DNA from: Niastella sp.
GTDB lineage: Bacteria > Bacteroidota > Bacteroidia > Chitinophagales > Chitinophagaceae
Direction of reading: 5' to 3'
Assembly (NCBI GenBank): GCA_017744515.1
Contig: JAGIBF010000007.1
Coordinates: 1-64,000 of the forward strand
DNA length: 64,000 bases
Both the position numbers and the translations under genes were made by a program. Positions 1 to 64,000 of the stretch are shown here, one piece after another (the first letter of the stretch is position 1; the number at the start of each line of letters is the position of its first letter). The notes beneath the pieces are model-generated. The model did not search any database. It was not told the origin of the DNA and saw nothing but the letters and a program-made list of their open reading frames with translations.

Positions 1-37
1 GGCAAACTGACCAGCTCTTCTCTCCAGTGATCAGGAT

Positions 38-1891
38 TCAAACGGCCGACTCCGTTTCAGTTTGCGTTTCCAGGTCCTTGCCCGTTTTCTTGTAGATAAT
101 AAACCAGTTTTGCCCGCCATCATTAGAGGCATGAACCTCCAGACCATCCCAGGTATAGGCGGGATCATCATAACGCGCATGAGCCACACGGAAACTAAGT
201 ACAGAACTATCATAAGAGCCGAAATCGATAGGTGGTGTAACGAGATCATCCAGCTGGCCCACTTCATTATAAGAATAGTTGGCAGCAGCTACGGCGCCAG
301 TGGTGAAAAAGTTCAGATCACTGAGCGTCCAGGAGTTGGTGCCGGTAGGATTATTCACATACCACAAGTCACTGGCAGCAGCTAAACGTGGCGGAAAGAA
401 TGGGCCGTTGAAATTCTCGGTAAAAGGAGCAGTTAGGAAATTGGTACGTATGTTCACCCGCGAAGTGATAGTATCATTATGCAGATAACCATCAGTAGAC
501 GCATTAGGCGCCGAAGTATACACCAACACAGTATGATTACCCCTTGCCCCCGTGATGGCACTTGCGGTGAGCGTGGTGTCACGAAGCGGAGCGAGGTTGA
601 TAGGGAAAGTGGTGGTTACAGGCGCTCCCGCATCGATCTGTACAGTCACGGCAACGGAAGTGAGCGTAGTAGTGCCATAGTTCCGTACGGTAACTTTGAT
701 AGGCGTATTATCCAATATAGGACTTCTGCTATCACACTTGCCCATCGGTGTCATACTCACGAGGTAGGCATCTGTAACAGGAGCAGGCGGTGTAAAAGCA
801 TCAGACGTTTTTAAACTTGCCCGGTACATATCGATAGTTGCGGTCACCCGTTCCTGCTGGCCCTTGGTAAAGAAAAACATAGAGCGGTCGTCGAAATAGT
901 TCATGAAGTTCATATACATCATGCCGGGCGGTGAGGGCGCACAGCCATCTGAATACAGGCCACTCACGTTGCCAAACATCGTCTCTTCAACCGCCTTCTC
1001 CGGCGGCGTATCATCATTAGAGGCGGCAGCCGTCAACGGCCAGCCACTTTGGATCCTGAAGTCGAGGTTATTGCAGGCAGCATTATCACCGAAAGCATGC
1101 CACAGGTAAAAGTAATGCCCCACCTCATGCGATAACGTAGCACCTTCATTGTACAGCGGCGAATAGTTACGGCAGGGATTAGCGCCAAGTGTCAACAAGT
1201 GGATAGCTACCCCTTGCGGGCCGATGGTAGCTGAGTTGGTGAACGGAAAAGTAGCGATACCCAGCAGGTTATCGGTGAAAGTGGCACACCAGATATTCAG
1301 GTACTTGGTCACGTCCCACGGGTCGAGCCCACCAAGCGAAGTACTCTTTAATTCATTGATGTTGTTTTGCGTGAACGTCTTGGTGGTGATGCGACGCTCG
1401 ATGCCATTGGTGGCAGCCCCGGCGGGCGTACGGCGCGCAAGCACAAAACGAACTGGTATATTGGCGATGGCTGGTATAAATTCAGGAGCAAATACACCAT
1501 GAGCCTTATAGAACTCCGCTTTTTCACCGGCAAAGTCGCGGTTCAATATTTCCAGGTGCTCATACATGTCCCGGTCGGGAATCACATTCACTGCACTGGC
1601 AGCACCCACAAGGTGAAATACAACAGGAATTACAATGTCGCCGGGTAGTATGCGTAAACCACTCTGTTCTTCCTTGCGCTGAAGATAAGCCTGGTATTGC
1701 TTTTGACCCTCTTCGCGCCACCGCTCTACAATAGAAGGATCTTCCCGGATGATTTTGTTGAGCATTTCCATGGTGCCGCATCGGTGAGTTTGCTCGGGAG
1801 CAGGCGGGCGGTGTTGCTTTTGTGCGGTGGCCGCCAGGTTCATGCATAGGCATAAAGCTGCTAAAACAGCACTTAGAGTAGAATTTCTCAA
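38..1891 (-). CDS. Secreted M43-type zinc metalloprotease, 3' end frameshifted
   Basis: Secreted metzincin-type endopeptidase (pappalysin-like M43 family). Seen: signal peptide at residues 1-23, the zinc site HEVGHYFYLWH at 255-265 (HExxHxxxxxH), and a downstream Met-turn-like NFMNYFDD at about 328-335. A beta-rich region with CARDB/adhesion-like character follows from about 380. The frame ends at a TGA at 38-40 after ...TETESAV. One base over, minus-strand bases 53-1 read GVGRLNPDHWREELVSLP without a stop, which is the continuation expected for this family. A lost G in the run at 52-53 would explain the break. The rest of the protein, probably including a type IX secretion tail, would lie left of the window. 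Either a real inactivating or phase-variable shift, or a sequencing error. Confidence 0.85.
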   Translation of the reverse strand: MRNSTLSAVLAALCLCMNLAATAQKQHRPPAPEQTHRCGTMEMLNKIIREDPSIVERWREEGQKQYQAYLQRKEEQSGLRILPGDIVIPVVFHLVGAASAVNVIPDRDMYEHLEILNRDFAGEKAEFYKAHGVFAPEFIPAIANIPVRFVLARRTPAGAATNGIERRITTKTFTQNNINELKSTSLGGLDPWDVTKYLNIWCATFTDNLLGIATFPFTNSATIGPQGVAIHLLTLGANPCRNYSPLYNEGATLSHEVGHYFYLWHAFGDNAACNNLDFRIQSGWPLTAAASNDDTPPEKAVEETMFGNVSGLYSDGCAPSPPGMMYMNFMNYFDDRSMFFFTKGQQERVTATIDMYRASLKTSDAFTPPAPVTDAYLVSMTPMGKCDSRSPILDNTPIKVTVRNYGTTTLTSVAVTVQIDAGAPVTTTFPINLAPLRDTTLTASAITGARGNHTVLVYTSAPNASTDGYLHNDTITSRVNIRTNFLTAPFTENFNGPFFPPRLAAASDLWYVNNPTGTNSWTLSDLNFFTTGAVAAANYSYNEVGQLDDLVTPPIDFGSYDSSVLSFRVAHARYDDPAYTWDGLEVHASNDGGQNWFIIYKKTGKDLETQTETESAV

Positions 1892-2053
1892 GGCATAAAG
1901 TTTTGGTTCAGTAATAGAAGACTCTCATGCGTTACTACACTCAATTTACTATTTTTTTAACACAGTTATAGCAGCCATCATTTTTTTAATAGCTAAAATC
2001 CTGCTCCAGTCTGTATTTTAGCACAATCGTATAATCAATTAAATGCTTTCAAC

Positions 2054-3079
2054 ATGCGTAACTGCTATGTGTACGGGATATTGGTCTGGGTTATGATCGC
2101 TGTTGCCTGCTCAGGCCATCAATCTACCCAGTCACCCGTAAATGATTACCTCTATGTAGGCGACACCGGTGTGCGTGTAGCCGGTATTAAAATGATACCC
2201 GTAAATACACCAGTTGGCACCTTTAAAGTATGGACCAAACGGTTTGGTAACAATCCATCGATCAAGGTGTTGCTGCTACATGGCGGCCCGGCTATGACAC
2301 ATGAGTACATGGAGAGCTTTGAAAGCTTCTTCCCCGAAGCAGGCATCGAGTTCTATGAATACGACCAATTGGGGTCATATTATTCCGATCAGCCCACCGA
2401 CAGCAGCCTGTGGACCACCGCCCGTTTTGTAGAAGAAGTCGAGCAGGTGCGTAAAGCCCTGGGATTGGATAAAAACAACTTCTTCCTGCTGGGCAATTCC
2501 TGGGGAGGCATCCTCGCCATGGAATATGCATTGAAGTACCAGGACAACCTGAAGGGATTGATCATTTGCAACATGATGGCCAGCTGTCCGGAATACGGGA
2601 AATATGCAGCCGACGTATTGGCTAAAACAATGGACCCTAAAGTGCTGGATACCATCCGGCAGCTGGAAGCCCGTCAGGCATTCCAGGACCCCCAATACAT
2701 GGAGTTGCTGATGAAGCATTTCTACAGCCAGCATATCTGCCGCCTGCCCGAATGGCCGGAACCCGTGAACCGCACTTTCAAACATGCCAACGGCGCTATC
2801 TATACACTGATGCAAGGCCCGTCGGAATTCGGTATTGGTGGCCGCCTTGCCAACTGGGACCGCAAAGCAGACCTTCCTTCCATTAAAGTACCCACGCTCA
2901 CAGTAGGAGCGCGGCACGATACGATGGACCCCGAACACATGAAGTGGATGAGCACACAAGTGCAAAAAGGGTCATACCTCTATTGCCCCAATGGAAGCCA
3001 CCTATCCATGTGGGACGATCAAAAAGTATTTATGGAAGGCGTAATTAAGTTTATTAAAGAAGTAGACGGAAAAAAATAA
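2054..3079 (+). CDS. Proline iminopeptidase-type alpha/beta hydrolase (S33), lipoprotein
   Basis: Alpha/beta hydrolase that probably removes N-terminal proline (or another residue) from peptides. Seen: a hydrophobic N-terminus ending in AVAC with Cys19 as likely lipidation site, the oxyanion-hole motif HGGP at 76-79, nucleophile elbow GNSWGG at 147-152 (Ser149), Asp289 in GARHDTMDPE and His316 in NGSHLSMWD. At 341 residues it matches the family length. The lipobox has Ala at -3, so anchoring to a membrane is likely but not certain. It is transcribed divergently from the M43 protease and converges on the carboxylate-amine ligase. Family membership is firm; the exact substrate is not. Confidence 0.88.
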   Translation: MRNCYVYGILVWVMIAVACSGHQSTQSPVNDYLYVGDTGVRVAGIKMIPVNTPVGTFKVWTKRFGNNPSIKVLLLHGGPAMTHEYMESFESFFPEAGIEFYEYDQLGSYYSDQPTDSSLWTTARFVEEVEQVRKALGLDKNNFFLLGNSWGGILAMEYALKYQDNLKGLIICNMMASCPEYGKYAADVLAKTMDPKVLDTIRQLEARQAFQDPQYMELLMKHFYSQHICRLPEWPEPVNRTFKHANGAIYTLMQGPSEFGIGGRLANWDRKADLPSIKVPTLTVGARHDTMDPEHMKWMSTQVQKGSYLYCPNGSHLSMWDDQKVFMEGVIKFIKEVDGKK

Positions 3080-3087
3080 TTATTTAT

Positions 3088-4203
3088 TTATACACCATGA
3101 AGAAATTGACTTTGAATATAATCGACAACGCTGCCGAGACTTTGCGTTTGCTCGTAAACCTTTAATTGTCTGTCGGCGCCGGTACCCTCTTCCATCATGC
3201 GGGCCACATAATTCACTGCATGCCGGCTGCCCAATGGATCAACCACATCATCGATAAAGTCGAGCAATTCATAAATAAGTACCCGTGCATTGACTTCTTC
3301 CTCTTTACCAAAGTCAATAAGACGGCCATCGATACCATAGCGGCTGGCGCGCCACTTATTTTCATTGATCAGCGCCCGCGAATATTGAATGAAATTGAGA
3401 TTCTGATTGCGCAGCTTGTATATCTTGGCACACACACCCTGAAATAGGGCGGCAATGGCAATAGTTTCCGGCACGGTCATCGGTACATCGCAGATGCGAA
3501 ACTCTACTGTATTGAAAAAAGGATGCACCCGGAGATCCCACCATATCTTTTTAGCATTGTCGATACAGTTTGTCTTTACCAGCAGCTTGATATAGTTGTC
3601 ATACGCCTCGATGGAATCGAAGGTTTCAGGAATACCGGTGCGGGGAAATTTATCGAACACTTTAGTGCGGAATGATTTGTAACCCGTTTGCCGGCCTTCC
3701 CAGAAAGGAGAGTTGGTGCTGAGCGCATAAATGTGCGGCAAAAAGTAACGCGTGCTGTTCGCAATATGGTTGGCCATCTCACGGCTCTCCATGCCCACAT
3801 GCACGTGCAAACCAAAAATGAGATTGCTGCGCGCAGCCTCCTGCAGTTCATTCACGATCTCATTATAACGTACGTGATCAGTGATAAGCTGACTTTCCCA
3901 ATGGCTGAAAGGATGCGTACCCGCAGCCCCCATGGCATAACCCAGGCTATGGGCAATGCCGGAAATAGTTTTACGTAAGGTGGCTACATCGTTAAAAGCT
4001 TCATCTACATTCTGGCATATATCAGTGCCCACTTCCACTACCGCCTGGTGCATTTCGGCCTTCACTTTGTCTTTGATCACTTTCTGCCCTTCCGTAACGA
4101 TGCGTTGCTCGTGACTCTTCAACTCGCGTGAATTTGGGTCCAGTACCATGTACTCCTCCTCGATACCAAGTGTAAATTGTTTGTAGTTCGTATTTGACAT
4201 CAA
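3088..4203 (-). CDS. Carboxylate-amine ligase, glutamate-cysteine ligase type 2 (GCS2/YbdK) family
   Basis: ATP-dependent ligase that joins a carboxylate to an amine; E. coli YbdK is the reference with weak gamma-glutamylcysteine ligase activity. Seen: the family start FTLGIEEEYMVLDP at residues 9-22 with the Mg-binding GIEEE, LHVHVGM at about 150 and the basic-rich core TGYKSFRTKVFDKFPRTG. The length of 371 matches the family. It lies downstream of an ATP-grasp ligase on the same strand, 86 bp apart with a hairpin between. This pairing is known from amidoligase clusters that make peptide-like metabolites. Glutathione synthesis is possible, but no classical gshB is seen, so the product is open. 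Confidence 0.85.
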   Translation of the reverse strand: MMSNTNYKQFTLGIEEEYMVLDPNSRELKSHEQRIVTEGQKVIKDKVKAEMHQAVVEVGTDICQNVDEAFNDVATLRKTISGIAHSLGYAMGAAGTHPFSHWESQLITDHVRYNEIVNELQEAARSNLIFGLHVHVGMESREMANHIANSTRYFLPHIYALSTNSPFWEGRQTGYKSFRTKVFDKFPRTGIPETFDSIEAYDNYIKLLVKTNCIDNAKKIWWDLRVHPFFNTVEFRICDVPMTVPETIAIAALFQGVCAKIYKLRNQNLNFIQYSRALINENKWRASRYGIDGRLIDFGKEEEVNARVLIYELLDFIDDVVDPLGSRHAVNYVARMMEEGTGADRQLKVYEQTQSLGSVVDYIQSQFLHGV

Positions 4204-4244
4204 TCGATAGAAAATTTGAAATTAAAAAATGAACGCTGCAAAAA

Positions 4245-4291
4245 AGAGTCTTAACTCTGAACTCTCGACTCAGAACTCTGAACTCGACTCT
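4245..4291 (-). repeat. ACTCTGA-type word repeat able to form a hairpin
   Basis: Repeated words GAACTC, GACTC and ACTCTGA fill 47 bases. On the minus strand the outer arms AGAGTC and GACTCT can pair, and the distal arm is followed by a run of six T. It may thus end transcription of the ATP-grasp gene, whose stop codon it overlaps. The same words recur at 42211-42243 and 42351-42378. Confidence 0.6.
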
Positions 4292-5267
4292 AAAACCTCG
4301 CTTCCACTACAGATTCCACCAGCGGCTTGCGGGCAATACTATGCTTAACATATTCACCCCACGTAAGGTTGTCGCGGTTAGGCTCCTGCGCCAGTGCACG
4401 CTCGATGGCGTAGTTGGCAGCAGTCTCGATGACCCAGTTGAAATTATCTTCACCCACGCTTTGCAGATCGGCATCAGGTGCCGGGTTGCAGAAGTCGATG
4501 GCATAAGGAATACCATCACGAATAGCCAGCTCCACGGTATTGAAATCATAGCCGAGATATTGGTTGATGCGCAACACGATCTCTTCCATCTGTTGCAGCC
4601 TTTCAGGTGAAGGACGGAAATCACTGGTATAACGCAGGTGATGTGGATTGCGCGGTTCATACGGCATAATGCGCACATGCTTGCCGCCAATACAATAACA
4701 GCGGTAATACTCCTCGAAAATGATCTCTTCCTGCAGCAACATCACCAGTTGATCCGTTTCCTTGTGCTTGTTGAAGAAATCATCCAGGTCATGCAGCTTG
4801 TAAACGTTCTTCCAGCCGCCGCCGGCAAAAGGTTTCATGTAAGCCGGAAAACCTACATAATTGAAAATGCCTTCCCAGTCGAGCGGGTAGGCGAGGTTGC
4901 TGAAAGATTGGTCGGTAGTATCGGTGGGCAATTCATAAGAAGGCAGGATTACCGTTTTGGGAACGGGGACACCTATTTTCACTGCCAGACAGTTATTGAA
5001 GAACTTTTCATCGGCGCTCCACCAGAATGGATTGTTGATCACAGCTGTGCCGCTGATGGCTGCATCCTTCAGGTAAGCCCGGTAAAAAGGTACGTCCTGG
5101 GAAATACGGTCCACGATGACAGCGTATTCATCTGCAGCAGCTTGCACCACTTTGTCGATCCGCACCGGCTCGGCTATCACCCCATTCACCCCCTTACTAT
5201 TGATCCTTTCCACAAAGGCCATGGGGAACGATCTTTCCTTCCCGAAGAGAATACCTATCTTTTTCAT
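4290..5267 (-). CDS. ATP-grasp domain ligase
   Basis: ATP-grasp enzyme that should activate a carboxylate as acyl phosphate and couple it to an amine or thiol. Seen: N-terminal pre-ATP-grasp segment MKKIGILFGKERSF, a Lys in AYMKPFAGGGWKNVY (about residue 150), QEEIIFEEYYRCYCIG and the Mg-ligand region VELAIRDGIPYAIDFCNPAP. The start chosen is the ATG at 5267; an in-frame upstream Met at 5378 would overlap the divergent esterase promoter. The length is 325 residues. The gene shares its strand with the GCS2-type ligase, suggesting a two-step peptide or amide synthesis. Substrates cannot be read from sequence. Confidence 0.82.
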   Translation of the reverse strand: MKKIGILFGKERSFPMAFVERINSKGVNGVIAEPVRIDKVVQAAADEYAVIVDRISQDVPFYRAYLKDAAISGTAVINNPFWWSADEKFFNNCLAVKIGVPVPKTVILPSYELPTDTTDQSFSNLAYPLDWEGIFNYVGFPAYMKPFAGGGWKNVYKLHDLDDFFNKHKETDQLVMLLQEEIIFEEYYRCYCIGGKHVRIMPYEPRNPHHLRYTSDFRPSPERLQQMEEIVLRINQYLGYDFNTVELAIRDGIPYAIDFCNPAPDADLQSVGEDNFNWVIETAANYAIERALAQEPNRDNLTWGEYVKHSIARKPLVESVVEARF

Positions 5268-5357
5268 CTGTATAATAGTTTTATGATAAATGTAGTCCGG
5301 AGAGTAGTAACCAAATATATCTGAATGAAAGGGAAATACCAAATTCCCGATTTTCAT

Positions 5358-5365
5358 TACTTTTG
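5358..5365 (+). promoter_or_regulatory. Bacteroidota -7 box (TACTTTTG) of the esterase gene
   Basis: A perfect TAnnTTTG box lies 8 bases before the ATG at 5373, so the transcript would start almost at the start codon. No convincing -33 TTG was found at the usual distance. Confidence 0.5.
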
Positions 5366-5372
5366 CCGGAAT

Positions 5373-6197
5373 ATGCACATTGAGATTAGTACCGGTACCA
5401 TGGTAGAGACTGTAGCATTGCCATCTGAATTCCTGGACCGAACCGTAAGGGTGAATTTTTATCTGCCGAACCCAACCGCCCGACCAGAAGAGATTAGTCT
5501 GTTACTGGTGAATGATGGGCAGGACCTTGAAGCGATGGGATTTGATAAAATGATCAGCTACCTGTCGGAAACCAACCAGGTAACCCCGCTTTTAATAGCA
5601 GGTATTCATTGCGGTGAAGACCGTCTTAATGAATACGGTATGCTGATGGGCCCCGACTTCAAGGGCCGCGGCACCAAAGGCCCCGCTTATCAGCGATTCA
5701 TTCTCGAAGAATTACTGCCATTTATTTATAGTCACTATAAAGTTTCATCCTTTAAGGAAACAGCCTTTGCGGGTTTTTCACTGGGCGGGTTGAGCGCCAT
5801 CGATATAGTATGGAATCATCCCGGCGTGTTCTCCAAAGTTGGCATCTTCTCCGGCTCGTTGTGGTGGCGCTCCAAAGACAAGGACGCAAAAGATTACAAC
5901 GGCGATAAACACCGCATGATGCACCGCCAGGTGCGCGAAGGAAGCCATCACCCCGGACAAAAATTCTTCTTCCAGTGCGGTACGCTCGATGAAACAGAAG
6001 ACCGCAACAAGAACGGCGTCATCGACTCCATCGATGATACCATCGACCTTATGCGCGAGTTGTTGCAGAAGGGATACAAGGACGGAAAAGATATGTATTA
6101 CCTCCAATTGCCCAAAGGCAAGCACGACGTTCCCACCTGGGCCAAGGCCCTGCCCGTATTCCTGAAATGGGGCTGGCGCGGCCGCGGGGAAGAGTAA
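5373..6197 (+). CDS. Esterase, enterochelin-esterase/antigen-85 (PF00756) type
   Basis: Alpha/beta hydrolase of the putative esterase family (enterochelin esterase, S-formylglutathione hydrolase, Ag85). Seen: nucleophile elbow GFSLGG, acid region GTLDETEDRN and a C-terminal His in LPKGKHDVPTW, giving a complete triad. There is no signal peptide, so it is probably cytoplasmic. The start used is the ATG at 5373; a more upstream Met at 5325 would precede the promoter box, and ATG 5400 is a weaker alternative. About 274 residues. The segment DETEDRNKNGVIDSIDDT resembles an acidic metal-binding loop. It is divergent from the ATP-grasp/GCS2 pair and could act on their product, which is an inference. 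Confidence 0.82.
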   Translation: MHIEISTGTMVETVALPSEFLDRTVRVNFYLPNPTARPEEISLLLVNDGQDLEAMGFDKMISYLSETNQVTPLLIAGIHCGEDRLNEYGMLMGPDFKGRGTKGPAYQRFILEELLPFIYSHYKVSSFKETAFAGFSLGGLSAIDIVWNHPGVFSKVGIFSGSLWWRSKDKDAKDYNGDKHRMMHRQVREGSHHPGQKFFFQCGTLDETEDRNKNGVIDSIDDTIDLMRELLQKGYKDGKDMYYLQLPKGKHDVPTWAKALPVFLKWGWRGRGEE

Positions 6198-6550
6198 GAA
6201 AGTTGTTGATTTCCTCAATACATGTTAGTGAAGATTAAGCTGTTCCCGGGGTTCATCCGTGGTTGTCCCGGATACTCCCGGGAGTTGTCTTATCTTACTT
6301 TCTATGAACTACAGTAATAACAACTCAATCTTATCGATAAATAAATGTAGATGCAGCGTCTTAAAATAAATACGCTTTATATACGCTGCATCTACGCTAT
6401 ATATACGCTGTATCTACGCTGTATCCTCCAGTAAACTGTTGATTGTCTGTTAGTCTGCTACCCTTTAAACGTGAATGAGGCTGAGGTAAAAGTAAGAGGG
6501 AGAGGATATGTTATTGATTGTCAAATTATTGTGGTCTTTTGTGCGGGCCT
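6198..6550. other. Intergenic region with tandem repeats, no gene seen
   Basis: There is no credible reading frame in 353 bases between the convergent esterase and FRG genes. It contains CCCGGG-rich inverted sequence near 6245-6285 and a tandem 11-nt repeat array at 6371-6425. The rest shows no recognisable element. Confidence 0.7.
6371..6425. repeat. Five tandem 11-nt repeats (TACGCTnnATN)
   Basis: Units are TACGCTTTATA, TACGCTGCATC, TACGCTATATA, TACGCTGTATC, TACGCTGTATC, each beginning TACGCT with no gap. The segment GATGCAGCG just upstream (6350-6358) is the exact reverse complement of CGCTGCATC within the array, so a hairpin is possible. Confidence 0.9.
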
Positions 6551-7066
6551 TTATAGGCAACTTCCTCCAAAGAGGCATTCTATGGTGTCATGCTGGGGAT
6601 AGCCTTTCGTTAGTTTTGGTATTACTATTATTACTTTAATTCGCTTTTCTCGGTATTTCCCCGGTTCTCCCTGCCCTAATTCATCCTGAACAATCGGTTC
6701 ATAATTGGGGTACTTACGTGTTGCAAAAAAAGCCGCAACCGCCAGATCATTGATTACATCAACCATATCAGAACTCAGGCCATATTGTTGTGCCATCAAG
6801 TTGCCAATAGTCCTTTCGAATTTCCGGATCAGCTTTTCATGGACTATTGCTTTTTTGGCTTGTAATGTTTGGCCGGCAGGAATAGGCCGGTGGTTTAAAT
6901 TCATTTTGTCTTTTTCGATAATATCGAGGTATGGTCTGAATCCAGAGGGTAAAATAGTTCCATGATCTCTCGGTTGTCCTCTAAAAAGACTTCCATATGT
7001 TCCCTGGTCTTCTAAATAATGAAGTAGTTCAAATATGTTTGATGCGGGATTATGTTTATCGAACAT
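6551..7066 (-). CDS. FRG-domain protein, apparently shortened at its C-terminus
   Basis: FRG domain (named for a Phe-Arg-Gly motif), a domain of uncertain activity often found in toxin-like or defence-associated proteins. Seen: SLFRGQPRDHGTILPSGFRPY at about residues 26-46 and the second conserved block MAQQYGLSSDMVDVINDLAVAAFFATRK at about 91-118. Family proteins usually run well beyond 200 residues; this one stops at 171 with an unusual tail FGGSCL. Another frame on the same strand stays open for about 17 codons past that point (EEVAYKGPHKRPQ), so a 3' frameshift is possible. It stands alone between a repeat block and a terminator. Function unknown. Confidence 0.7.
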   Translation of the reverse strand: MFDKHNPASNIFELLHYLEDQGTYGSLFRGQPRDHGTILPSGFRPYLDIIEKDKMNLNHRPIPAGQTLQAKKAIVHEKLIRKFERTIGNLMAQQYGLSSDMVDVINDLAVAAFFATRKYPNYEPIVQDELGQGEPGKYREKRIKVIIVIPKLTKGYPQHDTIECLFGGSCL

Positions 7067-7129
7067 CTGGCATATATGGGTTAAATGAGTTTCCTAATAT
7101 ACCTATTTTTTAATGGACTCCCTAAAACG

Positions 7130-7148
7130 GAAAGAGGCCGCCTCTTTC
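7130..7148 (-). terminator. Hairpin after the first TonB receptor
   Basis: Arms GAAAGAGG and CCTCTTTC with a 3-nt loop lie 38 bases past the receptor stop. On the minus strand only a short T run follows, so termination may be weak. Confidence 0.6.
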
Positions 7149-7185
7149 GAGACAGCCTCTTTGCATTAGATACAATCATCAATCT

Positions 7186-9918
7186 TTAGAAGTTCACTTT
7201 GGCGCCCAGCGTCCAGGTTGTACCGAAACCGGGGTATACACGGTTGTTCAAACCAGAACCTTTGTCACCAATAACGAAATCTTTTGCATTATAGCCAGTT
7301 TGGCCTTGTGGAATATATTTTACATCACCAGTAGATTCTGCGATATACTCCTTATCGAAGATGTTGTCTACGTTCAGGCGGAAAGTAACTTTCTTGCCGT
7401 TAACCTTTACAGTGTAAGACAGCATACCATCCAACAAACCATAAGAAGGTAGTTTCCAGGGCTGTACGCCAGACTGAGTGGCATCTGATCTGCTCTCAGG
7501 CGTAAAGTTGGCATAGAGATTATCTGCATAGAAATAAGAAGCTCTTATGCGCAGACCTTTAAAGATCTCATAAGAAGCACTCAGGTTGGCAGTAGTTTGA
7601 GCTGCGTCACCCACTTTCAGGTCTTTGGTATACAAGGTAACAGTACCGATCTTATCGTTGTTGTCGTTGTATACATCGGTAGTTACATCTTTTTTCCACT
7701 TCCAGTCACCCAGTGATAACATACCCTGGATTTCCAGTTTGCTTACAGGACGAACGGTAGTTTCTATCTCGATACCCTGGTGCAAGGCTACCATGCCGGC
7801 GATGTTGGCGCGGAAAGTTTGGCCTGATACAGGATCAGGGAAGTTGCGGATAAAGTTCTTATCCTTCCATTCTGTTCTGTACAGGTTTACGTTGGCGCTG
7901 AATATTTTAGACCTGAAGCCATATCCCAGCTCTGTGCTGAAGATCTTTTCGTTCGTGATATTCTTGGTGATGTCTACGTTGTTGTTGTTGGGCCATACGG
8001 TATTGAAGAATGGCGCTCTTTCAAAATAACCAATGTTGGCAAAAACGTTGTGCTGATCCGTGATACGGTAGTTAGCACCACCCTTTGCAATGAATCCGGT
8101 AAACTTCTTCTTGTCTGACTCCCAGATGGGGTTGGTCTTTTTATCATACAGGAAGTGATCGATACGTTGGTAGCTGGTATTAGACAATGAACCAGCAGCG
8201 AATACACTCCATTTGTCTTTGTTGTACTCTGCAGACACATAACCACCTACTTGCTTTACGAGACCATCGTTGTTATAGTCGATAGTTCCTTCCGGATCAT
8301 AAGGCGATACATACTTATTAGGATTGTTCAAGTCCTTTGTTTCATAATAAGCGGCTGTTCCCAGCGGGTCTTCAATTCTCCTGTAGTGCAGGCCTTTGTA
8401 ATACCGCAGGTCCAAACCGGCATTCACTGAGATAGCAGAGTTGATATCGCGTGTAAGGTTGAAAATACTTCCGTACCAGTTGTGCTCGTTCATGGAAGAA
8501 CGGCGGATGATACCATTGCCGGACAAGTCAGCTACATATTGACCCTGGTAACCACCAGCGAGCGGCCACTTGGGGTTTCCGGATGTTGTGCCGATCTGGG
8601 GATACTGAGCAACACCTGTATTCCATCTTTCGATATCATCGAAACGGATCAGGCCATTAGCATCCTTAGGTACTGTGAAACCAGTAAAAGAACCAGTACC
8701 GTTGGGAATTGAGCCGATGTTGCCGGTACCACCACCGCGGCCCAGTGAAGCATACACTACTGCGCTGAAATCAGTACGGTTATCTATCTTCCAGTAGTAG
8801 TTCAGGTTAGCTACCGGCTTGTGGTAGAAGTTTTTGCTCCAGCTAAACTCTTCCCTGTGATAATATCCCCAGGAGTCATTGTATTTTGGACCATATACTT
8901 TAGTAGTAGCATCATTGGGGTTACCAAACAGTTTATCGTAAGAGATACCGGCACTTCTTTGGTTATGCCATTGAGGAGCACCAGTAGCAGTCAGCGTAAC
9001 GGTGTGTTTGTCGTTGATCTCCCAACCTAAGGTGGCGAAGTAGTTCCAACCCTGGAAGGCAGTACCTGCTACATAGCCGTGACCTGCAGTGTAAGAGGCA
9101 AGTACTGACAGCGCCAGACCGCTCTTTTCGTTTTTACCGGTGTTGTAGCCAAAGGTATATTTTTGGTAGCCATCATTACCGATGGTAACACCAGCCTGTC
9201 CACCTTTCTCCATTTCAGTAGCCTTGGTAACGATGTTGATGTTACCACCTACTGCACCGATAGACAGTTTGGAAGCACCCAAACCACGTTGAACCTGAAC
9301 ACTGCTGGCGATATCGGAAAGACCAGCCCAGTTGCTCCAGTAAACAGCACCATTTTCCATGTCGTTTACAGGCACACCGTTGATCATTACAGCTACGTTA
9401 GTTTGGTTGAAGCCTCTCACGTTGATACGGGAGTCGCCAAAACCACCACCTGATTTGGTGATGTAAGTACCTGGCATTGTTCTTAATATCTCAGGAAACT
9501 CTTTATTGCCGATCCTTTCTTCGATGGCAGCAGCCCGGATGGTAGAAACGGCAACAGGCGTCTTTCTGTCGATCGCAATGTTACCGGTTACGATTACTTC
9601 TTTCATCGCTACCTGGCTGGAAGGCATGCTGATCTCGCCAAGGGTGGCGCCTGGTTCTACCTCTACAGTTTTGGCGAGGTAGCCAACAGAGCTGATAACA
9701 AGCGTAGCCTTTTCAGTGATCACGAAAGTGAAGCGGCCATCGATAGCCGAAATAAGATTAAGTTTTTTGGAACCCGCTGTAACTGAGAGAGAAGCGCCGG
9801 CAATCGATTCTTTGGTATCCGCATCTACCAGGCGTCCGGTTACAGGGGAATTTGATTGAGCCCATAAGGCAAGGGGTCCGGTAAGGACAAGAAAAAATAG
9901 AGTGAGTGATCTTCTCAT
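7186..9918 (-). CDS. TonB-dependent receptor with carboxypeptidase-regulatory-like domain
   Basis: Outer-membrane receptor importing a large ligand with energy from TonB-ExbBD. Seen: signal peptide MRRSLTLFFLVLTGPLALWAQ, a carboxypeptidase-regulatory-like domain (PVTGRLVDADTKESIAGASLSV) at about 25-105, a plug domain with INVRGFNQTNVAVMINGVPVNDMENG, and a long barrel ending in an aromatic strand (GAKVNF). The start is the ATG at 9918; an in-frame TTG at 9945 would add nine residues. About 910 residues. No SusD-like partner is adjacent, so it is not a classical SusCD pair. The plug lacks features that name a ligand; iron complex or peptide uptake are both possible. Confidence 0.9.
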   Translation of the reverse strand: MRRSLTLFFLVLTGPLALWAQSNSPVTGRLVDADTKESIAGASLSVTAGSKKLNLISAIDGRFTFVITEKATLVISSVGYLAKTVEVEPGATLGEISMPSSQVAMKEVIVTGNIAIDRKTPVAVSTIRAAAIEERIGNKEFPEILRTMPGTYITKSGGGFGDSRINVRGFNQTNVAVMINGVPVNDMENGAVYWSNWAGLSDIASSVQVQRGLGASKLSIGAVGGNINIVTKATEMEKGGQAGVTIGNDGYQKYTFGYNTGKNEKSGLALSVLASYTAGHGYVAGTAFQGWNYFATLGWEINDKHTVTLTATGAPQWHNQRSAGISYDKLFGNPNDATTKVYGPKYNDSWGYYHREEFSWSKNFYHKPVANLNYYWKIDNRTDFSAVVYASLGRGGGTGNIGSIPNGTGSFTGFTVPKDANGLIRFDDIERWNTGVAQYPQIGTTSGNPKWPLAGGYQGQYVADLSGNGIIRRSSMNEHNWYGSIFNLTRDINSAISVNAGLDLRYYKGLHYRRIEDPLGTAAYYETKDLNNPNKYVSPYDPEGTIDYNNDGLVKQVGGYVSAEYNKDKWSVFAAGSLSNTSYQRIDHFLYDKKTNPIWESDKKKFTGFIAKGGANYRITDQHNVFANIGYFERAPFFNTVWPNNNNVDITKNITNEKIFSTELGYGFRSKIFSANVNLYRTEWKDKNFIRNFPDPVSGQTFRANIAGMVALHQGIEIETTVRPVSKLEIQGMLSLGDWKWKKDVTTDVYNDNNDKIGTVTLYTKDLKVGDAAQTTANLSASYEIFKGLRIRASYFYADNLYANFTPESRSDATQSGVQPWKLPSYGLLDGMLSYTVKVNGKKVTFRLNVDNIFDKEYIAESTGDVKYIPQGQTGYNAKDFVIGDKGSGLNNRVYPGFGTTWTLGAKVNF

Positions 9919-10111
9919 ATATGCATGTTTAATTTCTGGTGTCAAAGAAACAATGATCCCTGTTGCTGTAAAGGCAACAATGTATTATCAAATAATTAAT
10001 TTGCTGTAATAATACACATCATGTTTCATGGCAAAGAAGCCCGAATATTTCATCGTAGCAAGAACCGTTTTGGAGAGTTCTCAATGGGCTATAGAATGCA
10101 TCGGCGTGCGG

Positions 10112-10119
10112 CAAAAGTA
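10112..10119 (-). promoter_or_regulatory. Candidate -7 box (TACTTTTG) for the first TonB receptor
   Basis: Matches TAnnTTTG on the minus strand about 190 bases upstream of the receptor ATG. No clear -33 TTG is seen, so the call is tentative. Confidence 0.4.
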
Positions 10120-10308
10120 GCCTAAAAAAGCAGACTGTTTGAAACCTGTGCTATTAGTTTTTTACACAGTCTATTAAGAATCGAATACTACCCAATCACC
10201 CTGAATCGCTCCACGCTGTGATGCCACGGAGTCCGTATTGCACCACGCTTTCCACAGGCAATGAATGAACGTTAAATGCTGCACGTAAATCAAAAAATAA
10301 TGATTGCA

Positions 10309-10341
10309 TAAAAAAAATGGGCCGCCCGCGAAGGGCAGCCC
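10309..10341 (-). terminator. Rho-independent terminator of the second TonB receptor
   Basis: Arms GGGCTGCCC and GGGCGGCCC (minus strand) with a 5-nt loop, followed by eight T. It begins 29 bases past the stop codon. A textbook intrinsic terminator. Confidence 0.85.
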
Positions 10342-10370
10342 ACCTTATGGTGTATTGCTATTATTTACAA

Positions 10371-13300
10371 TCAATTAAAGATATAACGAAGTCCCAATTG
10401 TAGTCCCCAGGTGCTGGTGGTAGAGTAGTTGGGCTGGAAACCTTTTGAATTGGCAGGGTTGAAAGTGAATTTGGGATTGGCCCTGTTGAAAGCTTCATTA
10501 CCGGTATTGTTGGAAGTGGCGCCCGATGTAGGTATGCCCAGCACACCCATATCCTGGAAGGTGCCAAAAGTATACTGGTAGCGGTATCCCCACTCGGAGT
10601 TGATCAGGTTGAGCGCGTTGATAATGTCAAGGCTAACCTGCAAGGTGTGCTTTCTTTCGCCGGAGCGCACGGTGAAGTCCTGCATCACCCTAACGTCGAG
10701 GCTATGCGACCAGGGAAGTAAAGCGCCATACTTTTCCATGTACTGGCCCTTATGCTTGCGCAGGTACCGGTCGTTTTCGATATAAGCAAAGAAAGCATCA
10801 CTTTGAGCTTTGGCACTGTAAGTATTGCTTCCCACCTTAAAACCCTCTACGAATTGTATCTCGGAAGGATCTTTGGGTATGTAGAGTACATCATTCGATT
10901 GTCCGTCGCCGTTGATATCGGAACCATACCGGTAAGTATACCTTTCCTGCGGTTGTCCACTGTAAAACATACCAATGGTGGTAGCTGTTCTGCCACCCCA
11001 GTAGTTGAAACGTTTAGACAAATTCGCTACTACGCGATGCGGTACCGAATAGTTGGAGGGGCCCTGATCAGGCTTGTTGGGATTGAAGATGATGTTGTTG
11101 GTATTGAAACCGCTGGCACTTTGATCACTGCTGCCGATGGCCACTTCTTCTGCCAGCGTGTAAGTATATGCAATACCGGCTTCCCAGTTTTGTGAGAAAG
11201 ATTTCTGTAACTGTGCTGTAAACGCGAAGCTGTACCCTTTACTGGTATTATCCAATACGATCATCTGGCCAATGTTGTCGTTCAGGCGCACATTATAATA
11301 AGGCCTTTTATCAGCGGCGCCGCCGAGCGTTCCATTCTGTGCACCCAGGTTGGCATTGCGGAAATAAGCATTGTTGACCTGTTTGGTATAAATGGCTTCA
11401 AAGGTAAGGACGTAGTTACCTGCAAAGCGTTTGTCCACTGCCAGGTTACTTCTCCATACCTGAGGCAATTTGAAATCCTTATCAACGGCACTGTAAGAAG
11501 GCCTGCCTGAAGGAATGCTGGTGCCTACCGGTGGAATATCAGCCTGCGCCGGGATGTAAGCAGTGCGGTCGATATTGTAGCGGATATTGGCGAGCTGTGC
11601 GGCACTTGCATTGAACTGTCCGCGGATCACACCATTATCACCCACCTGGTTGACGAGCCAGATGAAAGGAATGCGGCCGGTGAATAAGCCGGTTCCACCA
11701 CGTACGATGATCGACTTGTCACCCTCTGGATCATACGTGAAGCCTACACGGGGAGAAAACAATGGACGTTGTTTGGGCCACTTGCTTACATCGAAGTTTT
11801 CATTGTTGCCATTTTCATCCTTAAAAGTGATGGCTTCCAGTGCCGGATTTCTATCAGGCTTGTAAGGATAGAAAGGAAGATCGACACGCAAGCCATAAGT
11901 AAGCTTGAATTTTTCGGAAGGCGCCCACACATCCTGCGCATAGATGCCCAGCTGTGCAAATTTTGCTTCCGGCACTTTGATGCCCAGCCGGTTAGTAGGA
12001 TCATACGCCACCGAGAAGTAAGTAGGGGCCTGGTTAGCAAGGAAAGACGCCAGCGATGAATAACGATAATAACTGGGGCCTGCGCCGCTGGTGAAAGAGT
12101 TGGCAAATTGCAGGTTCTCATAGCTGGCGCCAAGTGTTACGGTATGTTGCCCAAGATTGAGCGTAACGTTATCGGCGATATTCAATGCTTTATCACTGAT
12201 GTTGTTCAGGTATGAGAACAGATCGGTACCAAATGATATATACACATTATCGGCATCACGCATGATGTCTACAAAAGAGGCGGTGCTGTTAGGATCACGC
12301 TTCAATTGGTTGTCGGTATAAGAGCCGATCAACTGATTGGTGACCTTTGTGCTGAAGTTGGAGTTCAATTCTACTACACCCGATTTTACTACTACATTAT
12401 TCTTGAAGTTGGAACCGGTATAAGCCATACCGCCGGTAGCGCGGCCGCCCCTGCGGCTATTACCACCGATACGGGGAATAGGGGAGGCGGTACTGGAAGC
12501 ATTGATCTGATCGTCATCATCTGTTTCCGACTGCGTATAGCGCAGCGTTAAACGATGCCTGGAAGTGATGTTCCAGTCAACCCGGCCCAGGAATTTCTTA
12601 TTCTCTGTTTCGAATCCATAACCCTGGTATTCACCCGGGTCGTATTTGTAAGTAGTGATAAGGTATTGCCTTAAATTGTCGAGGTCGCTTTTCAGTACAC
12701 CCGTTACGTTGGGGCCTGCATCAGCAGCGCTGTTCTTCGCTACGAATGTTTGACCAGGCTGCGTTCTCTTTTCCTGCTCATAGTTCACGAAAAAGAAAAG
12801 CTTGTCTTTGATGATCGGGCCGCCGATGCTGGCGCCGAAGATCTTGGTCGACCTGTCGTCGTTGGCAACAGTCTGCCCTTTTACCTTTTTCCCATTGAAA
12901 CTCTGATCTCTGTGATAACCATATACGGTGCCATACCAGTTGTTGGTACCCCTGCGGGTTACGGCATTGATACCACCGCCCACGAAGCCCGACTGGCGTA
13001 CATCGTAAGGAGCAATATTTACCTGTATCTGATCAACCGCATCGATGGAAATCGCGGAAGTGGCGCCCCCCGGCACCATGCCATCGCCACTGCGGCCAAA
13101 GTTGTTGTTGAACAAGGAGCCGTCGATGGTAATATTATTATACCGGTTATTCATACCGGCAAAGCTGTTACCATTGCTCTGTGGTGTAAGACGCGTGAGG
13201 TTGGTAAGACTGCGGGAAATATTGGGCAGGTTCTGTACCAGCCTGTTGCTGATGTTGGTAGAGGCGCCTGTCTTTACTGTGGTGCTCCTGCGGCCTGCAC

Positions 13301-13664
13301 TGATGGTTACGGCACTCAGCTCAGTTCCGGCGCCTGCAAGGGTAGCCTGCAGGTCGAACTTTTCACCCAATGGTATATTGATGTCTCCCCTTGTGAACTC
13401 GGAATAACCTACATAAGAAACTTTGATGGAATAAGGACCGCCGGGAGGAATGTTGGCGACATCGAAACGGCCGCCTGTTCGGGTTAAGACGGTGAATACG
13501 GAACCTGTAGGTTCATGCTTTAAAGTGATGGTAGCGCCAACCAGAGGTTCTCCTTTATCAGTTTTAATAACGCCGGTCATACTACTGGTGGTAACCTGCG
13601 CTACCACGTTCATACTGATTCCTATGGCCAGTAACAACAACAAGGCAATCATAGATTTACTCAT
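10371..13664 (-). CDS. TonB-dependent receptor, Oar-like (large, Cna-like N-terminal domain)
   Basis: Very large outer-membrane receptor of the Oar/OmpA-related TonB type. Seen: signal peptide MSKSMIALLLLLAIGISMNVVAQ, carboxypeptidase-regulatory-like domain (MTGVIKTDKGEPLVGATITL) to about residue 110, plug with NRYNNITIDGSLFNNNFG, the family signature GFVGGGINAVTRRGTN, and a barrel to the last Phe-Asn. About 1097 residues; Oar proteins are usually 1000-1100. Relatives in Myxococcus are linked to adhesion and protease export. It lies head to tail with the other receptor but has its own terminator. The five leader codons before the ATG (EIKYAY) resemble those of the other receptor (EIKHAY). Confidence 0.9.
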   Translation of the reverse strand: MSKSMIALLLLLAIGISMNVVAQVTTSSMTGVIKTDKGEPLVGATITLKHEPTGSVFTVLTRTGGRFDVANIPPGGPYSIKVSYVGYSEFTRGDINIPLGEKFDLQATLAGAGTELSAVTISAGRRSTTVKTGASTNISNRLVQNLPNISRSLTNLTRLTPQSNGNSFAGMNNRYNNITIDGSLFNNNFGRSGDGMVPGGATSAISIDAVDQIQVNIAPYDVRQSGFVGGGINAVTRRGTNNWYGTVYGYHRDQSFNGKKVKGQTVANDDRSTKIFGASIGGPIIKDKLFFFVNYEQEKRTQPGQTFVAKNSAADAGPNVTGVLKSDLDNLRQYLITTYKYDPGEYQGYGFETENKKFLGRVDWNITSRHRLTLRYTQSETDDDDQINASSTASPIPRIGGNSRRGGRATGGMAYTGSNFKNNVVVKSGVVELNSNFSTKVTNQLIGSYTDNQLKRDPNSTASFVDIMRDADNVYISFGTDLFSYLNNISDKALNIADNVTLNLGQHTVTLGASYENLQFANSFTSGAGPSYYRYSSLASFLANQAPTYFSVAYDPTNRLGIKVPEAKFAQLGIYAQDVWAPSEKFKLTYGLRVDLPFYPYKPDRNPALEAITFKDENGNNENFDVSKWPKQRPLFSPRVGFTYDPEGDKSIIVRGGTGLFTGRIPFIWLVNQVGDNGVIRGQFNASAAQLANIRYNIDRTAYIPAQADIPPVGTSIPSGRPSYSAVDKDFKLPQVWRSNLAVDKRFAGNYVLTFEAIYTKQVNNAYFRNANLGAQNGTLGGAADKRPYYNVRLNDNIGQMIVLDNTSKGYSFAFTAQLQKSFSQNWEAGIAYTYTLAEEVAIGSSDQSASGFNTNNIIFNPNKPDQGPSNYSVPHRVVANLSKRFNYWGGRTATTIGMFYSGQPQERYTYRYGSDINGDGQSNDVLYIPKDPSEIQFVEGFKVGSNTYSAKAQSDAFFAYIENDRYLRKHKGQYMEKYGALLPWSHSLDVRVMQDFTVRSGERKHTLQVSLDIINALNLINSEWGYRYQYTFGTFQDMGVLGIPTSGATSNNTGNEAFNRANPKFTFNPANSKGFQPNYSTTSTWGLQLGLRYIFN

Positions 13665-14201
13665 ATATGCATATTTGATTTCCAATGTGGGCGCAACGAG
13701 CCGTTGGCATACGAAAAAAACCTCAACCCATTAGGTTAACAGTTTCGTTATTCATCGATACAGATAGGGTCTGAGATGCTAAGGGTTGCTGTCTGATAAA
13801 AGCCTGTTGGTCGGTTTGGCGGAGAGTTTTAAGGGAGGATTCAGGTTTTTCTGGCGATGCGACAAATGTAACAGAAAATAAAAGGAAAAGTTAAAACTGC
13901 GTGCACAGGTTATTCACAGGAAAGTAGCAAGGCGCAAAGCCATTATACAGGCAAAGCCTGTATGGAAAGTGCTGCACGTTCATACAGGTATAATACACGA
14001 TACCGCTATCCGGCAACCTTTTCCTCCCGAATGGCGTTATTATTAACCGGTTACAAGGTGGCAGAATACAGGTTGCAGGGATGATGAATAACTTGTGACA
14101 ATTGTAAATCTAATGTTAATCAATCGATTACAATCAAAAGCCAGGAACCTGTAACTTGAAACTTGTAACACGATTTAGTAACTTTGCTTCAAATTTACTC
14201 C
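13665..14201. other. Divergent intergenic region, no gene seen
   Basis: 537 bases between a TonB receptor and ribBA. It holds the ribBA promoter at its right end and a minus-strand TACATTTG box at 13863-13870 that could start the receptor transcript with a leader near 200 bases. No structured RNA was recognised; in particular no FMN riboswitch consensus was seen ahead of ribBA. Confidence 0.6.
14156..14186 (+). promoter_or_regulatory. Promoter of ribBA (TTG-N20-TAACTTTG)
   Basis: TTG at 14156-14158 and TAACTTTG at 14179-14186 match the Bacteroidota sigma-ABfr consensus with a 20-base spacer. The start of transcription would fall near 14193, 9 bases before the ATG at 14202. Confidence 0.75.
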
Positions 14202-15404
14202 ATGCTCGATACTATAGAAAGTGCGATTGAGGATATCAAAAACGGGAAAATGATCATTGTCGTTGATGACGAAGACCGTGAAAATGAAGGTGATTTTGTG
14301 ACTGCTGCCCGTAATGTGACCCCCGAGGTGATCAATTTTATGAGCAAACATGGCCGCGGCCTGATCTGCGCCCCAATCCCGGAAACCCGTTGTGATGAGT
14401 TGCAATTGGGACTCATGGTTAATAATAATACCGCCCTTCATGAAACGGCTTTCACGGTATCGATCGATCTGCTGGGGCATGGCTGTACCACCGGTATTTC
14501 TGCCCACGACCGGGCCAAGACCATTCAGGCCCTGATCAATCCGGATACCAAACCCGAAGACCTGGGCCGCCCGGGTCATATCTTCCCTTTGCGCGCCAAG
14601 GCTGGTGGTGTACTCCGCCGCGCAGGACATACGGAAGCAACGGTAGACCTGGCCCAGCTGGCAGGCTTTGAACCCGCCGGCGTACTGGTGGAGATCATGA
14701 ACGAAGATGGTTCCATGGCCCGCCTGCCCGAACTGCAGGAGATCGCTAAAAAATTTGATCTCAAGATCATTTCCATAAAAGACCTCATCGAGTACCGCCT
14801 GAAGCAGGACAGCCTGATCGAAGAGATCGTGCGCGTGGACATGCCTACCCAGTGGGGCCATTTCAAGCTCATTGCTTTCCGCGAAAAGATGACGGGTTTA
14901 GAACACCTGGCACTTGTAAAAGGAGAGTGGAGACACGATGAGCCGGTGTTGGTAAGAGTACACTCCTCCTGCTTTACCGGCGATATCCTCGGTTCCATGC
15001 GTTGCGATTGTGGCGATCAGCTGCACACGGCCATGGAAATGGTAGAGAAAGAAGGCAAAGGCGCTATTATATATATGAACCAGGAAGGCAGAGGTATCGG
15101 GTTGGTGAATAAACTGAAAGCCTACAAGCTGCAGGAGAACGGATACGATACCGTTGAAGCAAACCTGCACCTCGGTTTCCCCATGGATAAGCGCGATTAC
15201 GGCATCGGTGCCCAGATATTGCGTGCGTTGGATATCACCAAGCTGCGCCTGATGAGCAACAATCCCAAGAAACGGGCTGGCCTGTTGGGCTATGGCCTGG
15301 AGATCGTGGAAGCAGTGCCCATCGAGATCTGCCCCAACCCCCACAATGAAAAGTACCTTACTACGAAGAGAGATAAATTAGGACACGAGATACTTAAAGG
15401 ATAA
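14202..15404 (+). CDS. ribBA: Bifunctional DHBP synthase / GTP cyclohydrolase II
   Basis: Riboflavin pathway enzyme: the N-terminal half makes 3,4-dihydroxy-2-butanone 4-phosphate from ribulose 5-phosphate, the C-terminal half opens GTP. Seen: [11 protein letters not shown] (RibB metal and substrate site) at about residues 24-34, [13 protein letters not shown], then the RibA zinc site with [20 protein letters not shown] and the catalytic NQEGRGIGL. 400 residues, usual for RibBA. Start set at ATG 14202; an in-frame TTG at 14184 lies inside the promoter. It is a single-gene unit with its own promoter and a strong terminator. Confidence 0.97.
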
Positions 15405-15438
15405 CTCATTAGCCACGAGCTGTGAGCTACGAGCTTCG

Positions 15439-15465
15439 AGCCTCTTGTTTACAAGAGGCTTTTTT
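15439..15465 (+). terminator. Rho-independent terminator of ribBA
   Basis: Perfect arms AGCCTCTTGT and ACAAGAGGCT followed by T5. It is preceded by a short run of repeated GAGCT words (15415-15440). Confidence 0.85.
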
Positions 15466-15513
15466 GTTTTAACAGCATCCCTTTGCAAACCCTGGTGTTC
15501 CAAAGCTCGCAAC

Positions 15514-18500
15514 TTATTTATTTCCTACAGTATCATTCCTGGTGCTGTCTGATGCAGATACATTCGTGGAGTCTTTTTCTTTCTGTTTTTGTTCAGCCTT
15601 TTCCCTTCTTCTGCGATCATTGCGGAAGATATCGCCCAGCCGCTCGAAGTCGTGGCGGTAACTGATACTGGCGCCGGAGCGGTTCTGGCGGGCGCCTACA
15701 CCACTCATATAGTTATAAGAATCGCGGTAGAAGAAAGTCAATACCACTTTGCCATCGGCCCTCATTTTCCATTCGGCGGTAATGTCCGGCAGGAATTGCA
15801 GGTTCTGGGTAGCCTGTACCTGCTGCGAGCTCAGCCCAAAGTCGAGCGCACTGCCGAAGGTAAAAGTAAGCCGCTCATTGAGGAAGCTTTTACCGATGTT
15901 GAAGTTCAGGTTGGTACGGTCGATGTTGAGCTTATTCTGGTTCACATTGTCGATGAAGTTGGAACCACTGTACATCTGTGCGTTGAAGTTGACCTTGATA
16001 CTTTTATCGTTGAATATGGTCTGAAAGATATTGGAAAACTGACGGCTGAGCGCATTAGACAATACGCCGGAGATGCTGTTGATCACCACACCTTCAAACG
16101 CCAGGTTGGCCAGCGCACCCTGGTTGCTGGAAGTAGACAATGGACCAAAGCTGTTGAATACGATAAGGAAGGCCACCTGTTTGTTTAGCTCATTCTCATC
16201 ATTCTGGATACGCTGTAAAATGGCCAATGCATCGGCATCATTCTTCAAAGAACTGCCTTGCGGCAATTCTATCTGGAAACTGATGTCAGGCTGCATAAGC
16301 TTATTCTTCAGCGTGGCTACCACGATCACCTTACCCCGGTATTTACGCACGTTGTTGTTGATGCCGCTGCTTGCTGCTGCGCCGGATTGCAGGGAGAAAG
16401 CGTCGAGCCCCAGATCGCTGAAGCGTACATTCTCCGCCTCGTACTCTGCATCGATCTTTATATTAGCTGCATAAGGATCGCCCTGCCATTGTATGTAGTT
16501 GCCTGCATTGGGACGCAGCGTAAATGGCTTGCGTAGCAGCGACTGGAAGTTGAAGTTGTAATTACCCCTGTCAATATCGTAACGGCCAATGATGGAGAAA
16601 TCACCATCGCTGCCTGCCTTCATTTTTAGGTTGCCATGTCCTACTGCCTGGATCACGTCGCCCGTAAGCTCATCCAATATTACATACATGTTGATGTAGT
16701 TATTGGCAGTCACATCGAGCGTTACAGAAAGGTTGCTTTCATTGAAAGCCCTCACCTGTTGCATCTCGCGTCCATAAACTTTCCATCGGATGTAATCAGT
16801 TTCCCCGCTTTGTTGTGAACCACCAGAGCGGATATAGAGCTTGGAACTGTCTGCAGGCTCACCCCTGATATCCATCTTCATATCCTCCAGCCTGTCCTTC
16901 AGCGTCATATTCACTTTGGCGAATACGGTTCCAAAGAAAGGATCCTTCCCGGTATTGTTGGTAGCCAGCACCAGCAGTTTGTTGGTGTTCATGGCAAAAT
17001 CAAAATCCAGGTCATCGAAACCCTGGTGTTTCAATATGCCACGGCTAACGGTCCCTGTATTACCATATTCATCTTTGATGGAAAAGGAGCCAAAGTTGAT
17101 CATGCCCTCTTTGAAATCGAAGGAGGCCGATGGTATTTTGTACAGCACGTTGGTGTAGTTGACCCGTAGGGTGCCGTCACGCAGTTGAACTTTACCGAGG
17201 TATTGCAATTTGTCGGTAGGTCCGGTAATCCTGAGTTGGCCGGTGGCAAAACCCGTAATGTCTTTGAATACGCCCGAGAGGTATTTTTCAAGGATGTCGA
17301 TCTTGGTATCCTTGAAGTTGCCGGTAATGTCCAGCGGCACTTTGCTGTTGGTACTGTCGAGCAGGTTATAGATCCCCTTCACATCAAATACATAATCCTT
17401 GTTGTCGGATAGTGCTGCGAAGTTGATTGCCCCGGTACGTTGATTGTAGTTGGCATTGAGCTGGATCTTACCAAGCGAGTCGTTCTCAAACCTGAACTGT
17501 TCAGCCTCGCCGGTCATATCCACCTGTATTTTACCAAACGGATTCATGATGTCCACAGTGGCATTCAATAATCCTTCCAGGCGGGCAGCCTTAGTGGCGT
17601 AAGGGGCAAAGTCACCGATATTGATCTTCTTTAAGTCAACCTTGATGTCATTGGTATTGCCGATATCTGAAGGCTGCGTAGTCACGAGAATTTCCTGGTC
17701 GCCGCTGTATATTTTAACGCCATCGGCAGTTACGAGCTCTTCACTCAATACGAGCTCTCCGTTTTTATCGATCACCCAGTTCTTGCCATTCACATCGAAA
17801 TGCGATTCGTTGAAGACGATGCGCACACCCTTCGGCATAGTTTGCACCCGTGCCACTACATTGGCAGAGTTCAGCGTTTGGCTGGCGCTTGTCTTAAGTG
17901 TAATATCCGATATGTCGTTGGCCGAACTGATGTTGATGGTAGAACCGGGGAAGTGCAGACTGTCGTTGATGTACACATCAGCTATGGAGTTCTCCAGCTT
18001 CAGGCTGTCGAGGTTTCCTGTTCCCTTCAGCACCACGTTGTAGAAAGCTACGTTCCTGTAACTGAACTGCGGCACTTCCACATTCAGGTCGAGCAGGTTT
18101 TCCTTGGTGTTGATACGGCCCGTAACAGTGCTGTAGTTGAAACCATTCAGGTTCTTATCGAAGAAGTCGAGGTACTCATCCACTTTCTTGGTCGTAACCA
18201 CAAAGCTGAAGTTCTCATCAGACTGGATAGGCCTGCGCCCTTCACCGATATAGCTGGGATAATATTTATGCAGGAAGGTGCGGAAGGCAATAGGCAGGTC
18301 GCGGATAGAGAACTGGCCTACCAGCGCCGCATCGAACTCATTACTGAGCACAGTGATCACTTTGTTGGTGCCCATGGTCTTGGACTCCACATTCAGTGAA
18401 TCGAAAGAGATACGTTTACCTTTCTTGAAAACAGACGCTTCATATACCCGGGCTGTACCGAAGAAGTTATCGATATTATCACCACTGAAGTTGAAACGGA

Positions 18501-20361
18501 ACTTACCGGCTACTTCCACGCTATCCTTCAATAACCTGATCATTTTCAGATCAGCCTTGGTAATATTGGCGTCGAAGTTGAACTGCGGTATATCCTTGCT
18601 GAGGTCTACAAGCCCGATCATCTGGAATTGCAGGTTGGGATCATCCGATGTCAGCTCTCCATTGAAGAGGCGCTTGGCCACAGTTCCTTTTACGGTGATG
18701 TTTTGATAATTATAACCACTTACTTCCAGCGACTTGATCACGCCGTCCAGTTTTGCATTGAGGCTGTTAGCCTTCATGCCGATGCCATAAATGCCTCCGT
18801 TGAAACTGATCTTGCCGATCTGCGCCACATCCACAAAAGGACCCAGGTGGAAACTATCAGTCCTTAATTTACCGGAGTAAGTGGGCGCCCCTTTATCGGG
18901 AAACTTCATGTTGAGGTCACTCACAATGGTACCAAGATTGGTGCGGATGGTACCATAAGTAACGAAGTCGTTGATGAAGCCGGTGAAGTTGCCCCTGAAC
19001 TGCAGATACTCCAGTTTGTCTATACGTGGTTGTTGAACAGTCTTTAATTGGGGAACAATGGTAATGGCATCAGGATAAGTAGTCCTGAAATCGTTGGCCA
19101 CGAAATCGATGAAAGTATTGTTGATATCGGGCAGCCCCTTGATGCTGATGTTCCCGTTGAGGTAGGTATTCTTTCCAGCCTCGATGATCAGCTTGCGGGC
19201 GGTGAGGTTGTCTACAGGCCCTTTGATCTTTCCGCTGATACGTATCTTCTTTTTCCAGTTTTGCAGGGTAGGAGCAAAGAAAGCAATATCATCACTGTCC
19301 AGTTCAGCATCATCGAAGTCCCCCTCCAGACGTACCTTGGAAACGAAATCCCCCATGTCATCGAACGTATCGTAGTGCATGGCGAAGTAGTTGTTCAGGC
19401 GGCTGCGGTTGGTTTGCAGGTTCAGTGCATGGAATTCCATCGCCTCGGGATGCATCAGTACACTGGCATCGAGCCGCTTTACAACCAGCCCGCTGCGCTC
19501 CTTCGTGGTAAGGTGCATGCTCAGCGTAATGGAATCCTGCTTGAACGTTACCTGTTTGAAGTTGGCATTGATATCATTGAAGTTGATATGGCTGGCATCG
19601 AAGTGCGCTACCAGCGGATCATCCGATTGCCTGTCACTTTTAAAAGTCCCTTTTTTCAGTACAACCTCATTGATGCGGATGTCCCAGTTGCCGGGATTCC
19701 AGCGCAGATTCCTGGGATCATTCACAAAAGTCTGTTCCTTGTACTTGGGGCGCAGCGAATCAGGGCGCTTGCCTTCGTAGTTGTACAGCGCAAACAGCGG
19801 TTGGTCGATATTGAGCGTATTGATCCTGATCTGCCGCTGCTGCATGTCCAGCTTTTCCGCGTCGATGTCGAGATTCGCGAACTGCATGGTCATGTCCTCG
19901 CCGCGCCATCCGTCACGCTGCAGCACAGATACATTATCGAACTCCACTTTCTTCAGGTCGAGATTGATGCTCCCCTTTTTAGTCGTAGTGTCTTTGGGTC
20001 CGCTGAAATAGTCGGACAGGAAACGATAGTTCCAGATAGAATCCTGCCGCTGCAAATGGATCACAGCATCCTGGAGGCCAATGTATTTAAGCTCAATTTT
20101 ATCTTTGAAGAAGAACCAGTCGGTGATATTTACCTTGATGGCCCCGGCATAGAGAAGTGTGTCCTGCTGGTGATCCTTGATGAGTGTGCCTTCCAGTACC
20201 ATTTTGTTGAATAACGCAAAATCAACATGTTTGATCTGAACGGTAGTCTTGAGGTCTTTGGAGAGACGTTTGGTAACCTGGTGCACCAGCCAGTTTTGCA
20301 CGGGAGTTGTTTGGACGGCCAGCCAGGCCAGTAAGATCAGCGCGATCAGTACCAGCAGCAC
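15514..20361 (-). CDS. TamB-like translocation/assembly module protein (DUF490), very large
   Basis: Giant envelope protein of the AsmA/TamB superfamily, which bridges inner and outer membrane and helps outer-membrane assembly or lipid transport. Seen: one N-terminal membrane helix (LLVLIALILLAWLAVQTTPVQNWL), then more than 1400 residues of repetitive beta structure, and the TamB C-terminal domain (about 1150-1580) with RKPFTLRPNAGNYIQWQGDPYAANIKIDAEYEA-type strands. The acidic/Lys-rich tail after about 1580 is a low-complexity extension. The conventional start is a GTG at 20361, but the natural N-terminus RKFWKISRT is encoded just upstream, preceded only by a CTG (20391). Transcribed alone. 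Confidence 0.88.
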   Translation of the reverse strand: MLLVLIALILLAWLAVQTTPVQNWLVHQVTKRLSKDLKTTVQIKHVDFALFNKMVLEGTLIKDHQQDTLLYAGAIKVNITDWFFFKDKIELKYIGLQDAVIHLQRQDSIWNYRFLSDYFSGPKDTTTKKGSINLDLKKVEFDNVSVLQRDGWRGEDMTMQFANLDIDAEKLDMQQRQIRINTLNIDQPLFALYNYEGKRPDSLRPKYKEQTFVNDPRNLRWNPGNWDIRINEVVLKKGTFKSDRQSDDPLVAHFDASHINFNDINANFKQVTFKQDSITLSMHLTTKERSGLVVKRLDASVLMHPEAMEFHALNLQTNRSRLNNYFAMHYDTFDDMGDFVSKVRLEGDFDDAELDSDDIAFFAPTLQNWKKKIRISGKIKGPVDNLTARKLIIEAGKNTYLNGNISIKGLPDINNTFIDFVANDFRTTYPDAITIVPQLKTVQQPRIDKLEYLQFRGNFTGFINDFVTYGTIRTNLGTIVSDLNMKFPDKGAPTYSGKLRTDSFHLGPFVDVAQIGKISFNGGIYGIGMKANSLNAKLDGVIKSLEVSGYNYQNITVKGTVAKRLFNGELTSDDPNLQFQMIGLVDLSKDIPQFNFDANITKADLKMIRLLKDSVEVAGKFRFNFSGDNIDNFFGTARVYEASVFKKGKRISFDSLNVESKTMGTNKVITVLSNEFDAALVGQFSIRDLPIAFRTFLHKYYPSYIGEGRRPIQSDENFSFVVTTKKVDEYLDFFDKNLNGFNYSTVTGRINTKENLLDLNVEVPQFSYRNVAFYNVVLKGTGNLDSLKLENSIADVYINDSLHFPGSTINISSANDISDITLKTSASQTLNSANVVARVQTMPKGVRIVFNESHFDVNGKNWVIDKNGELVLSEELVTADGVKIYSGDQEILVTTQPSDIGNTNDIKVDLKKINIGDFAPYATKAARLEGLLNATVDIMNPFGKIQVDMTGEAEQFRFENDSLGKIQLNANYNQRTGAINFAALSDNKDYVFDVKGIYNLLDSTNSKVPLDITGNFKDTKIDILEKYLSGVFKDITGFATGQLRITGPTDKLQYLGKVQLRDGTLRVNYTNVLYKIPSASFDFKEGMINFGSFSIKDEYGNTGTVSRGILKHQGFDDLDFDFAMNTNKLLVLATNNTGKDPFFGTVFAKVNMTLKDRLEDMKMDIRGEPADSSKLYIRSGGSQQSGETDYIRWKVYGREMQQVRAFNESNLSVTLDVTANNYINMYVILDELTGDVIQAVGHGNLKMKAGSDGDFSIIGRYDIDRGNYNFNFQSLLRKPFTLRPNAGNYIQWQGDPYAANIKIDAEYEAENVRFSDLGLDAFSLQSGAAASSGINNNVRKYRGKVIVVATLKNKLMQPDISFQIELPQGSSLKNDADALAILQRIQNDENELNKQVAFLIVFNSFGPLSTSSNQGALANLAFEGVVINSISGVLSNALSRQFSNIFQTIFNDKSIKVNFNAQMYSGSNFIDNVNQNKLNIDRTNLNFNIGKSFLNERLTFTFGSALDFGLSSQQVQATQNLQFLPDITAEWKMRADGKVVLTFFYRDSYNYMSGVGARQNRSGASISYRHDFERLGDIFRNDRRRREKAEQKQKEKDSTNVSASDSTRNDTVGNK

Positions 20362-20579
20362 GGTCCGGGATATTTTCCAAAACTTTCTCAGGCTACGTTA
20401 TTCGGGTGTAAAATTAGGTAATCCCCCTTGTTGAGCAAATTCAGTACCAATGAATTGACAGGCGGTTGATAAATTTCAGCTTTAGGAGGGGATTAACAGT
20501 CCGAAGCCGGAATGTTGATAAGTTGAAAGGTTGACGTGGGCAAACAGGCAATAATGCTTCCCAATGTTGGAGAGCTGTT

Positions 20580-21140
20580 TTACTTCAGTTGATTATTCGC
20601 CGGGTCTTTTATACCATCCATGGCGTTGTATTCGGCTGATTTCCCGGGCTCTATCGAGAGGCTTTTCCACGCCTGGTCCTTGATCATCCGACCTATATAA
20701 ACTATTTGCCCTACGTGATAAGGGTAGTGGGCCAATTGCCGGTTGATGGCATCGATAACGATGAGCGGATCGCGGCGGATAGTGATGGTCTTTAAAAGAT
20801 CTTCTTCTGTTAATGATTCAAGAGCCCCAAGAAAACAGGCCCAGCCTTCTTCCCATAGTTGAAGCAAGTGAGTACGTTTGTGGGGAAATACGCCAAATTC
20901 TTCATCCCGCTTGCGCCATTCCTTTTCACCGTCTTCAGTAAGAAAGTTGGTCCAACGGCTCAGCATATTGCCGTGAAGATGTTGTATGATAATGGCGATA
21001 CTATTCGAAGCGGCATTAGGCTGATACAGAAAATCCTCATCATGCTGCAATTGCTCAAAAGTTCTTTCACCCAATGTCTTGTAATAACGCAGGCGTTTAA
21101 TAGTGCAGGCGAGGTATTCTTTGCCGAATGAGTTAGCCAT
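20580..21140 (-). CDS. DinB-like protein, DUF1572 family
   Basis: Small four-helix protein of the DinB/DUF1572 group, often a metal-dependent thiol transferase or of unknown activity. Seen: HLHGNMLSRW at about residues 52-61, and a conserved AHYPYHVGQIVYIGRM near 136-151; the His residues are the usual metal ligands. 186 residues, normal for the family. No signal peptide. It stands 85 bases upstream of the gamma-glutamyltransferase stop on the same strand and is probably a separate unit, because ggt has its own promoter box. Physiological role unknown. Confidence 0.8.
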   Translation of the reverse strand: MANSFGKEYLACTIKRLRYYKTLGERTFEQLQHDEDFLYQPNAASNSIAIIIQHLHGNMLSRWTNFLTEDGEKEWRKRDEEFGVFPHKRTHLLQLWEEGWACFLGALESLTEEDLLKTITIRRDPLIVIDAINRQLAHYPYHVGQIVYIGRMIKDQAWKSLSIEPGKSAEYNAMDGIKDPANNQLK

Positions 21141-21202
21141 AATAATCGCTTTGTTGTAAAATTAAGCAGCTAATAGCTAAAGCACATCACCAGTTTTGGT
21201 AG

Positions 21203-21225
21203 TTGTGCAAGGAGTGCTTGCACAA
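21203..21225 (-). terminator. Perfect hairpin directly after ggt
   Basis: Arms TTGTGCAAG and CTTGCACAA with a 5-nt loop abut the ggt stop codon. No T run follows, so it may stabilise the mRNA end or terminate weakly. Confidence 0.5.
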
Positions 21226-22938
21226 TTAATATCCCGCCGCATGATCATCACCACGCTTATCGCCCACGGCTTCAAAGCTACCATCGGGTAAGATGCGTAT
21301 CACTTCTGTGCGACCGATAGCGCCACGCACGGTGATCTTATACCCCATCTGCTGCAACTGGTCGCGTACTGCCTGCGGGAAATCCCTTTCTACTGCGATC
21401 TCATCGGGCAGCCACTGGTGGTGAAATTTGGGTTTGTTCACCGCATCGTCGGCGTTCATGTCAAACTCCAGTACGTTCACCAATGTCTGGAACACAGAAG
21501 TAGTGATGGTGGTGCCGCCGGGCGTACCCACCACGAGATAGGGTTTCCCATTCTTTAATACGATTGTAGGTGTCATCGAGCTCAGCATACGTTTGCCGGG
21601 CACAATGGCGTTGGCATCGCCACCTACGGCGCCATACATATTGGGCACACCGGGCTTTACACTGAAGTCGTCCATCTCATTATTAAGCAGGAAACCGGCA
21701 CCCCCTACAACAGTCTTGCTGCCATAGCCGCCATTCAGTGTGGTGGTTACGGCTACTGCATTACCATCCTTGTCATAAGTGCTGAGGTGAGTGGTTTCTT
21801 CACTTTCAGGAATGATGCCTGCCTGTATAGCGGCACTGGTACCCGCTTTGGAAGGATTGTAATCCTTCATGCGGTCTTTGGCATATAGATCACTGGTGAG
21901 TGTTTTCACCGGCACTTTAAAGAAGTCCACATCACCAAGGAACTTGGCCCTGTCCGCATACGCTCTGCGCTCCACTTCGGTCATCAGCTGCACGGATTGC
22001 ACAGTTTGGAAGCCGTAGCTTTTGATCCCTTTGTCTTCTATCATTTTCATCATCATGGGCAGCAACACGCCGCCACTGCTGGGCAATGGCATTGTAACAA
22101 TGTTGTATCCCTTATAATCGAATGTAGAAGGTTGTCTTTCTTTAGCGGTATAGTTTTTCAGGTCATCATAACTGATGATGCCTTTGCCCCGCTGCATCTC
22201 TTCTACGATGAGGCGGGCAGTTTCTCCTTCATAGAACCCTGCCTGGCCTTTATCGCGCATGCGCTTCAGGGTATTGGCCAGGTCTTTCTGTACGAGGGTA
22301 TCGCCGGCTTTCCAGGGCGTTTCTTTTACAAAAGCGGGCGTTACGGTGTTGTATTTGACAAATGATGCCCGGCTGCGATTAAGGTCGCCGGCTTCGTCGG
22401 CAGTGATCACATATCCTTTTTCAGCGAGGTCGATGGCTGGTTGCACCAGTGTTTTAAAAGGCAGCTTGCCGTATTTGGCGGCAGCGAATAATCCGGCTAC
22501 CGTGCCTGGTACGCCGGCGGCCAGGTGGCCATTGATACTGAGAGAAGTAATGGCGTTACCGTCCTTATCGAGGTACATATCACGGTGAGCGCTGCCCGGT
22601 GCTTTCTCGCGGTAGTCGAGCGTTACATTATTGCCATTGGCCAGGTGGGCTACCATAAAGCCACCACCGCCGATGTTACCTGCAGCAGGGTATACTACCG
22701 CCAGCGCCAGTTGGGTGGCGATGGCTGCGTCGATGGCATTACCACCCTGCTTCAGCATGGCAAGGCCCACTTCGCTGGCGAGCGGATGGGCTGAAACAAC
22801 GGCGCCATGTGTACCAGTTACCTTCTTCTTTATAGTGTATTGGTAAGGGTTGACCTGCCTGCCAACAATCGATTTGTTGCCTGAACAGGCCTGCAAGAAC
22901 AGTGCTACCAGTAATATATAAGTGATGTTTTTCCTCAT
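21226..22938 (-). CDS. ggt: Gamma-glutamyltransferase, lipoprotein
   Basis: Cleaves gamma-glutamyl bonds of glutathione and related compounds, acting as an autoprocessed N-terminal-nucleophile heterodimer. Seen: lipobox LQAC (Cys18), HPLASEVGLAMLKQGGNAIDAA near residue 51, and the processing site with the nucleophile Thr382 in TTHLSTYDKDGNAVAVT. Oxyanion-loop region GGAGFLLNNEMDDFS and a Gly-rich SSMTPTIVLKNGKP follow. 570 residues, complete. The lipid anchor suggests a periplasmic role, recovering amino acids from extracellular peptides. It is divergent from a TonB receptor. Confidence 0.95.
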   Translation of the reverse strand: MRKNITYILLVALFLQACSGNKSIVGRQVNPYQYTIKKKVTGTHGAVVSAHPLASEVGLAMLKQGGNAIDAAIATQLALAVVYPAAGNIGGGGFMVAHLANGNNVTLDYREKAPGSAHRDMYLDKDGNAITSLSINGHLAAGVPGTVAGLFAAAKYGKLPFKTLVQPAIDLAEKGYVITADEAGDLNRSRASFVKYNTVTPAFVKETPWKAGDTLVQKDLANTLKRMRDKGQAGFYEGETARLIVEEMQRGKGIISYDDLKNYTAKERQPSTFDYKGYNIVTMPLPSSGGVLLPMMMKMIEDKGIKSYGFQTVQSVQLMTEVERRAYADRAKFLGDVDFFKVPVKTLTSDLYAKDRMKDYNPSKAGTSAAIQAGIIPESEETTHLSTYDKDGNAVAVTTTLNGGYGSKTVVGGAGFLLNNEMDDFSVKPGVPNMYGAVGGDANAIVPGKRMLSSMTPTIVLKNGKPYLVVGTPGGTTITTSVFQTLVNVLEFDMNADDAVNKPKFHHQWLPDEIAVERDFPQAVRDQLQQMGYKITVRGAIGRTEVIRILPDGSFEAVGDKRGDDHAAGY

Positions 22939-22970
22939 ATAACGTTTTTTCGGTTGGGGCGTAAAATTAC

Positions 22971-22978
22971 CAAAGCTA
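22971..22978 (-). promoter_or_regulatory. -7 box (TAGCTTTG) of ggt
   Basis: Perfect TAnnTTTG on the minus strand, 33 bases upstream of the ggt ATG. A -33 TTG at correct spacing is not obvious. Confidence 0.5.
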
Positions 22979-23060
22979 ATTCAATAAAATATTTTAACTT
23001 ACGTATAATCAAATGCCAAGGCCGCGGGGCCGCACATTAAACCAAACTGGACACAAGTTT

Positions 23061-26000
23061 ATGAGAAAATTCATTTACCCGATCTACGGGGTGGGTGTTC
23101 TTGCATTCCTGTTACTCACCTTCCTATGTTCTTCAGCTCAAATTACCACCGGTACTATTAAGGGAATTGTTAAAGATGCCAAAGGCAATCCGCTCAGTGG
23201 CGCTTCCGTGGCTATTGAAGGCCAACGGGGTGGCACGGTCACGGATGCGGCCGGCAATTATTCATTACGCGTAGCACCCGGTACCCACACGCTCGTTATC
23301 AGTTTTGTAGGTCAGGGCACCCAGCGCTTCCAGGTTACGGTAGCTGCTGGTAGCACGGCCGAACAAAACGCAGACCTGAAAGAGGAGATCACCGACCTCA
23401 GTGGCAGTGTGGTGGTCATCGGTTCACGTTCGCGCCAGCCGCGCAGCAAGCTCACCACCACTGTGCCCGTGGATGTGATCAACGCCCGGGAAATAAAACA
23501 GTTTGCCCAGACTGACATTACCCAGTTGCTGACCCATGTGGCCCCTTCCTTTCAATCCGCCCGTCAAACGATCTCCGATGGTACCGACCATATCGACCCG
23601 GCCGGTTTGCGTGGCTTAGGCCCCGATCAAACGTTGGTGTTGGTAAATGGCAAACGCAGGCATACCACTGCACTGGTCAATATTAATGGTACAGTTGGGC
23701 GCGGCTCCGTAGGTACCGACCTCAACGCGATTCCTGCTGCTGCCATCGAACGCATTGAAGTGTTGCGCGATGGCGCTGCGGCACAATATGGATCAGATGC
23801 CATTGCGGGAGTGATCAACGTAGTATTGAAGAAAAGCTTCAGGGGCATTACTGTTTCCGGGTTTGCTGGTGAAAACATTACCACGATGCCGTACGGCGAA
23901 GGAGTGAATATTACCGATGGCCTCAATAGACAGATCGATGTAAGCGCAGGCATTGGCTGGAAGAATGGAGCCTATATCACGGCCAGCGGCCAGTGGTTGA
24001 AACGTGACGGCAGCAACCGTAGCGGGCTCGATAACATACCTTTGTTCTATCATGGCAATGCAGGCGCTTTTCCGCCTGCCGCCGCTATCCCGCCGGGTGT
24101 TCATCCCACGGATTATTACCGTTGGCTGATGGACCAGGACCGGGCAATGGTGGCCCAGCGCAAATATGACCGTCACAATATTGTAGCAGGTAATTCCTCT
24201 TCCGATAATATCGGCGCTTTCGTCAATGCGGGTTTGCCCATCAGCGATAAGGTAGAAGTTTATCTTACTTCAGGAAGGTCCCACAGAACCGGCGCCGCCA
24301 GTGGCTTCAGCCGCAATCCCAACTCCTGGAGCCAGCAACCGGTGTTGGCCAATGGGCAACGATATTACTACGATGGCTTCCTGCCCCAGATACATACCAC
24401 AATCAATGATGTTTCACTGATAGCCGGAGTAAAAGCTGATCTGGGCGCCTGGGCGCTCGACATCAGCAATACGATTGGCCGTAATTCTATCCGGTACGAT
24501 ATTAAAAATACCGGCAACGCTTCATTGCCTGCTTCCGATAATGTACAAACAGAGTTCTATGCAGGTAAACTATCCTTTCTGCAAAACACGGTAAACGCCG
24601 ATCTCAACCGGCAGTTCAATATTGGCGCCGGTAAAACCCTCAGCTTCGCGGTAGGTGGAGAGTATCGCTATGAAAAGTACCGTATCGAACAGGGTGAATT
24701 GAATTCCTGGCAGGACACTTCTACGAGTGGCAGAAGGTTTCAACCCGATCCGGTGCCTTCTTATCCTGGCTCTGCTTTAGTATACACGCCACCAGGCGGC
24801 CCCGCAGTGCCGGGTGCACAGGTGTTCCCGGGTTTCAGACCATCCGATTCCACCAAAGCCCACCGTAATATTTATGCCCTCTATGCCGATGCCGAACTGC
24901 AAGGCGATAAGTTTACACTGGGCGCTGCTGCCCGTTATGAAACATATAAGGAATTGGGCGTAAGCTACGATAACATCAGCGGTAAGATCACAGGCCGCTA
25001 TGAGATCAACAAGAATATCGCCGTTCGCGGTTCTGTAAGCACTGGCTTCCGCGCGCCTTCGCTGCACCAGCGCTATTTTCAGAACACGTCCACGCAATTT
25101 GTCGGCGGATTACCTTCGCAGGCGCTTACGGCCAACAACTACAATCCGGTGGTACGGAATGCTTTTGGTGTTAAAGAACTGAAGCCTGAAACATCTACAA
25201 GCTTTTCTGCTGGTGTGGTGGGCACAGTGGGCAATCATCTTACGTTCACGGTAGATGCCTATTTTATCAAGATAGATGACCGCATTGTATTGTCTACCCA
25301 GTTCAGCCGCAGCAATACAATTGTGGATTCGATCATGCGGCAGCACAATGTGCCAGCTTCGGTGAATGCCCTGCAGTTCTGGACCAATGCCATCAATACC
25401 GAAACAAAAGGTATCGATGTAGTTGTGACAGAACGGTTCAAGATAGGCAAGGGGAATGCCAGCCTATCAGTAGCTGCCAACTTCAATGAGAATACGGTAG
25501 TAGGAGGTTTGAACACGAACTCTGTGATCGACGATCCCAAAGTAAATCCCAGTTGGGGCAATCCCGCTGCCAATCCGGCCAATGACCTCAGCACAGGCCT
25601 GTTCGATCGTCAGCAACGCTCCCGCATCGAAGTAGCACAACCCAGGAGCAAGATCAATATCACCTTCAGCTACGACCTGCCCAAGTGGAATTTCCTGGCG
25701 CGCACAGTTCGCTTTGGCAAAGTAGAGTATATACACAACTTGGATCCTAATGCTAAAAATCCGGTGAGTGGTGCTTATTTCAATGATGTAGCTGTGGGTA
25801 CCGACCAAACTTTCGATGCGAAGTGGAGCACTGATGTGGTGGTGACTTACAAAGTAACGCCCGGCATCGCAGTATCTGTAGGCGCCAACAATTTGTTTGA
25901 TGTATATCCCGACAGGATCTTCATCGATCCACGCAATGATCCATCTGCTTATTATGCCACGCCTGTTACCACGGGCGCCAATAAAACCACCGGCGGCTAC

Positions 26001-26147
26001 AATGCATCCCGGGATGCATCCAACAGAGGACGCTTCCTGTTTACCGCCAACCAGTTTGGCTTTAATGGCCGCTTCCTCTTTGCCCGGCTCAACCTCGACG
26101 TGTTTGAGCTCACTAAAACGATCAAAAAGGCGCTGCCTAAAAAATAA
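23061..26147 (+). CDS. TonB-dependent receptor (siderophore/vitamin-type plug)
   Basis: Outer-membrane active transporter. Seen: signal peptide MRKFIYPIYGVGVLAFLLLTFLCSSAQ, carboxypeptidase-regulatory-like domain (TIKGIVKDAKGNPLSGASVAI) to about residue 115, and a well-conserved plug (LRGLGPDQTLVLVNGKRRHTT, IERIEVLRDGAAAQYGSDAIAGVINVVLKK), then a 22-strand-type barrel with the typical GFRAPSLHQRYF and a terminal Phe/Leu-rich strand. ATG 23061 is preferred over an in-frame Met at 23013 because the signal peptide begins there. About 1028 residues. Plug sequence is closest to iron-complex or cobalamin-type receptors rather than SusC. Divergent from ggt. Confidence 0.9.
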   Translation: MRKFIYPIYGVGVLAFLLLTFLCSSAQITTGTIKGIVKDAKGNPLSGASVAIEGQRGGTVTDAAGNYSLRVAPGTHTLVISFVGQGTQRFQVTVAAGSTAEQNADLKEEITDLSGSVVVIGSRSRQPRSKLTTTVPVDVINAREIKQFAQTDITQLLTHVAPSFQSARQTISDGTDHIDPAGLRGLGPDQTLVLVNGKRRHTTALVNINGTVGRGSVGTDLNAIPAAAIERIEVLRDGAAAQYGSDAIAGVINVVLKKSFRGITVSGFAGENITTMPYGEGVNITDGLNRQIDVSAGIGWKNGAYITASGQWLKRDGSNRSGLDNIPLFYHGNAGAFPPAAAIPPGVHPTDYYRWLMDQDRAMVAQRKYDRHNIVAGNSSSDNIGAFVNAGLPISDKVEVYLTSGRSHRTGAASGFSRNPNSWSQQPVLANGQRYYYDGFLPQIHTTINDVSLIAGVKADLGAWALDISNTIGRNSIRYDIKNTGNASLPASDNVQTEFYAGKLSFLQNTVNADLNRQFNIGAGKTLSFAVGGEYRYEKYRIEQGELNSWQDTSTSGRRFQPDPVPSYPGSALVYTPPGGPAVPGAQVFPGFRPSDSTKAHRNIYALYADAELQGDKFTLGAAARYETYKELGVSYDNISGKITGRYEINKNIAVRGSVSTGFRAPSLHQRYFQNTSTQFVGGLPSQALTANNYNPVVRNAFGVKELKPETSTSFSAGVVGTVGNHLTFTVDAYFIKIDDRIVLSTQFSRSNTIVDSIMRQHNVPASVNALQFWTNAINTETKGIDVVVTERFKIGKGNASLSVAANFNENTVVGGLNTNSVIDDPKVNPSWGNPAANPANDLSTGLFDRQQRSRIEVAQPRSKINITFSYDLPKWNFLARTVRFGKVEYIHNLDPNAKNPVSGAYFNDVAVGTDQTFDAKWSTDVVVTYKVTPGIAVSVGANNLFDVYPDRIFIDPRNDPSAYYATPVTTGANKTTGGYNASRDASNRGRFLFTANQFGFNGRFLFARLNLDVFELTKTIKKALPKK

Positions 26148-26188
26148 GTTAAGTACGCTCTATATTACAGTCACATGAGGAATCTCAG

Positions 26189-26216
26189 GGGCTTTCCGGC
26201 AACGGAAGGCCCTTTT
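26189..26216 (+). terminator. Rho-independent terminator of the third TonB receptor
   Basis: Arms GGGCTTTCCG and CGGAAGGCCC (one G-T pair), 4-nt loop, then TTTT. It lies 42 bases after the stop. Confidence 0.8.
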
Positions 26217-26283
26217 CTTTGTTATAGCTTCAAGCCGCGAGGTACAAACCTGGTAACGTGTTACAAGTTGCGAAGAACAGCCA

Positions 26284-26318
26284 CTCCTGTATTCTGTATT
26301 CTGAATTCTGTATTCTAA
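26284..26318. repeat. ATTCTG-word repeat
   Basis: Runs of TATTCTG/GAATTCTG words. The 19-mer starting CTCCTGTATTCTG (26284-26302) is found again exactly at 55754-55772, beside the four-helix-bundle cassette. Confidence 0.7.
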
Positions 26319-26360
26319 ACTCGAATTTCCTTATTTTCATGGCTTATATACTGACATATC

Positions 26361-28880
26361 ATGAAGAAAGTCCTGGCCTTATGGCTCTTAGTCTTTGCTG
26401 CAACGATTGGTTATACCCAGGTGAAATCGCCTGAACAATTCCTGGGATACAAGATTGGCACCCGCTACACGCCCCACTACAATGTGGTCAATTATTTTAA
26501 AGAGATCGCTTCCTCCGCTTCCAATATGGTGAAGCTGGAAGAGTACGGCCGTACCAATGAAGGGCGTCCCTTGCTGACAGCGTTCATCGCTTTGCCCGAA
26601 AACCTTTCCCGCCTGGAGCAGATCAGGCTCAACAACCTGCGTCTGGCAGGCATGACCAATGATAAGGCCGCGCCCGATGAGAAAGGGCCAGCCCTGGTAT
26701 GGTTGAGCTACAATGTGCATGGCAATGAAACCTCTTCTTCCGAAGCAGCCATGCTTACTTTATATGAACTGGTGAACCCCGCCAACGCAAAGACCAAAGA
26801 GTGGTTGAAGAATACGGTGGTGGTGATCGACCCCTGTATCAACCCTGATGGCCGCGACCGCTACGTAAACTGGTTCAACAGCGTAGTAGGCGTTACGGCT
26901 AATCCGCAACCCTTTACCCGGGAGCACAGTGAGCCCTGGCCCGGTGGCCGTTCCAATCACTATTATTTTGACCTCAACCGCGACTGGGCCTGGCAAACAC
27001 AGGTAGAGTCTCAACAACGCCTTGCTAAATACAACCAGTGGCTCCCGCAAATACATGTAGATTTCCACGAACAAGGATACAATGATCCCTATTACTTTGC
27101 CCCTGCTGCTGAACCCTTCCACGAAGTGGTTTCGCCCTGGCAGCGTGAGTTTCAGGTGCAGATCGGTAAGAACAACGCCAGGTATTTCGATGAGAATGGC
27201 TGGCTGTTCTTTACCAAAGAAAGATTCGACCTGTTCTATCCCAGCTATGGCGATACGTATCCTATTTACAAAGGGGCCATTGGTATGACATACGAGCAAG
27301 GCGGTCACAGCCGTGGCGGCGCTGCAGTGATCAACACGGATGGAGACACCCTCACCTTGTGGGATCGTCTGTACCACCACTATACTACTGGCATGGCTAC
27401 GATTGAAGTGAGCGCACAAAATGCCGGCAAGCTGGTGCAGGAATTCAAAAAGTATTATGACAAAGCACGTACAAGCCCTCCCGGTGAATTCAAAGCCTGG
27501 CTGGTGAAAGCTGATGCCGGCGACAGGCTAACACGCCTGAAGCAATTACTCAACAGGAATAGTATCGACTGGAGCTATGCCAATGCGGCTACTTTTACAG
27601 GACTCAATTATTTCACCGGTAAATCCGAAAGCTTTAAATCGGTGACAGGTGATATCGTGATCAATGCCAACCAGCCCAATGCCAACCTGGTGGATGTGTT
27701 GTTTGAACGTACTTCCAAACTCTCAGACTCTGCCACCTATGATATTACGGCCTGGTCAATGCCTTTTGTATACGGCCTTACCACTTATGGCCTCAACGCA
27801 TACGTAACAGCTACTTCCAAAGACATCGTTGTTCCTGCACCATCACAAAGTGTGGCAAAGCTGGCCTATGCTGCCCGCTGGAATGGTATGAATAGCGCGC
27901 GTTTCCTGAGCGAACTCCTGAAGAAAAAAGTGAAAGTGCGCTTTGCCGAACAGCCCTTTACCGCCAATGGACAGAACTTTGAGAAAGGCACTTTGCTGAT
28001 CCTGCGCACGAGCAATGCCGGACTGGGCGATAAATTATACGGCATCGTTTCAGAGGCTGCCAAAGTAGCTGATATCAGCTTCAGTGCTGTGGAGTCTGGC
28101 TTTGTTGACAAAGGGTTCGACTTCGGCTCCAACAAGGTACACATGCTGCATGCACCCAGAATAACATTGGTAGCAGGAGATGGCGTGTCTTCCCTCGGCA
28201 TGGGTGAAATTTGGCATTTCTTCGATAAAGACCTGAGCTATCCCATCAATATTGTATGGTCTGATGAACTGCGGGGAAATGTATTGAAAGAAACAGATGT
28301 GTTGATCCTGCCCGACGGTCGTTACTCTTTCCTGAGCGATAAGGCCCAGAATGATAACCTGAAAGAATGGGTGAGCAATGGCGGTAAGTTGATTGCGCTG
28401 GAAGGAACGGTGGCCCAGCTGGCGCGTGGCGAGTGGGGCATCAAGATCAAAGAAGACAAAAAAGATGAGAAGAAAGACGACAAGAAAGATGATTACAGCG
28501 TATTGAAGCGGTACGAGAACCGCGAACGCGATTTCCTGCCTGGCTTCATACCCGGCTCTATTTATAAAGTGGAACTGGACAATTCGCACCCGCTGGCCTT
28601 CGGTTACGACAACTTCTATTATACCCTCAAGCAGGATGACAATATCTACGAATTCTTCAAAGACGGTAGCTGGAACGTGGGTATCATCAAAAAAGATAAC
28701 CAGGTAGCCGGTTTTGTGGGCTCACGACTGAAAGAAAAGCTGAAAGACGGCGTCTTATTCGGGGTACAGGACTACGGCAGGGGTAGTGTGGTGTATCTGG
28801 CCGATAACCCCTTGTTCCGGAACTTCTGGGAAAGCGGTAAGCTGTTGTTCTGCAACGCTGTGTTTTTAGTGGGACAATAA
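26361..28880 (+). CDS. Secreted M14-family zinc carboxypeptidase
   Basis: Zinc metallocarboxypeptidase that removes C-terminal residues from peptides. Seen: signal peptide to about residue 19, zinc ligands His120 and Glu123 in NVHGNETSSSEA, His236 in HVDFHEQGY, and catalytic Glu312 in MTYEQGGHSRGG. After the catalytic domain (about 30-330) comes a long C-terminal region including a GATase-like segment (about 500-700) and a charged linker (KEDKKDEKKDDKKDD). 839 residues, typical of the large Bacteroidota members. The next gene, a PIG-L protein, has a similar C-terminal layout, so they may be co-regulated. Exported substrate-degrading role inferred. Confidence 0.92.
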   Translation: MKKVLALWLLVFAATIGYTQVKSPEQFLGYKIGTRYTPHYNVVNYFKEIASSASNMVKLEEYGRTNEGRPLLTAFIALPENLSRLEQIRLNNLRLAGMTNDKAAPDEKGPALVWLSYNVHGNETSSSEAAMLTLYELVNPANAKTKEWLKNTVVVIDPCINPDGRDRYVNWFNSVVGVTANPQPFTREHSEPWPGGRSNHYYFDLNRDWAWQTQVESQQRLAKYNQWLPQIHVDFHEQGYNDPYYFAPAAEPFHEVVSPWQREFQVQIGKNNARYFDENGWLFFTKERFDLFYPSYGDTYPIYKGAIGMTYEQGGHSRGGAAVINTDGDTLTLWDRLYHHYTTGMATIEVSAQNAGKLVQEFKKYYDKARTSPPGEFKAWLVKADAGDRLTRLKQLLNRNSIDWSYANAATFTGLNYFTGKSESFKSVTGDIVINANQPNANLVDVLFERTSKLSDSATYDITAWSMPFVYGLTTYGLNAYVTATSKDIVVPAPSQSVAKLAYAARWNGMNSARFLSELLKKKVKVRFAEQPFTANGQNFEKGTLLILRTSNAGLGDKLYGIVSEAAKVADISFSAVESGFVDKGFDFGSNKVHMLHAPRITLVAGDGVSSLGMGEIWHFFDKDLSYPINIVWSDELRGNVLKETDVLILPDGRYSFLSDKAQNDNLKEWVSNGGKLIALEGTVAQLARGEWGIKIKEDKKDEKKDDKKDDYSVLKRYENRERDFLPGFIPGSIYKVELDNSHPLAFGYDNFYYTLKQDDNIYEFFKDGSWNVGIIKKDNQVAGFVGSRLKEKLKDGVLFGVQDYGRGSVVYLADNPLFRNFWESGKLLFCNAVFLVGQ

Positions 28881-28887
28881 ATACAGT

Positions 28888-28947
28888 TGTCAGGTTGAGC
28901 TTGTCGAAACCTTCTTTAGGCAACCCTTCGACAAGCTCAGGGTGACA
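28888..28947. repeat. REP-like inverted repeat (TGTCA...GAGCTTGTCGAA)
   Basis: Arms 28888-28908 and 28927-28947 are inverted copies with three mismatches around a 18-nt loop. Core GAGCTTGTCGAA recurs at 53414-53472 and 62668-62765. Confidence 0.85.
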
Positions 28948-29066
28948 GCAAAAGGTGATTATTACCACATCATTGAATGTTAAATCGTTAAAATATATCA
29001 ATGGGGCAGGTTACTGCCCCGCTTTTGCTTACTTTGGCAGACCGATGTAAAAACCAACCTGTTTAC

Positions 29067-31589
29067 ATGATGAGATTTTTTTACCCGAAAAAAGGCGGTT
29101 TGTGTTTACTGTTGTTATTGAGTGCGTTGCTATTGAAAGCCCAAACGCCGCCTGCCTGGTCCGCCGCTGATATTTACCTGCAGATCAAAAAACTGAAAGT
29201 ACTGGGTTCCGTGCTGTACATGGCCGCGCACCCCGATGACGAAAATACCCGCCTGCTGGCCTATTTGGCCAAAGACAGGCTGTACCGTACCGGTTATCTT
29301 TCCCTGACCCGTGGCGATGGCGGTCAAAACCTGATCGGTGATGAACAAGGCATCGACCTCGGACTGATCCGCACACAGGAATTGCTGGCAGCCCGCCGCA
29401 TCGATGGCACCGAGCAATTCTTCTCCCGTGCTTTCGATTTCGGGTTCAGCAAAAGCACCGAAGAAGCCCTCTCCACCTGGGGCAAAGACAAGATACTATC
29501 CGATGCAGTATGGGTGATCCGCAGTTTCCAGCCCGATGTCATCATTACCCGTTTTCCCGAAGATGCACGCGCGGGGCATGGCCACCATTCCGGTTCTGCC
29601 GTAATTGCCCATGAAGCCTTCCGTGCAGCTGCCGATCCCAACGCTTTCCCCGAACAATTGAAACTGGGCGTAAAACCCTGGAAGGTGAAACGTATTATAT
29701 GGAATACGTTCAACTTCAGTGGCAACAATACTACCTCCAACGATCAATTGAAAATAGATGTAGGTGGTTATAATGCGGTCATAGGTAAAAGCTATGGCGA
29801 AATAGCTGCCGAAAGCAGAAGCCAGCATAAGAGCCAGGGCTTTGGTGTACCTGCAGCGAGAGGCGTAGCTTTTGAATATTTCACCCCGGTGGAAGGTGAT
29901 GCAGCTAAGACCGATATCATGGACGATGTAAACGTGTCCTGGTCTAAAATAGAAAAAGGCACTGCTATCGAAGCGAAGATCGACGAGCTGCTGAACAACT
30001 ATTCTTTGTCGAATCCCGAACGCTCTGTACCGGCACTGGTAAATCTCTACAAAGAGATCAGCAACCTGTCCGAAGGTTACTGGCGTATACAAAAGCTGCA
30101 GGAAGTACAGCAGCTGATCGAGCGCTGCAGCGGCCTGTTTATGGAAGTGAATGCTACTTCCGAGTTTGTAGTGCAGGGTGATACCATGCGGGTAGTGGCA
30201 ACGCTAAACAACCGCCTGGGCGCCAACATACAGCTCACACGTTTTACCCTCGATGTGTTCGATTCCACTTTCAATAAAACATTGGCTCCTAACAATAACA
30301 ACACCTTCGCCAAATCTATTTATGTCTTTACCACCAAGCCGGTAACACAACCTTACTGGCTGGAACATAAAATGACGGAAGGTTCTTTTACGGTAAAAGA
30401 GCAGTCCTTTATCGGCCGTGCGGAAAGCATTCCTTCTTACCTGGCTACTTTTGAGGTCAAGGTAGAAGGACAGCCATTCACTTTCACCAAGCCGGTACAA
30501 TTCAAATTCACCGATCCGGTAAAAGGGGAGTTGTATCGTCCGCTGGTTGTAGTGCCGCCTGCTACGGTGAGCACAGAGCCCGGCATCGTGATCTTCCGCA
30601 AGAATGAAAAGGCTTCAGAAGATATCATGCTGCGCGTAACGGCCAACAAAACATTTGATCACTTTACCGCTAAAGTCTCCAAGCGGCTGAAGTATGATAA
30701 TTCCATAACAAACGATACCAACTTCTCTCTCATAAAGGGGCTCAACAAGCCTTACTACTTTACCATCAACAATGGTATGCTGAAAGGTCTGGAGCAGGAC
30801 AACGTGCAGGCTTTTGTAGAGCTGAAGAACGGGAAAGTAGAACAACCTGCCTGGCTGAACGTCACCAGCATTCAATACGATCATATTCCTCCTATCCATT
30901 ATTTCTACCAGGATGCAGTGAAGGTGCTGAACATCGATCTGAAAACAGTAGGTAAACGCATCGGTTATATAGAAGGAGCAGGAGATAAGGTACCCGCTGC
31001 CCTGGAGCAAATGGGCTATGAAGTGGTGGTGCTGAAAGAAAACAACATCAACGCTGCCCTGCTGAAAAACCTGGATGCGGTGATCACCGGCGTGCGTGCT
31101 TATAATGTGCACGATTTCCTGTTTACGAAATACGATGTGCTGATGGAGTACGTAAAGAACGGCGGCAACCTCATCGTTCAATACAATACCAATAACCTGA
31201 TCAGCACAGTGAGGAGTCGTATCGGACCTTACCCTTTCAACATCTCCCGCAACCGTATTACCGATGAAAAAGCTAAGGTGAGTTTCCTGTTGCCCGAACA
31301 TCCGGTGTTGAACTATCCCAACAAGATCACAGAAGCAGATTTCGATGGCTGGATACAGGAGCGGGGCATTTATTTCCCCGAGCAGTTGGATTCGGCTTAC
31401 AAGTCAATACTGTCTATGGCCGATCCCGGAGAGCCTGCCCTGAACAACAGTCTCATTATAGCCGATTACGGAAAAGGAAAATTTGTGTATACCGGCCTTG
31501 TGTTTTTCCGTGAATTGCCCGCAGGTATTCCCGGAGCCTACCGGTTGCTGGCCAATATCATCGCATTGAATAAAAAGAAAGGATTTTAA
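29067..31589 (+). CDS. Secreted PIG-L family deacetylase (large form)
   Basis: Zinc-dependent de-N-acetylase of the LmbE/PIG-L family, probably acting on an N-acetylated sugar. Seen: signal peptide ending at LLLKAQ, the metal motif AHPDDEN, then RGDGGQNLIGDEQG and HGHHSGS with the second His ligand. Catalytic domain about 45-300; the C-terminal region (about 300-840) has beta domains and a GATase-like segment that also occurs in the M14 protein upstream. Start is one of two adjacent ATGs (29067/29070). It is followed with no gap by two small membrane ORFs and an SSS transporter, a single operon. Substrate unknown. Confidence 0.9.
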   Translation: MMRFFYPKKGGLCLLLLLSALLLKAQTPPAWSAADIYLQIKKLKVLGSVLYMAAHPDDENTRLLAYLAKDRLYRTGYLSLTRGDGGQNLIGDEQGIDLGLIRTQELLAARRIDGTEQFFSRAFDFGFSKSTEEALSTWGKDKILSDAVWVIRSFQPDVIITRFPEDARAGHGHHSGSAVIAHEAFRAAADPNAFPEQLKLGVKPWKVKRIIWNTFNFSGNNTTSNDQLKIDVGGYNAVIGKSYGEIAAESRSQHKSQGFGVPAARGVAFEYFTPVEGDAAKTDIMDDVNVSWSKIEKGTAIEAKIDELLNNYSLSNPERSVPALVNLYKEISNLSEGYWRIQKLQEVQQLIERCSGLFMEVNATSEFVVQGDTMRVVATLNNRLGANIQLTRFTLDVFDSTFNKTLAPNNNNTFAKSIYVFTTKPVTQPYWLEHKMTEGSFTVKEQSFIGRAESIPSYLATFEVKVEGQPFTFTKPVQFKFTDPVKGELYRPLVVVPPATVSTEPGIVIFRKNEKASEDIMLRVTANKTFDHFTAKVSKRLKYDNSITNDTNFSLIKGLNKPYYFTINNGMLKGLEQDNVQAFVELKNGKVEQPAWLNVTSIQYDHIPPIHYFYQDAVKVLNIDLKTVGKRIGYIEGAGDKVPAALEQMGYEVVVLKENNINAALLKNLDAVITGVRAYNVHDFLFTKYDVLMEYVKNGGNLIVQYNTNNLISTVRSRIGPYPFNISRNRITDEKAKVSFLLPEHPVLNYPNKITEADFDGWIQERGIYFPEQLDSAYKSILSMADPGEPALNNSLIIADYGKGKFVYTGLVFFRELPAGIPGAYRLLANIIALNKKKGF

Positions 31590-31751
31590 ATGAGTGCACC
31601 GTCGAGAGCCAAAGGTCAGATCGCACTGGTAATAGCTATTGTGGCAGGTTTGATCATTGGGAAGTTGATAAAGAAAGCTACCATCGGCTTTGCCATCGGA
31701 ATTATACTGGGCCTGCTGGTGTTAATGATATTGTCAAAAAGAAAACGATAA
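31590..31751 (+). CDS. Small membrane protein, 53 aa
   Basis: ATG immediately follows the TAA of the PIG-L gene. The 53 residues begin MSAPSRAKGQ and contain two hydrophobic stretches (about 11-24 and 32-48) separated by KLIKKA, with a basic end KRKR. It fits a two-helix hairpin membrane protein with both ends in the cytoplasm. Its stop TAA (31749-31751) is followed two codons later by a TTG that opens the next ORF in the same frame. Position between an exported deacetylase and an SSS transporter suggests a membrane accessory; no family recognised. Confidence 0.65.
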   Translation: MSAPSRAKGQIALVIAIVAGLIIGKLIKKATIGFAIGIILGLLVLMILSKRKR

Positions 31752-31754
31752 CGA

Positions 31755-31895
31755 TTGCCAAACAATACGTCAGTTTCTCCTAACGAAGAAAAAGTGCCTG
31801 TATTCAGGAAGTGGCGCCACTGGTACTGGCTGGTCATTGGCTTCCTGTTATTGCTGATCGTATTGTTTTACCTGTTCACTAAACATTACGCATGA
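31755..31895 (+). CDS. Small membrane protein, 46 aa, TTG start, overlapping the symporter
   Basis: Reads from TTG 31755 to TGA 31893-31895, 46 residues. It has an acidic/polar N-terminus (PNNTSVSPNEEK), then WRHWYW and one strong membrane helix (LVIGFLLLLIVLFYLF), with a short tail THHYA-like end (TKHYA). Its stop overlaps the symporter start as ATGA, a sign of coupled translation. TTG is the only start in frame after the preceding TAA. Single-pass membrane protein of unknown role; coding status rests on helix, frame and overlap. Confidence 0.55.
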   Translation: MPNNTSVSPNEEKVPVFRKWRHWYWLVIGFLLLLIVLFYLFTKHYA

Positions 31896-33619
31896 ATTTT
31901 TCCCCGTTAGACTGGATTGTACTGGTAGCTACCCTGCTGTGCATTATACTCTATGGGGTATACAAAGGCCGTTCATCCCAAACCCTCGATGGGTATTTCC
32001 TCAATAACCGGCAGACACCGTGGTGGATCGTGATGTTGAGCATCATGGGTACACAAGCCAGTGCGGTCACCTTCCTGTCGGCACCGGGCCAGGCCTATAC
32101 AGACGGGATGCGTTTTGTGCAATACTATTTTGGATTGCCGCTGGCCATGGTGGTGATATGTATCGCTTTCGTGCCCATCTTCCGCAAGTGGAAAGTATAT
32201 ACAGCCTACGAATACCTGGAACAACGCTTTGACCTGAAAACAAGGCTGTTCGTGTCTTTTCTCTTTATGCTGTCGCGTGGATTATCAACAGGCATCAGCA
32301 CCATTGCACCCGCTTTGATCCTGCACAGCCTGTTGGGCTGGGATATGACGATCACCAATATTTTTATGGGAGGCCTGCTGCTGATCTACACAACGGCCGG
32401 AGGCGCTAAAGCAGTGGCCTATACACAGCAGCTACAATTCATCATCATTTACGCGGCTATGTTTGCTGCTGCCTGGTGGGCCGTTAAGATGCTGCCGGAA
32501 GGCGTGGGCATCACGGAGGCCCTGCACATCGGTGGTAAATCAGGAAAGTTGAATGTGATCACTTCCGGTTTTACAGACGATGGGTTCGACTGGAAAGACC
32601 GTTTCAACATCTGGAGCGGTTTGATCGGTGGCTTCTTCCTTTCATTGAGTTATTTTGGTACCGATCAAAGTCAGGTGGGCCGATACCTTACTGCCCGTAG
32701 TGATGGAGAAAGCAAATTGGGATTGCTGCTCAATGGCATCGTTAAAGTGCCGTTGCAGTTTGGCATCCTGTTGATAGGGATATTCATTTTTTCTTTTTAC
32801 CAGTATCATAAAGCCCCTGCCTATTTCAACCTGGCCGAAGAACGTACGGTAAAAGCTGGTAAGTATGCCGGCGAGTACAAATTGGCCGAGCAACAATACC
32901 AGCAGTTGCAGGAAGAAAAACTGCAAACGCTTAACGACCTGTCGGCTGCCATTAAAGTGAAAGATGAAAGTGCCATCGGGCAATATCGTGAAGACCTTCA
33001 ATTGCATGAAGTGGCTGCTAAACGGCAGCGTGATTCTGTAAGGGCGATCGTTCGGAAAGCTATTCCCGGCAGTGAGGCCCGGGATACCAATTATATTTTC
33101 CTGCGCTTTGTGGGCGATTTCCTGCCCAACGGATTGGTGGGTTTGATCATTGCTATTATCTTCCTCGCAGCCTGGGGCAGCATTTCACCTGCGCTCAATT
33201 CCCTCGCTTCCTGTACGATGGTAGACTTTCATAAGCGGCTGTCCAGGCGTCCGATCACGCCATTGATGGAATACAAATGGTCGAAGCGTTATACGCTGCT
33301 GTGGGGTGTTTTTTGTATTATCATGGCACAGTTTGCTTACAACCTTGGCAACAGTTTGATCGAGGCCGTAAATATCCTCGGCTCCTGGTTCTACGGCACT
33401 ATCCTCGGTGTGTTCCTCGTAGCCTTCTGGCTCAAGCGGGTAGGAGGGACGGCTGTGTTCATTGCCGCTGTGCTGGCCGAAATAGTAGTAGTGTCTGTTT
33501 ACTTTTTGAACATCGTTTCCTTCCTCTGGCTAAATGCCATCGGCGCCATAGCAGTGGTAACGTTTAGCTTATTGCTGCATCCTTTCTGCGCAAAACGGGC
33601 TATAGAAGAAAAAGCATAA
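31892..33619 (+). CDS. Sodium:solute symporter (SSS family)
   Basis: Na+-coupled importer of the SSS (SglT/PutP) family, in the inner membrane. Seen: N-terminal YFLNNRQTPWWIVMLSIMGTQASAVTFLSAPGQAY, the SSS signature region, and about 13-14 hydrophobic segments. A long hydrophilic insert at about 318-395 is rich in Glu/Gln (AEQQYQQLQEEKL) and probably coiled-coil. 575 residues. Starts by ATGA overlap with the small ORF. Given the PIG-L neighbour, the substrate may be a sugar or deacetylated amino sugar; this is inference. Confidence 0.9.
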   Translation: MNFSPLDWIVLVATLLCIILYGVYKGRSSQTLDGYFLNNRQTPWWIVMLSIMGTQASAVTFLSAPGQAYTDGMRFVQYYFGLPLAMVVICIAFVPIFRKWKVYTAYEYLEQRFDLKTRLFVSFLFMLSRGLSTGISTIAPALILHSLLGWDMTITNIFMGGLLLIYTTAGGAKAVAYTQQLQFIIIYAAMFAAAWWAVKMLPEGVGITEALHIGGKSGKLNVITSGFTDDGFDWKDRFNIWSGLIGGFFLSLSYFGTDQSQVGRYLTARSDGESKLGLLLNGIVKVPLQFGILLIGIFIFSFYQYHKAPAYFNLAEERTVKAGKYAGEYKLAEQQYQQLQEEKLQTLNDLSAAIKVKDESAIGQYREDLQLHEVAAKRQRDSVRAIVRKAIPGSEARDTNYIFLRFVGDFLPNGLVGLIIAIIFLAAWGSISPALNSLASCTMVDFHKRLSRRPITPLMEYKWSKRYTLLWGVFCIIMAQFAYNLGNSLIEAVNILGSWFYGTILGVFLVAFWLKRVGGTAVFIAAVLAEIVVVSVYFLNIVSFLWLNAIGAIAVVTFSLLLHPFCAKRAIEEKA

Positions 33620-33640
33620 TGAAAGACTTTGTCGATATAA

Positions 33641-33662
33641 AAAGCCGCCCTGAGGCGGCTTT
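33641..33662. terminator. Bidirectional terminator between symporter and secreted protein
   Basis: Perfect arms AAAGCCGCC / GGCGGCTTT with loop CTGA, a short T run on both strands. It serves two convergent genes. Confidence 0.85.
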
Positions 33663-33674
33663 GTTATTTAGATA

Positions 33675-35198
33675 CTACTGTTTGATATTCAGCAATCCGA
33701 GTTTATACGTCGACTTCCCCAAATTCCTATGGTGATATAAGGTGATGACGGCCTCGCCTTCGGCAGAAATGTTGGGCCAGCCCGGAGCGAACCGGTGTTC
33801 ATCTGGTGTATAGCTTGCAATCTTGATCCTGTTCAAAGCTCCCTTATCATTTACGTGGAAAGAGGTCAACTGGATAGAAGGCCATGAGCTTCCCAGTCCC
33901 ATCTCCTTGGCTTCAGCAGGTTGGGCGCCGGTGTTTTGGATGTAATCATGGAAGAATATATACAGGTCTTTGTTGTTTTGCAGCACTGGCAGTACTCCAC
34001 AATATATCTGATAACTTGCCTCGTGCTGGCCTAAAGGGATTGCCTGCATCCATTCCAGTTCCAGCTCTTTTTTTATTTTAAGAATATACACACTGCCGGC
34101 ATGAGTGGTTGTATAAGCACGGTTGCTACTGGTGAAATAAGTACTGCTTTCCAAAGGCTGCAGTACCATTATTTTGGCGCCATCTGGCAATATAAAATAC
34201 TTTACCATTTTTACGTTGGCAGAGATACCTCTTGTTTTCATCAGTAGTAGAAACTCACCTGAGGCCTGCCCCCAGAATGGAGCATTGGCAAGAGCCAGTT
34301 CTTTTAGACCAGTTATTTTTTTCGACCAACTGCTGAATTCACCTGCAACAAGGTATTGAAAAGCCTCCTTTTCTGTTTTGGATAACAATCCGGTAAAAGC
34401 AAGACCAGATTTGCTATTGGTCCATACTATGTTGGACAAGCGGCCGGTAGGCAGATCATTCAAAGCAGTAGTAACCGTTTTTCCTTCTTTGTTGACTTCT
34501 GTTAGCAGGTATTGAAAAGGCCTGAAATCATTTTTTTCAGGCTTTACCCTTATTTGATTGACGACATACAGGGTGCCTTCCGGAGACAAGACAAAAGTTG
34601 TATTATCTATGTAAGACTTTATTTTTTCAAGCTGAAAGGAGAACTTTGTGATCACCTTCATGTTCTTATCCATGATCACTCCTTCAAACTGCTGGTAGGA
34701 CTTTCTGGGGTGGGGACAGGCAAAAGCTGCAAAGCAGTAGTTGCTGTCAGGTGAAAAACCTTTATAGAATGATTCAGGCTCGTTGGTTGCGGTTAAAACT
34801 TCCGTTAGTTTCCCCGCAGCCTGAGCTTTCACTGCATCAAATGGTAAGCTGAATATTTTTTCGTCGTCGGCACAAAAAATATGCAGTTTCTTATCGAATT
34901 CGATAGCTCCAAGGTATCTGTTTCCTTCTAACTCTTCAAAGCGGCGTGTATACACCTCTTTCATATTCTTATCATACCCTGTTATTGTGGGTTTGCTATA
35001 GTTCCGTTTATAACTAAAAGCTCCATGGGTTGATCCATAGTTGATGGCTATAAAAGAACCGGGTGCAGGGCGAAAGACCTCGTATTCGTAATCGGGAGCT
35101 TCTTCAGACTGTTTTACTGTAATGGATTGTGCTGAAACTAAATCAGGGATAAAAGATAGAAAGACCAGCAATAACAACGTTGTGTTTAATTTACGCAT
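33675..35198 (-). CDS. Secreted protein of unknown function, 507 aa
   Basis: Signal peptide MRKLNTTLLLLVFLSFIPDLVSAQ, then a largely beta-strand protein with repeated strand-turn units such as ITGYDKNMKEVYTRRF, VIMDKNMKVITKFSFQLEK and VNKEGKTVTTALNDL, spaced like blades of a beta-propeller. No catalytic motif recognised. No export tail of the type IX kind is evident at the C-terminus (LGLLNIKQ). It converges on the symporter gene and shares the terminator. Function not assigned; periplasmic or extracellular location inferred. Confidence 0.75.
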   Translation of the reverse strand: MRKLNTTLLLLVFLSFIPDLVSAQSITVKQSEEAPDYEYEVFRPAPGSFIAINYGSTHGAFSYKRNYSKPTITGYDKNMKEVYTRRFEELEGNRYLGAIEFDKKLHIFCADDEKIFSLPFDAVKAQAAGKLTEVLTATNEPESFYKGFSPDSNYCFAAFACPHPRKSYQQFEGVIMDKNMKVITKFSFQLEKIKSYIDNTTFVLSPEGTLYVVNQIRVKPEKNDFRPFQYLLTEVNKEGKTVTTALNDLPTGRLSNIVWTNSKSGLAFTGLLSKTEKEAFQYLVAGEFSSWSKKITGLKELALANAPFWGQASGEFLLLMKTRGISANVKMVKYFILPDGAKIMVLQPLESSTYFTSSNRAYTTTHAGSVYILKIKKELELEWMQAIPLGQHEASYQIYCGVLPVLQNNKDLYIFFHDYIQNTGAQPAEAKEMGLGSSWPSIQLTSFHVNDKGALNRIKIASYTPDEHRFAPGWPNISAEGEAVITLYHHRNLGKSTYKLGLLNIKQ

Positions 35199-35533
35199 AT
35201 GGTAAGAAGGTTAGTAATTTGTCCACAAAATATTACCAGTTGACCAAATAAACAATAGAGGAAGTAACCCTTATAAATATATTGCATATTCAATATGTAT
35301 CCATTGATTCTTCAGATCGGTACCGTTGGTGACCTATATGAAGCCGTTTGGCGGCACATAGGCGGAAGAAACAGCGAAACCTGTCAGTCGCAGGCACTTC
35401 AATAACATCATTATTGATATAGCTGGAGTAGAATTACATGAAGTAAAGCCGGAAAAGAGAATCACTGATGACCTGGGACTCGACTAATAATCGATAAGTT
35501 GGGTATCATCACTTTAATTGAAATGGGGAACAG
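35199..35533. other. Intergenic region containing the ACP-like remnant
   Basis: 335 bases without an intact gene. Apart from the remnant at 35295-35487, no promoter or hairpin was identified with confidence. Confidence 0.5.
35295..35487 (+). pseudogene. Acyl-carrier-protein-like remnant, frameshifted and truncated
   Basis: Two short reading frames in different phases. Frame 1, from ATG 35295 to TAA 35405, gives 36 residues including TVGDLYEAVWRHIGGRN and CQSQAL, resembling the ACP-related proteins of Bacteroidota. Frame 2 (open from 35362 to TAA 35487) gives IAGVELHEVKPEKRITDDLGLD, which matches the ACP helix-I and loop just before the phosphopantetheine Ser; here a stop replaces the Ser. 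Seen: both peptides. Inference: decayed ACP gene. No homology search was run. Confidence 0.45.
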
Positions 35534-36124
35534 CTATTTCACTGCGATCATAAACACTTCAGCACCGGCTCTCGGCTTAATTGAATTATAACAAGGCGCC
35601 AGCACTTGTATATTGAATAGTGGTGCAAACAACTCTTTGTACTCCTCCTGACTGCCGCCAAATGGTGGGCCTCCTTCAAACGCACGATCAAATAATACAC
35701 CTGCCAGTTTACCGCCCGGTTTCAATAAGCTATGCATCTTACTCACGTATGCTCCACGCAGCGAAGGCTCCAGGGCACAAAAGAAAGTTTGCTCCAGAAT
35801 AAGATCATATTGTCCTTCGGGTACAAAGAAATCGCCGGTGATGATCCTAAGCTGGTTGCCCACGTAAGCGCTGAACTTCTCTGTCAACTGTTGGGTGAGC
35901 AGGGGAGAGATATCTATCAGGGTAATGTTGTTGAATCCTTGTTGCAACAGGTATTCCGCTTCATAACTGTTGCCACATCCGGGGATGAGTATGGCTATAT
36001 CCTTATTGGTAAGCTGGTCGATGTATTCCTTGAGCGGTGTGGACACCTGGCCTACATCCCAGCCGGTTTGGTGTTGCTGGTAACGGTCATTCCAATAAGT
36101 AGCATCCAATGGCAGATCGTTCAT
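35534..36124 (-). CDS. SAM-dependent methyltransferase, thiopurine methyltransferase-like
   Basis: Class I methyltransferase of the TPMT family. Seen: YWNDRYQQHQTGWDVG at the N-terminus (TPMT signature Trp-Asp), SAM-binding ILIPGCGNSYEAEYLLQQGF, an acidic motif ITLIDISPL, and a middle motif DLILEQTFFCALEP. 196 residues, usual for bacterial TPMT-like enzymes, which methylate thiols, selenium or tellurite compounds, or small halides. Divergent from the DHFR-like gene with 44 bases between starts. Exact substrate unknown. Confidence 0.85.
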   Translation of the reverse strand: MNDLPLDATYWNDRYQQHQTGWDVGQVSTPLKEYIDQLTNKDIAILIPGCGNSYEAEYLLQQGFNNITLIDISPLLTQQLTEKFSAYVGNQLRIITGDFFVPEGQYDLILEQTFFCALEPSLRGAYVSKMHSLLKPGGKLAGVLFDRAFEGGPPFGGSQEEYKELFAPLFNIQVLAPCYNSIKPRAGAEVFMIAVK

Positions 36125-36168
36125 CTGATAAAAGTAAATGATTTATTTTTAGTAAAACGAAAGCTGCT

Positions 36169-36735
36169 ATGCGTAAACTTATCTTATTGGCACATGTATC
36201 CCTCGATGGCTTTGTGGCTGGAAAAAAGGGAGAGTTGGATGGATTTCCTTCAGGCGAAGAGAACCTGCAATTCGTATGTGATTTGACGAAAGGAGCCGAC
36301 GCGGCCTTGTTTGGCCGCAATTCCTATCAATTGCTGGAGTCCTGGTGGCCCACCGCAGGTGATGCTCCCAATGCTTCTGCGGGCGTAAAATTCTATTCGG
36401 ATTGGTACAACCGTGCGCAAAAGATTGTAGTTTCCAGGACACTGGCTGACGCTTCACTCAATAATACTATTGTAGTCAGTACCGACATACCCAATAAGAT
36501 CAGCAAGATCAAAGAACAGCCCGGCGGAAATATATTGATCTTTGGCAGTCCGGCTACTTCCCGGCTCTTAATGAAACACAACCTGATTGACGATTATTGG
36601 ATATTCATCAATTCTGTAACGTTTGGTGAAGGCATTCCTTTGTTTTCCGAGGAAACTGGCTTGACAAAGTTTAAGCTGGCAGCTGCTCATCCACCGTTAC
36701 CCAATGGCGAGGTGCCTTTACATTATACGCGATAG
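36169..36735 (+). CDS. RibD C-terminal / dihydrofolate reductase-like protein
   Basis: Member of the RibD_C/DHFR-fold family (often annotated as dihydrofolate reductase family protein). Seen: start MRKLILLAHVSLDGFVAG, ADAALFGRNSYQLLESWWP, SRTLADASLNNT and GGNILIFGSPATSRLLMKHNLIDDYWIFINSV in the standard order. 188 residues, typical. No other riboflavin or folate gene is adjacent, so the role is probably a generic NADPH-dependent reductase. It is followed by a hairpin that belongs to the convergent thrC unit. Real substrate unknown. Confidence 0.85.
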   Translation: MRKLILLAHVSLDGFVAGKKGELDGFPSGEENLQFVCDLTKGADAALFGRNSYQLLESWWPTAGDAPNASAGVKFYSDWYNRAQKIVVSRTLADASLNNTIVVSTDIPNKISKIKEQPGGNILIFGSPATSRLLMKHNLIDDYWIFINSVTFGEGIPLFSEETGLTKFKLAAAHPPLPNGEVPLHYTR

Positions 36736-36745
36736 CTGAATAATA

Positions 36746-36771
36746 AAAAGGCCCCCGTTCCCACGGAGGCC
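36746..36771 (-). terminator. Terminator of thrC
   Basis: Minus-strand arms GGCCTCCGT and ACGGGGGCC (one T-G pair), 4-nt loop, then T5. Confidence 0.7.
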
Positions 36772-36871
36772 CACCTTTAACATAAAACATCCATAATCAA
36801 ACAAAGTTGATGAACGGGCAGGCTGCCGGGCAGCCTTGTGAACAAAATGGCAGGCAATCGTATTGCATCGG

Positions 36872-38047
36872 TCACATAATATTTTGCAGGTATTTATAAC
36901 CTGAGCCGGTGTTAAGCATTAATATCTTTTCATCACGTTGTATCACCTGTTGATCCAGCAACTCCAGCAAGGCCTTCCATAAGGCGGCGCCTTCAGGCGC
37001 TATGATCAATCCCTCTGCTTTGGCAATTTCTTTCACCGCTGTGATCATGTCTACATCCTGTACAGCGATAGGCCGTCCCCCGGATTCCCGTAATACCCGG
37101 AGGATCATATTCTCCGCAAATGGATTGGGCACTGCCAATCCGTTGGCAATAGATGGCCGGCCTATATAATTCTTTGCATTGGGCTGTACACCATTCCACG
37201 TATGTACAATGGGCTGACAGGTCGCTGCCTGTACGGCAATCATCCTTGGGCGCCTGGTGTCGATCCATCCCATTTCTTCCATTTCATTAAATGCTTTCCA
37301 CATACCGATCAGTCCTGTGCCGCCACCGGTAGGATAGAGGATCACATCCGGCAGTGCCCAGTCGAACTGTTCTGCGATCTCATACCCCATGGTCTTTTTA
37401 CCTTCCAGGCGCCAGGGCTCTTTGAGCGTGGATATATCAAAGCATTCGATAGACTGTTTTATTTGCGCTACCTTTTTAGCACAATCACTGATGAGGCCGT
37501 CCACCAACACCAGCTCGGCACCATATAAAAGACATTCATCTTTAAACACCTGCGGCGTGTGGCTGGGCATTACAACAATAGCCTTGATGCCCGCTGCTGC
37601 ACAATAAGCAGCCATGGCGCCGCCTGCATTGCCGGCTGTTGGTACGATACACGTATGCGCGCCTGCTTCTTTGGCTTTGGATACAGCCATGCTCAATCCC
37701 CGTGCTTTGAAGGAGCCGGTAGGGTTGCCCGATTCATCTTTGATGAATAAGTTGGGCAACTCATACTGCGCGCGCAAATGCTTTGGGGTAAGGATGGGCG
37801 TCATGCCTTCTCCAAGGCTTACGATATTATCCGGTTCAAAAACAGGCAAGACTTCACGGTAGCGCCACATGCTGGTAACACGACCGCGCAAAGATGCTTT
37901 CGAAAAATCATCAGGCAATTCATACACCGCTACGAGAGGCTGGTTACAACAAGGCGCATAAGTCTGCATTTCAAACGCACTATAAAACTGTCCGCACTGC
38001 GAGCAGGAAAGATGTGATAGAGAAGTAAACTGTTGTACCGTTTGCAT
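36872..38047 (-). CDS. thrC: Threonine synthase
   Basis: PLP enzyme making threonine from O-phosphohomoserine. Seen: Cys pairs CSQCG and CC at the N-terminus (zinc-ribbon-like, residues 15-18 and 33-34), PLP lysine in TGSFKARG, the phosphate-binding TAGNAGGAM, and LYPTGGGTGLIGMW. 391 residues. It is the fold-II archaeal-type ThrC, shorter than the yeast type. It is not in a thrAB operon here; instead it lies downstream of a LysR gene with a palindrome between them. Possibly a secondary, regulated ThrC or a related beta-replacing enzyme. Firm family, moderate certainty of substrate. Confidence 0.85.
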   Translation of the reverse strand: MQTVQQFTSLSHLSCSQCGQFYSAFEMQTYAPCCNQPLVAVYELPDDFSKASLRGRVTSMWRYREVLPVFEPDNIVSLGEGMTPILTPKHLRAQYELPNLFIKDESGNPTGSFKARGLSMAVSKAKEAGAHTCIVPTAGNAGGAMAAYCAAAGIKAIVVMPSHTPQVFKDECLLYGAELVLVDGLISDCAKKVAQIKQSIECFDISTLKEPWRLEGKKTMGYEIAEQFDWALPDVILYPTGGGTGLIGMWKAFNEMEEMGWIDTRRPRMIAVQAATCQPIVHTWNGVQPNAKNYIGRPSIANGLAVPNPFAENMILRVLRESGGRPIAVQDVDMITAVKEIAKAEGLIIAPEGAALWKALLELLDQQVIQRDEKILMLNTGSGYKYLQNIM

Positions 38048-38069
38048 AGTAGCCGGGGTTTAGACAGTA

Positions 38070-38077
38070 CAAAAATA
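38070..38077 (-). promoter_or_regulatory. -7 box (TATTTTTG) of thrC
   Basis: Perfect TAnnTTTG on the minus strand 22 bases before the thrC start codon. No -33 TTG at ideal spacing, compatible with an activator-dependent promoter. Confidence 0.5.
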
Positions 38078-38118
38078 TTCTCCGCGCGGTAAGTATCTCA
38101 TACCGATTGCTTATACGC

Positions 38119-38135
38119 TATAACTTTTAGTTATA
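38119..38135. promoter_or_regulatory. Palindrome TATAACT-TTT-AGTTATA, probable LysR operator
   Basis: Perfect 7-bp inverted repeat with 3-nt spacer, containing T-N11-A as in LysR binding sites. It is centred about 80 bases upstream of the thrC start and about 50 bases upstream of its -7 box. Confidence 0.5.
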
Positions 38136-38192
38136 ACCAATTATGGCTGCAGGCAAACTATTCGCTGCATGAAAAAGGACTTTAAGAAAACT

Positions 38193-39128
38193 TTAATATT
38201 TAGTCTTGCTATCGGGTCGACTAATGGTTTTGCTGTAGTAGCTGGTAGCGAGCTTGATAAACTGCTGGTTGATGCGATCCGCTTCTGAACCACGGCGTTG
38301 TACAAAATAGAAAGGACGTTGTATGGAGATGCCGGGAATATTGAGGCGGACCAGCTCGCCATTTTTTAATTGACGTGCTACCGATCGCAATGGTAAAAAG
38401 CCGAGGCAGGTATCGTCGAGCAGGAAGTTTTTCAGCGCTTCTGTGCCGCCCAGCACAATACGTTGTTTGATATCGGCAATACTGAGCTTACATTTCTGCA
38501 GGGCTTCTGTTACAGCCGACAGTGTGCCGGAACCCCGTTCACGTAACGCCACGGGAATTTTCTTCAATTCTTCCGGTTGTATCACTTTCTTTTTAGCCAG
38601 CTCACTACGGGCGCTGCATACCGGTATCACTTCATCAGTCAGGAAATACTGGTATTTCACCGTAGTGATATTGTTCTTGCCCTGCGTAATGGCCAGGTCT
38701 ATTTCGTGATCCAGCAGTGCTTTGAGAATATTCTCGGAATTGCGGTTCACCAGGGTAAGGTCGATATTGGGGTATTGTTGATGAAAAGAAGAAAATACAG
38801 GCGGTATGACATACAGTGAAATGGTGGTGCTGGTACCCAACGTAAGGGAGCCCTTGGCCATGTGGAGGTTCTTCTGTCCGGTGATGTCGAACTCCAGTTG
38901 CCGTTCCAGTTCCCGGCCCTGTACTACGTATTCCAGTAATATTTTCCCTTCGGCCGTAAGTGATACCGAATTGCCTTTGCGTTCGAAGAGGCTCACCTTG
39001 TATTGCTTTTCCAGGGTTTGGATATGCTTGGTAATGGCAGGCTGGCTGATGTACAGCACTTCCGCTGCTTTGGAAAAGCTGAGGTGGGTTGCTACCTCGA
39101 AGAAAACAGTGTGACCGAAGTTGATCAT
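38193..39128 (-). CDS. LysR-family transcriptional regulator
   Basis: Activator/repressor with an N-terminal winged helix and a C-terminal inducer-binding domain. Seen: helix-turn-helix FSKAAEVLYISQPAITKHIQTLEKQYKVSLFERKG at residues 18-51 and substrate-binding folds (ERGSGTLSAVTEAL, GGTEALKNFL) from about 90. 311 residues. It lies 145 bases upstream of thrC on the same strand, with a LysR-type palindrome between them, so thrC is the likely target. The inducer is not apparent. The C-terminus is Ser/Lys-rich and unremarkable. Confidence 0.9.
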   Translation of the reverse strand: MINFGHTVFFEVATHLSFSKAAEVLYISQPAITKHIQTLEKQYKVSLFERKGNSVSLTAEGKILLEYVVQGRELERQLEFDITGQKNLHMAKGSLTLGTSTTISLYVIPPVFSSFHQQYPNIDLTLVNRNSENILKALLDHEIDLAITQGKNNITTVKYQYFLTDEVIPVCSARSELAKKKVIQPEELKKIPVALRERGSGTLSAVTEALQKCKLSIADIKQRIVLGGTEALKNFLLDDTCLGFLPLRSVARQLKNGELVRLNIPGISIQRPFYFVQRRGSEADRINQQFIKLATSYYSKTISRPDSKTKY

Positions 39129-39177
39129 AGTATATGAGGAATAGCTACGTAAGTTACATCAGTTGAGGGCAAATAAA

Positions 39178-39204
39178 AAGCGTTCCGTCAGCCACGGAAC
39201 GCTT
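39178..39204 (-). terminator. Terminator of the universal stress protein gene
   Basis: Perfect 11-bp arms AAGCGTTCCGT / ACGGAACGCTT with a 5-nt loop; T5 on the minus strand. It starts 21 bases past the stop. Confidence 0.85.
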
Positions 39205-39224
39205 CGTATAAGTCGGCGTTGTGT

Positions 39225-40055
39225 TTATTCATGTATAGCAACAATAGGAATATGACTATGGTAAGCCAGTTTCTTGGTATGGCTGGTTTTGAAAATGCCA
39301 CCAAGGAATGAGTTGGTCTTTGGAATGATAATGATCAGGTCGATCTCCTTATCCTGCGCATACTGGCTGATGGCCTCCAGGAAGTCATACTGCCGGATGA
39401 AGAAGAACTCGGGTTTGTAATCCTCCAGCAATGTTCCCAACAGGTCGGCTTCTGCTTTGTATTCGTCGGTCACCGCTACATAGTGCTCGTGGTCCACGTT
39501 CACGATGTGCAGGGTGGGTTTGAAGATGTCCAGTACAGATTTGATAGGCGCTACAGGCGTAGTGGTGGCTACCTCTTTCAGGTCGCTGGCCAATACTACC
39601 TTTTTGATCTGACGGAAGGCTGCGTCGGGCGGTATGATCAGTACGGGACAAAGGCGGGTATTCACCATATCGAGCGTGTTGCTGCCGATGAATATCTGTT
39701 CCAGGCGGGTAGCGCCGGTAATACCCATGATCACCATGTCGATATCATAATGGCGTACGTAACGCTCCATGTTTTCTACGAGGGAAGAGCCATATTCCAG
39801 TACCGTATCGATTGAAGTGCCGCCTGCAAAAGGGGCTATTTCATCTTTAAGTTGTGCTAAAGCACTATTCAGGATCAGCGCCCTGTCATCATCGTCTTCA
39901 GTAAGCAGGGAGCCATCTGAACCTGCAGCTATTTTATCGGACACATTGTAGAGAATGATCTTTGCATCCGCTACTCCTGCCACAGCCTGTGCCGCGTATT
40001 TGGCCGCATTCTTTGAAGTATCGGAAAAATCAGTAGGAACGAGAAATTTTTTCAT
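39225..40055 (-). CDS. Universal stress protein, tandem UspA domains
   Basis: Cytoplasmic stress protein of two UspA domains. Seen: domain 1 begins MKKFLVPTDFSDTSKNAAKYAAQ with the ATP-binding VMGITGATRLEQIFIGSNTLDM and LCPVLIIPP; domain 2 (about 140 onward) begins KKVVLASDLKEV and ends with LIIIIPKTNSFLGGIFKTSHTKKLAYHSHIPIVAIHE. G-2x-G-9x-G-(S/T) is present in domain 1 only, so domain 2 may not bind ATP. Start set at ATG 40055 (276 residues); an upstream in-frame Met at 40145 has no Usp character. Single gene. Confidence 0.85.
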   Translation of the reverse strand: MKKFLVPTDFSDTSKNAAKYAAQAVAGVADAKIILYNVSDKIAAGSDGSLLTEDDDDRALILNSALAQLKDEIAPFAGGTSIDTVLEYGSSLVENMERYVRHYDIDMVIMGITGATRLEQIFIGSNTLDMVNTRLCPVLIIPPDAAFRQIKKVVLASDLKEVATTTPVAPIKSVLDIFKPTLHIVNVDHEHYVAVTDEYKAEADLLGTLLEDYKPEFFFIRQYDFLEAISQYAQDKEIDLIIIIPKTNSFLGGIFKTSHTKKLAYHSHIPIVAIHE

Positions 40056-40291
40056 GTGTTCGTTAGTTTTTTTGAAAGATACGGGAATATCGGCATTCGT
40101 GAATAGGCAAATGGGCAATAATATCTGATATAATATTTTATGCAATCACTTGTTTTCTGTGTTGGGGAATCGGATTTTAAGCTGCTTTTTAAGTGCAGAA
40201 GCAACCGATTGCGCATGGTGGCCAACTTTGGTTTCTCCAATAATTCCCTATTTTTAGAACCTTTAAACAGTTTGCACAAATTGACGATAAT

Positions 40292-42211
40292 ATGAAAAAA
40301 GGTATCCTTGTTCTTTTCTATGCTTTGGTTGCGTTGACGATGTTTGCCCAGTCCGAAGGGATAGCGATCATCCCGCAGCCGGTTTCCCTTGAAAAACGCG
40401 AAGGTCAATTCCCTTTTACTGCCCAAACACGCATCGAGGCATCCGATCGTAACCCGGATGCGCTGCGTGTGGCCAACTTCTTTGCTGCGCAGGTGCGCAA
40501 GGCTACTGGCTTTGCTGCCGTGGTGCAAACCACTGCTGCCGCCACCCGTACCAATGTGATCAGCTTTACCCTCAATAAGGCCGAAGAGGCCGACCTGGGC
40601 AATGAAGGTTATCGCCTCGAAGTGTGGGCCACCGGCGTAGTGGTAAAAGCCAACAAACCTGCAGGCCTGTTCTATGGCATGCAAACCCTGCTGCAGTTAT
40701 TCCCCAAAGACATAGAGAGCAAAACGGTGGTGGCAAAGAAAAGCTGGACTCTGCCTGCGGTGCGCATTTCCGATTATCCCCGCTTTGGCTGGAGGGGATT
40801 GATGCTGGACGTTTCCCGCCATTTCTTTACCAAACAACAGGTAAAGGAATTCATCGATGATATGGTAAGGTACAAGTACAATATGCTGCATTTTCACCTG
40901 ACCGACGACCAGGGCTGGCGCATCGAGATCAAGAGCCTGCCCAAACTAACATCTGTTGGTGCCTGGAGAGTGGATAAGACTGGTACGTTTGGCACCTTCT
41001 CTCAACCCGAGGCAGACGAGCCACGCAGCTACGGAGGTTTTTATACCCATGAAGATATCAGAGAGCTGGTACAATATGCCGGCGATCGTTTTGTAAACAT
41101 CATGCCTGAAGTGGACGTACCCGGCCACAGCATGGCGATGGTGGCTGCTTATCCCGAGCTTTCCGGCACACCGGGCACTTACCGGGTAAACTCCGGCGAG
41201 AAGTTCATGCAGTGGAATGGCGACGGCACTTTTTACGCGATAGTAGACAATACCCTGAACCCTGCGAATGAGCAGGTATATACAGCACTGGACAAAGTAT
41301 TTACAGAAGTGGCAGAGCTGTTCCCCTTCGGATACATCCATATGGGCGGCGATGAGTGTGCCAAGAATTTCTGGGAGAGAAATGAATCCATCAAACAGCT
41401 GATGGCGAAAGAGAAGCTGAAAGATATGCACGAAGTACAAAGCTATTTCGTGAAAAGAGTAGGCAAGATCATCGAATCCAAAGGCAAGAAGATGATGGGC
41501 TGGGACGAGATACTCGAAGGCGGCCTGGCTTCCGGTGCGGCAGTCATGAGCTGGAGAGGTGTGAAAGGAGGCAAGGAAGCAGCATCTGCTGGCCATGAAG
41601 TGGTGATGAGCCCCAACAGCAATGTCTACATCGACCTGATGCAGGGTGATGGCGCCATTGAGCCTCCTGTATATAGCACGGTGCGCCTGAAAAGCTCTTA
41701 CCAGTTTGAGCCTGTACCTGATGGCGTGAGCCCTTCCCTGATCAAAGGTGGACAAGCCAACCTGTGGACGGAGCAGATCTACAACATGCGCCACGCACAA
41801 TATATGACCTGGCCCCGCGCTTTTGCCGTGTCAGAAGCAGTATGGTCACCCAAAGCAAAGAAAGATTGGAATGGTTTCATTGGCCGGGTAGAACAACACT
41901 TCCAGCGCTATGATGTGGCAGAGAAGAAATATGCCACCAGCATGTATGAGCCAATCATCAATCCTTCCAGCGATGGTTTCGGTAAACTGAAAATTGAACT
42001 TAGCACAGAAGTAGAAGGACTGGATATTTATTACAGCTTCGACAATTCCTTCCCCGACCGCTTCTATCCCAAATATGCGGGTGCATTGACTGCTCCCAAA
42101 GATGCGGTGAACCTGCGGATGGTAACTTACAAAGGCAAGGAGCAGGTAGGACGTATCGTAACGATCTCTGTGGCTGATCTGAAAGCAAGAGCAGATAGGA
42201 AGAAGAAGTAG
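40292..42211 (+). CDS. Beta-N-acetylhexosaminidase, GH20
   Basis: Exo-glycosidase releasing terminal GlcNAc or GalNAc, for example from chitin oligomers. Seen: signal peptide MKKGILVLFYALVALTMFAQ, GH20b-type N-terminal domain (about 25-145), barrel with LDVSRHFFTKQQVKEFIDDM and HLTDDQGWRIEI, MPEVDVPGHSMAM, and the catalytic Asp354-Glu355 pair in HMGGDECAKNFW. A small C-terminal domain follows (about 540-639). 639 residues. Single gene flanked by ACTCTGA-type repeats. Periplasmic or exported location inferred. Confidence 0.95.
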   Translation: MKKGILVLFYALVALTMFAQSEGIAIIPQPVSLEKREGQFPFTAQTRIEASDRNPDALRVANFFAAQVRKATGFAAVVQTTAAATRTNVISFTLNKAEEADLGNEGYRLEVWATGVVVKANKPAGLFYGMQTLLQLFPKDIESKTVVAKKSWTLPAVRISDYPRFGWRGLMLDVSRHFFTKQQVKEFIDDMVRYKYNMLHFHLTDDQGWRIEIKSLPKLTSVGAWRVDKTGTFGTFSQPEADEPRSYGGFYTHEDIRELVQYAGDRFVNIMPEVDVPGHSMAMVAAYPELSGTPGTYRVNSGEKFMQWNGDGTFYAIVDNTLNPANEQVYTALDKVFTEVAELFPFGYIHMGGDECAKNFWERNESIKQLMAKEKLKDMHEVQSYFVKRVGKIIESKGKKMMGWDEILEGGLASGAAVMSWRGVKGGKEAASAGHEVVMSPNSNVYIDLMQGDGAIEPPVYSTVRLKSSYQFEPVPDGVSPSLIKGGQANLWTEQIYNMRHAQYMTWPRAFAVSEAVWSPKAKKDWNGFIGRVEQHFQRYDVAEKKYATSMYEPIINPSSDGFGKLKIELSTEVEGLDIYYSFDNSFPDRFYPKYAGALTAPKDAVNLRMVTYKGKEQVGRIVTISVADLKARADRKKK

Positions 42212-42243
42212 AGTTCAGAGTACTGAGTCAGGAGTTCAGAGTA
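42211..42243. repeat. GAGTTCAGAGT-type word repeat
   Basis: Two copies of GAGTTCAGAGTA separated by CTGAGTCAG directly after the GH20 stop. It is the reverse complement, in words, of 42351-42378 and of 4245-4291. Confidence 0.65.
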
Positions 42244-42350
42244 AAAACACACGATACCGGTTAGTTGAAATAATAAGAGGTAATATCAGTTCGATATTAC
42301 CTCTTTTGTTTTCATGTTGATGCTATACTTACGTAGGAACTTCTTGTATT

Positions 42351-42378
42351 TACTCTGAACTCTTGACTCTCTACTCAC
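42351..42378. repeat. ACTCTGAACTC-type word repeat
   Basis: Overlaps the 3' end of the ABC permease gene and can pair with 42211-42243, closing a loop between two convergent genes. Confidence 0.6.
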
Positions 42379-44734
42379 TCCGCAGCGTCTTCACCGGATT
42401 GGTCAGCGCTGCCTTGATCGATTGAATGCTGATGGTCAGCAAGGCGATCACAATAGCGATCACCGCTGCCAGCACGAAGACAGCCCAGCCAATATTTACT
42501 TTATAAGCAAAATCCTGTAGCCAGTTGTTCATCGTATACCAGGCGATAGGCCCGGCAATGATAATGGAGATCAGGACAAGCGTGATGAAGTCTTTGGCCA
42601 GTAAGTGAATAATGCCACTCACGCTGGCGCCCAGTACTTTGCGGATGCTGATCTCGCGCGTGCGAACCTGTGCAGTATAGGCTGCAAGGCCAAGCAGGCC
42701 AAGACAGCAAATAACGATGGCGATACCTGCAAAGATGTTGAAGATGGTGCCCGTGCGTGTTTCTGAAGTATAGAGCCTGTCGAAAGTGTCGTCGAGAAAT
42801 GAATACTGGAAAGGTCTTCCTTCATTATATTGTTTCCACACTTGCTCAGCGGCAGCAATGGCTTTATTGGCCTCCTTGCCGGTGGTCTTGATATAGAGGA
42901 TGGCATTCTTATGCCCGTGCGGATAAAAGATGGCCGGTTCTATCCGCTTCTTCATCGAGGCAAAATGGAAGTCCTTAACGACGCCTGTAATAGTACCGGT
43001 GATGTCCCATAATTTAAAAGGCTTGCCGATAGGGTCTTTGAGACCAATTTGCCGGATGGCCGTTTCATTGAGAATGAAATGCGCCGAGTCGGCAGGCGTA
43101 CCGGTGAAGTTGGAACCGGCCACCAGCTGCATTTTAAAGAAAGGAATAAAGTCTTCCCGCACGCCGATCGGATACATCATCATGGTTTCATTGGCTCCCT
43201 TCCCGGGCCACCAGTTGTTACCCGTTTGGCTGGAGAGCTCGATGATGTTTTCATCGGCGCGTGTTACGTCCAACACCCCGGGCTGGCTGAGTAAGGTAGT
43301 TTTGATCGTACTATAGTTTTTACCGCCATCGCGCACCCACATGCTCAATACATGATCCTTCTCATAGCCCAGGTTGCGCGACCTCATATAACTCAGTTGG
43401 TTGCCTATAATGAGGGTGCTGATAATAAGTACTACCGAACAGGTAAATTGCGTAACCACCAATCCCTTCCTGAACAGTGCATCGCTGATGCGTGCATTCA
43501 TTTTTCCCTTCAACACTTTAAGCGGTTCAAAAGAGGAAAGCAGCAGGGCAGGGTAGATGCTGGAAACGAACAGCGAGCCTGCGATGGTGGCCAGTAACAG
43601 CACCCACAAATGATAGTCCTGCAGGTTCAACACCAGTTCTTTGCCTGAGAGCTGATTGAAATAAGGCAACAGCAGTTTGATGACGCCAATCGACAGCGCA
43701 GCCGCCAGCACGAACAATAAAGTAGTTTCAATAAAGAACTGCATGAACAACTGCCATTTGGCGGCGCCTACGATCTTGCGCATGCTCACCTCTTTGGCCC
43801 GCAGCATAGAACGTGCTGTGCTGAGGTTCACATAATTGATGCAGGCAATAACAAGGATGATCAAAGCGATCCAGGTAAACATGCGTACAGTTTCCATGCC
43901 GGCCTCCTTACCATCTGAGAGGTACAGGTGCATATCGGGTACATGCAGAAACTGGTATTTGATATCCGTATCGTCTGCTTTATTACGCAGGTGGATATTG
44001 CGCAGCTGCGTAGCCAGTTTGTTGAGGTCGGTACCGGGCTGCAACAGGAAGTAGGTGAAAAAGTTGAACTGGTGGAAGTCATTATCTATTGTTCTGCCAT
44101 CCGTGCGCCCCTTGTATTCAATATTGGCATACAACTGCAATGGCATTACGATGTCATATTGAATGGTGGAGTTGCGCGGAACGTCTTTGGTTATGCCGGT
44201 AACGGTGAGGTTGGTATTTTTATCACACACGATCACCTTACCGATGGGGTCTTCATCACCAAAATATTTCCTGGCAGTCGTTTCTGTCAGTACGATACTG
44301 TTGGCATTTTGGAAAGGATTGGCATTGCCTTTAATGATAGGAAAGCTGAAGAGAGAAAAGAAAGATGGATCGGCCATGATGCGCCTTTCTTCTTCGAGGT
44401 GTTTCTCCTGATAGATCATATTATAAAACACACCACCATAGCACCAGCGGGTCATTCCTTTAATGGCGGGCAATTCCTGCTTGCCCATCACACCGATGGG
44501 AGCAACGTTGGAAGTCCATATCTGTATACTGGCGCCGGTACCCACCTGGTTTTCCAGCTTGTAAATATTGTCGGCCTCCTCGTGAAAACGGTCGTAGCTC
44601 AATTCGTCTTGCACCCATAACAAGATAAGGATACCAACAGCGAGACCTGCAGTAAGTCCGGCAATGTTGATAGAAGCGTAAAACTTATTCTTGACAAGAT
44701 TACGCCAGGCAGTTTTTAGATGGTTCTTAAACAT
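42371..44734 (-). CDS. FtsX/MacB-type ABC transporter permease
   Basis: Inner-membrane permease with two MacB periplasmic-core/FtsX units. Seen: starting helix FYASINIAGLTAGLAVGILILLWVQDE, core region to about 270, four-helix block with RTREISIRKVLGASVSGI near the C-terminus and MRKIVGAAKWQLFMQF near 320. 787 residues, typical of the Bacteroidota members with eight membrane helices. No ATPase gene adjacent. A pair of CGGACACT repeats lies about 130-158 bases upstream. Substrate unknown; such permeases are linked to lipoprotein release, peptide export or cell-envelope stress. Confidence 0.85.
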   Translation of the reverse strand: MFKNHLKTAWRNLVKNKFYASINIAGLTAGLAVGILILLWVQDELSYDRFHEEADNIYKLENQVGTGASIQIWTSNVAPIGVMGKQELPAIKGMTRWCYGGVFYNMIYQEKHLEEERRIMADPSFFSLFSFPIIKGNANPFQNANSIVLTETTARKYFGDEDPIGKVIVCDKNTNLTVTGITKDVPRNSTIQYDIVMPLQLYANIEYKGRTDGRTIDNDFHQFNFFTYFLLQPGTDLNKLATQLRNIHLRNKADDTDIKYQFLHVPDMHLYLSDGKEAGMETVRMFTWIALIILVIACINYVNLSTARSMLRAKEVSMRKIVGAAKWQLFMQFFIETTLLFVLAAALSIGVIKLLLPYFNQLSGKELVLNLQDYHLWVLLLATIAGSLFVSSIYPALLLSSFEPLKVLKGKMNARISDALFRKGLVVTQFTCSVVLIISTLIIGNQLSYMRSRNLGYEKDHVLSMWVRDGGKNYSTIKTTLLSQPGVLDVTRADENIIELSSQTGNNWWPGKGANETMMMYPIGVREDFIPFFKMQLVAGSNFTGTPADSAHFILNETAIRQIGLKDPIGKPFKLWDITGTITGVVKDFHFASMKKRIEPAIFYPHGHKNAILYIKTTGKEANKAIAAAEQVWKQYNEGRPFQYSFLDDTFDRLYTSETRTGTIFNIFAGIAIVICCLGLLGLAAYTAQVRTREISIRKVLGASVSGIIHLLAKDFITLVLISIIIAGPIAWYTMNNWLQDFAYKVNIGWAVFVLAAVIAIVIALLTISIQSIKAALTNPVKTLRSE

Positions 44735-44863
44735 ATGGAATGATGTTTATGAAGGTGGTTGGAACAAACAGAATTTCTCTTACTGCATAAATCTGTGGGA
44801 AAACAGTGCCAGTTGTACTATGATTTGATAAACAGTGAGTTGGGGACGTGAATTTAGATGAAA

Positions 44864-44892
44864 GTGTCCGCTTTTATTACACAGAGTGTCCG
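44864..44892. promoter_or_regulatory. Tandem GTGTCCG/CGGACAC motifs, 22 bp apart
   Basis: AAAGTGTCCG at 44861-44870 and AGAGTGTCCG at 44883-44892, in direct orientation two helical turns apart, upstream of the permease. Looks like a dimer-binding site. Confidence 0.45.
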
Positions 44893-45032
44893 GTTTGCTA
44901 ATTGAGCAATAAAAAAATATAATGGGCTGCAACGATATTGCATTGACCAATGTCAACACATAGCAAGCCCTTCGGCTGCATTTTTAGTAAGATTTAGTAA
45001 GACGGGTTTAGGGGGTTAAATCAGTCTCTTCT

Positions 45033-45057
45033 AAGGGCCTTCCGCGGGAAGGCCCTT
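45033..45057. terminator. Strong hairpin between the permease and DUF2961 regions
   Basis: Perfect 11-bp arms AAGGGCCTTCC / GGAAGGCCCTT with a 3-nt loop. The T run is weak on either strand. It would sit 138 bases past the DUF2961 gene. Confidence 0.6.
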
Positions 45058-45195
45058 CTCTATTGTCAATCATTTTTGTCATTTCGACGCCCGGTGTAAA
45101 TTTAGTGCGTTAAAACATGAGGTAATCAGGGCGGAGAAACCTGCTTGCGAAGCAAAGGAACCGTCTCACGTCTTACCTTTCACCTCTCACGTTCA

Positions 45196-46338
45196 TCAGT
45201 TCTGCTCCAGTTGATCTTTCGATGGCAGTTTCGGGAAAGAAATATGTGGCTCCAGTTGATACCAGAATACAACCGAGCTGATATCCGATTGCTGTTGCAG
45301 GTATCTGCCGCCACTCTTCCAGCCCAGGTCTTGCATGGTGATCTTGAGATCCTTCTCAAAACGCACCGGATCGGTGAGGTGCCAGCGATACATGCCAAAG
45401 CGTTGTTGTGAAGTGTACAGTCCATCAGGTCTTATTACCTGGTGTAATCCCGCATAAGCAGTACTGAACTCTGTATATTTTCCCTTCACATCGAAGTTGT
45501 AAGAACCGCAGAAGTAATCTTCCGTGCCGGTACCATTGATGGTGGGAAATTGTGTATCCCCATCCATGAAGAATTTGATCTCACCTTCACCCCACCAGCC
45601 ATTGTTGTGAACACCATAAGCCATGTAAGTGCCTACGTAATGCCCCTTGCCTTTGATATTATCTATCATGGTGTATAAGCCCCCCTGTGTGGGGTTATTG
45701 CGACGAAACTGTGCGTGAAAGTATGCCGCATCATCCGGCACTTCAGTCAGTGTATAATCGATCTGGTAATAAATGCGCATGTCCTCTGCTGCGATATTCT
45801 CCAGTGTAACGCGGCATTTCTTGCGGAAAGGCATGGGCCAGTAACAGTTGAAAGCACTTCCGGGATTGACAGTTACAGTAAGAGAGTTGAGTGGGGCAAA
45901 AGTACCCCAGCCCATGCCGAAGAAATCTCCCACAGGCACTTCTACAGAAGGCTCTTTCTCATCATCCCAATAAAAACGCAGAATAGAAAAACGCCAGTTG
46001 CCCGTGGGCGTCATCCAGATATGTTGGATAGCACCGGAGCCGGTGATCTCACCCAGCGTAAAAGTGGTGCCTTTTTTCACCACTACGTAAGGACTCACTT
46101 TCCATCCCTGTCCCAGTTCCCGCGCTTCATTCCTGGCAGAGCCGTTTTCAAGCGTGGCCATACCACCTTTGCCGGGCTCACCGGTGAAATTTTCAGGACT
46201 GATAGAACGTGTTTTGGCATTGGAAACCCGGTAGATGTTGCCCAGGTTCACATCGAGACCATTGAAAGAATTGTTTTTCTGTGCAATAACAGCAGTCGTT
46301 ATGGTGACAAGCGCCACCAGTAGTAGTATTGACCTCAT
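45196..46338 (-). CDS. DUF2961 protein (GH172-like glycoside hydrolase), secreted
   Basis: DUF2961 family; characterised relatives (CAZy GH172) act on fructofuranose or arabinofuranose linkages. Seen: signal peptide MRSILLLVALVTITTAVIAQ, ELGQGWKVSPYVVVKKGTTF, and the conserved acidic motifs WGEGEIKFFMDGD and NGTGTEDYF, which hold the glutamates known to matter in GH172. 380 residues from ATG 46338 (an alternative at 46344 adds two). No sugar transporter or other carbohydrate genes are adjacent. The assignment to the family is firm; the linkage cleaved is unknown. Confidence 0.85.
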   Translation of the reverse strand: MRSILLLVALVTITTAVIAQKNNSFNGLDVNLGNIYRVSNAKTRSISPENFTGEPGKGGMATLENGSARNEARELGQGWKVSPYVVVKKGTTFTLGEITGSGAIQHIWMTPTGNWRFSILRFYWDDEKEPSVEVPVGDFFGMGWGTFAPLNSLTVTVNPGSAFNCYWPMPFRKKCRVTLENIAAEDMRIYYQIDYTLTEVPDDAAYFHAQFRRNNPTQGGLYTMIDNIKGKGHYVGTYMAYGVHNNGWWGEGEIKFFMDGDTQFPTINGTGTEDYFCGSYNFDVKGKYTEFSTAYAGLHQVIRPDGLYTSQQRFGMYRWHLTDPVRFEKDLKITMQDLGWKSGGRYLQQQSDISSVVFWYQLEPHISFPKLPSKDQLEQN

Positions 46339-46551
46339 GTACATGTAGGAATTTAGATAACAGGAAGGTACAAAAGTTTTTTCCTTTATCATTTCTTTAA
46401 CACAATTCGCACATACAGGCACGATAAATGATTAACTCCCTTTAGGATCATACAACGGTGGGTCGCTTGCAAAAAGCGACTATCCTTACCATATAGGGCC
46501 ATAACCGCTGCCCAACAAGCGTGTTGATTGGTTGTTTTTTGGTTGTAGAGA

Positions 46552-46599
46552 AAAGGCCCCCTCTGGTCGCACAACAACAGAGAGGGCCTTTGTTTTTTT
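46552..46599 (+). terminator. Terminator-like hairpin on the plus strand without a matching gene
   Basis: Arms AAAGGCCCCCTCTG and CAGAGAGGGCCTTT (one mismatch), 12-nt loop, then GTTTTTTT. On the minus strand there is no T run, although both flanking genes are minus. Confidence 0.65.
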
Positions 46600-46616
46600 A
46601 TTAGTCCGAAAGATTG

Positions 46617-46671
46617 GAAGTCGGAAAGTCCGAAAGTTCATTCCTGTATGTCTTTCGGTCTTTCCGGCTTT
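46617..46671. repeat. GGAAAGTCCGAAAG-word inverted repeat
   Basis: Arms 46617-46636 and 46652-46671 are inverted copies with three mismatches. Probably ends the S9 peptidase transcript. Confidence 0.6.
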
Positions 46672-46688
46672 ACTGACTTCCCGACTTC

Positions 46689-49130
46689 TTAGAATGCTTT
46701 CTTATTACTTCCACCGCCGCTGGTCTTATCAGCACCCTTCACATATTTCTCCAGCCAGGCATTTTGCTCATACAACAGGTGCAGCAGGTTTTCTTTTCCG
46801 CGATAGCCATGCGCTTCGTAAGGCAGCTGTACATAACGTACAGTACCACCATGTCCTTTCACTGCATTGAACAAACGCTCACTCTGGATGGGGAAAGTGC
46901 CGGGATTGTCGTCCATTTCACCATGTATCAGCAGCAAAGGCGTTTTGATCTTGTCGGCATGAAAGAAGGGGCTCATGGCAGCGTACAATTCAGGCGCTTG
47001 CCAGAAAGTGCGGTCTTCGTTCTGGAAACCGAAAGGAGTCAAAGTACGGTTGTAGGCGCCGCTGCGGGCAATACCAGCTTTGAACAGGTTGGTATGCGCC
47101 AGCAGGTTGGCAGTCATGAAGGCGCCATAGCTATGGCCACCTATTGCCACGCGGTTCTTATCACCTACACCCATTTCCGCCAGCTTATTGATAGCCGCTT
47201 CTGCATTCATGCGAAGCTGATCAACGAAGTTGTCATTGGGCTTTTTATCAGCGCTGGTAGCCACGATCGGAAATTCAGCATTGTCCAGTACAGCATATCC
47301 CTGCGTAACCCAGAAGATAGGACCACCATAACCGATCAAGGTGAAGCGGTCTTTGGAGCCACGGATCTGTGCAGCGTCTGCAGCAGAGTTGAACTCACGT
47401 GGATAAGCCCACATCAATACGGGCAGCGGACCATCCTTTTTAGGATCATAATTCTTGGGCAGGTAGAGATTGCCGGTAAGGTCTACACCATCAGCACGCT
47501 TGTAAGATACTTTCTCTTTGATGATGCCATCCAGTTGCGGATAAGGATTCGCAAAGCTGGTGATAGGGCGATCTGCCACTTTCGTCACTAAGTTCTTGAT
47601 GTAGTAGTTGGGCATGTCTTTCTGCGACTCGCGTCGGGTAAGCAGCACCAGTTTGTCGGCATCGAGTACATCAGTGATGCTTTCGTAATAACCTTCCTGA
47701 CAACGCCAGATGATCTCATTCTGTTTGGTCTTGAGGTCAAACTTGGCGAGGAAAGGCAGGTCGCCTTTGGGTGAGCTGCCCACAGGATTGTTCATCAGCA
47801 GCTTGGTTCCGCCGTCGATCGCTCTGATCACATTGCGGCCATATTTATTTTTCACGGTAACGGGAAAGCCGGGGCTGTTGTAAGCATCGGTCATGTTACG
47901 CTCTTGCAGCATTTCCAGTTTACCGGTAGAAGGATTATACAGGCTAAGGCGGGTAGTTTGTTTGCTTTGCAGGCGCTCGCTTACCAGGGCAAGGTTTTCA
48001 TCTCCCCAGGTGATGCCGCCAAAGCGCCAGGCTGTTTTAAACAACTCTTTAGGCTCGCCGCTAAAAGGCGCGCTTAATGCATACACTGCATCATGGAAAT
48101 CACTCTTGCTTTTATACACACCACTATCCAGCGGAGCGCTCCATACGATAGTAGCAGCCTCATCATCGCGCCAGTCGAAACCGCGGGGCGCATTCAACAC
48201 GTTGTCATAGCCAGAAGGAGAAAGCTCGGAAGAAGGCAGCTCTGCCATCACCTTCACCACTTTACCGGTAAGATCAGTGATGCTCACGGTGGAGTTGAAA
48301 CCATTGGCTGGCACCAGGTAAGAGAATGGCTTGTGAATAGTGCGGGTGAGCAGGTACTTCTTATCAGGAGAAAGACTGAACGTAGTATAAATATCAGGCT
48401 TGCCGATCTTCGTTTCAGTACCATTTACATTCTTAACCAGTTGAACGGTGCTGTAGAAAGCAAACAGCTGTTCGTCGTACGGAGATTTGATCAGATCCTG
48501 GTAAGTGCGGCTGGGCGCAACTTTACCGAGGTTTTGCTGAACAGCAGGACCGGAAGGCATTAAAGACTTTGCAGGCGCTGCAGAAGCGGGTTGCAAAGTG
48601 GTTTTATACAACAGGGTGTTGTCATCCATCCACACGAAATCCTGACCAAGGATCACGTTCAGCGGCTGCTTGTTCACCTTGGTAGCTTTGCGGGTGGCCA
48701 CGTCGATCACATACAGGTCAACAGTCTTGTTGGTGGTGTTGGTGAAGGCGATCTTCTTATCGCTGGGGTTCCAGCTTACGTTGCCGGCCAGCATATTGGC
48801 GGGCAGTCCCGTTACGGGATACTCTTTACCAGCCTTGATGTCCTTCAGGAAAAAGTTGTTGATGAAGTTCTGGCGGCTGGGTGCAAAGTTGTTGGGATTG
48901 ATACGTTGCCCTGCGATCCTGAACTCTGGCTGGGCCAGTTCTTCTACCGAAGGATAGCTGTTACGTTCCATCAGCAGCATCCACTCTGCTTTTCCGTCAA
49001 TGCTGACGCCGGGCGTGGGCTTGGCCAGTAACAGGTCGGCGATTTCTTTGGGAGGTGTTTTGTAACCCTCGTCCTGTGCAGAACACCAGGTAGTTACAAA
49101 AATGCAAACGACTACTAACAGTTTTCTCAT
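46689..49130 (-). CDS. Secreted S9 family prolyl-oligopeptidase-type peptidase
   Basis: Serine peptidase with an N-terminal beta-propeller and a C-terminal alpha/beta hydrolase domain. Seen: signal peptide MRKLLVVVCIFVTTWCSAQ, propeller region about 60-540, nucleophile Ser667 in GGHSYG, Asp in LIHGEMDDNPG and His in LPYEAHGYRG. 813 residues. The RYVQLPYEAHGYRGKENLLHLLYEQNAWLEKYV end is typical of the Bacteroidota glutamyl-endopeptidase/DPP-like group. Single gene; probably periplasmic peptide degradation. Confidence 0.92.
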   Translation of the reverse strand: MRKLLVVVCIFVTTWCSAQDEGYKTPPKEIADLLLAKPTPGVSIDGKAEWMLLMERNSYPSVEELAQPEFRIAGQRINPNNFAPSRQNFINNFFLKDIKAGKEYPVTGLPANMLAGNVSWNPSDKKIAFTNTTNKTVDLYVIDVATRKATKVNKQPLNVILGQDFVWMDDNTLLYKTTLQPASAAPAKSLMPSGPAVQQNLGKVAPSRTYQDLIKSPYDEQLFAFYSTVQLVKNVNGTETKIGKPDIYTTFSLSPDKKYLLTRTIHKPFSYLVPANGFNSTVSITDLTGKVVKVMAELPSSELSPSGYDNVLNAPRGFDWRDDEAATIVWSAPLDSGVYKSKSDFHDAVYALSAPFSGEPKELFKTAWRFGGITWGDENLALVSERLQSKQTTRLSLYNPSTGKLEMLQERNMTDAYNSPGFPVTVKNKYGRNVIRAIDGGTKLLMNNPVGSSPKGDLPFLAKFDLKTKQNEIIWRCQEGYYESITDVLDADKLVLLTRRESQKDMPNYYIKNLVTKVADRPITSFANPYPQLDGIIKEKVSYKRADGVDLTGNLYLPKNYDPKKDGPLPVLMWAYPREFNSAADAAQIRGSKDRFTLIGYGGPIFWVTQGYAVLDNAEFPIVATSADKKPNDNFVDQLRMNAEAAINKLAEMGVGDKNRVAIGGHSYGAFMTANLLAHTNLFKAGIARSGAYNRTLTPFGFQNEDRTFWQAPELYAAMSPFFHADKIKTPLLLIHGEMDDNPGTFPIQSERLFNAVKGHGGTVRYVQLPYEAHGYRGKENLLHLLYEQNAWLEKYVKGADKTSGGGSNKKAF

Positions 49131-49344
49131 GAGTGGCTTAGTTTATAAATAGATAGAATTGGTTGTCTGTTAGACGGCAAGTAATTAAAACCCCTGTGGG
49201 GTAGGGGAGACAAGTTAAGTATTGTGCTTTTGTGCCGGCTTACATTATGTGACAGGTGGCGGAATGCTTACAGGAAATACAAGCCATTATAAGTAATTGC
49301 GATACAATAGGGCACGAGGGAAAGACTGGCCGGAAAAATATTTT

Positions 49345-49373
49345 TTGCTAAACGAAAGGATGTCCTATTTTTG
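49345..49373 (+). promoter_or_regulatory. Promoter of the his operon (TTG-N18-TATTTTTG)
   Basis: TTG 49345-49347 and a perfect TATTTTTG at 49366-49373. Transcription would start near 49380, three bases before the leader ATG. Confidence 0.8.
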
Positions 49374-49382
49374 CGACTCGAA

Positions 49383-49436
49383 ATGAACATATTTACGCAC
49401 ATACATCACCATCATCATACTTACCCTTCCAGGTAG
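49383..49436 (+). CDS. hisL: His operon leader peptide (17 aa, six His)
   Basis: Reads MNIFTHIHHHHHTYPSR and stops at TAG 49434. His is encoded by CAC/CAT at 49398-49400 and five times in a row at 49404-49418. Such a His run in a tiny frame directly downstream of a promoter and upstream of a terminator is the hallmark of attenuation. There is no A-rich leader before it, because the ATG is only a few bases from the expected transcript start, so translation is likely leaderless. Confidence 0.85.
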   Translation: MNIFTHIHHHHHTYPSR

Positions 49437-49499
49437 GCCGGTGGTGCTTTGTTCAGTGCCATATCATATTAAAGGGCTTACCGCAGGTAAGCCCTTTTT
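49407..49499 (+). promoter_or_regulatory. Transcription attenuator of the his operon
   Basis: Terminator: AAAGGGCTTACC (49471-49482), loop GCA, GGTAAGCCCTTT (49486-49497), T5 ending 49499. Antiterminator: GGTAGGCC (49432-49439) can pair with GGCTTACC (49475-49482). Pre-emptor: CACCATC inside the His codons (49407-49413) can pair with GGTGGTG (49440-49446). Ribosome stalling at His codons would free the 49432-49446 stretch to disrupt the terminator. Confidence 0.8.
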
Positions 49500-49502
49500 G
49501 CG

Positions 49503-50051
49503 TCTGAACCATGATTAAGTGGATTATAGGGATTAGGAGGAAATAAAAAGGTTCCTGACATTTTCAATAGGCCTTGATTAGTAGTATTTGGATACGTATG
49601 AAAAACCAAATACTTGCTATATGAGTGAATTAAAGTACGGTTCAATTACTGAGAGAGTAATTGGTTGCGCGATGAAGGTGCATGCTGCGTTGGGCAACGG
49701 CTTTCAGGAGGTAATTTATCAAAGAGCGCTGGCTATTGAGTTAAGCTATGCACGAGTTGAGTTTGAGCGGGAATTTAGTATGAAGATTTACTACAGGAAC
49801 GAGGAAATAGGAGAGCGGCGGGCAGATTTTTTTGTAGACAAAAAAGTTATGGTGGAACTAAAAGCTTTAACTGCTTTGGAAAATGTACACCTGGCGCAGG
49901 GAAAAAATTACTTGGAAGCTTACAATCTTGAGGTAGGACTGCTGATAAATTTTGGAGCTACAAGCTTACAATTTAAAAGGCTTGAGAACTTTAAATATAA
50001 ACCAGGCCCTTATCCTCAAAATCTATAAAATCAAATAAATCATGGTTCAGA
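49503..50051. mobile_element. GxxExxY cassette bounded by ~32-nt inverted repeats
   Basis: Left repeat 49503-49534 and right repeat 50020-50051 are inverted copies: 14 identical bases (TCTGAACCATGATT) then 12 of 18 more. They enclose one gene of the GxxExxY family. No transposase. No clear target duplication seen. It separates the his attenuator from hisG. Confidence 0.65.
49621..50028 (+). CDS. GxxExxY protein
   Basis: Small protein of the GxxExxY family, related in fold to PD-(D/E)XK nucleases. Seen: GFQEVIYQRAL at about residues 27-37 (the naming motif), then DFFVDKKVMVELKAL (Asp and Glu-x-Lys as in the nuclease core) and NYLEAYNLEVGLLINFGATSLQFKRL. 135 residues from ATG 49621; an upstream in-frame ATG at 49588 adds 11. 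Its stop lies inside the right inverted repeat. It is common as a single mobile-like gene in many phyla and its function is unknown. Here it would be transcribed under his attenuation. Confidence 0.85.
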   Translation: MSELKYGSITERVIGCAMKVHAALGNGFQEVIYQRALAIELSYARVEFEREFSMKIYYRNEEIGERRADFFVDKKVMVELKALTALENVHLAQGKNYLEAYNLEVGLLINFGATSLQFKRLENFKYKPGPYPQNL

Positions 50052-50902
50052 TGCTTAGAATAGCCATCCAGAAGTCGGGACGTTTGTATGAAGATTCGGT
50101 GCAATTGCTGAAAGAATGCGGTATCGACTTGCGCAACGTAAAAGACCGCCTGCGAACAGAAGCAGACAATTTCCCACTGGAAGTATTTTTCCTGCGCGAT
50201 GACGATATTCCTCAATACGTGGAAGACGGCGTGGCCGACATTGGTATTGTAGGCGAGAACGTGCTGTTTGAAAAGAACAAGCAAGCCGAAATAGTGGAGA
50301 AGCTGGGTTTTGGCAAATGCCGCCTGTCGGTAGCGGTGCCCCGTGGTCAGCAATATGAGGGCGTAGCTTCTCTGCAAGGCAAGCGCATCGCCACCAGTTA
50401 TCCCTTTCTCGTTAATTCCTTCCTCGCAAAGAACAACGTACAGGCTGAGATCCACGAGATCAGCGGTTCAGTAGAGATTGCCCCCGGCATTGGACTTGCC
50501 GATGTGGTGGCCGATCTGGTGAGCAGTGGCTCTACACTCTTCATGAATGGCCTGAAAGAAGTAGAAACCATTCTGCAATCACAGTCGGTACTTATCAGGA
50601 ACAACCAGCTGAATGCAGCACAACAACAATTGCTCGATAAGTTGTTGTTCCGTATAAGGGCTGTGAAGAAGGCCAAACGCACCAAATATGTATTGCTCAA
50701 TGCTCCTAACGAGAAACTGAAAGAGATCATCGGTTTGCTGCCCGGCATGAAGAGCCCCACGGTATTGCCGCTGGCCCAGGAAGGCTGGAGCAGTGTACAT
50801 AGCGTGTTGAGCGAAGACACTTTCTGGGATATTATCGAACAGCTGAAAGAGGCCGGCGCCCAGGGTATTCTCGTGGTCCCCATCGAGAAAATGATAATCT
50901 AA
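50051..50902 (+). CDS. hisG: ATP phosphoribosyltransferase (long form)
   Basis: First enzyme of histidine synthesis, joining PRPP to ATP. Seen: MLRIAIQKSGRLYEDSVQLLKECGI at the start, VADIGIVGENVLFEK, RIATSYPFLVNSFLAKN, and the PRPP-binding ADVVADLVSSGSTL. The C-terminal ~75 residues (from about KAKRTKYVL) form the ACT-like regulatory domain that senses histidine, marking the long form. The native start is taken as ATG 50051; ATG 50042 belongs to the end of the GxxExxY cassette. 283 residues. Confidence 0.95.
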   Translation: MLRIAIQKSGRLYEDSVQLLKECGIDLRNVKDRLRTEADNFPLEVFFLRDDDIPQYVEDGVADIGIVGENVLFEKNKQAEIVEKLGFGKCRLSVAVPRGQQYEGVASLQGKRIATSYPFLVNSFLAKNNVQAEIHEISGSVEIAPGIGLADVVADLVSSGSTLFMNGLKEVETILQSQSVLIRNNQLNAAQQQLLDKLLFRIRAVKKAKRTKYVLLNAPNEKLKEIIGLLPGMKSPTVLPLAQEGWSSVHSVLSEDTFWDIIEQLKEAGAQGILVVPIEKMII

Positions 50903-50964
50903 GTAAATACACCGTTAAACCGGCATACGAAACCAACTACGAAGTGCTATAATATTACGTGTTT

Positions 50965-52254
50965 ATGAAAGTATTTGACAACCCGGCAAGAAGCGAATGG
51001 GATACTTTACTCCAGCGACCGGTGGCTGAAGCTGCCAAACTGGAAGCTACCGTCAGCGGTATCCTGCAGCAGGTGAAAGCCAAAGGAGACGAAGCCGTGA
51101 AACAACTTACGCAGCAATTTGATAAAGCAGTAGTCGATAACCTGCTGGTGGGCGAGGATGAGTTCAAAGAAGCAGCGGACTTTTTGGACGAGGAGCTGAA
51201 GGCAGCCATCTTAACTGCCCAGGCCAATATCGTTGCTTTTCATAAGAAACAGTTGAGTGAACCCGAGGTAGTGGAAACAATGCCCGGCATACAATGCTGG
51301 CGCAAATCGGTAGCTATTGAAAAAGTGGGCCTGTATATTCCGGGAGGAACAGCCCCCTTGTTTTCTACCATCCTGATGCTGGGTGTACCGGCAAAGCTGG
51401 CAGGCTGCAGGGAGATCATACTTTGCTCTCCGCCCGGTAAGAATGGAAAACTGCATCCGGCTATATTATTTGCTGCGCAAGCTGTAGGCGTAACCAAAGT
51501 GTTTAAGGCAGGCGGTGTGCAAGCTATTGGCGCTATGGCTTATGGAACGGAAACAGTACCGCGGGTGTCTAAAATATTCGGACCGGGCAACCAATACGTT
51601 ACCTGTGCCAAGCAACTGGTACAGCAGGAAGGCATCGCCATCGATATGCCCGCTGGCCCCAGCGAAGTCGCGGTATATGCCGACGCAAGTGCTGATCCTG
51701 CTTTTGTAGCAGCAGATCTGCTGAGTCAGGCCGAGCATGGTGTAGACAGCCAGGTGATCCTGGTGGTAAGCGAGAGATCATTAGTAAATAGCGTTCAAAA
51801 AGAACTGGATGATCAATTGGCTTTGCTGCCACGGAAAGACCTTGCAGCACAGGCGCTGGAAAACAGTAAGATATTCGTGATGAAAGACGAAGTGGCTGCT
51901 ATCGATCTGTTGAATGAGTATGCAGCGGAGCACCTGATACTGGCCTGCAACAATGCCAACGAGCTGGCTGATAAAGTAGTGAATGCCGGTTCCGTGTTCC
52001 TGGGCCATTATTCACCCGAAAGCGTGGGCGACTATGCAAGCGGTACCAACCACACCTTGCCTACCAATGGCTATGCAAAAGCCTACAGTGGAGTGAGTGT
52101 AGACAGCTTCGTAAAAAAGATCACCTTCCAGCAGCTTTCTGAGCAAGGATTGAAAAATATTGGCCGTACGGTAGAGCTAATGGCAGAAGCTGAAGGTCTG
52201 GAGGCACATGCGAATGCGGTAAGAGTGCGATTACACTCAGTAAAGAATGAGTAA
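50965..52254 (+). CDS. hisD: Histidinol dehydrogenase
   Basis: Last step of histidine synthesis, oxidising L-histidinol to L-histidine with NAD. Seen: GGTAPLFSTILMLGVPAKLAGC, VQAIGAMAYGTETVPRVSKIFGPGNQYV, DMPAGPSEV, LSQAEHGVDSQ and the zinc/base region EHLILAC and GVDSFVKKITFQQLS. 429 residues, standard. ATG at 50965 preferred over GTG 50959. Follows hisG by 62 bases in the his operon. Confidence 0.97.
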   Translation: MKVFDNPARSEWDTLLQRPVAEAAKLEATVSGILQQVKAKGDEAVKQLTQQFDKAVVDNLLVGEDEFKEAADFLDEELKAAILTAQANIVAFHKKQLSEPEVVETMPGIQCWRKSVAIEKVGLYIPGGTAPLFSTILMLGVPAKLAGCREIILCSPPGKNGKLHPAILFAAQAVGVTKVFKAGGVQAIGAMAYGTETVPRVSKIFGPGNQYVTCAKQLVQQEGIAIDMPAGPSEVAVYADASADPAFVAADLLSQAEHGVDSQVILVVSERSLVNSVQKELDDQLALLPRKDLAAQALENSKIFVMKDEVAAIDLLNEYAAEHLILACNNANELADKVVNAGSVFLGHYSPESVGDYASGTNHTLPTNGYAKAYSGVSVDSFVKKITFQQLSEQGLKNIGRTVELMAEAEGLEAHANAVRVRLHSVKNE

Positions 52255-52316
52255 CAGCTATCCCACACTGAGTTGTAGTTTAGAATCGTCGATTACGAAT
52301 TAGAAAAACAAAAACA

Positions 52317-53378
52317 ATGAGCTTCGATCTTAATAATATACTGAGAGAGAATATAAAAAAATTAGTTCCCTATTCCTCTGCCCGCGATGAATTCAGCGGT
52401 GAGGCCAGCATTTACCTCGATGCCAATGAGAATAGCCTGGGTTCACCATTGACGAAATGGTACAACCGTTATCCCGATCCCCTGCAGAAGAAAGTGAAAG
52501 AAAAGTTGAGCGGAATAAAAGGAGTGCCGGTAGAAAACATGTTCATTGGCAATGGTAGTGATGAATGCATCGATGTGCTGATGCGCGCGTTTTGTGATCC
52601 CGGAAAAGACAATATCATTATTTGTCCGCCTACCTACGGCATGTATGAAGTAAGCGCCAACATCAATGACGTGGCCATCAAAAAAGTACCGCTTACACCT
52701 GCCTTCCAGCTCGACCTGCCTGCTATCGAAGAAGCAGTGGACGATAACACCAAGATGATCTTTATCTGTTCACCCAATAATCCTACCGGCAATTCGCTGG
52801 AAAGGGATGATATTGAAGTATTGCTCAACAACTATTTTGGATTGGTGGTCATCGATGAAGCCTACATCAATTTCTCCCGCTTCCGGTCATTTACCCAGGA
52901 GTTGCAGGATTACCCCAACCTGGTGGTGATGCAAACATTGTCGAAGGCATGGGGCCTGGCTGCACTGCGGGTAGGGCTTGGATTTGCTTCCACTTCTATC
53001 ATCGATGTGATGAATAAAGTGAAGCCCCCTTACAATATTAACCAGGCTTCGCAGGATTTGGTACTGCAGGCACTGGAAGAAGTAGGACAGGTGAATGACA
53101 TGATCAAAGAGATCGTATCGCAACGCGGTGAACTGGAGAAAATATTGCCATCATTGCCAGTAGTGAAAAAAGTATATCCGTCCGATGCAAATTTTCTGCT
53201 GGTGCAGGTAACGGATGCACGCGGTATATACGACTATTTATTGCAGCAGGGCATTGTGGTGCGCGATCGCAGCAAGGTAACCCTTTGCGAAGGCTGCCTG
53301 CGTATTACGGTGGGCACGGCCAGGGAAAACGAAAACCTGGTGAATGCCTTAAAAATGTATGCGGGCGCACTGGCATAA
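52317..53378 (+). CDS. hisC: Histidinol-phosphate aminotransferase
   Basis: PLP aminotransferase, class II fold type I, that makes L-histidinol phosphate. Seen: DANENSLGSP near the N-terminus, GNGSDECIDVLMRAF, SPNNPTGN, VIDEAYINF, the PLP lysine in TLSKAWGLAALRVG, and the C-terminal RDRSKVTLCEGCLRITVGT with the phosphate-binding Arg. 353 residues. Third gene of the operon; REP-like DNA follows. Confidence 0.97.
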   Translation: MSFDLNNILRENIKKLVPYSSARDEFSGEASIYLDANENSLGSPLTKWYNRYPDPLQKKVKEKLSGIKGVPVENMFIGNGSDECIDVLMRAFCDPGKDNIIICPPTYGMYEVSANINDVAIKKVPLTPAFQLDLPAIEEAVDDNTKMIFICSPNNPTGNSLERDDIEVLLNNYFGLVVIDEAYINFSRFRSFTQELQDYPNLVVMQTLSKAWGLAALRVGLGFASTSIIDVMNKVKPPYNINQASQDLVLQALEEVGQVNDMIKEIVSQRGELEKILPSLPVVKKVYPSDANFLLVQVTDARGIYDYLLQQGIVVRDRSKVTLCEGCLRITVGTARENENLVNALKMYAGALA

Positions 53379-53413
53379 CCGGGAAGCTGTCGTCTTATGA
53401 AGGATCGTTTAGC

Positions 53414-53472
53414 TGTCACCCTGAGCTTGTCGAAGGGTTGTCGAAGGCGGCTTGGATAAACTCAGCCTGACA
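53414..53472. repeat. REP-like inverted repeat after hisC
   Basis: TGTCACCCTGAGCTTGTCGAAGG-type arm (53414-53436) and a shorter inverted arm CTCAGCCTGACA (53461-53472). Same family as 28888 and 62668. Confidence 0.8.
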
Positions 53473-53504
53473 TTGTAATTTTCATTCAACGAAAAAACAG
53501 CAAT

Positions 53505-54791
53505 ATGAAATGGATCTGTAAAATGCTTCCGTTGGTACTCCTCGCAGGCACAGCCTATGGAAACGATACCACCCACATTAAACCCAAAATCCGCAAAGCC
53601 CCGCGCATAGAAGAAAATGGCGGCATTACCCTGCCGGATGGCTTTAAAGCTACGGTGTTTGCCGACACGGTAGGCCGTGCCAGGCACCTGGTAACCACTT
53701 CCACCGGCGATGTATACATCATGCTATTCAGGTTGAAGAACGGAAAAGGCATTTTACGGTTGCGCGACACCAACAACGATGGTGTGGCCGATCAGTCAAC
53801 CACCTTTGGCAACTACGCCGGTACTGGTATCACCATTAAGGACGGCTATTTATATGCTTCCTCCAACAAAGAGATATTCCGCTACAAACTCAACGACAAA
53901 CAGGAAGTGATCAATCCCGACCAGCCCGAAAGGATTGTGACCGGGTTGATCGATCGCGGCACCCACAACACCAAATCACTGGTGCTGGACAATACCGGCA
54001 ATATTTATGTCAACATCGGCGCTCCTTCCAATGCCTGTCAGGTGGAAGACCGCAAGAAAGGTTCCCCTTCTCCCGATCCCTGTCCGCTACTGGACTCTGT
54101 AGGCGGCGTATGGCAGTTCAAAGCCGATCAGCCAGATCAGGGTTATCACAATGGCGTTCGCTTTGCCATGGGTATCCGCAACATTGTAGGGCTGGATTGG
54201 AACAAGACCAGCAACTCCTTATTTGCCATGCAGCACGGCCGCGATAACCTGAACACCCTGTTTCCTGAAATGTACAATGAGGATGAGAGCGCTGAGTTGC
54301 CCGCAGAAGAGCTGTTCGAGATAAAGAAAGGCGACGACTTCGGCTGGCCCTATTGCTACTTCGATTGGCAGCAGGACAAGAAAGTACTGGCTCCTGAATA
54401 TGGCGGCGATAAGAAAAAGCAGGACCGCTGTGCAGACAAGAAAAAGCCTGCCTACGCATTCCCGGGCCACTGGGCGCCCAATGCCTTGTTGTTTTATACC
54501 GGCAACCAATTCCCCGAACGATATAAAAACGGTGCATTTATTGCCTTTCATGGTTCCTGGAACCGCGCACCCAAACCACAAGCTGGTTATTTTGTAGTAT
54601 TCCTGCCCTTTAAAGATGGCAAACCAAACGGTAAATACGAGATATTTGCGGATGGGTTTGCCGGTGAATCACGCGAGCCAGCCAAAGCTACCTATCGTCC
54701 CTGTGGACTGGCGCAAGGCCCCGATGGTTCACTGTACATCTCTGAGGATAAGAAAGGAAGGATCTGGAAAGTTAGTTACACTAAAAAATAA
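53505..54791 (+). CDS. Sorbosone-dehydrogenase-like beta-propeller (PQQ-type sugar dehydrogenase family)
   Basis: Secreted six-bladed propeller of the glucose/sorbosone dehydrogenase family. Seen: signal peptide MKWICKMLPLVLLAGTAYG, blades with LPDGFKATVFAD, LRDTNNDGVADQSTTFG (calcium-like DxNNDG), NPDQPERIVTGL, VRFAMGIRNIVGLDWN and HGSWNRAPKPQAGYFVVF. 428 residues. The cofactor PQQ contacts were not verified. It is followed 11 bases later by a cytochrome c that could accept its electrons. Located inside the his operon but unrelated in function. Confidence 0.82.
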   Translation: MKWICKMLPLVLLAGTAYGNDTTHIKPKIRKAPRIEENGGITLPDGFKATVFADTVGRARHLVTTSTGDVYIMLFRLKNGKGILRLRDTNNDGVADQSTTFGNYAGTGITIKDGYLYASSNKEIFRYKLNDKQEVINPDQPERIVTGLIDRGTHNTKSLVLDNTGNIYVNIGAPSNACQVEDRKKGSPSPDPCPLLDSVGGVWQFKADQPDQGYHNGVRFAMGIRNIVGLDWNKTSNSLFAMQHGRDNLNTLFPEMYNEDESAELPAEELFEIKKGDDFGWPYCYFDWQQDKKVLAPEYGGDKKKQDRCADKKKPAYAFPGHWAPNALLFYTGNQFPERYKNGAFIAFHGSWNRAPKPQAGYFVVFLPFKDGKPNGKYEIFADGFAGESREPAKATYRPCGLAQGPDGSLYISEDKKGRIWKVSYTKK

Positions 54792-54802
54792 ATACGACCG
54801 CT

Positions 54803-55216
54803 ATGCGAAAGACATTCCTGCTGATTACCTGCGCTGCTGCCTTCCTGCTGACGGCTGCACAGGTTAAACCTAAACCGGTACCTAAAAAAGTGATGGACAA
54901 TGGCAAGAAAGTATACGACACCTATTGCCTGCCCTGCCACCAGCAAGATGGCAGCGGTGTACCCAACATGACCCCCACCTTGATAAAAACAACCTGGGTA
55001 ACGGGCGATAAAACAAAGCTGGTGCAGGTGATCCTGAAAGGGTTGAAAGGAGTGGAAGTGGATGGAGAAACGTATGAGAACGTGATGGCCCCCCACGATT
55101 ACCTCACCGATCAGGAGATCGCCGACGTAACCACTTTCATTCGCAACAGTTTTGGCAACAAAGCAAGCATGCTCACGCCTGCTGAAGTAAAAGCGATCAG
55201 GGCTAAAACGAAATAA
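54803..55216 (+). CDS. Cytochrome c, monohaem, exported
   Basis: Class I cytochrome c. Seen: signal peptide MRKTFLLITCAAAFLLTAAQ, haem motif CLPCH near residues 44-48, and an axial Met in ENVMAPHDYLTD. 137 residues. It forms a pair with the dehydrogenase-like gene upstream and would carry its electrons in the periplasm. The short 11-nt gap suggests a single transcript with the his genes. Confidence 0.92.
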   Translation: MRKTFLLITCAAAFLLTAAQVKPKPVPKKVMDNGKKVYDTYCLPCHQQDGSGVPNMTPTLIKTTWVTGDKTKLVQVILKGLKGVEVDGETYENVMAPHDYLTDQEIADVTTFIRNSFGNKASMLTPAEVKAIRAKTK

Positions 55217-55222
55217 GTACAA

Positions 55223-55737
55223 GAATCCAGAATTTAGAATCCAGTATTCAGAATAGAATACTGGAAGTGAAGGGCTGATTGGTAGCATGTTAGTTCGATT
55301 GCTTAACCTCAATGAATAATTACATGCAACCAGCAAAATGTTTCGAAGATTTAATCGTATGGCAGAAAGCACACCAATTCACGATCGGTATTTACAACTA
55401 TACAAGAAGTTTTCCTCGTGAAGAAGTGTATGGCCTAACTTCGCAGTTTAGACGTTCTACAGTTTCTATAGCGGCTAATATTGCCGAAGGGTTTAAGAAG
55501 AGGGGTATAAAAGACAAGGCCAAGTTCCTGAATATTTCCCAAGGTTCATTGGAGGAGTGCAGGTACTACCTGATTTTAGCCCGGGATCTTGGTTATGGTG
55601 AGAACCAACAGTTGAAGAATTTACTCGAAGAAGTAAGCCGAATGCTTGAGTCTTATTATAGTGCTATAACAAAAGGAATTGTTTAAACATTCATAAATCT
55701 TTTTTATTCTGAATGCTGGATTCTGAATCCTGAATTC
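55223..55737. mobile_element. Four-helix-bundle cassette bounded by 33-nt inverted repeats
   Basis: Left 55223-55255 and right 55705-55737 are inverted copies with 29 of 33 bases matching, made of ATTCTGAAT words. One gene (55312-55686) lies between. The right repeat extends into further ATTCTG words to 55772. No transposase. Confidence 0.6.
55312..55686 (+). CDS. Four-helix-bundle protein (23S rRNA intervening-sequence protein family)
   Basis: Member of the four-helix-bundle family first seen in intervening sequences of 23S rRNA genes. Seen: FEDLIVWQKAHQFTIGIYNYT, GLTSQFRRSTVSIAANIAEGFKKR, FLNISQGSLEECRYYL and LLEEVSRMLESYYSAI, the four helices in order. 124 residues. It lies outside any rRNA gene here, between the cytochrome and hisB. 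Function unknown; its small size and repeats fit a spreading cassette. Confidence 0.9.
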   Translation: MNNYMQPAKCFEDLIVWQKAHQFTIGIYNYTRSFPREEVYGLTSQFRRSTVSIAANIAEGFKKRGIKDKAKFLNISQGSLEECRYYLILARDLGYGENQQLKNLLEEVSRMLESYYSAITKGIV

Positions 55738-55783
55738 TTATTCTGTATTCTGTCTCCTGTATTCTGTATTCTAAATTTTCTAC

Positions 55784-56923
55784 ATGAAGAGAGTGCTATT
55801 CATCGACCGCGACGGTACATTGATCAACGAAGCTCCACCAACGTACCAACTGGATTCCTATGAGAAGCTGACCTTTTATCCTGGTATGTTTGAATACATG
55901 GGCCGTATCGCCCGCGAGTTCGATTACGAACTGGTGATCGTGACCAACCAGGATGGACTGGGTACTGAAGCTTTTCCGGAAGATACATTCTGGCCCTTGC
56001 ACAACCTTGTGATGAAGAGCCTTGAAGGCGAAGGCATTCACTTCAGCGCTACCTATATCGACCGCTCATTCCCCAAAGACAATGCACCTACCCGCAAGCC
56101 GGGTACGGGCATGCTGACGCAATACCTCAATAACCCGAATTACGATATTGCCAACTCATATGTGATCGGTGACCGCATCACCGATGTACAACTGGCCAAG
56201 AACATGGGTTGTAAAGCCATCTGGCTGAACAATGATTCTTCGCTCGGTGCTGGTGAGATCAAGGATAAAGTAGCCGAGTTGCAGCCAGTAATTGCACTGG
56301 AAACCACGAAGTGGAGTGATATCTATACTTATCTACGTCTCGGCCTCCGCCAGGTAATACACGAACGCAATACCAGCGAAACACAGATCAAGATCGAGCT
56401 GAATGTAGACGGTAGCGGCAAGGCACGGATCATAACAGGGCTGGGTTTCTTTGATCATATGCTTGATCAGATCGCCCGTCATGGCAAGATGGACCTTACC
56501 ATCCGCGCCAATGGCGACCTGCACATCGATGAGCACCACACGATTGAAGATACAGGCATTGCATTGGGAGAAGCGTTTGCGCAGGCACTGGCTGATAAAC
56601 GTGGCATGGAACGTTATGGATTTGCCTTACCAATGGACGAAGCAGATGCCAAAGTGCTGATTGATTTTGGTGGCCGCAACTGGATCGTGTGGAATGCGGA
56701 GTTCAAAAGAGAAAGAATAGGAGAGATGCCTACTGAGATGTTCTTCCACTTCTTCAAATCATTCTCAGATGCCGCCAAATGCAACCTGCATATCGAATGC
56801 CACGGCGACAATGAGCACCATAAAATAGAAGCGATCTTCAAAGCGTTCGCCAAAGCCATCCGCATGGCAGTAAAGCGCGATCCGCTGAGTAATTATCTGC
56901 CAAGCACAAAAGGAGTACTCTAA
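55784..56923 (+). CDS. hisB: Bifunctional histidinol-phosphatase / imidazoleglycerol-phosphate dehydratase
   Basis: HisB carrying both steps of histidine synthesis: N-terminal HAD-type phosphatase with DRDGTL at residues 7-12 and [12 protein letters not shown], and C-terminal dehydratase from about 190 with [30 protein letters not shown] and [16 protein letters not shown] (metal-binding His motifs). 379 residues. hisHAFIE do not follow, so the operon is split. Confidence 0.96.
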
Positions 56924-56934
56924 TTACGAATATA

Positions 56935-56988
56935 GAATTTAGTATTTCGAATTGTTGCCGCGATGCAGGAATTCGAAATACTAAATCC
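56935..56988. terminator. Long inverted repeat between hisB and a convergent acetyltransferase
   Basis: 19-bp arms (56935-56953 and 56970-56988) with one mismatch and a 16-nt loop. It can end both transcripts; no T run. Confidence 0.6.
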
Positions 56989-56999
56989 TGAATCCGAAA

Positions 57000-57281
57000 T
57001 TACACCAGTACATCCTGCCATTCCTTCATCCTGTCGAATACCGACTTGGCGAAAGGACAAAGCGGGATGATCTTGATATTGTTGGTGCGTGCATATTCTA
57101 CAGCCGCATAAACGAGTTGTTTACCGATCCCCTTCCCTGAAAGAGATTCATCTACCTCTGTATGCTCTATTAGCATTTGGCCTGGATTGGGTGTCGAGTA
57201 CACCATTTCAGCCAGCATCTTACCTTCCTGCTCTACGTAGAACAGACTCTTTACTTTCCCTTCCCTGTGTTGGATTAGCAT
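57000..57281 (-). CDS. Small GNAT-type N-acetyltransferase (YjdJ-like)
   Basis: Single-domain acetyltransferase of the short GNAT family (PF14542 type). Seen: LFYVEQEGKMLAEMVYS, HTEVDESLSGKGIGKQLV (acetyl-CoA loop G-x-G-x-G/Q) and IIPLCPFAKSVF. 93 residues from ATG 57281; an in-frame Met at 57368 is less likely. It lies convergent to hisB and divergent from the trp leader. Substrate unknown. Confidence 0.8.
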   Translation of the reverse strand: MLIQHREGKVKSLFYVEQEGKMLAEMVYSTPNPGQMLIEHTEVDESLSGKGIGKQLVYAAVEYARTNNIKIIPLCPFAKSVFDRMKEWQDVLV

Positions 57282-57399
57282 CTTTGAAAATATTAGCCAT
57301 AAAGATAAATCATTGACGGTTATATAGTAGCAAAGGGCCGCCATACGGGCATTCTGGTGTATTAACATTTTATTGCATGCAGCCCGGTTTGGATTTTTT

Positions 57400-57430
57400 T
57401 TGGCAAAATGGAATTGCTACTGCATATTTG
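57400..57430 (+). promoter_or_regulatory. Promoter of the trp operon (TTG-N20-CATATTTG)
   Basis: TTG at 57400-57402 and a one-mismatch -7 box CATATTTG at 57423-57430. Transcription would start within a few bases of the leader ATG at 57435. Confidence 0.6.
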
Positions 57431-57434
57431 CAAT

Positions 57435-57497
57435 ATGGTACTGAACAAACAAAATAATCAGTGGTGGTGGCATACAAACTCTAACCGGGGCTTGTAA
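57435..57497 (+). CDS. trpL: Trp operon leader peptide (20 aa, Trp-Trp-Trp)
   Basis: Reads MVLNKQNNQWWWHTNSNRGL and stops at TAA 57495. Three consecutive TGG codons lie at 57462-57470. It is the counterpart of the his leader 8 kb upstream, placed between a promoter and a U-run terminator, ahead of trpE. No untranslated leader of useful length precedes the ATG. Confidence 0.85.
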   Translation: MVLNKQNNQWWWHTNSNRGL

Positions 57498-57558
57498 CGC
57501 TGCTATTGTTGTTTATGACACTATATTCAGAGGCCCCGATGTTTAATCGGGGCTTTTT
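57487..57558 (+). promoter_or_regulatory. Transcription attenuator of the trp operon
   Basis: Terminator: GCCCCGAT (57533-57540), loop GTTTA, ATCGGGGC (57546-57553), T5 to 57558. Antiterminator: CGGGGCTT (57487-57494), inside the last leader codons, can pair with AGGCCCCG (57531-57538). A ribosome reaching the stop covers this stretch and lets the terminator form; one stalled at Trp codons leaves it free. Confidence 0.8.
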
Positions 57559-57603
57559 GTTTTTAATATTTATCAATAATTAATTCTTTCCGAGGGACCA
57601 GGC

Positions 57604-59022
57604 ATGAAAAAAATAGCCATTCAGACGAACTGTAAAAAGATGCTGGCCGATGTATTTACACCAGTAGGTATTTACCTGCGTGTGCGCGATCGCTTCCGCG
57701 ATACGGTACTGCTGGAAAGCACCGACCACCATGCGGCCGAGAACAGCTATTCCTTTATTTGTATCAATGCCATTGCAGGTATGGAGATATCCTCCACCCG
57801 CAGCATCGAGTTCAAATGGCCCGGAGAAACACCTGAAAGAATTGACGTAAAAGATGTGCAGCAGGTACCGCAGCTACTGTGGAACTTCATGCAGCGCTTC
57901 GAAGTCACCGGCAACGGTTCCAAAGAAAGCCGCTTTGCGCAGGGGCTCTATGGCTACACTACTTTCGATGCCGTACAGTTCTTCGATACGATACAGTTGA
58001 AGTCGGGAACTACAACACCCGATATTCCCCTCATGCGCTATCGCCTCTACCAGTATGTTATCGTGATCAATCACTACAAAGACGAGCTGTTCATTTGCGA
58101 GAATGTGATCAAGGGATTGGAAAGCGATATGTCGGTAGTGGAATCGCTCATTCGCAGCAAAGACGTACCAGTATATCCTTTCAAAGCAGAAGGCGAGGAA
58201 ATATCCAATATGACGGACGAGGCCTACCGCGATATGGTCACCAAAGGCATCCAGAGCTGTTTCCGCGGAGATGTATTCCAGATCGTACTGAGCCGCCGCT
58301 TCCAGCAATCCTTCCGCGGCGATGAGTTCAACGTATACCGCGCCCTCCGCAGCATCAACCCTTCCCCTTATCTCTTCTTCTTCGATTACGGTGATTATAA
58401 ATTACTGGGTTCTTCCCCCGAATCACAAATACTCATTCAACAAGGAAAAGCGATCGTGCATCCGATTGCCGGTACTTTTAAACGTACAGGCGATGATGAT
58501 ATCGACAAGCAAGAGGCAGACCGCTTACTGAAAGATGCCAAAGAAAATGCAGAGCACGTGATGCTGGTAGACCTTGCCCGCAACGACCTGAGCAGGGTAT
58601 GTGATGAAGTGACTGTACAGCATTACCGGCAAGTCCAATTCTATAGCCACGTGATACACCTGGTGAGTGAAGTAACCGGCAAAGTACGTCCCGATAGCAA
58701 TCCCTTTGAACTAATGGCCAAAACATTCCCGGCCGGCACATTGAGTGGTGCTCCCAAGTTCAGGGCGATGGAACTGATAGATGGCTATGAACCTACAACC
58801 CGTAGCTACTATGGCGGTGCCATTGGTTTTATGGGATTCGACGGCACCTGCGTACATGCCATCATGATCCGCACCTTCCTGAGCAGGCAAAACACTTTAT
58901 ACTATCAGGCAGGAGCTGGAGTAGTAGCCGCCAGCAAACCCGAAAGCGAGTTGCAGGAAGTAAACAACAAGCTCGGCGCTTTGAAGAAAGCCATTGTTTT
59001 CGCAGAAGAAGTATCTAAATAA
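57604..59022 (+). CDS. trpE: Anthranilate synthase component I
   Basis: Makes anthranilate from chorismate with ammonia supplied by TrpG. Seen: FVCINAIAGMEI-type N-terminal region (feedback site area), PSPYLFFFDYGDYKLLGSSPE, IVHPIAGTFKRTGDDDIDKQEA, ENAEHVMLVDLARNDLSRVC, FPAGTLSGAPKFRAMELID and YYGGAIGFMGFDGTC. 472 residues. First gene of the attenuator-controlled trp operon. Confidence 0.97.
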   Translation: MKKIAIQTNCKKMLADVFTPVGIYLRVRDRFRDTVLLESTDHHAAENSYSFICINAIAGMEISSTRSIEFKWPGETPERIDVKDVQQVPQLLWNFMQRFEVTGNGSKESRFAQGLYGYTTFDAVQFFDTIQLKSGTTTPDIPLMRYRLYQYVIVINHYKDELFICENVIKGLESDMSVVESLIRSKDVPVYPFKAEGEEISNMTDEAYRDMVTKGIQSCFRGDVFQIVLSRRFQQSFRGDEFNVYRALRSINPSPYLFFFDYGDYKLLGSSPESQILIQQGKAIVHPIAGTFKRTGDDDIDKQEADRLLKDAKENAEHVMLVDLARNDLSRVCDEVTVQHYRQVQFYSHVIHLVSEVTGKVRPDSNPFELMAKTFPAGTLSGAPKFRAMELIDGYEPTTRSYYGGAIGFMGFDGTCVHAIMIRTFLSRQNTLYYQAGAGVVAASKPESELQEVNNKLGALKKAIVFAEEVSK

Positions 59023-59042
59023 CAGCTCTAAAAACATATACA

Positions 59043-59615
59043 TTGACCCGGATATTAGTTTTTGACAATTACGATTCATTCACGTACAACCTGGTACACC
59101 TCGTAGAGAAGATACTGCACCAGAAAGTAGAAGTATTTCGTAACGACCAGCTGCCGCTGGAGAAAGTAAAGGACTATGATAAGATCATCCTGTCGCCCGG
59201 TCCGGGCATTCCGGAAGAAGCAGGCCTGTTGCTGCCGTTGATCAAAGAATACGCCGCTACCAAATCCATCCTGGGTGTATGCCTTGGCCACCAGGCCATC
59301 GGAGAAGCATTTGGTGGCAAGCTTACCAACCTCAGCACGGTGTACCACGGCGTAGCCACTCCCTGTCAGGTGATCAATGCCAAAGCGCCCCTCTTTGCAG
59401 GCTTGCCGGCAGAGATCGAAGTAGGTCGATACCACAGCTGGGTAATAAGTGAAGAAGGGTTCCCCAAAGACCTCGAGATCACAGCCCGCGAAGCCAACAA
59501 TTACATCATGGCATTGCAACATAAAAAGTACGACGTACAAGGCGTACAGTTTCACCCCGAAAGTGTGCTGACACCCATGGGCGAACAGATATTACGTAAC
59601 TGGTTGAAAAACTAA
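59043..59615 (+). CDS. trpG: Anthranilate synthase component II (glutamine amidotransferase)
   Basis: Class I glutamine amidotransferase subunit. Seen: VFDNYDSFTYNLVHLVE, LSPGPGIPEEAG, the nucleophile Cys in GVCLGHQAIGEAFGG, and the His-Glu pair in GVQFHPESVLTPMG. 190 residues. The start is a TTG codon at 59043; no ATG is available near this natural N-terminus. Starts 21 bases after trpE. Confidence 0.96.
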   Translation: MTRILVFDNYDSFTYNLVHLVEKILHQKVEVFRNDQLPLEKVKDYDKIILSPGPGIPEEAGLLLPLIKEYAATKSILGVCLGHQAIGEAFGGKLTNLSTVYHGVATPCQVINAKAPLFAGLPAEIEVGRYHSWVISEEGFPKDLEITAREANNYIMALQHKKYDVQGVQFHPESVLTPMGEQILRNWLKN

Positions 59616-59617
59616 TT

Positions 59618-60610
59618 ATGAAAAAGATTTTACAACTGTTATTCGAACACAAAACCCTTAGCAGGGCCACTGCCAAAGAAGTCCTGGTCAACATTGGCAA
59701 AGGTGTATACAACGAACATGAAGTAACAGCCTTCATGACAGTATACCTGATGCGCAGTATTACCATCGAAGAGCTGCAAGGCTTCCAGGATGCTTTGCTG
59801 GAATTGTGTGTGCGCATAGACCTCAATGGGCATGCTACGATCGATATTGTAGGAACCGGCGGCGATGGTAAGAACACCTTCAACATTTCTACCCTGTCTT
59901 GCTTTGTAGTAGCGGGCACCGGACAAAAAGTGGCCAAGCATGGTAACTACGGAGCTTCCTCTATCAGCGGAGCCTCCAACGTAATGGAACAGCTGGGCTA
60001 TAAGTTCAAGAACACTTCCGGCCAATTGAAGAAAGAAGTAGAAGAAGCGAATATCTGCTTCCTGCATGCACCCTTGTTTCACCCTGCTTTAAAAACAGTA
60101 GGGCCTATCAGGAAGAATCTGGGCGTACGTACCTTCTTCAATATGCTGGGGCCAATGGTGAATCCCGCCAATCCCGCTTTCCAGCTGGTAGGCGTGTACA
60201 ACCTTGAAATGGCACGTATTTACAACTATCTTTTGCAGCAATCAGGCAAAGCATTTACCATCATACATGGCCTGGATGGCTACGACGAAATATCGCTCAC
60301 CAATGATACCAAAGTGATCACCAACACCGGCGAGCGGGTGATGACGCCCGAGCAACTGGGCAAACGCATGGTGATGCCAATGGATATCTTTGGAGGCAAT
60401 ACGGTAGATGAGGCAGCCAAAATATTTATGAAGATATTGAATCGCGAAGGCACATGGTCGCAGAACGCCGTGGTACTGGCAAACGCGGCAATGGCCCTGC
60501 ATTGCACGGGCAATTATAAAAAATACGACGATGCATATGCCGCAGCAGTCGACAGCCTCGAAAGCGGAAAAGCAAAAGCAGCGCTGGATAAGCTGGTAGC
60601 ATTGCAGTAG
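59618..60610 (+). CDS. trpD: Anthranilate phosphoribosyltransferase
   Basis: Transfers phosphoribose from PRPP to anthranilate. Seen: IVGTGGDGKNTFNISTLS (PRPP loop), KHGNYGASSISGASNVMEQLGY, and MLGPMVNPANPAFQLVGVYN. 330 residues. Starts 2 bases after the trpG stop, so probably translationally coupled. Confidence 0.97.
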   Translation: MKKILQLLFEHKTLSRATAKEVLVNIGKGVYNEHEVTAFMTVYLMRSITIEELQGFQDALLELCVRIDLNGHATIDIVGTGGDGKNTFNISTLSCFVVAGTGQKVAKHGNYGASSISGASNVMEQLGYKFKNTSGQLKKEVEEANICFLHAPLFHPALKTVGPIRKNLGVRTFFNMLGPMVNPANPAFQLVGVYNLEMARIYNYLLQQSGKAFTIIHGLDGYDEISLTNDTKVITNTGERVMTPEQLGKRMVMPMDIFGGNTVDEAAKIFMKILNREGTWSQNAVVLANAAMALHCTGNYKKYDDAYAAAVDSLESGKAKAALDKLVALQ

Positions 60611-60660
60611 GTTTACAAGTTGATTGATTGAAAGTTGATAAGCGAATACATAAAAACACA

Positions 60661-61440
60661 ATGAACATTCTCGATAAAATAATAGAACACAAAAAGGTTG
60701 AAGTAGCAGCGCGCAAAGCCGTAACAAGCCTCGCTGAGCTGGAAAAGAGCCCGGCCTTTACCCGTTCCGTATTTTCCCTGAAACAGTCACTCCTCGATGA
60801 TAGCAAAACAGGCATCATTGCCGAGTTTAAAAGAAAGTCGCCCTCGAAAGGAATTATCAATGGCGACGCGGATGTGGTGGCGGTAACAACAGCTTATGCC
60901 CAACATGGTGCGTCAGGCTTGTCTGTACTCACCGACACCGATTTCTTTGGCGGCAGCACAGAAGACCTGGTAAAAGCCCGGGTAAACCCAATACCGGTTC
61001 TGCGAAAGGAATTTATTATAGACGAATACCAGATTGTAGAAGCAAAAGCAATGGGCGCTGACGTAATTTTGCTGATCGCAGCCTGCCTGACACCGGCTGA
61101 AGTGAAGCGACTGGCTACCTTTGCCCAAAGCCTGCAGCTGGAAGTGCTGCTGGAGCTGCACGACGAAGAAGAGCTGGAGCATGTTTGCGATGAAACCGTA
61201 TTGGTCGGGATCAATAACCGCAACCTGAAGACCTTTGCGGTAGATATCGAGCGCAGCCTGGCAATGGCACAGCGCATCCCGGCCGGTAAAGTGAAGATCG
61301 CAGAAAGCGGTATCTCTGCAGTAGAGAATATTCGCCTGTTCAGGGATAATGGATTCCGTGGTTTCCTCATCGGGGAAAATTTCATGAAAGAACCCAATCC
61401 CGGCCTTGCCTTTGAAAAGTTCGTTAAAGCCCTTTCCTGA
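60661..61440 (+). CDS. trpC: Indole-3-glycerol phosphate synthase
   Basis: Closes the indole ring from CdRP. Seen: ILDKIIEHKKVEVAARKA, EFKRKSPSKGIIN, LSVLTDTDFFGGS, PVLRKEFIIDEYQI, GINNRNLKTFAVD and AESGISAVENIRLFRD. 259 residues from ATG 60661; an in-frame Met at 60628 lies in the intergenic stretch. Beta-alpha barrel, separate from TrpF here. Confidence 0.97.
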   Translation: MNILDKIIEHKKVEVAARKAVTSLAELEKSPAFTRSVFSLKQSLLDDSKTGIIAEFKRKSPSKGIINGDADVVAVTTAYAQHGASGLSVLTDTDFFGGSTEDLVKARVNPIPVLRKEFIIDEYQIVEAKAMGADVILLIAACLTPAEVKRLATFAQSLQLEVLLELHDEEELEHVCDETVLVGINNRNLKTFAVDIERSLAMAQRIPAGKVKIAESGISAVENIRLFRDNGFRGFLIGENFMKEPNPGLAFEKFVKALS

Positions 61441-61496
61441 AAAGGACCGGCGATTGATTTGCCAGATAATGACTAACACTTAAAATCTGACAGTAC

Positions 61497-62129
61497 ATGA
61501 GAGTAAAAGTATGCGGCATGACACAACCCGAGCAGGTAGATGCATTGGCTGGAATGGGGGCGACGTTTGCCGGCTTTATATTTTATCCGAAAAGCCCGCG
61601 GTATGTGTTCAAACACATGAATATTACACAGATCCGCAAAGTCAATAATATAAACAAGGTAGGTGTGTTTGTAAACACCTCTATCGAAGAAGTACTGCAC
61701 CTGGTAGACGAATGCCGCCTGCACATGGTACAGCTCCATGGCGATGAGCCACCGAAGTATTGCGAAAAGATTGCCGACTATGTTTCCGTAGTAAAAGCAT
61801 TCCGGCTCAGTGACAATGACAGCGTAGAATGGATGATCAAACCCTATATGGATGTGTGCGATATGTTTATGTTCGATACGATGGGCGTAGGATACGGAGG
61901 CACAGGTAAAAAGTTCGATTGGAGTGTGTTGAAGAATAGTACAATTGGCAAACCTTTCTTTCTCAGTGGTGGCATCGAGCCTGGAGATGAAGAAGAGCTG
62001 AAAGCATTTGAGAAAGAGCCTGTAGCAAAAGCACTGTTTGCCATCGACATCAACAGCAAGTTTGAACTGACCCCAGGTGTGAAAGATATGGAGAAGGTAA
62101 AGACATTTGTCGATAAGTTGAAAAGCTAA
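61497..62129 (+). CDS. trpF: Phosphoribosylanthranilate isomerase
   Basis: Amadori rearrangement of PRA to CdRP. Seen: MRVKVCGMTQPEQV with the catalytic Cys, AGFIFYPKSPRYV, VGVFVNTSIEEVL, VQLHGDEPPKYC, MFDTMGVGYGGTGKKFDW (catalytic Asp) and FFLSGGIEPGD. 210 residues. A PAT-like acetyltransferase gene follows 4 bases later. Confidence 0.96.
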   Translation: MRVKVCGMTQPEQVDALAGMGATFAGFIFYPKSPRYVFKHMNITQIRKVNNINKVGVFVNTSIEEVLHLVDECRLHMVQLHGDEPPKYCEKIADYVSVVKAFRLSDNDSVEWMIKPYMDVCDMFMFDTMGVGYGGTGKKFDWSVLKNSTIGKPFFLSGGIEPGDEEELKAFEKEPVAKALFAIDINSKFELTPGVKDMEKVKTFVDKLKS

Positions 62130-62133
62130 CCAC

Positions 62134-62649
62134 ATGATTACAGTACGACCGGCGGAAGAAAAAGACCTTCCTGAAATATTGGTGATCTACAATGATATCA
62201 TTGTAAACACCACGGCAGTATATGATTATGAACCCCACACTGCCCCTATGCGTAAGCAGTGGTGGGATACTAAAAAAGAACAAGGGTTTCCGGTATTTGT
62301 GGCAGAAGAAGAGAGACGGATAATAGGCTTTAGCTCTATCGGTCCCTTCCGTGCCTGGGCAGCGTACAAGTATTCAGTAGAAAATTCAATATACGTAGCA
62401 ACAGATGTACGCGGCAAAGGAGTGGGCAAGCTACTGATGCGGCCACTGATAGATGCGGCAAGAAAACTGGAGATGCACACCATCCTGGCCGGCATCGATG
62501 CCAGCAATGAAGCAAGCATCCGGCTGCACGAGTGGTTTGGATTTAAAGAAGTGGCCCATTTCAAAGAAGTAGGATACAAGTTCGACCGCTGGCTCGACCT
62601 GAAGTTCCTGCAGTTGGTGCTGGACACACCGGCTGCGCCACAAGAGTAG
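62134..62649 (+). CDS. GNAT acetyltransferase, phosphinothricin acetyltransferase-like
   Basis: Acetyltransferase of the PAT/bar group. Seen: IYNDIIVNTTAVYDYEP at about residues 15-31, KQGFPVFVAEE-like core (KEQGFPVFVAEEERRIIGFSSIGPFR), SIYVATDVRGKGVGKLLMRPLI (acetyl-CoA loop) and the C-terminal HEWFGFKEVAHFKEVGYKFDRWLDL, which is highly characteristic of this group. 171 residues. It lies 4 bases after trpF and before trpB, where no such gene normally occurs. Relatives acetylate phosphinothricin or amino acid analogues, including methionine sulfoximine. Confidence 0.9.
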   Translation: MITVRPAEEKDLPEILVIYNDIIVNTTAVYDYEPHTAPMRKQWWDTKKEQGFPVFVAEEERRIIGFSSIGPFRAWAAYKYSVENSIYVATDVRGKGVGKLLMRPLIDAARKLEMHTILAGIDASNEASIRLHEWFGFKEVAHFKEVGYKFDRWLDLKFLQLVLDTPAAPQE

Positions 62650-62667
62650 TGAATAAATAACGAACAT

Positions 62668-62765
62668 TGTCACCCTGAGCCTGTCGAAGGGCTATCGAAG
62701 CCTGTGTCACCCTGAGCTTGTCGAAGGGTCGAAGAACGAAGGATTTCGACGGGCTCAACCTGACA
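62668..62765. repeat. Compound REP-like repeat ahead of trpB
   Basis: Two direct copies of TGTCACCCTGAGCxTGTCGAAGG (62668-62690, 62705-62727) and one inverted copy TTCGACGGGCTCAACCTGACA-like at 62745-62765. It fills the gap between the acetyltransferase and trpB. Confidence 0.85.
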
Positions 62766-62792
62766 AAGAAGTTTTATAAAAATATTAGACCA

Positions 62793-64000
62793 ATGATCAA
62801 TCAAACAAACCCATTGGGACAGCACAGAGGAACCTACAAGCAGCCGAATATCTTTGGATATTATGGCAACTTCGGAGGAGCCTATATCCCTGAGATGCTG
62901 CATCGCAATGTGGAAGAGCTGAAGTCGAAGTACCTGCAGATCATGTATGACGAAGCCTTTCAAAAAGAGTTCAACGCATTGCTTACCGATTATGTAGGAC
63001 GACCAACACCACTGTACCTCGCAGAGCGCCTGAGCAAGCAATACAATACCAAAATATACTTAAAGCGCGAAGACCTCAACCACACCGGCGCCCACAAGAT
63101 CAACAATACGATCGGGCAGATCCTGCTGGCCCAAAAGCTGGGTAAGCAGCGGATCATTGCCGAAACAGGCGCCGGCCAACACGGCGTGGCAACAGCTACG
63201 GTGTGCGCTCTGAAAGGTATCCAGTGCATTGTCTACATGGGCGAGAAAGATATCAAACGCCAGGCGCCCAACGTGGCCCGCATGAAGATGCTGGGCGCTA
63301 CGGTGATACCAGCTACGAGCGGTAGCAAAACATTGAAAGATGCTACCAACGAAGCCATCCGCGACTGGATCAATAACCCGGAAGATACCCATTACATCAT
63401 TGGTAGTGTGGTAGGCCCCCATCCATACCCCGATATGGTGGCCCGCTTTCAAAGCGTCATCAGCGAAGAAGCGCGCAAGCAGCTGAAAGAAAAAACAGGC
63501 AGCGAATTGCCGACCCATGTAATAGCCTGTGTAGGCGGAGGCAGCAATGCCGCAGGTATGTTCTACCATTTCCTTGACGAAGCATCCGTACAGCTGGTAG
63601 CAGTGGAAGCTGCAGGCCATGGCGTCAACAGTGGTTTGAGCGCCGCTACTACCCAGCTGGGTAAACCGGGTGTGTTGCACGGCAGCAAAAGCCTGGTGAT
63701 GCAAACAGCAGATGGGCAGGTGGTAGAACCACATAGTATTTCTGCCGGGCTTGATTATCCCGGTATCGGCCCATTACATGCCCATTTGTATGAAACAGGC
63801 CGCGGTAAATTCTTGAGTGCAACAGATGCCGAAGCACTGGAAGCCGCTTTCGAACTGGCGAAACTGGAAGGTATCATACCAGCCCTCGAATCAGCACACG
63901 CACTGGCAGCATTGAAACAATTGAAATTAAAGTCGACAGATACGATTATTGTTTCCTTATCAGGTAGAGGCGATAAAGACCTGGCTACGTACATGAAAGC
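62793..64000 (+). CDS. trpB: Tryptophan synthase beta chain (3' end beyond the window)
   Basis: PLP enzyme joining indole and serine. Seen: [31 protein letters not shown] with the PLP lysine, [32 protein letters not shown], and [13 protein letters not shown]. The frame is open from ATG 62793 to the window end (402 codons), close to the full length of about 395-410, so only the last few residues may be missing. trpA presumably follows. Confidence 0.97.

Follow-up and report, generated by a model that had tools for sequence, protein, structure and literature searches.

A GxxExxY gene between inverted box-array arms before hisG: a candidate nuclease-based counterpart of REPIN/RAYT systems

The window analyzed here, a 64-kb stretch of DNA from a draft Niastella genome (G000; 7.63 Mb in 172 contigs), raises the question of how a single gene framed by inverted repeats came to lie between the leader of a histidine operon and hisG, and whether the product of that gene has a part in the spread of the repeats that bound it.

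The cassette, its cassette-free relatives, and its protein

The cassette (49503-50051) consists of one GxxExxY gene between inverted arms and is located after the terminator of the his leader and ahead of the start codon of hisG. The leader peptide, MNIFTHIHHHHHTYPSR (49383..49436, +), read from the sequence and also seen in four congeners, is followed by the terminator stem, a perfect 12-bp inverted repeat, and then a T run (49471..49497, +); the left edge of the cassette falls a few bases past this T run. The 5' arm recovered by the repeat search (49500..49541, +; outer edge of the exact core at 49503) comprises the cap TCTGAACC and GATT/GGATT boxes, and the 3' arm (50013..50054, -; outer edge of the exact core at 50051) is its inverted copy. 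Between them lie a short hairpin, AGTATTTGG / CCAAATACT (49583..49614, +), read from the sequence and paired in the predicted fold, and directly after it the GxxExxY gene (49621..50028, +), which encodes a 135-aa protein with a predicted PD-(D/E)XK nuclease fold on the basis of profile matches and a structure model. hisG (50051..50902, +) has a start that is conserved in the congeners: the A of its ATG is the final base of the 3' arm, which also contributes an extra in-frame ATG at 50042. An earlier sequence-only reading had placed the cassette exactly between attenuator and hisG, with an identical 14-base core at both ends, 26 of 32 arm bases matching, and no transposase, and this description holds in each respect. 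Exact copies of the core TCTGAACCATGATT are present at 49503-49516 (+) and 50038-50051 (-), the count by eye over the first 32 arm bases is the same, and no transposase is found among the listed ORFs of the cassette, the sole family in its protein being PF13366. The repeat search extends the arm pair to 42 nt each (79% complementary) and finds no inverted repeat of at least 12 nt inside either arm. With up to two mismatches, the core occurs three times in the window versus 0.53 expected, and Rfam gives no gathering-level match within the 64 kb. Judged from its position, it is plausible that the cassette gene is expressed only under histidine shortage, as had been proposed; the hairpin at 49583-49614 or a promoter within the cassette may also bear on its expression.

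The genus set comprises five genomes with one hisG each, namely, G000 and the four congeners represented by loci L067-L070. In 4/4 congeners, the leader, terminator, a short spacer, and hisG follow one another and the cassette is absent, so that the empty sites that the sequence-only reading had proposed to look for are present in every relative of this set. Insertion in G000 is a simpler reading of these loci than loss in all four congeners. No target-site duplication was seen at the hisG cassette, where the spacer of the relatives is not preserved in G000. The spacer before hisG in one congener (G003) ends with GGATCAGATG, near the arm end GGTTCAGATG of G000, and a short match of this kind may have served at the insertion junction.

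The cassette protein is recognized by PF13366 with 130 bits (cut-off, 22) and by TIGR04256 "GxxExxY" with 132 bits (cut-off, 35). Its motif positions are GxGxxExxY at 25-33, D69, E79-x-K81, and Q93; across the 117 family genes surveyed below, G27, E30, Y33, D69, E79, K81, and Q93 are 97-100% conserved. The dN/dS ratio is 0.026-0.084 in the 7/11 pairs with computable dS, which is near saturation. The gene thus looks to be under selection, with near-invariant catalytic residues. Sequence searches found no solved structure at E values up to 1. An AlphaFold2 model of the window protein, made together with 41 relatives, has a pLDDT of 90, and the solved fold closest to it is 4ic1 (Sso0001; Foldseek E value, 1.5e-4; Z score, 10.0 over 97 residues, with 7.3 for the next row), a protein that is a Cas4 according to PMC5704561. 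The GxxExxY protein is modelled as a Cas4-like, RecB-like PD-(D/E)XK nuclease fold. PADLOC reports a weak match to Cas4b (E value, 0.0017), and among phage families only phrog_5928, of unknown function, was matched (E value, 0.002). A criterion for Cas4 is the presence of four cysteines for an Fe-S cluster; the cassette protein has a single cysteine and hence no four-cysteine Fe-S site.

Inverted arms around GxxExxY genes and their dispersed copies

The family survey covered 117 genomes, with PF13366 present in 76. Eighty regions were taken from the PF13366 matches listed, a list headed by the best scores, together with 35 loci from searches; they yielded 117 distinct GxxExxY genes (none in region L109), of which 112 have full 250-bp flanks. 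Flanks were scored by aligning the 5' flank locally with the 3' flank in reverse complement and taking the best alignment. At a threshold of 14, matching inverted flanks surround 74/112 GxxExxY genes versus 11/263 same-locus control ORFs and 2.7% of 4,000 mixed-locus pairs, with 38/112 genes lacking arms at this threshold. In G000 itself, three of the four GxxExxY genes score at least 14 and L002 scores 10 (300-bp flanks). An independent cross-phylum set, drawn from a protein-pattern scan of titled genome records and confined to the best 80 of 583 relatives, gives 48/79 genes, 7/197 controls, and 8.0% of mixed pairs at the same threshold, and 31/79 genes are without arms. Its records include a Methanosarcinales archaeon (L180, L209), Dolichospermum (L179), Anaerolineae (L216), Planctomycetaceae (L236), Acidobacteriaceae (L223), Verrucomicrobiaceae (L184), Thioalkalivibrio (L215), and Bacteroidaceae (L185); many of them are MAGs, for which binning errors are possible.

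By eye, the cross-phylum arms follow a consensus of roughly TTnACC-RCRRAG-RCRCRRAG-RCRCRRAG, with CACAGAG, CGCAAAG, CACGAAG, and CGCAGAG as box variants. The arm type of the window, TCTGAACC-GATT-GGATT, looks like a derived variant of this box type, and the arm at L161, TTCTGAACCACGGAGGCAGGGAGAACACAGAG, looks intermediate between the two. The ratio of 4-mer self-matches to those in control flanks peaks at lag 9 in the family set and at lag 8-9 across all phyla, with a modest excess (1.8- and 2.5-fold); the box pitch is therefore given as about 8-10 bp, and an initially considered pitch of 11 bp was dropped. Some loci are arranged differently: L158, L064, L243, and L204 have a whole palindromic box array on one side, with boxes in both orientations, and in some of the loci reading CTTTGCG/CTTTGTG (L047, L062, L092, L104) the arms are reversed, with the cap beside the gene and the boxes outward. 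Terminator hairpins were rejected as an origin of the flank scores, since the arms inspected are mostly not hairpins, although palindromic arrays do make up a few flanks (L158, L064); a chance inverted repeat was ruled out by the reversed controls, the window count against its expectation, and the flank controls.

The type of arm follows the lineage of the protein. In the 75 of 117 family genes that score at least 14, protein identity and arm similarity between genomes are correlated with a rho of 0.47, and 0/2,000 permutations were as high. Arm likeness is equal for same-genome paralogs and for different genomes (0.29 each); when arms were permuted only within genomes, the value was 0.22 ± 0.05, and the observed one was reached in 0/5,000. 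This shows that gene and arms are co-inherited as a unit; covariation alone does not imply recognition and could be plain co-inheritance. Copy number likewise goes with the resident gene. With only the fetched genes classified and the arms at those genes subtracted, the median number of GATT copies elsewhere is 6 in the 21 genomes with a resident GATT-type gene versus 0 in the 33 without (P = 5.6e-5), and that of CACAGAG copies is 6.5 in 8 genomes with a resident gene versus 0 in 46 without (P = 6.7e-7). As exceptions, 3 of the 33 genomes without a classified resident GATT gene carry 13, 28, and 28 copies. G001 (25 arm copies) and G009 (13 copies) have no detectable GxxExxY gene; G002 and G004 have neither such a gene nor arm copies.

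Throughout G000, the 14-mer TCTGAACCATGATT recurs at 49 places (18 exact and 31 with one mismatch), versus 0 for the reversed control, which answers the question of whether similar termini exist elsewhere. Most of the 47 arm sites inspected run on as GATTnnnnGGATT; one box is found at L025 and none at L013 and L292, which may be chance matches or decayed arms. A second GxxExxY gene of this genome (L004) has an arm family of its own: places similar to its arms, AACACGAATT..GCGAATTACACGAATT, number 48, versus 0 for the control, and 20 of them were written out. Like the cassette, single arms are mostly absent from the orthologous places examined in the congeners: at five sites whose upstream gene is present in all four, the arm is missing at 19/20 such places, site F being common to G000 and G003 (6 of 12 flanks were searched, and site E gave no ortholog match). 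Single arms in G000 are often located at stop codons, sometimes providing the stop. Those at L284, L006, L009, L016, and L290 coincide with the stop codon of the gene before them; with frames read by eye, the arm supplies the stop as GTCTGA at sites A, D, and F and as CCATGA at B and C, where a native stop is found in the congeners no more than about six codons from the junction. With a simple ORF caller, and as counts without a random control, 19/46 GATT single arms have a same-strand stop at most 40 bp away on the cap side (inside the arm in 10 of these), 5/46 lie inside a called ORF, and near-stop arms make up 11/20 of the AATTCG family and 2/19 in G106. In several arm types, the cap includes a TAA or TGA. 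By eye, the copies at L008, L011, L022, and L027 follow terminator-like hairpins, as the hisG cassette does.

Further derivatives were seen in other genomes. Doublets, defined as an arm copy with a scored inverted partner at most 200 bp downstream (controls, 0.0-0.3%), account for 10/14 copies in G025 and 4/19 in G106 (2 at a stricter score); in G000 they number 0/46 for the GATT type and 2/20 for the AATTCG type, and one inward-facing GATT pair (L286) seen by eye scores below the threshold. G081 has 208 arm copies and a single GxxExxY match, to a C-terminal remnant (contig C46 around 82734; L383, 1389-1700), about 312 bp end to end, between near-identical inverted arms of the copy type of that genome. 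The single arms, gene-less inverted doublets, and this internal-deletion remnant look like non-autonomous relatives of the gene-bearing cassette. Two related cassettes, L228 and L221, lie in unrelated surroundings and can be aligned between -62 and +59 relative to the gene; these limits are near the L228 arm edges (64 and 45), whereas the best-scoring arms of L221 are further out (219 and 153). Other related pairs (L047-L042 and L206-L190) are syntenic over kilobases.

The resident nuclease and its rivals as candidate drivers of mobility

Insertion of an arm-bounded unit is supported by the empty sites; that the nuclease drives this insertion is what we infer. We regard it as probable that the cassette is a minimal mobile element, similar to REPIN/RAYT but based on a PD-(D/E)XK nuclease, with the single arms, doublets, and remnant as its non-autonomous relatives. 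The minimal unit would comprise one Cas4/RecB-like PD-(D/E)XK gene and two inverted arms, each made of a cap and boxes at a pitch of about 8-10 bp. The nuclease would recognize its own arms and cut or trim DNA there, and the arm-bounded segment would then be copied or joined elsewhere by host repair or replication enzymes. The cassette before hisG would be one such insertion, and the single arms would relate to it as REPs and REPINs do to RAYT genes. The sequence-only reading had spoken of a "non-autonomous mobile unit." An inserted unit with recurring termini is what the 4/4 empty sites and 49 places point to; the word "non-autonomous" fits less well: the cassette with its gene is more aptly taken as the complete member, and it is the single arms, gene-less doublets, and internal-deletion remnant that look non-autonomous.

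A wider generalization is that there exists an undescribed class of transposase-free mobile elements, widespread among bacterial phyla and present in some archaea, whose Cas4-fold nuclease mobilizes its cognate box-array repeat, seeds genomes with tens to hundreds of single arms and doublets, and favors gene ends, with a parallel class built on a PF05635 protein; this we put forward tentatively, as a possibility that falls short of being probable. A cassette-like unit with a PF05635 gene is found in the his region of the window itself. At 55216-55777, just before a hisB-like gene (by eye), this gene (23S rRNA-intervening-sequence protein; 55324-55686), which scores 127 bits and also matches bAvd below threshold, lies between inverted AGAATCC/ATTCTG boxes, the repeats at 55216-55258 and 55702-55744 being 84% complementary. 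The PF05635 protein is a four-helix bundle. Among 30 PF05635 loci (L302-L331), 24 of the 29 whose flanks are complete are bracketed by inverted box repeats, versus 7.8% of mixed pairs, with AAGTnnTAAGT, GGCACAAAG, and TTAGTATTTAG as box types; these flanks are equally clear, and thus the arrangement is not private to the GxxExxY nuclease. In G003, a PF05635 gene is seen about 4-5 kb past its hisG.

That unrelated PF05635 genes are flanked alike, one of them in the window, is a point in favor of a different account, in which the arm-bounded unit is mobile via another enzyme (for example, a Y1 transposase, a recombinase of the host, or copying of the reverse-transcription type) and GxxExxY and PF05635 are cargo, for example, for defense or end protection. 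The presence of arms in genomes without a detectable GxxExxY gene is consistent with it, as is the one Y1_Tnp gene among the 11 control ORFs with inverted flanks, two others of which are PF05635 genes. However, arm type tracks the GxxExxY lineage, even among paralogs of the same genome, and goes with resident genes, a pattern not predicted if one enzyme were shared in trans; we consider the cargo account rather unlikely, if one to be taken seriously. Three of these control ORFs had been considered as RAYT genes, a reading that was dropped: L118 (2232-2690, +), with strong inverted flanks, is alone in being a Y1_Tnp (IS200-like) gene; L093 (811-1431, -), also with strong inverted flanks, is RAYT-like by eye and has no Pfam match; and L152 has a sub-threshold match.

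A lone nuclease-type gene in an insertion with clean empty sites also recalls homing-type nucleases, and the sequence-only reading had suggested a unit that is perhaps self-homing; in this case, GxxExxY would cut cassette-free sites, repair from a cassette-bearing copy would fill them, and spread would take place between alleles. Yet homing between alleles gives neither the same arms at dozens of unrelated sites nor related cassettes in unrelated surroundings, and we hold it to be quite improbable. It is very unlikely that the arms, rather than being ends of a mobile element, act locally in regulation or RNA processing by pairing with each other in the transcript on either side of the gene: the cassette arms do pair with each other in the predicted cassette RNA (z score, -4.8), and the 19/46 single arms with a same-strand stop at most 40 bp away on the cap side would suit such a role, but the present and absent alleles at orthologous sites (19/20 places without the arm), the different arm types of same-genome paralogs, and the gene-less doublets elsewhere argue against it. 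Chance or an assembly artefact, for which the 172-contig draft state of G000 might speak, is scarcely credible given reversed-pattern controls of 0 and the agreement of two independent locus sets.

Comparison with known systems

GxxExxY is a common protein family, and box arrays of the CGCAAAG and CACAGAG types are scattered through genomes. In the open-access PMC literature, five arm strings searched for and the term "PDDEXK_3" are absent, and no description of the gene-plus-arms arrangement is found among the matches listed; within that literature, the arrangement appears to be undescribed. The name itself occurs in PMC8934634, where it labels a domain next to a CRISPR-like reverse transcriptase, and in PMC12085832.

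Several known systems invite comparison. With Cas4, including the solo-Cas4 and MGE-Cas4 forms (PMC5704561), the GxxExxY protein shares a predicted fold nearest to Sso0001 and a weak Cas4b profile match; it differs in being much shorter, in having one cysteine, in lacking adjoining cas genes, and in having its own repeat arms. The PF05635 cassettes are alike in being a small single gene between inverted box repeats and different in protein family and, mostly, in boxes. Cas4 prepares DNA for the CRISPR integrase, which makes a Cas4-like fold suggestive in this context. In MITEs, gene-less inverted-repeat doublets occur beside a gene-bearing form, as in the GxxExxY arm families; in the latter, in contrast, a transposase-bearing parent was not found and no target-site duplication was seen.

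The closest operational analogy is with REPIN/RAYT systems, which PMC3116915 describes as short, dispersed, mostly extragenic repeats that form inverted doublets, with one repeat-flanked gene, with repeat types that pair with different genes, and with copies that outlast a lost or broken gene. On the features described there, the GxxExxY system is similar, with dispersed repeats, doublets, a single repeat-flanked gene, type-specific pairing, and copies that persist after loss or breakage of the gene. The differences are equally clear: the gene encodes a PD-(D/E)XK nuclease, whereas RAYT is a Y1 tyrosine transposase; the single arms are box arrays, whereas REPs are palindromic; single arms rather than doublets prevail in G000; and a related box grammar is common to members found across many phyla and in archaea. 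Without a Y1 transposase and palindromic repeats, the GxxExxY element is not a REPIN/RAYT by membership, although by analogy it may work like one. The link between a repeat type and a resident nuclease gene gives GxxExxY and the box repeats alike a testable role and would add to REPIN/RAYT a counterpart based on a nuclease; since every such gene comes with its own candidate site, simple assays become possible.
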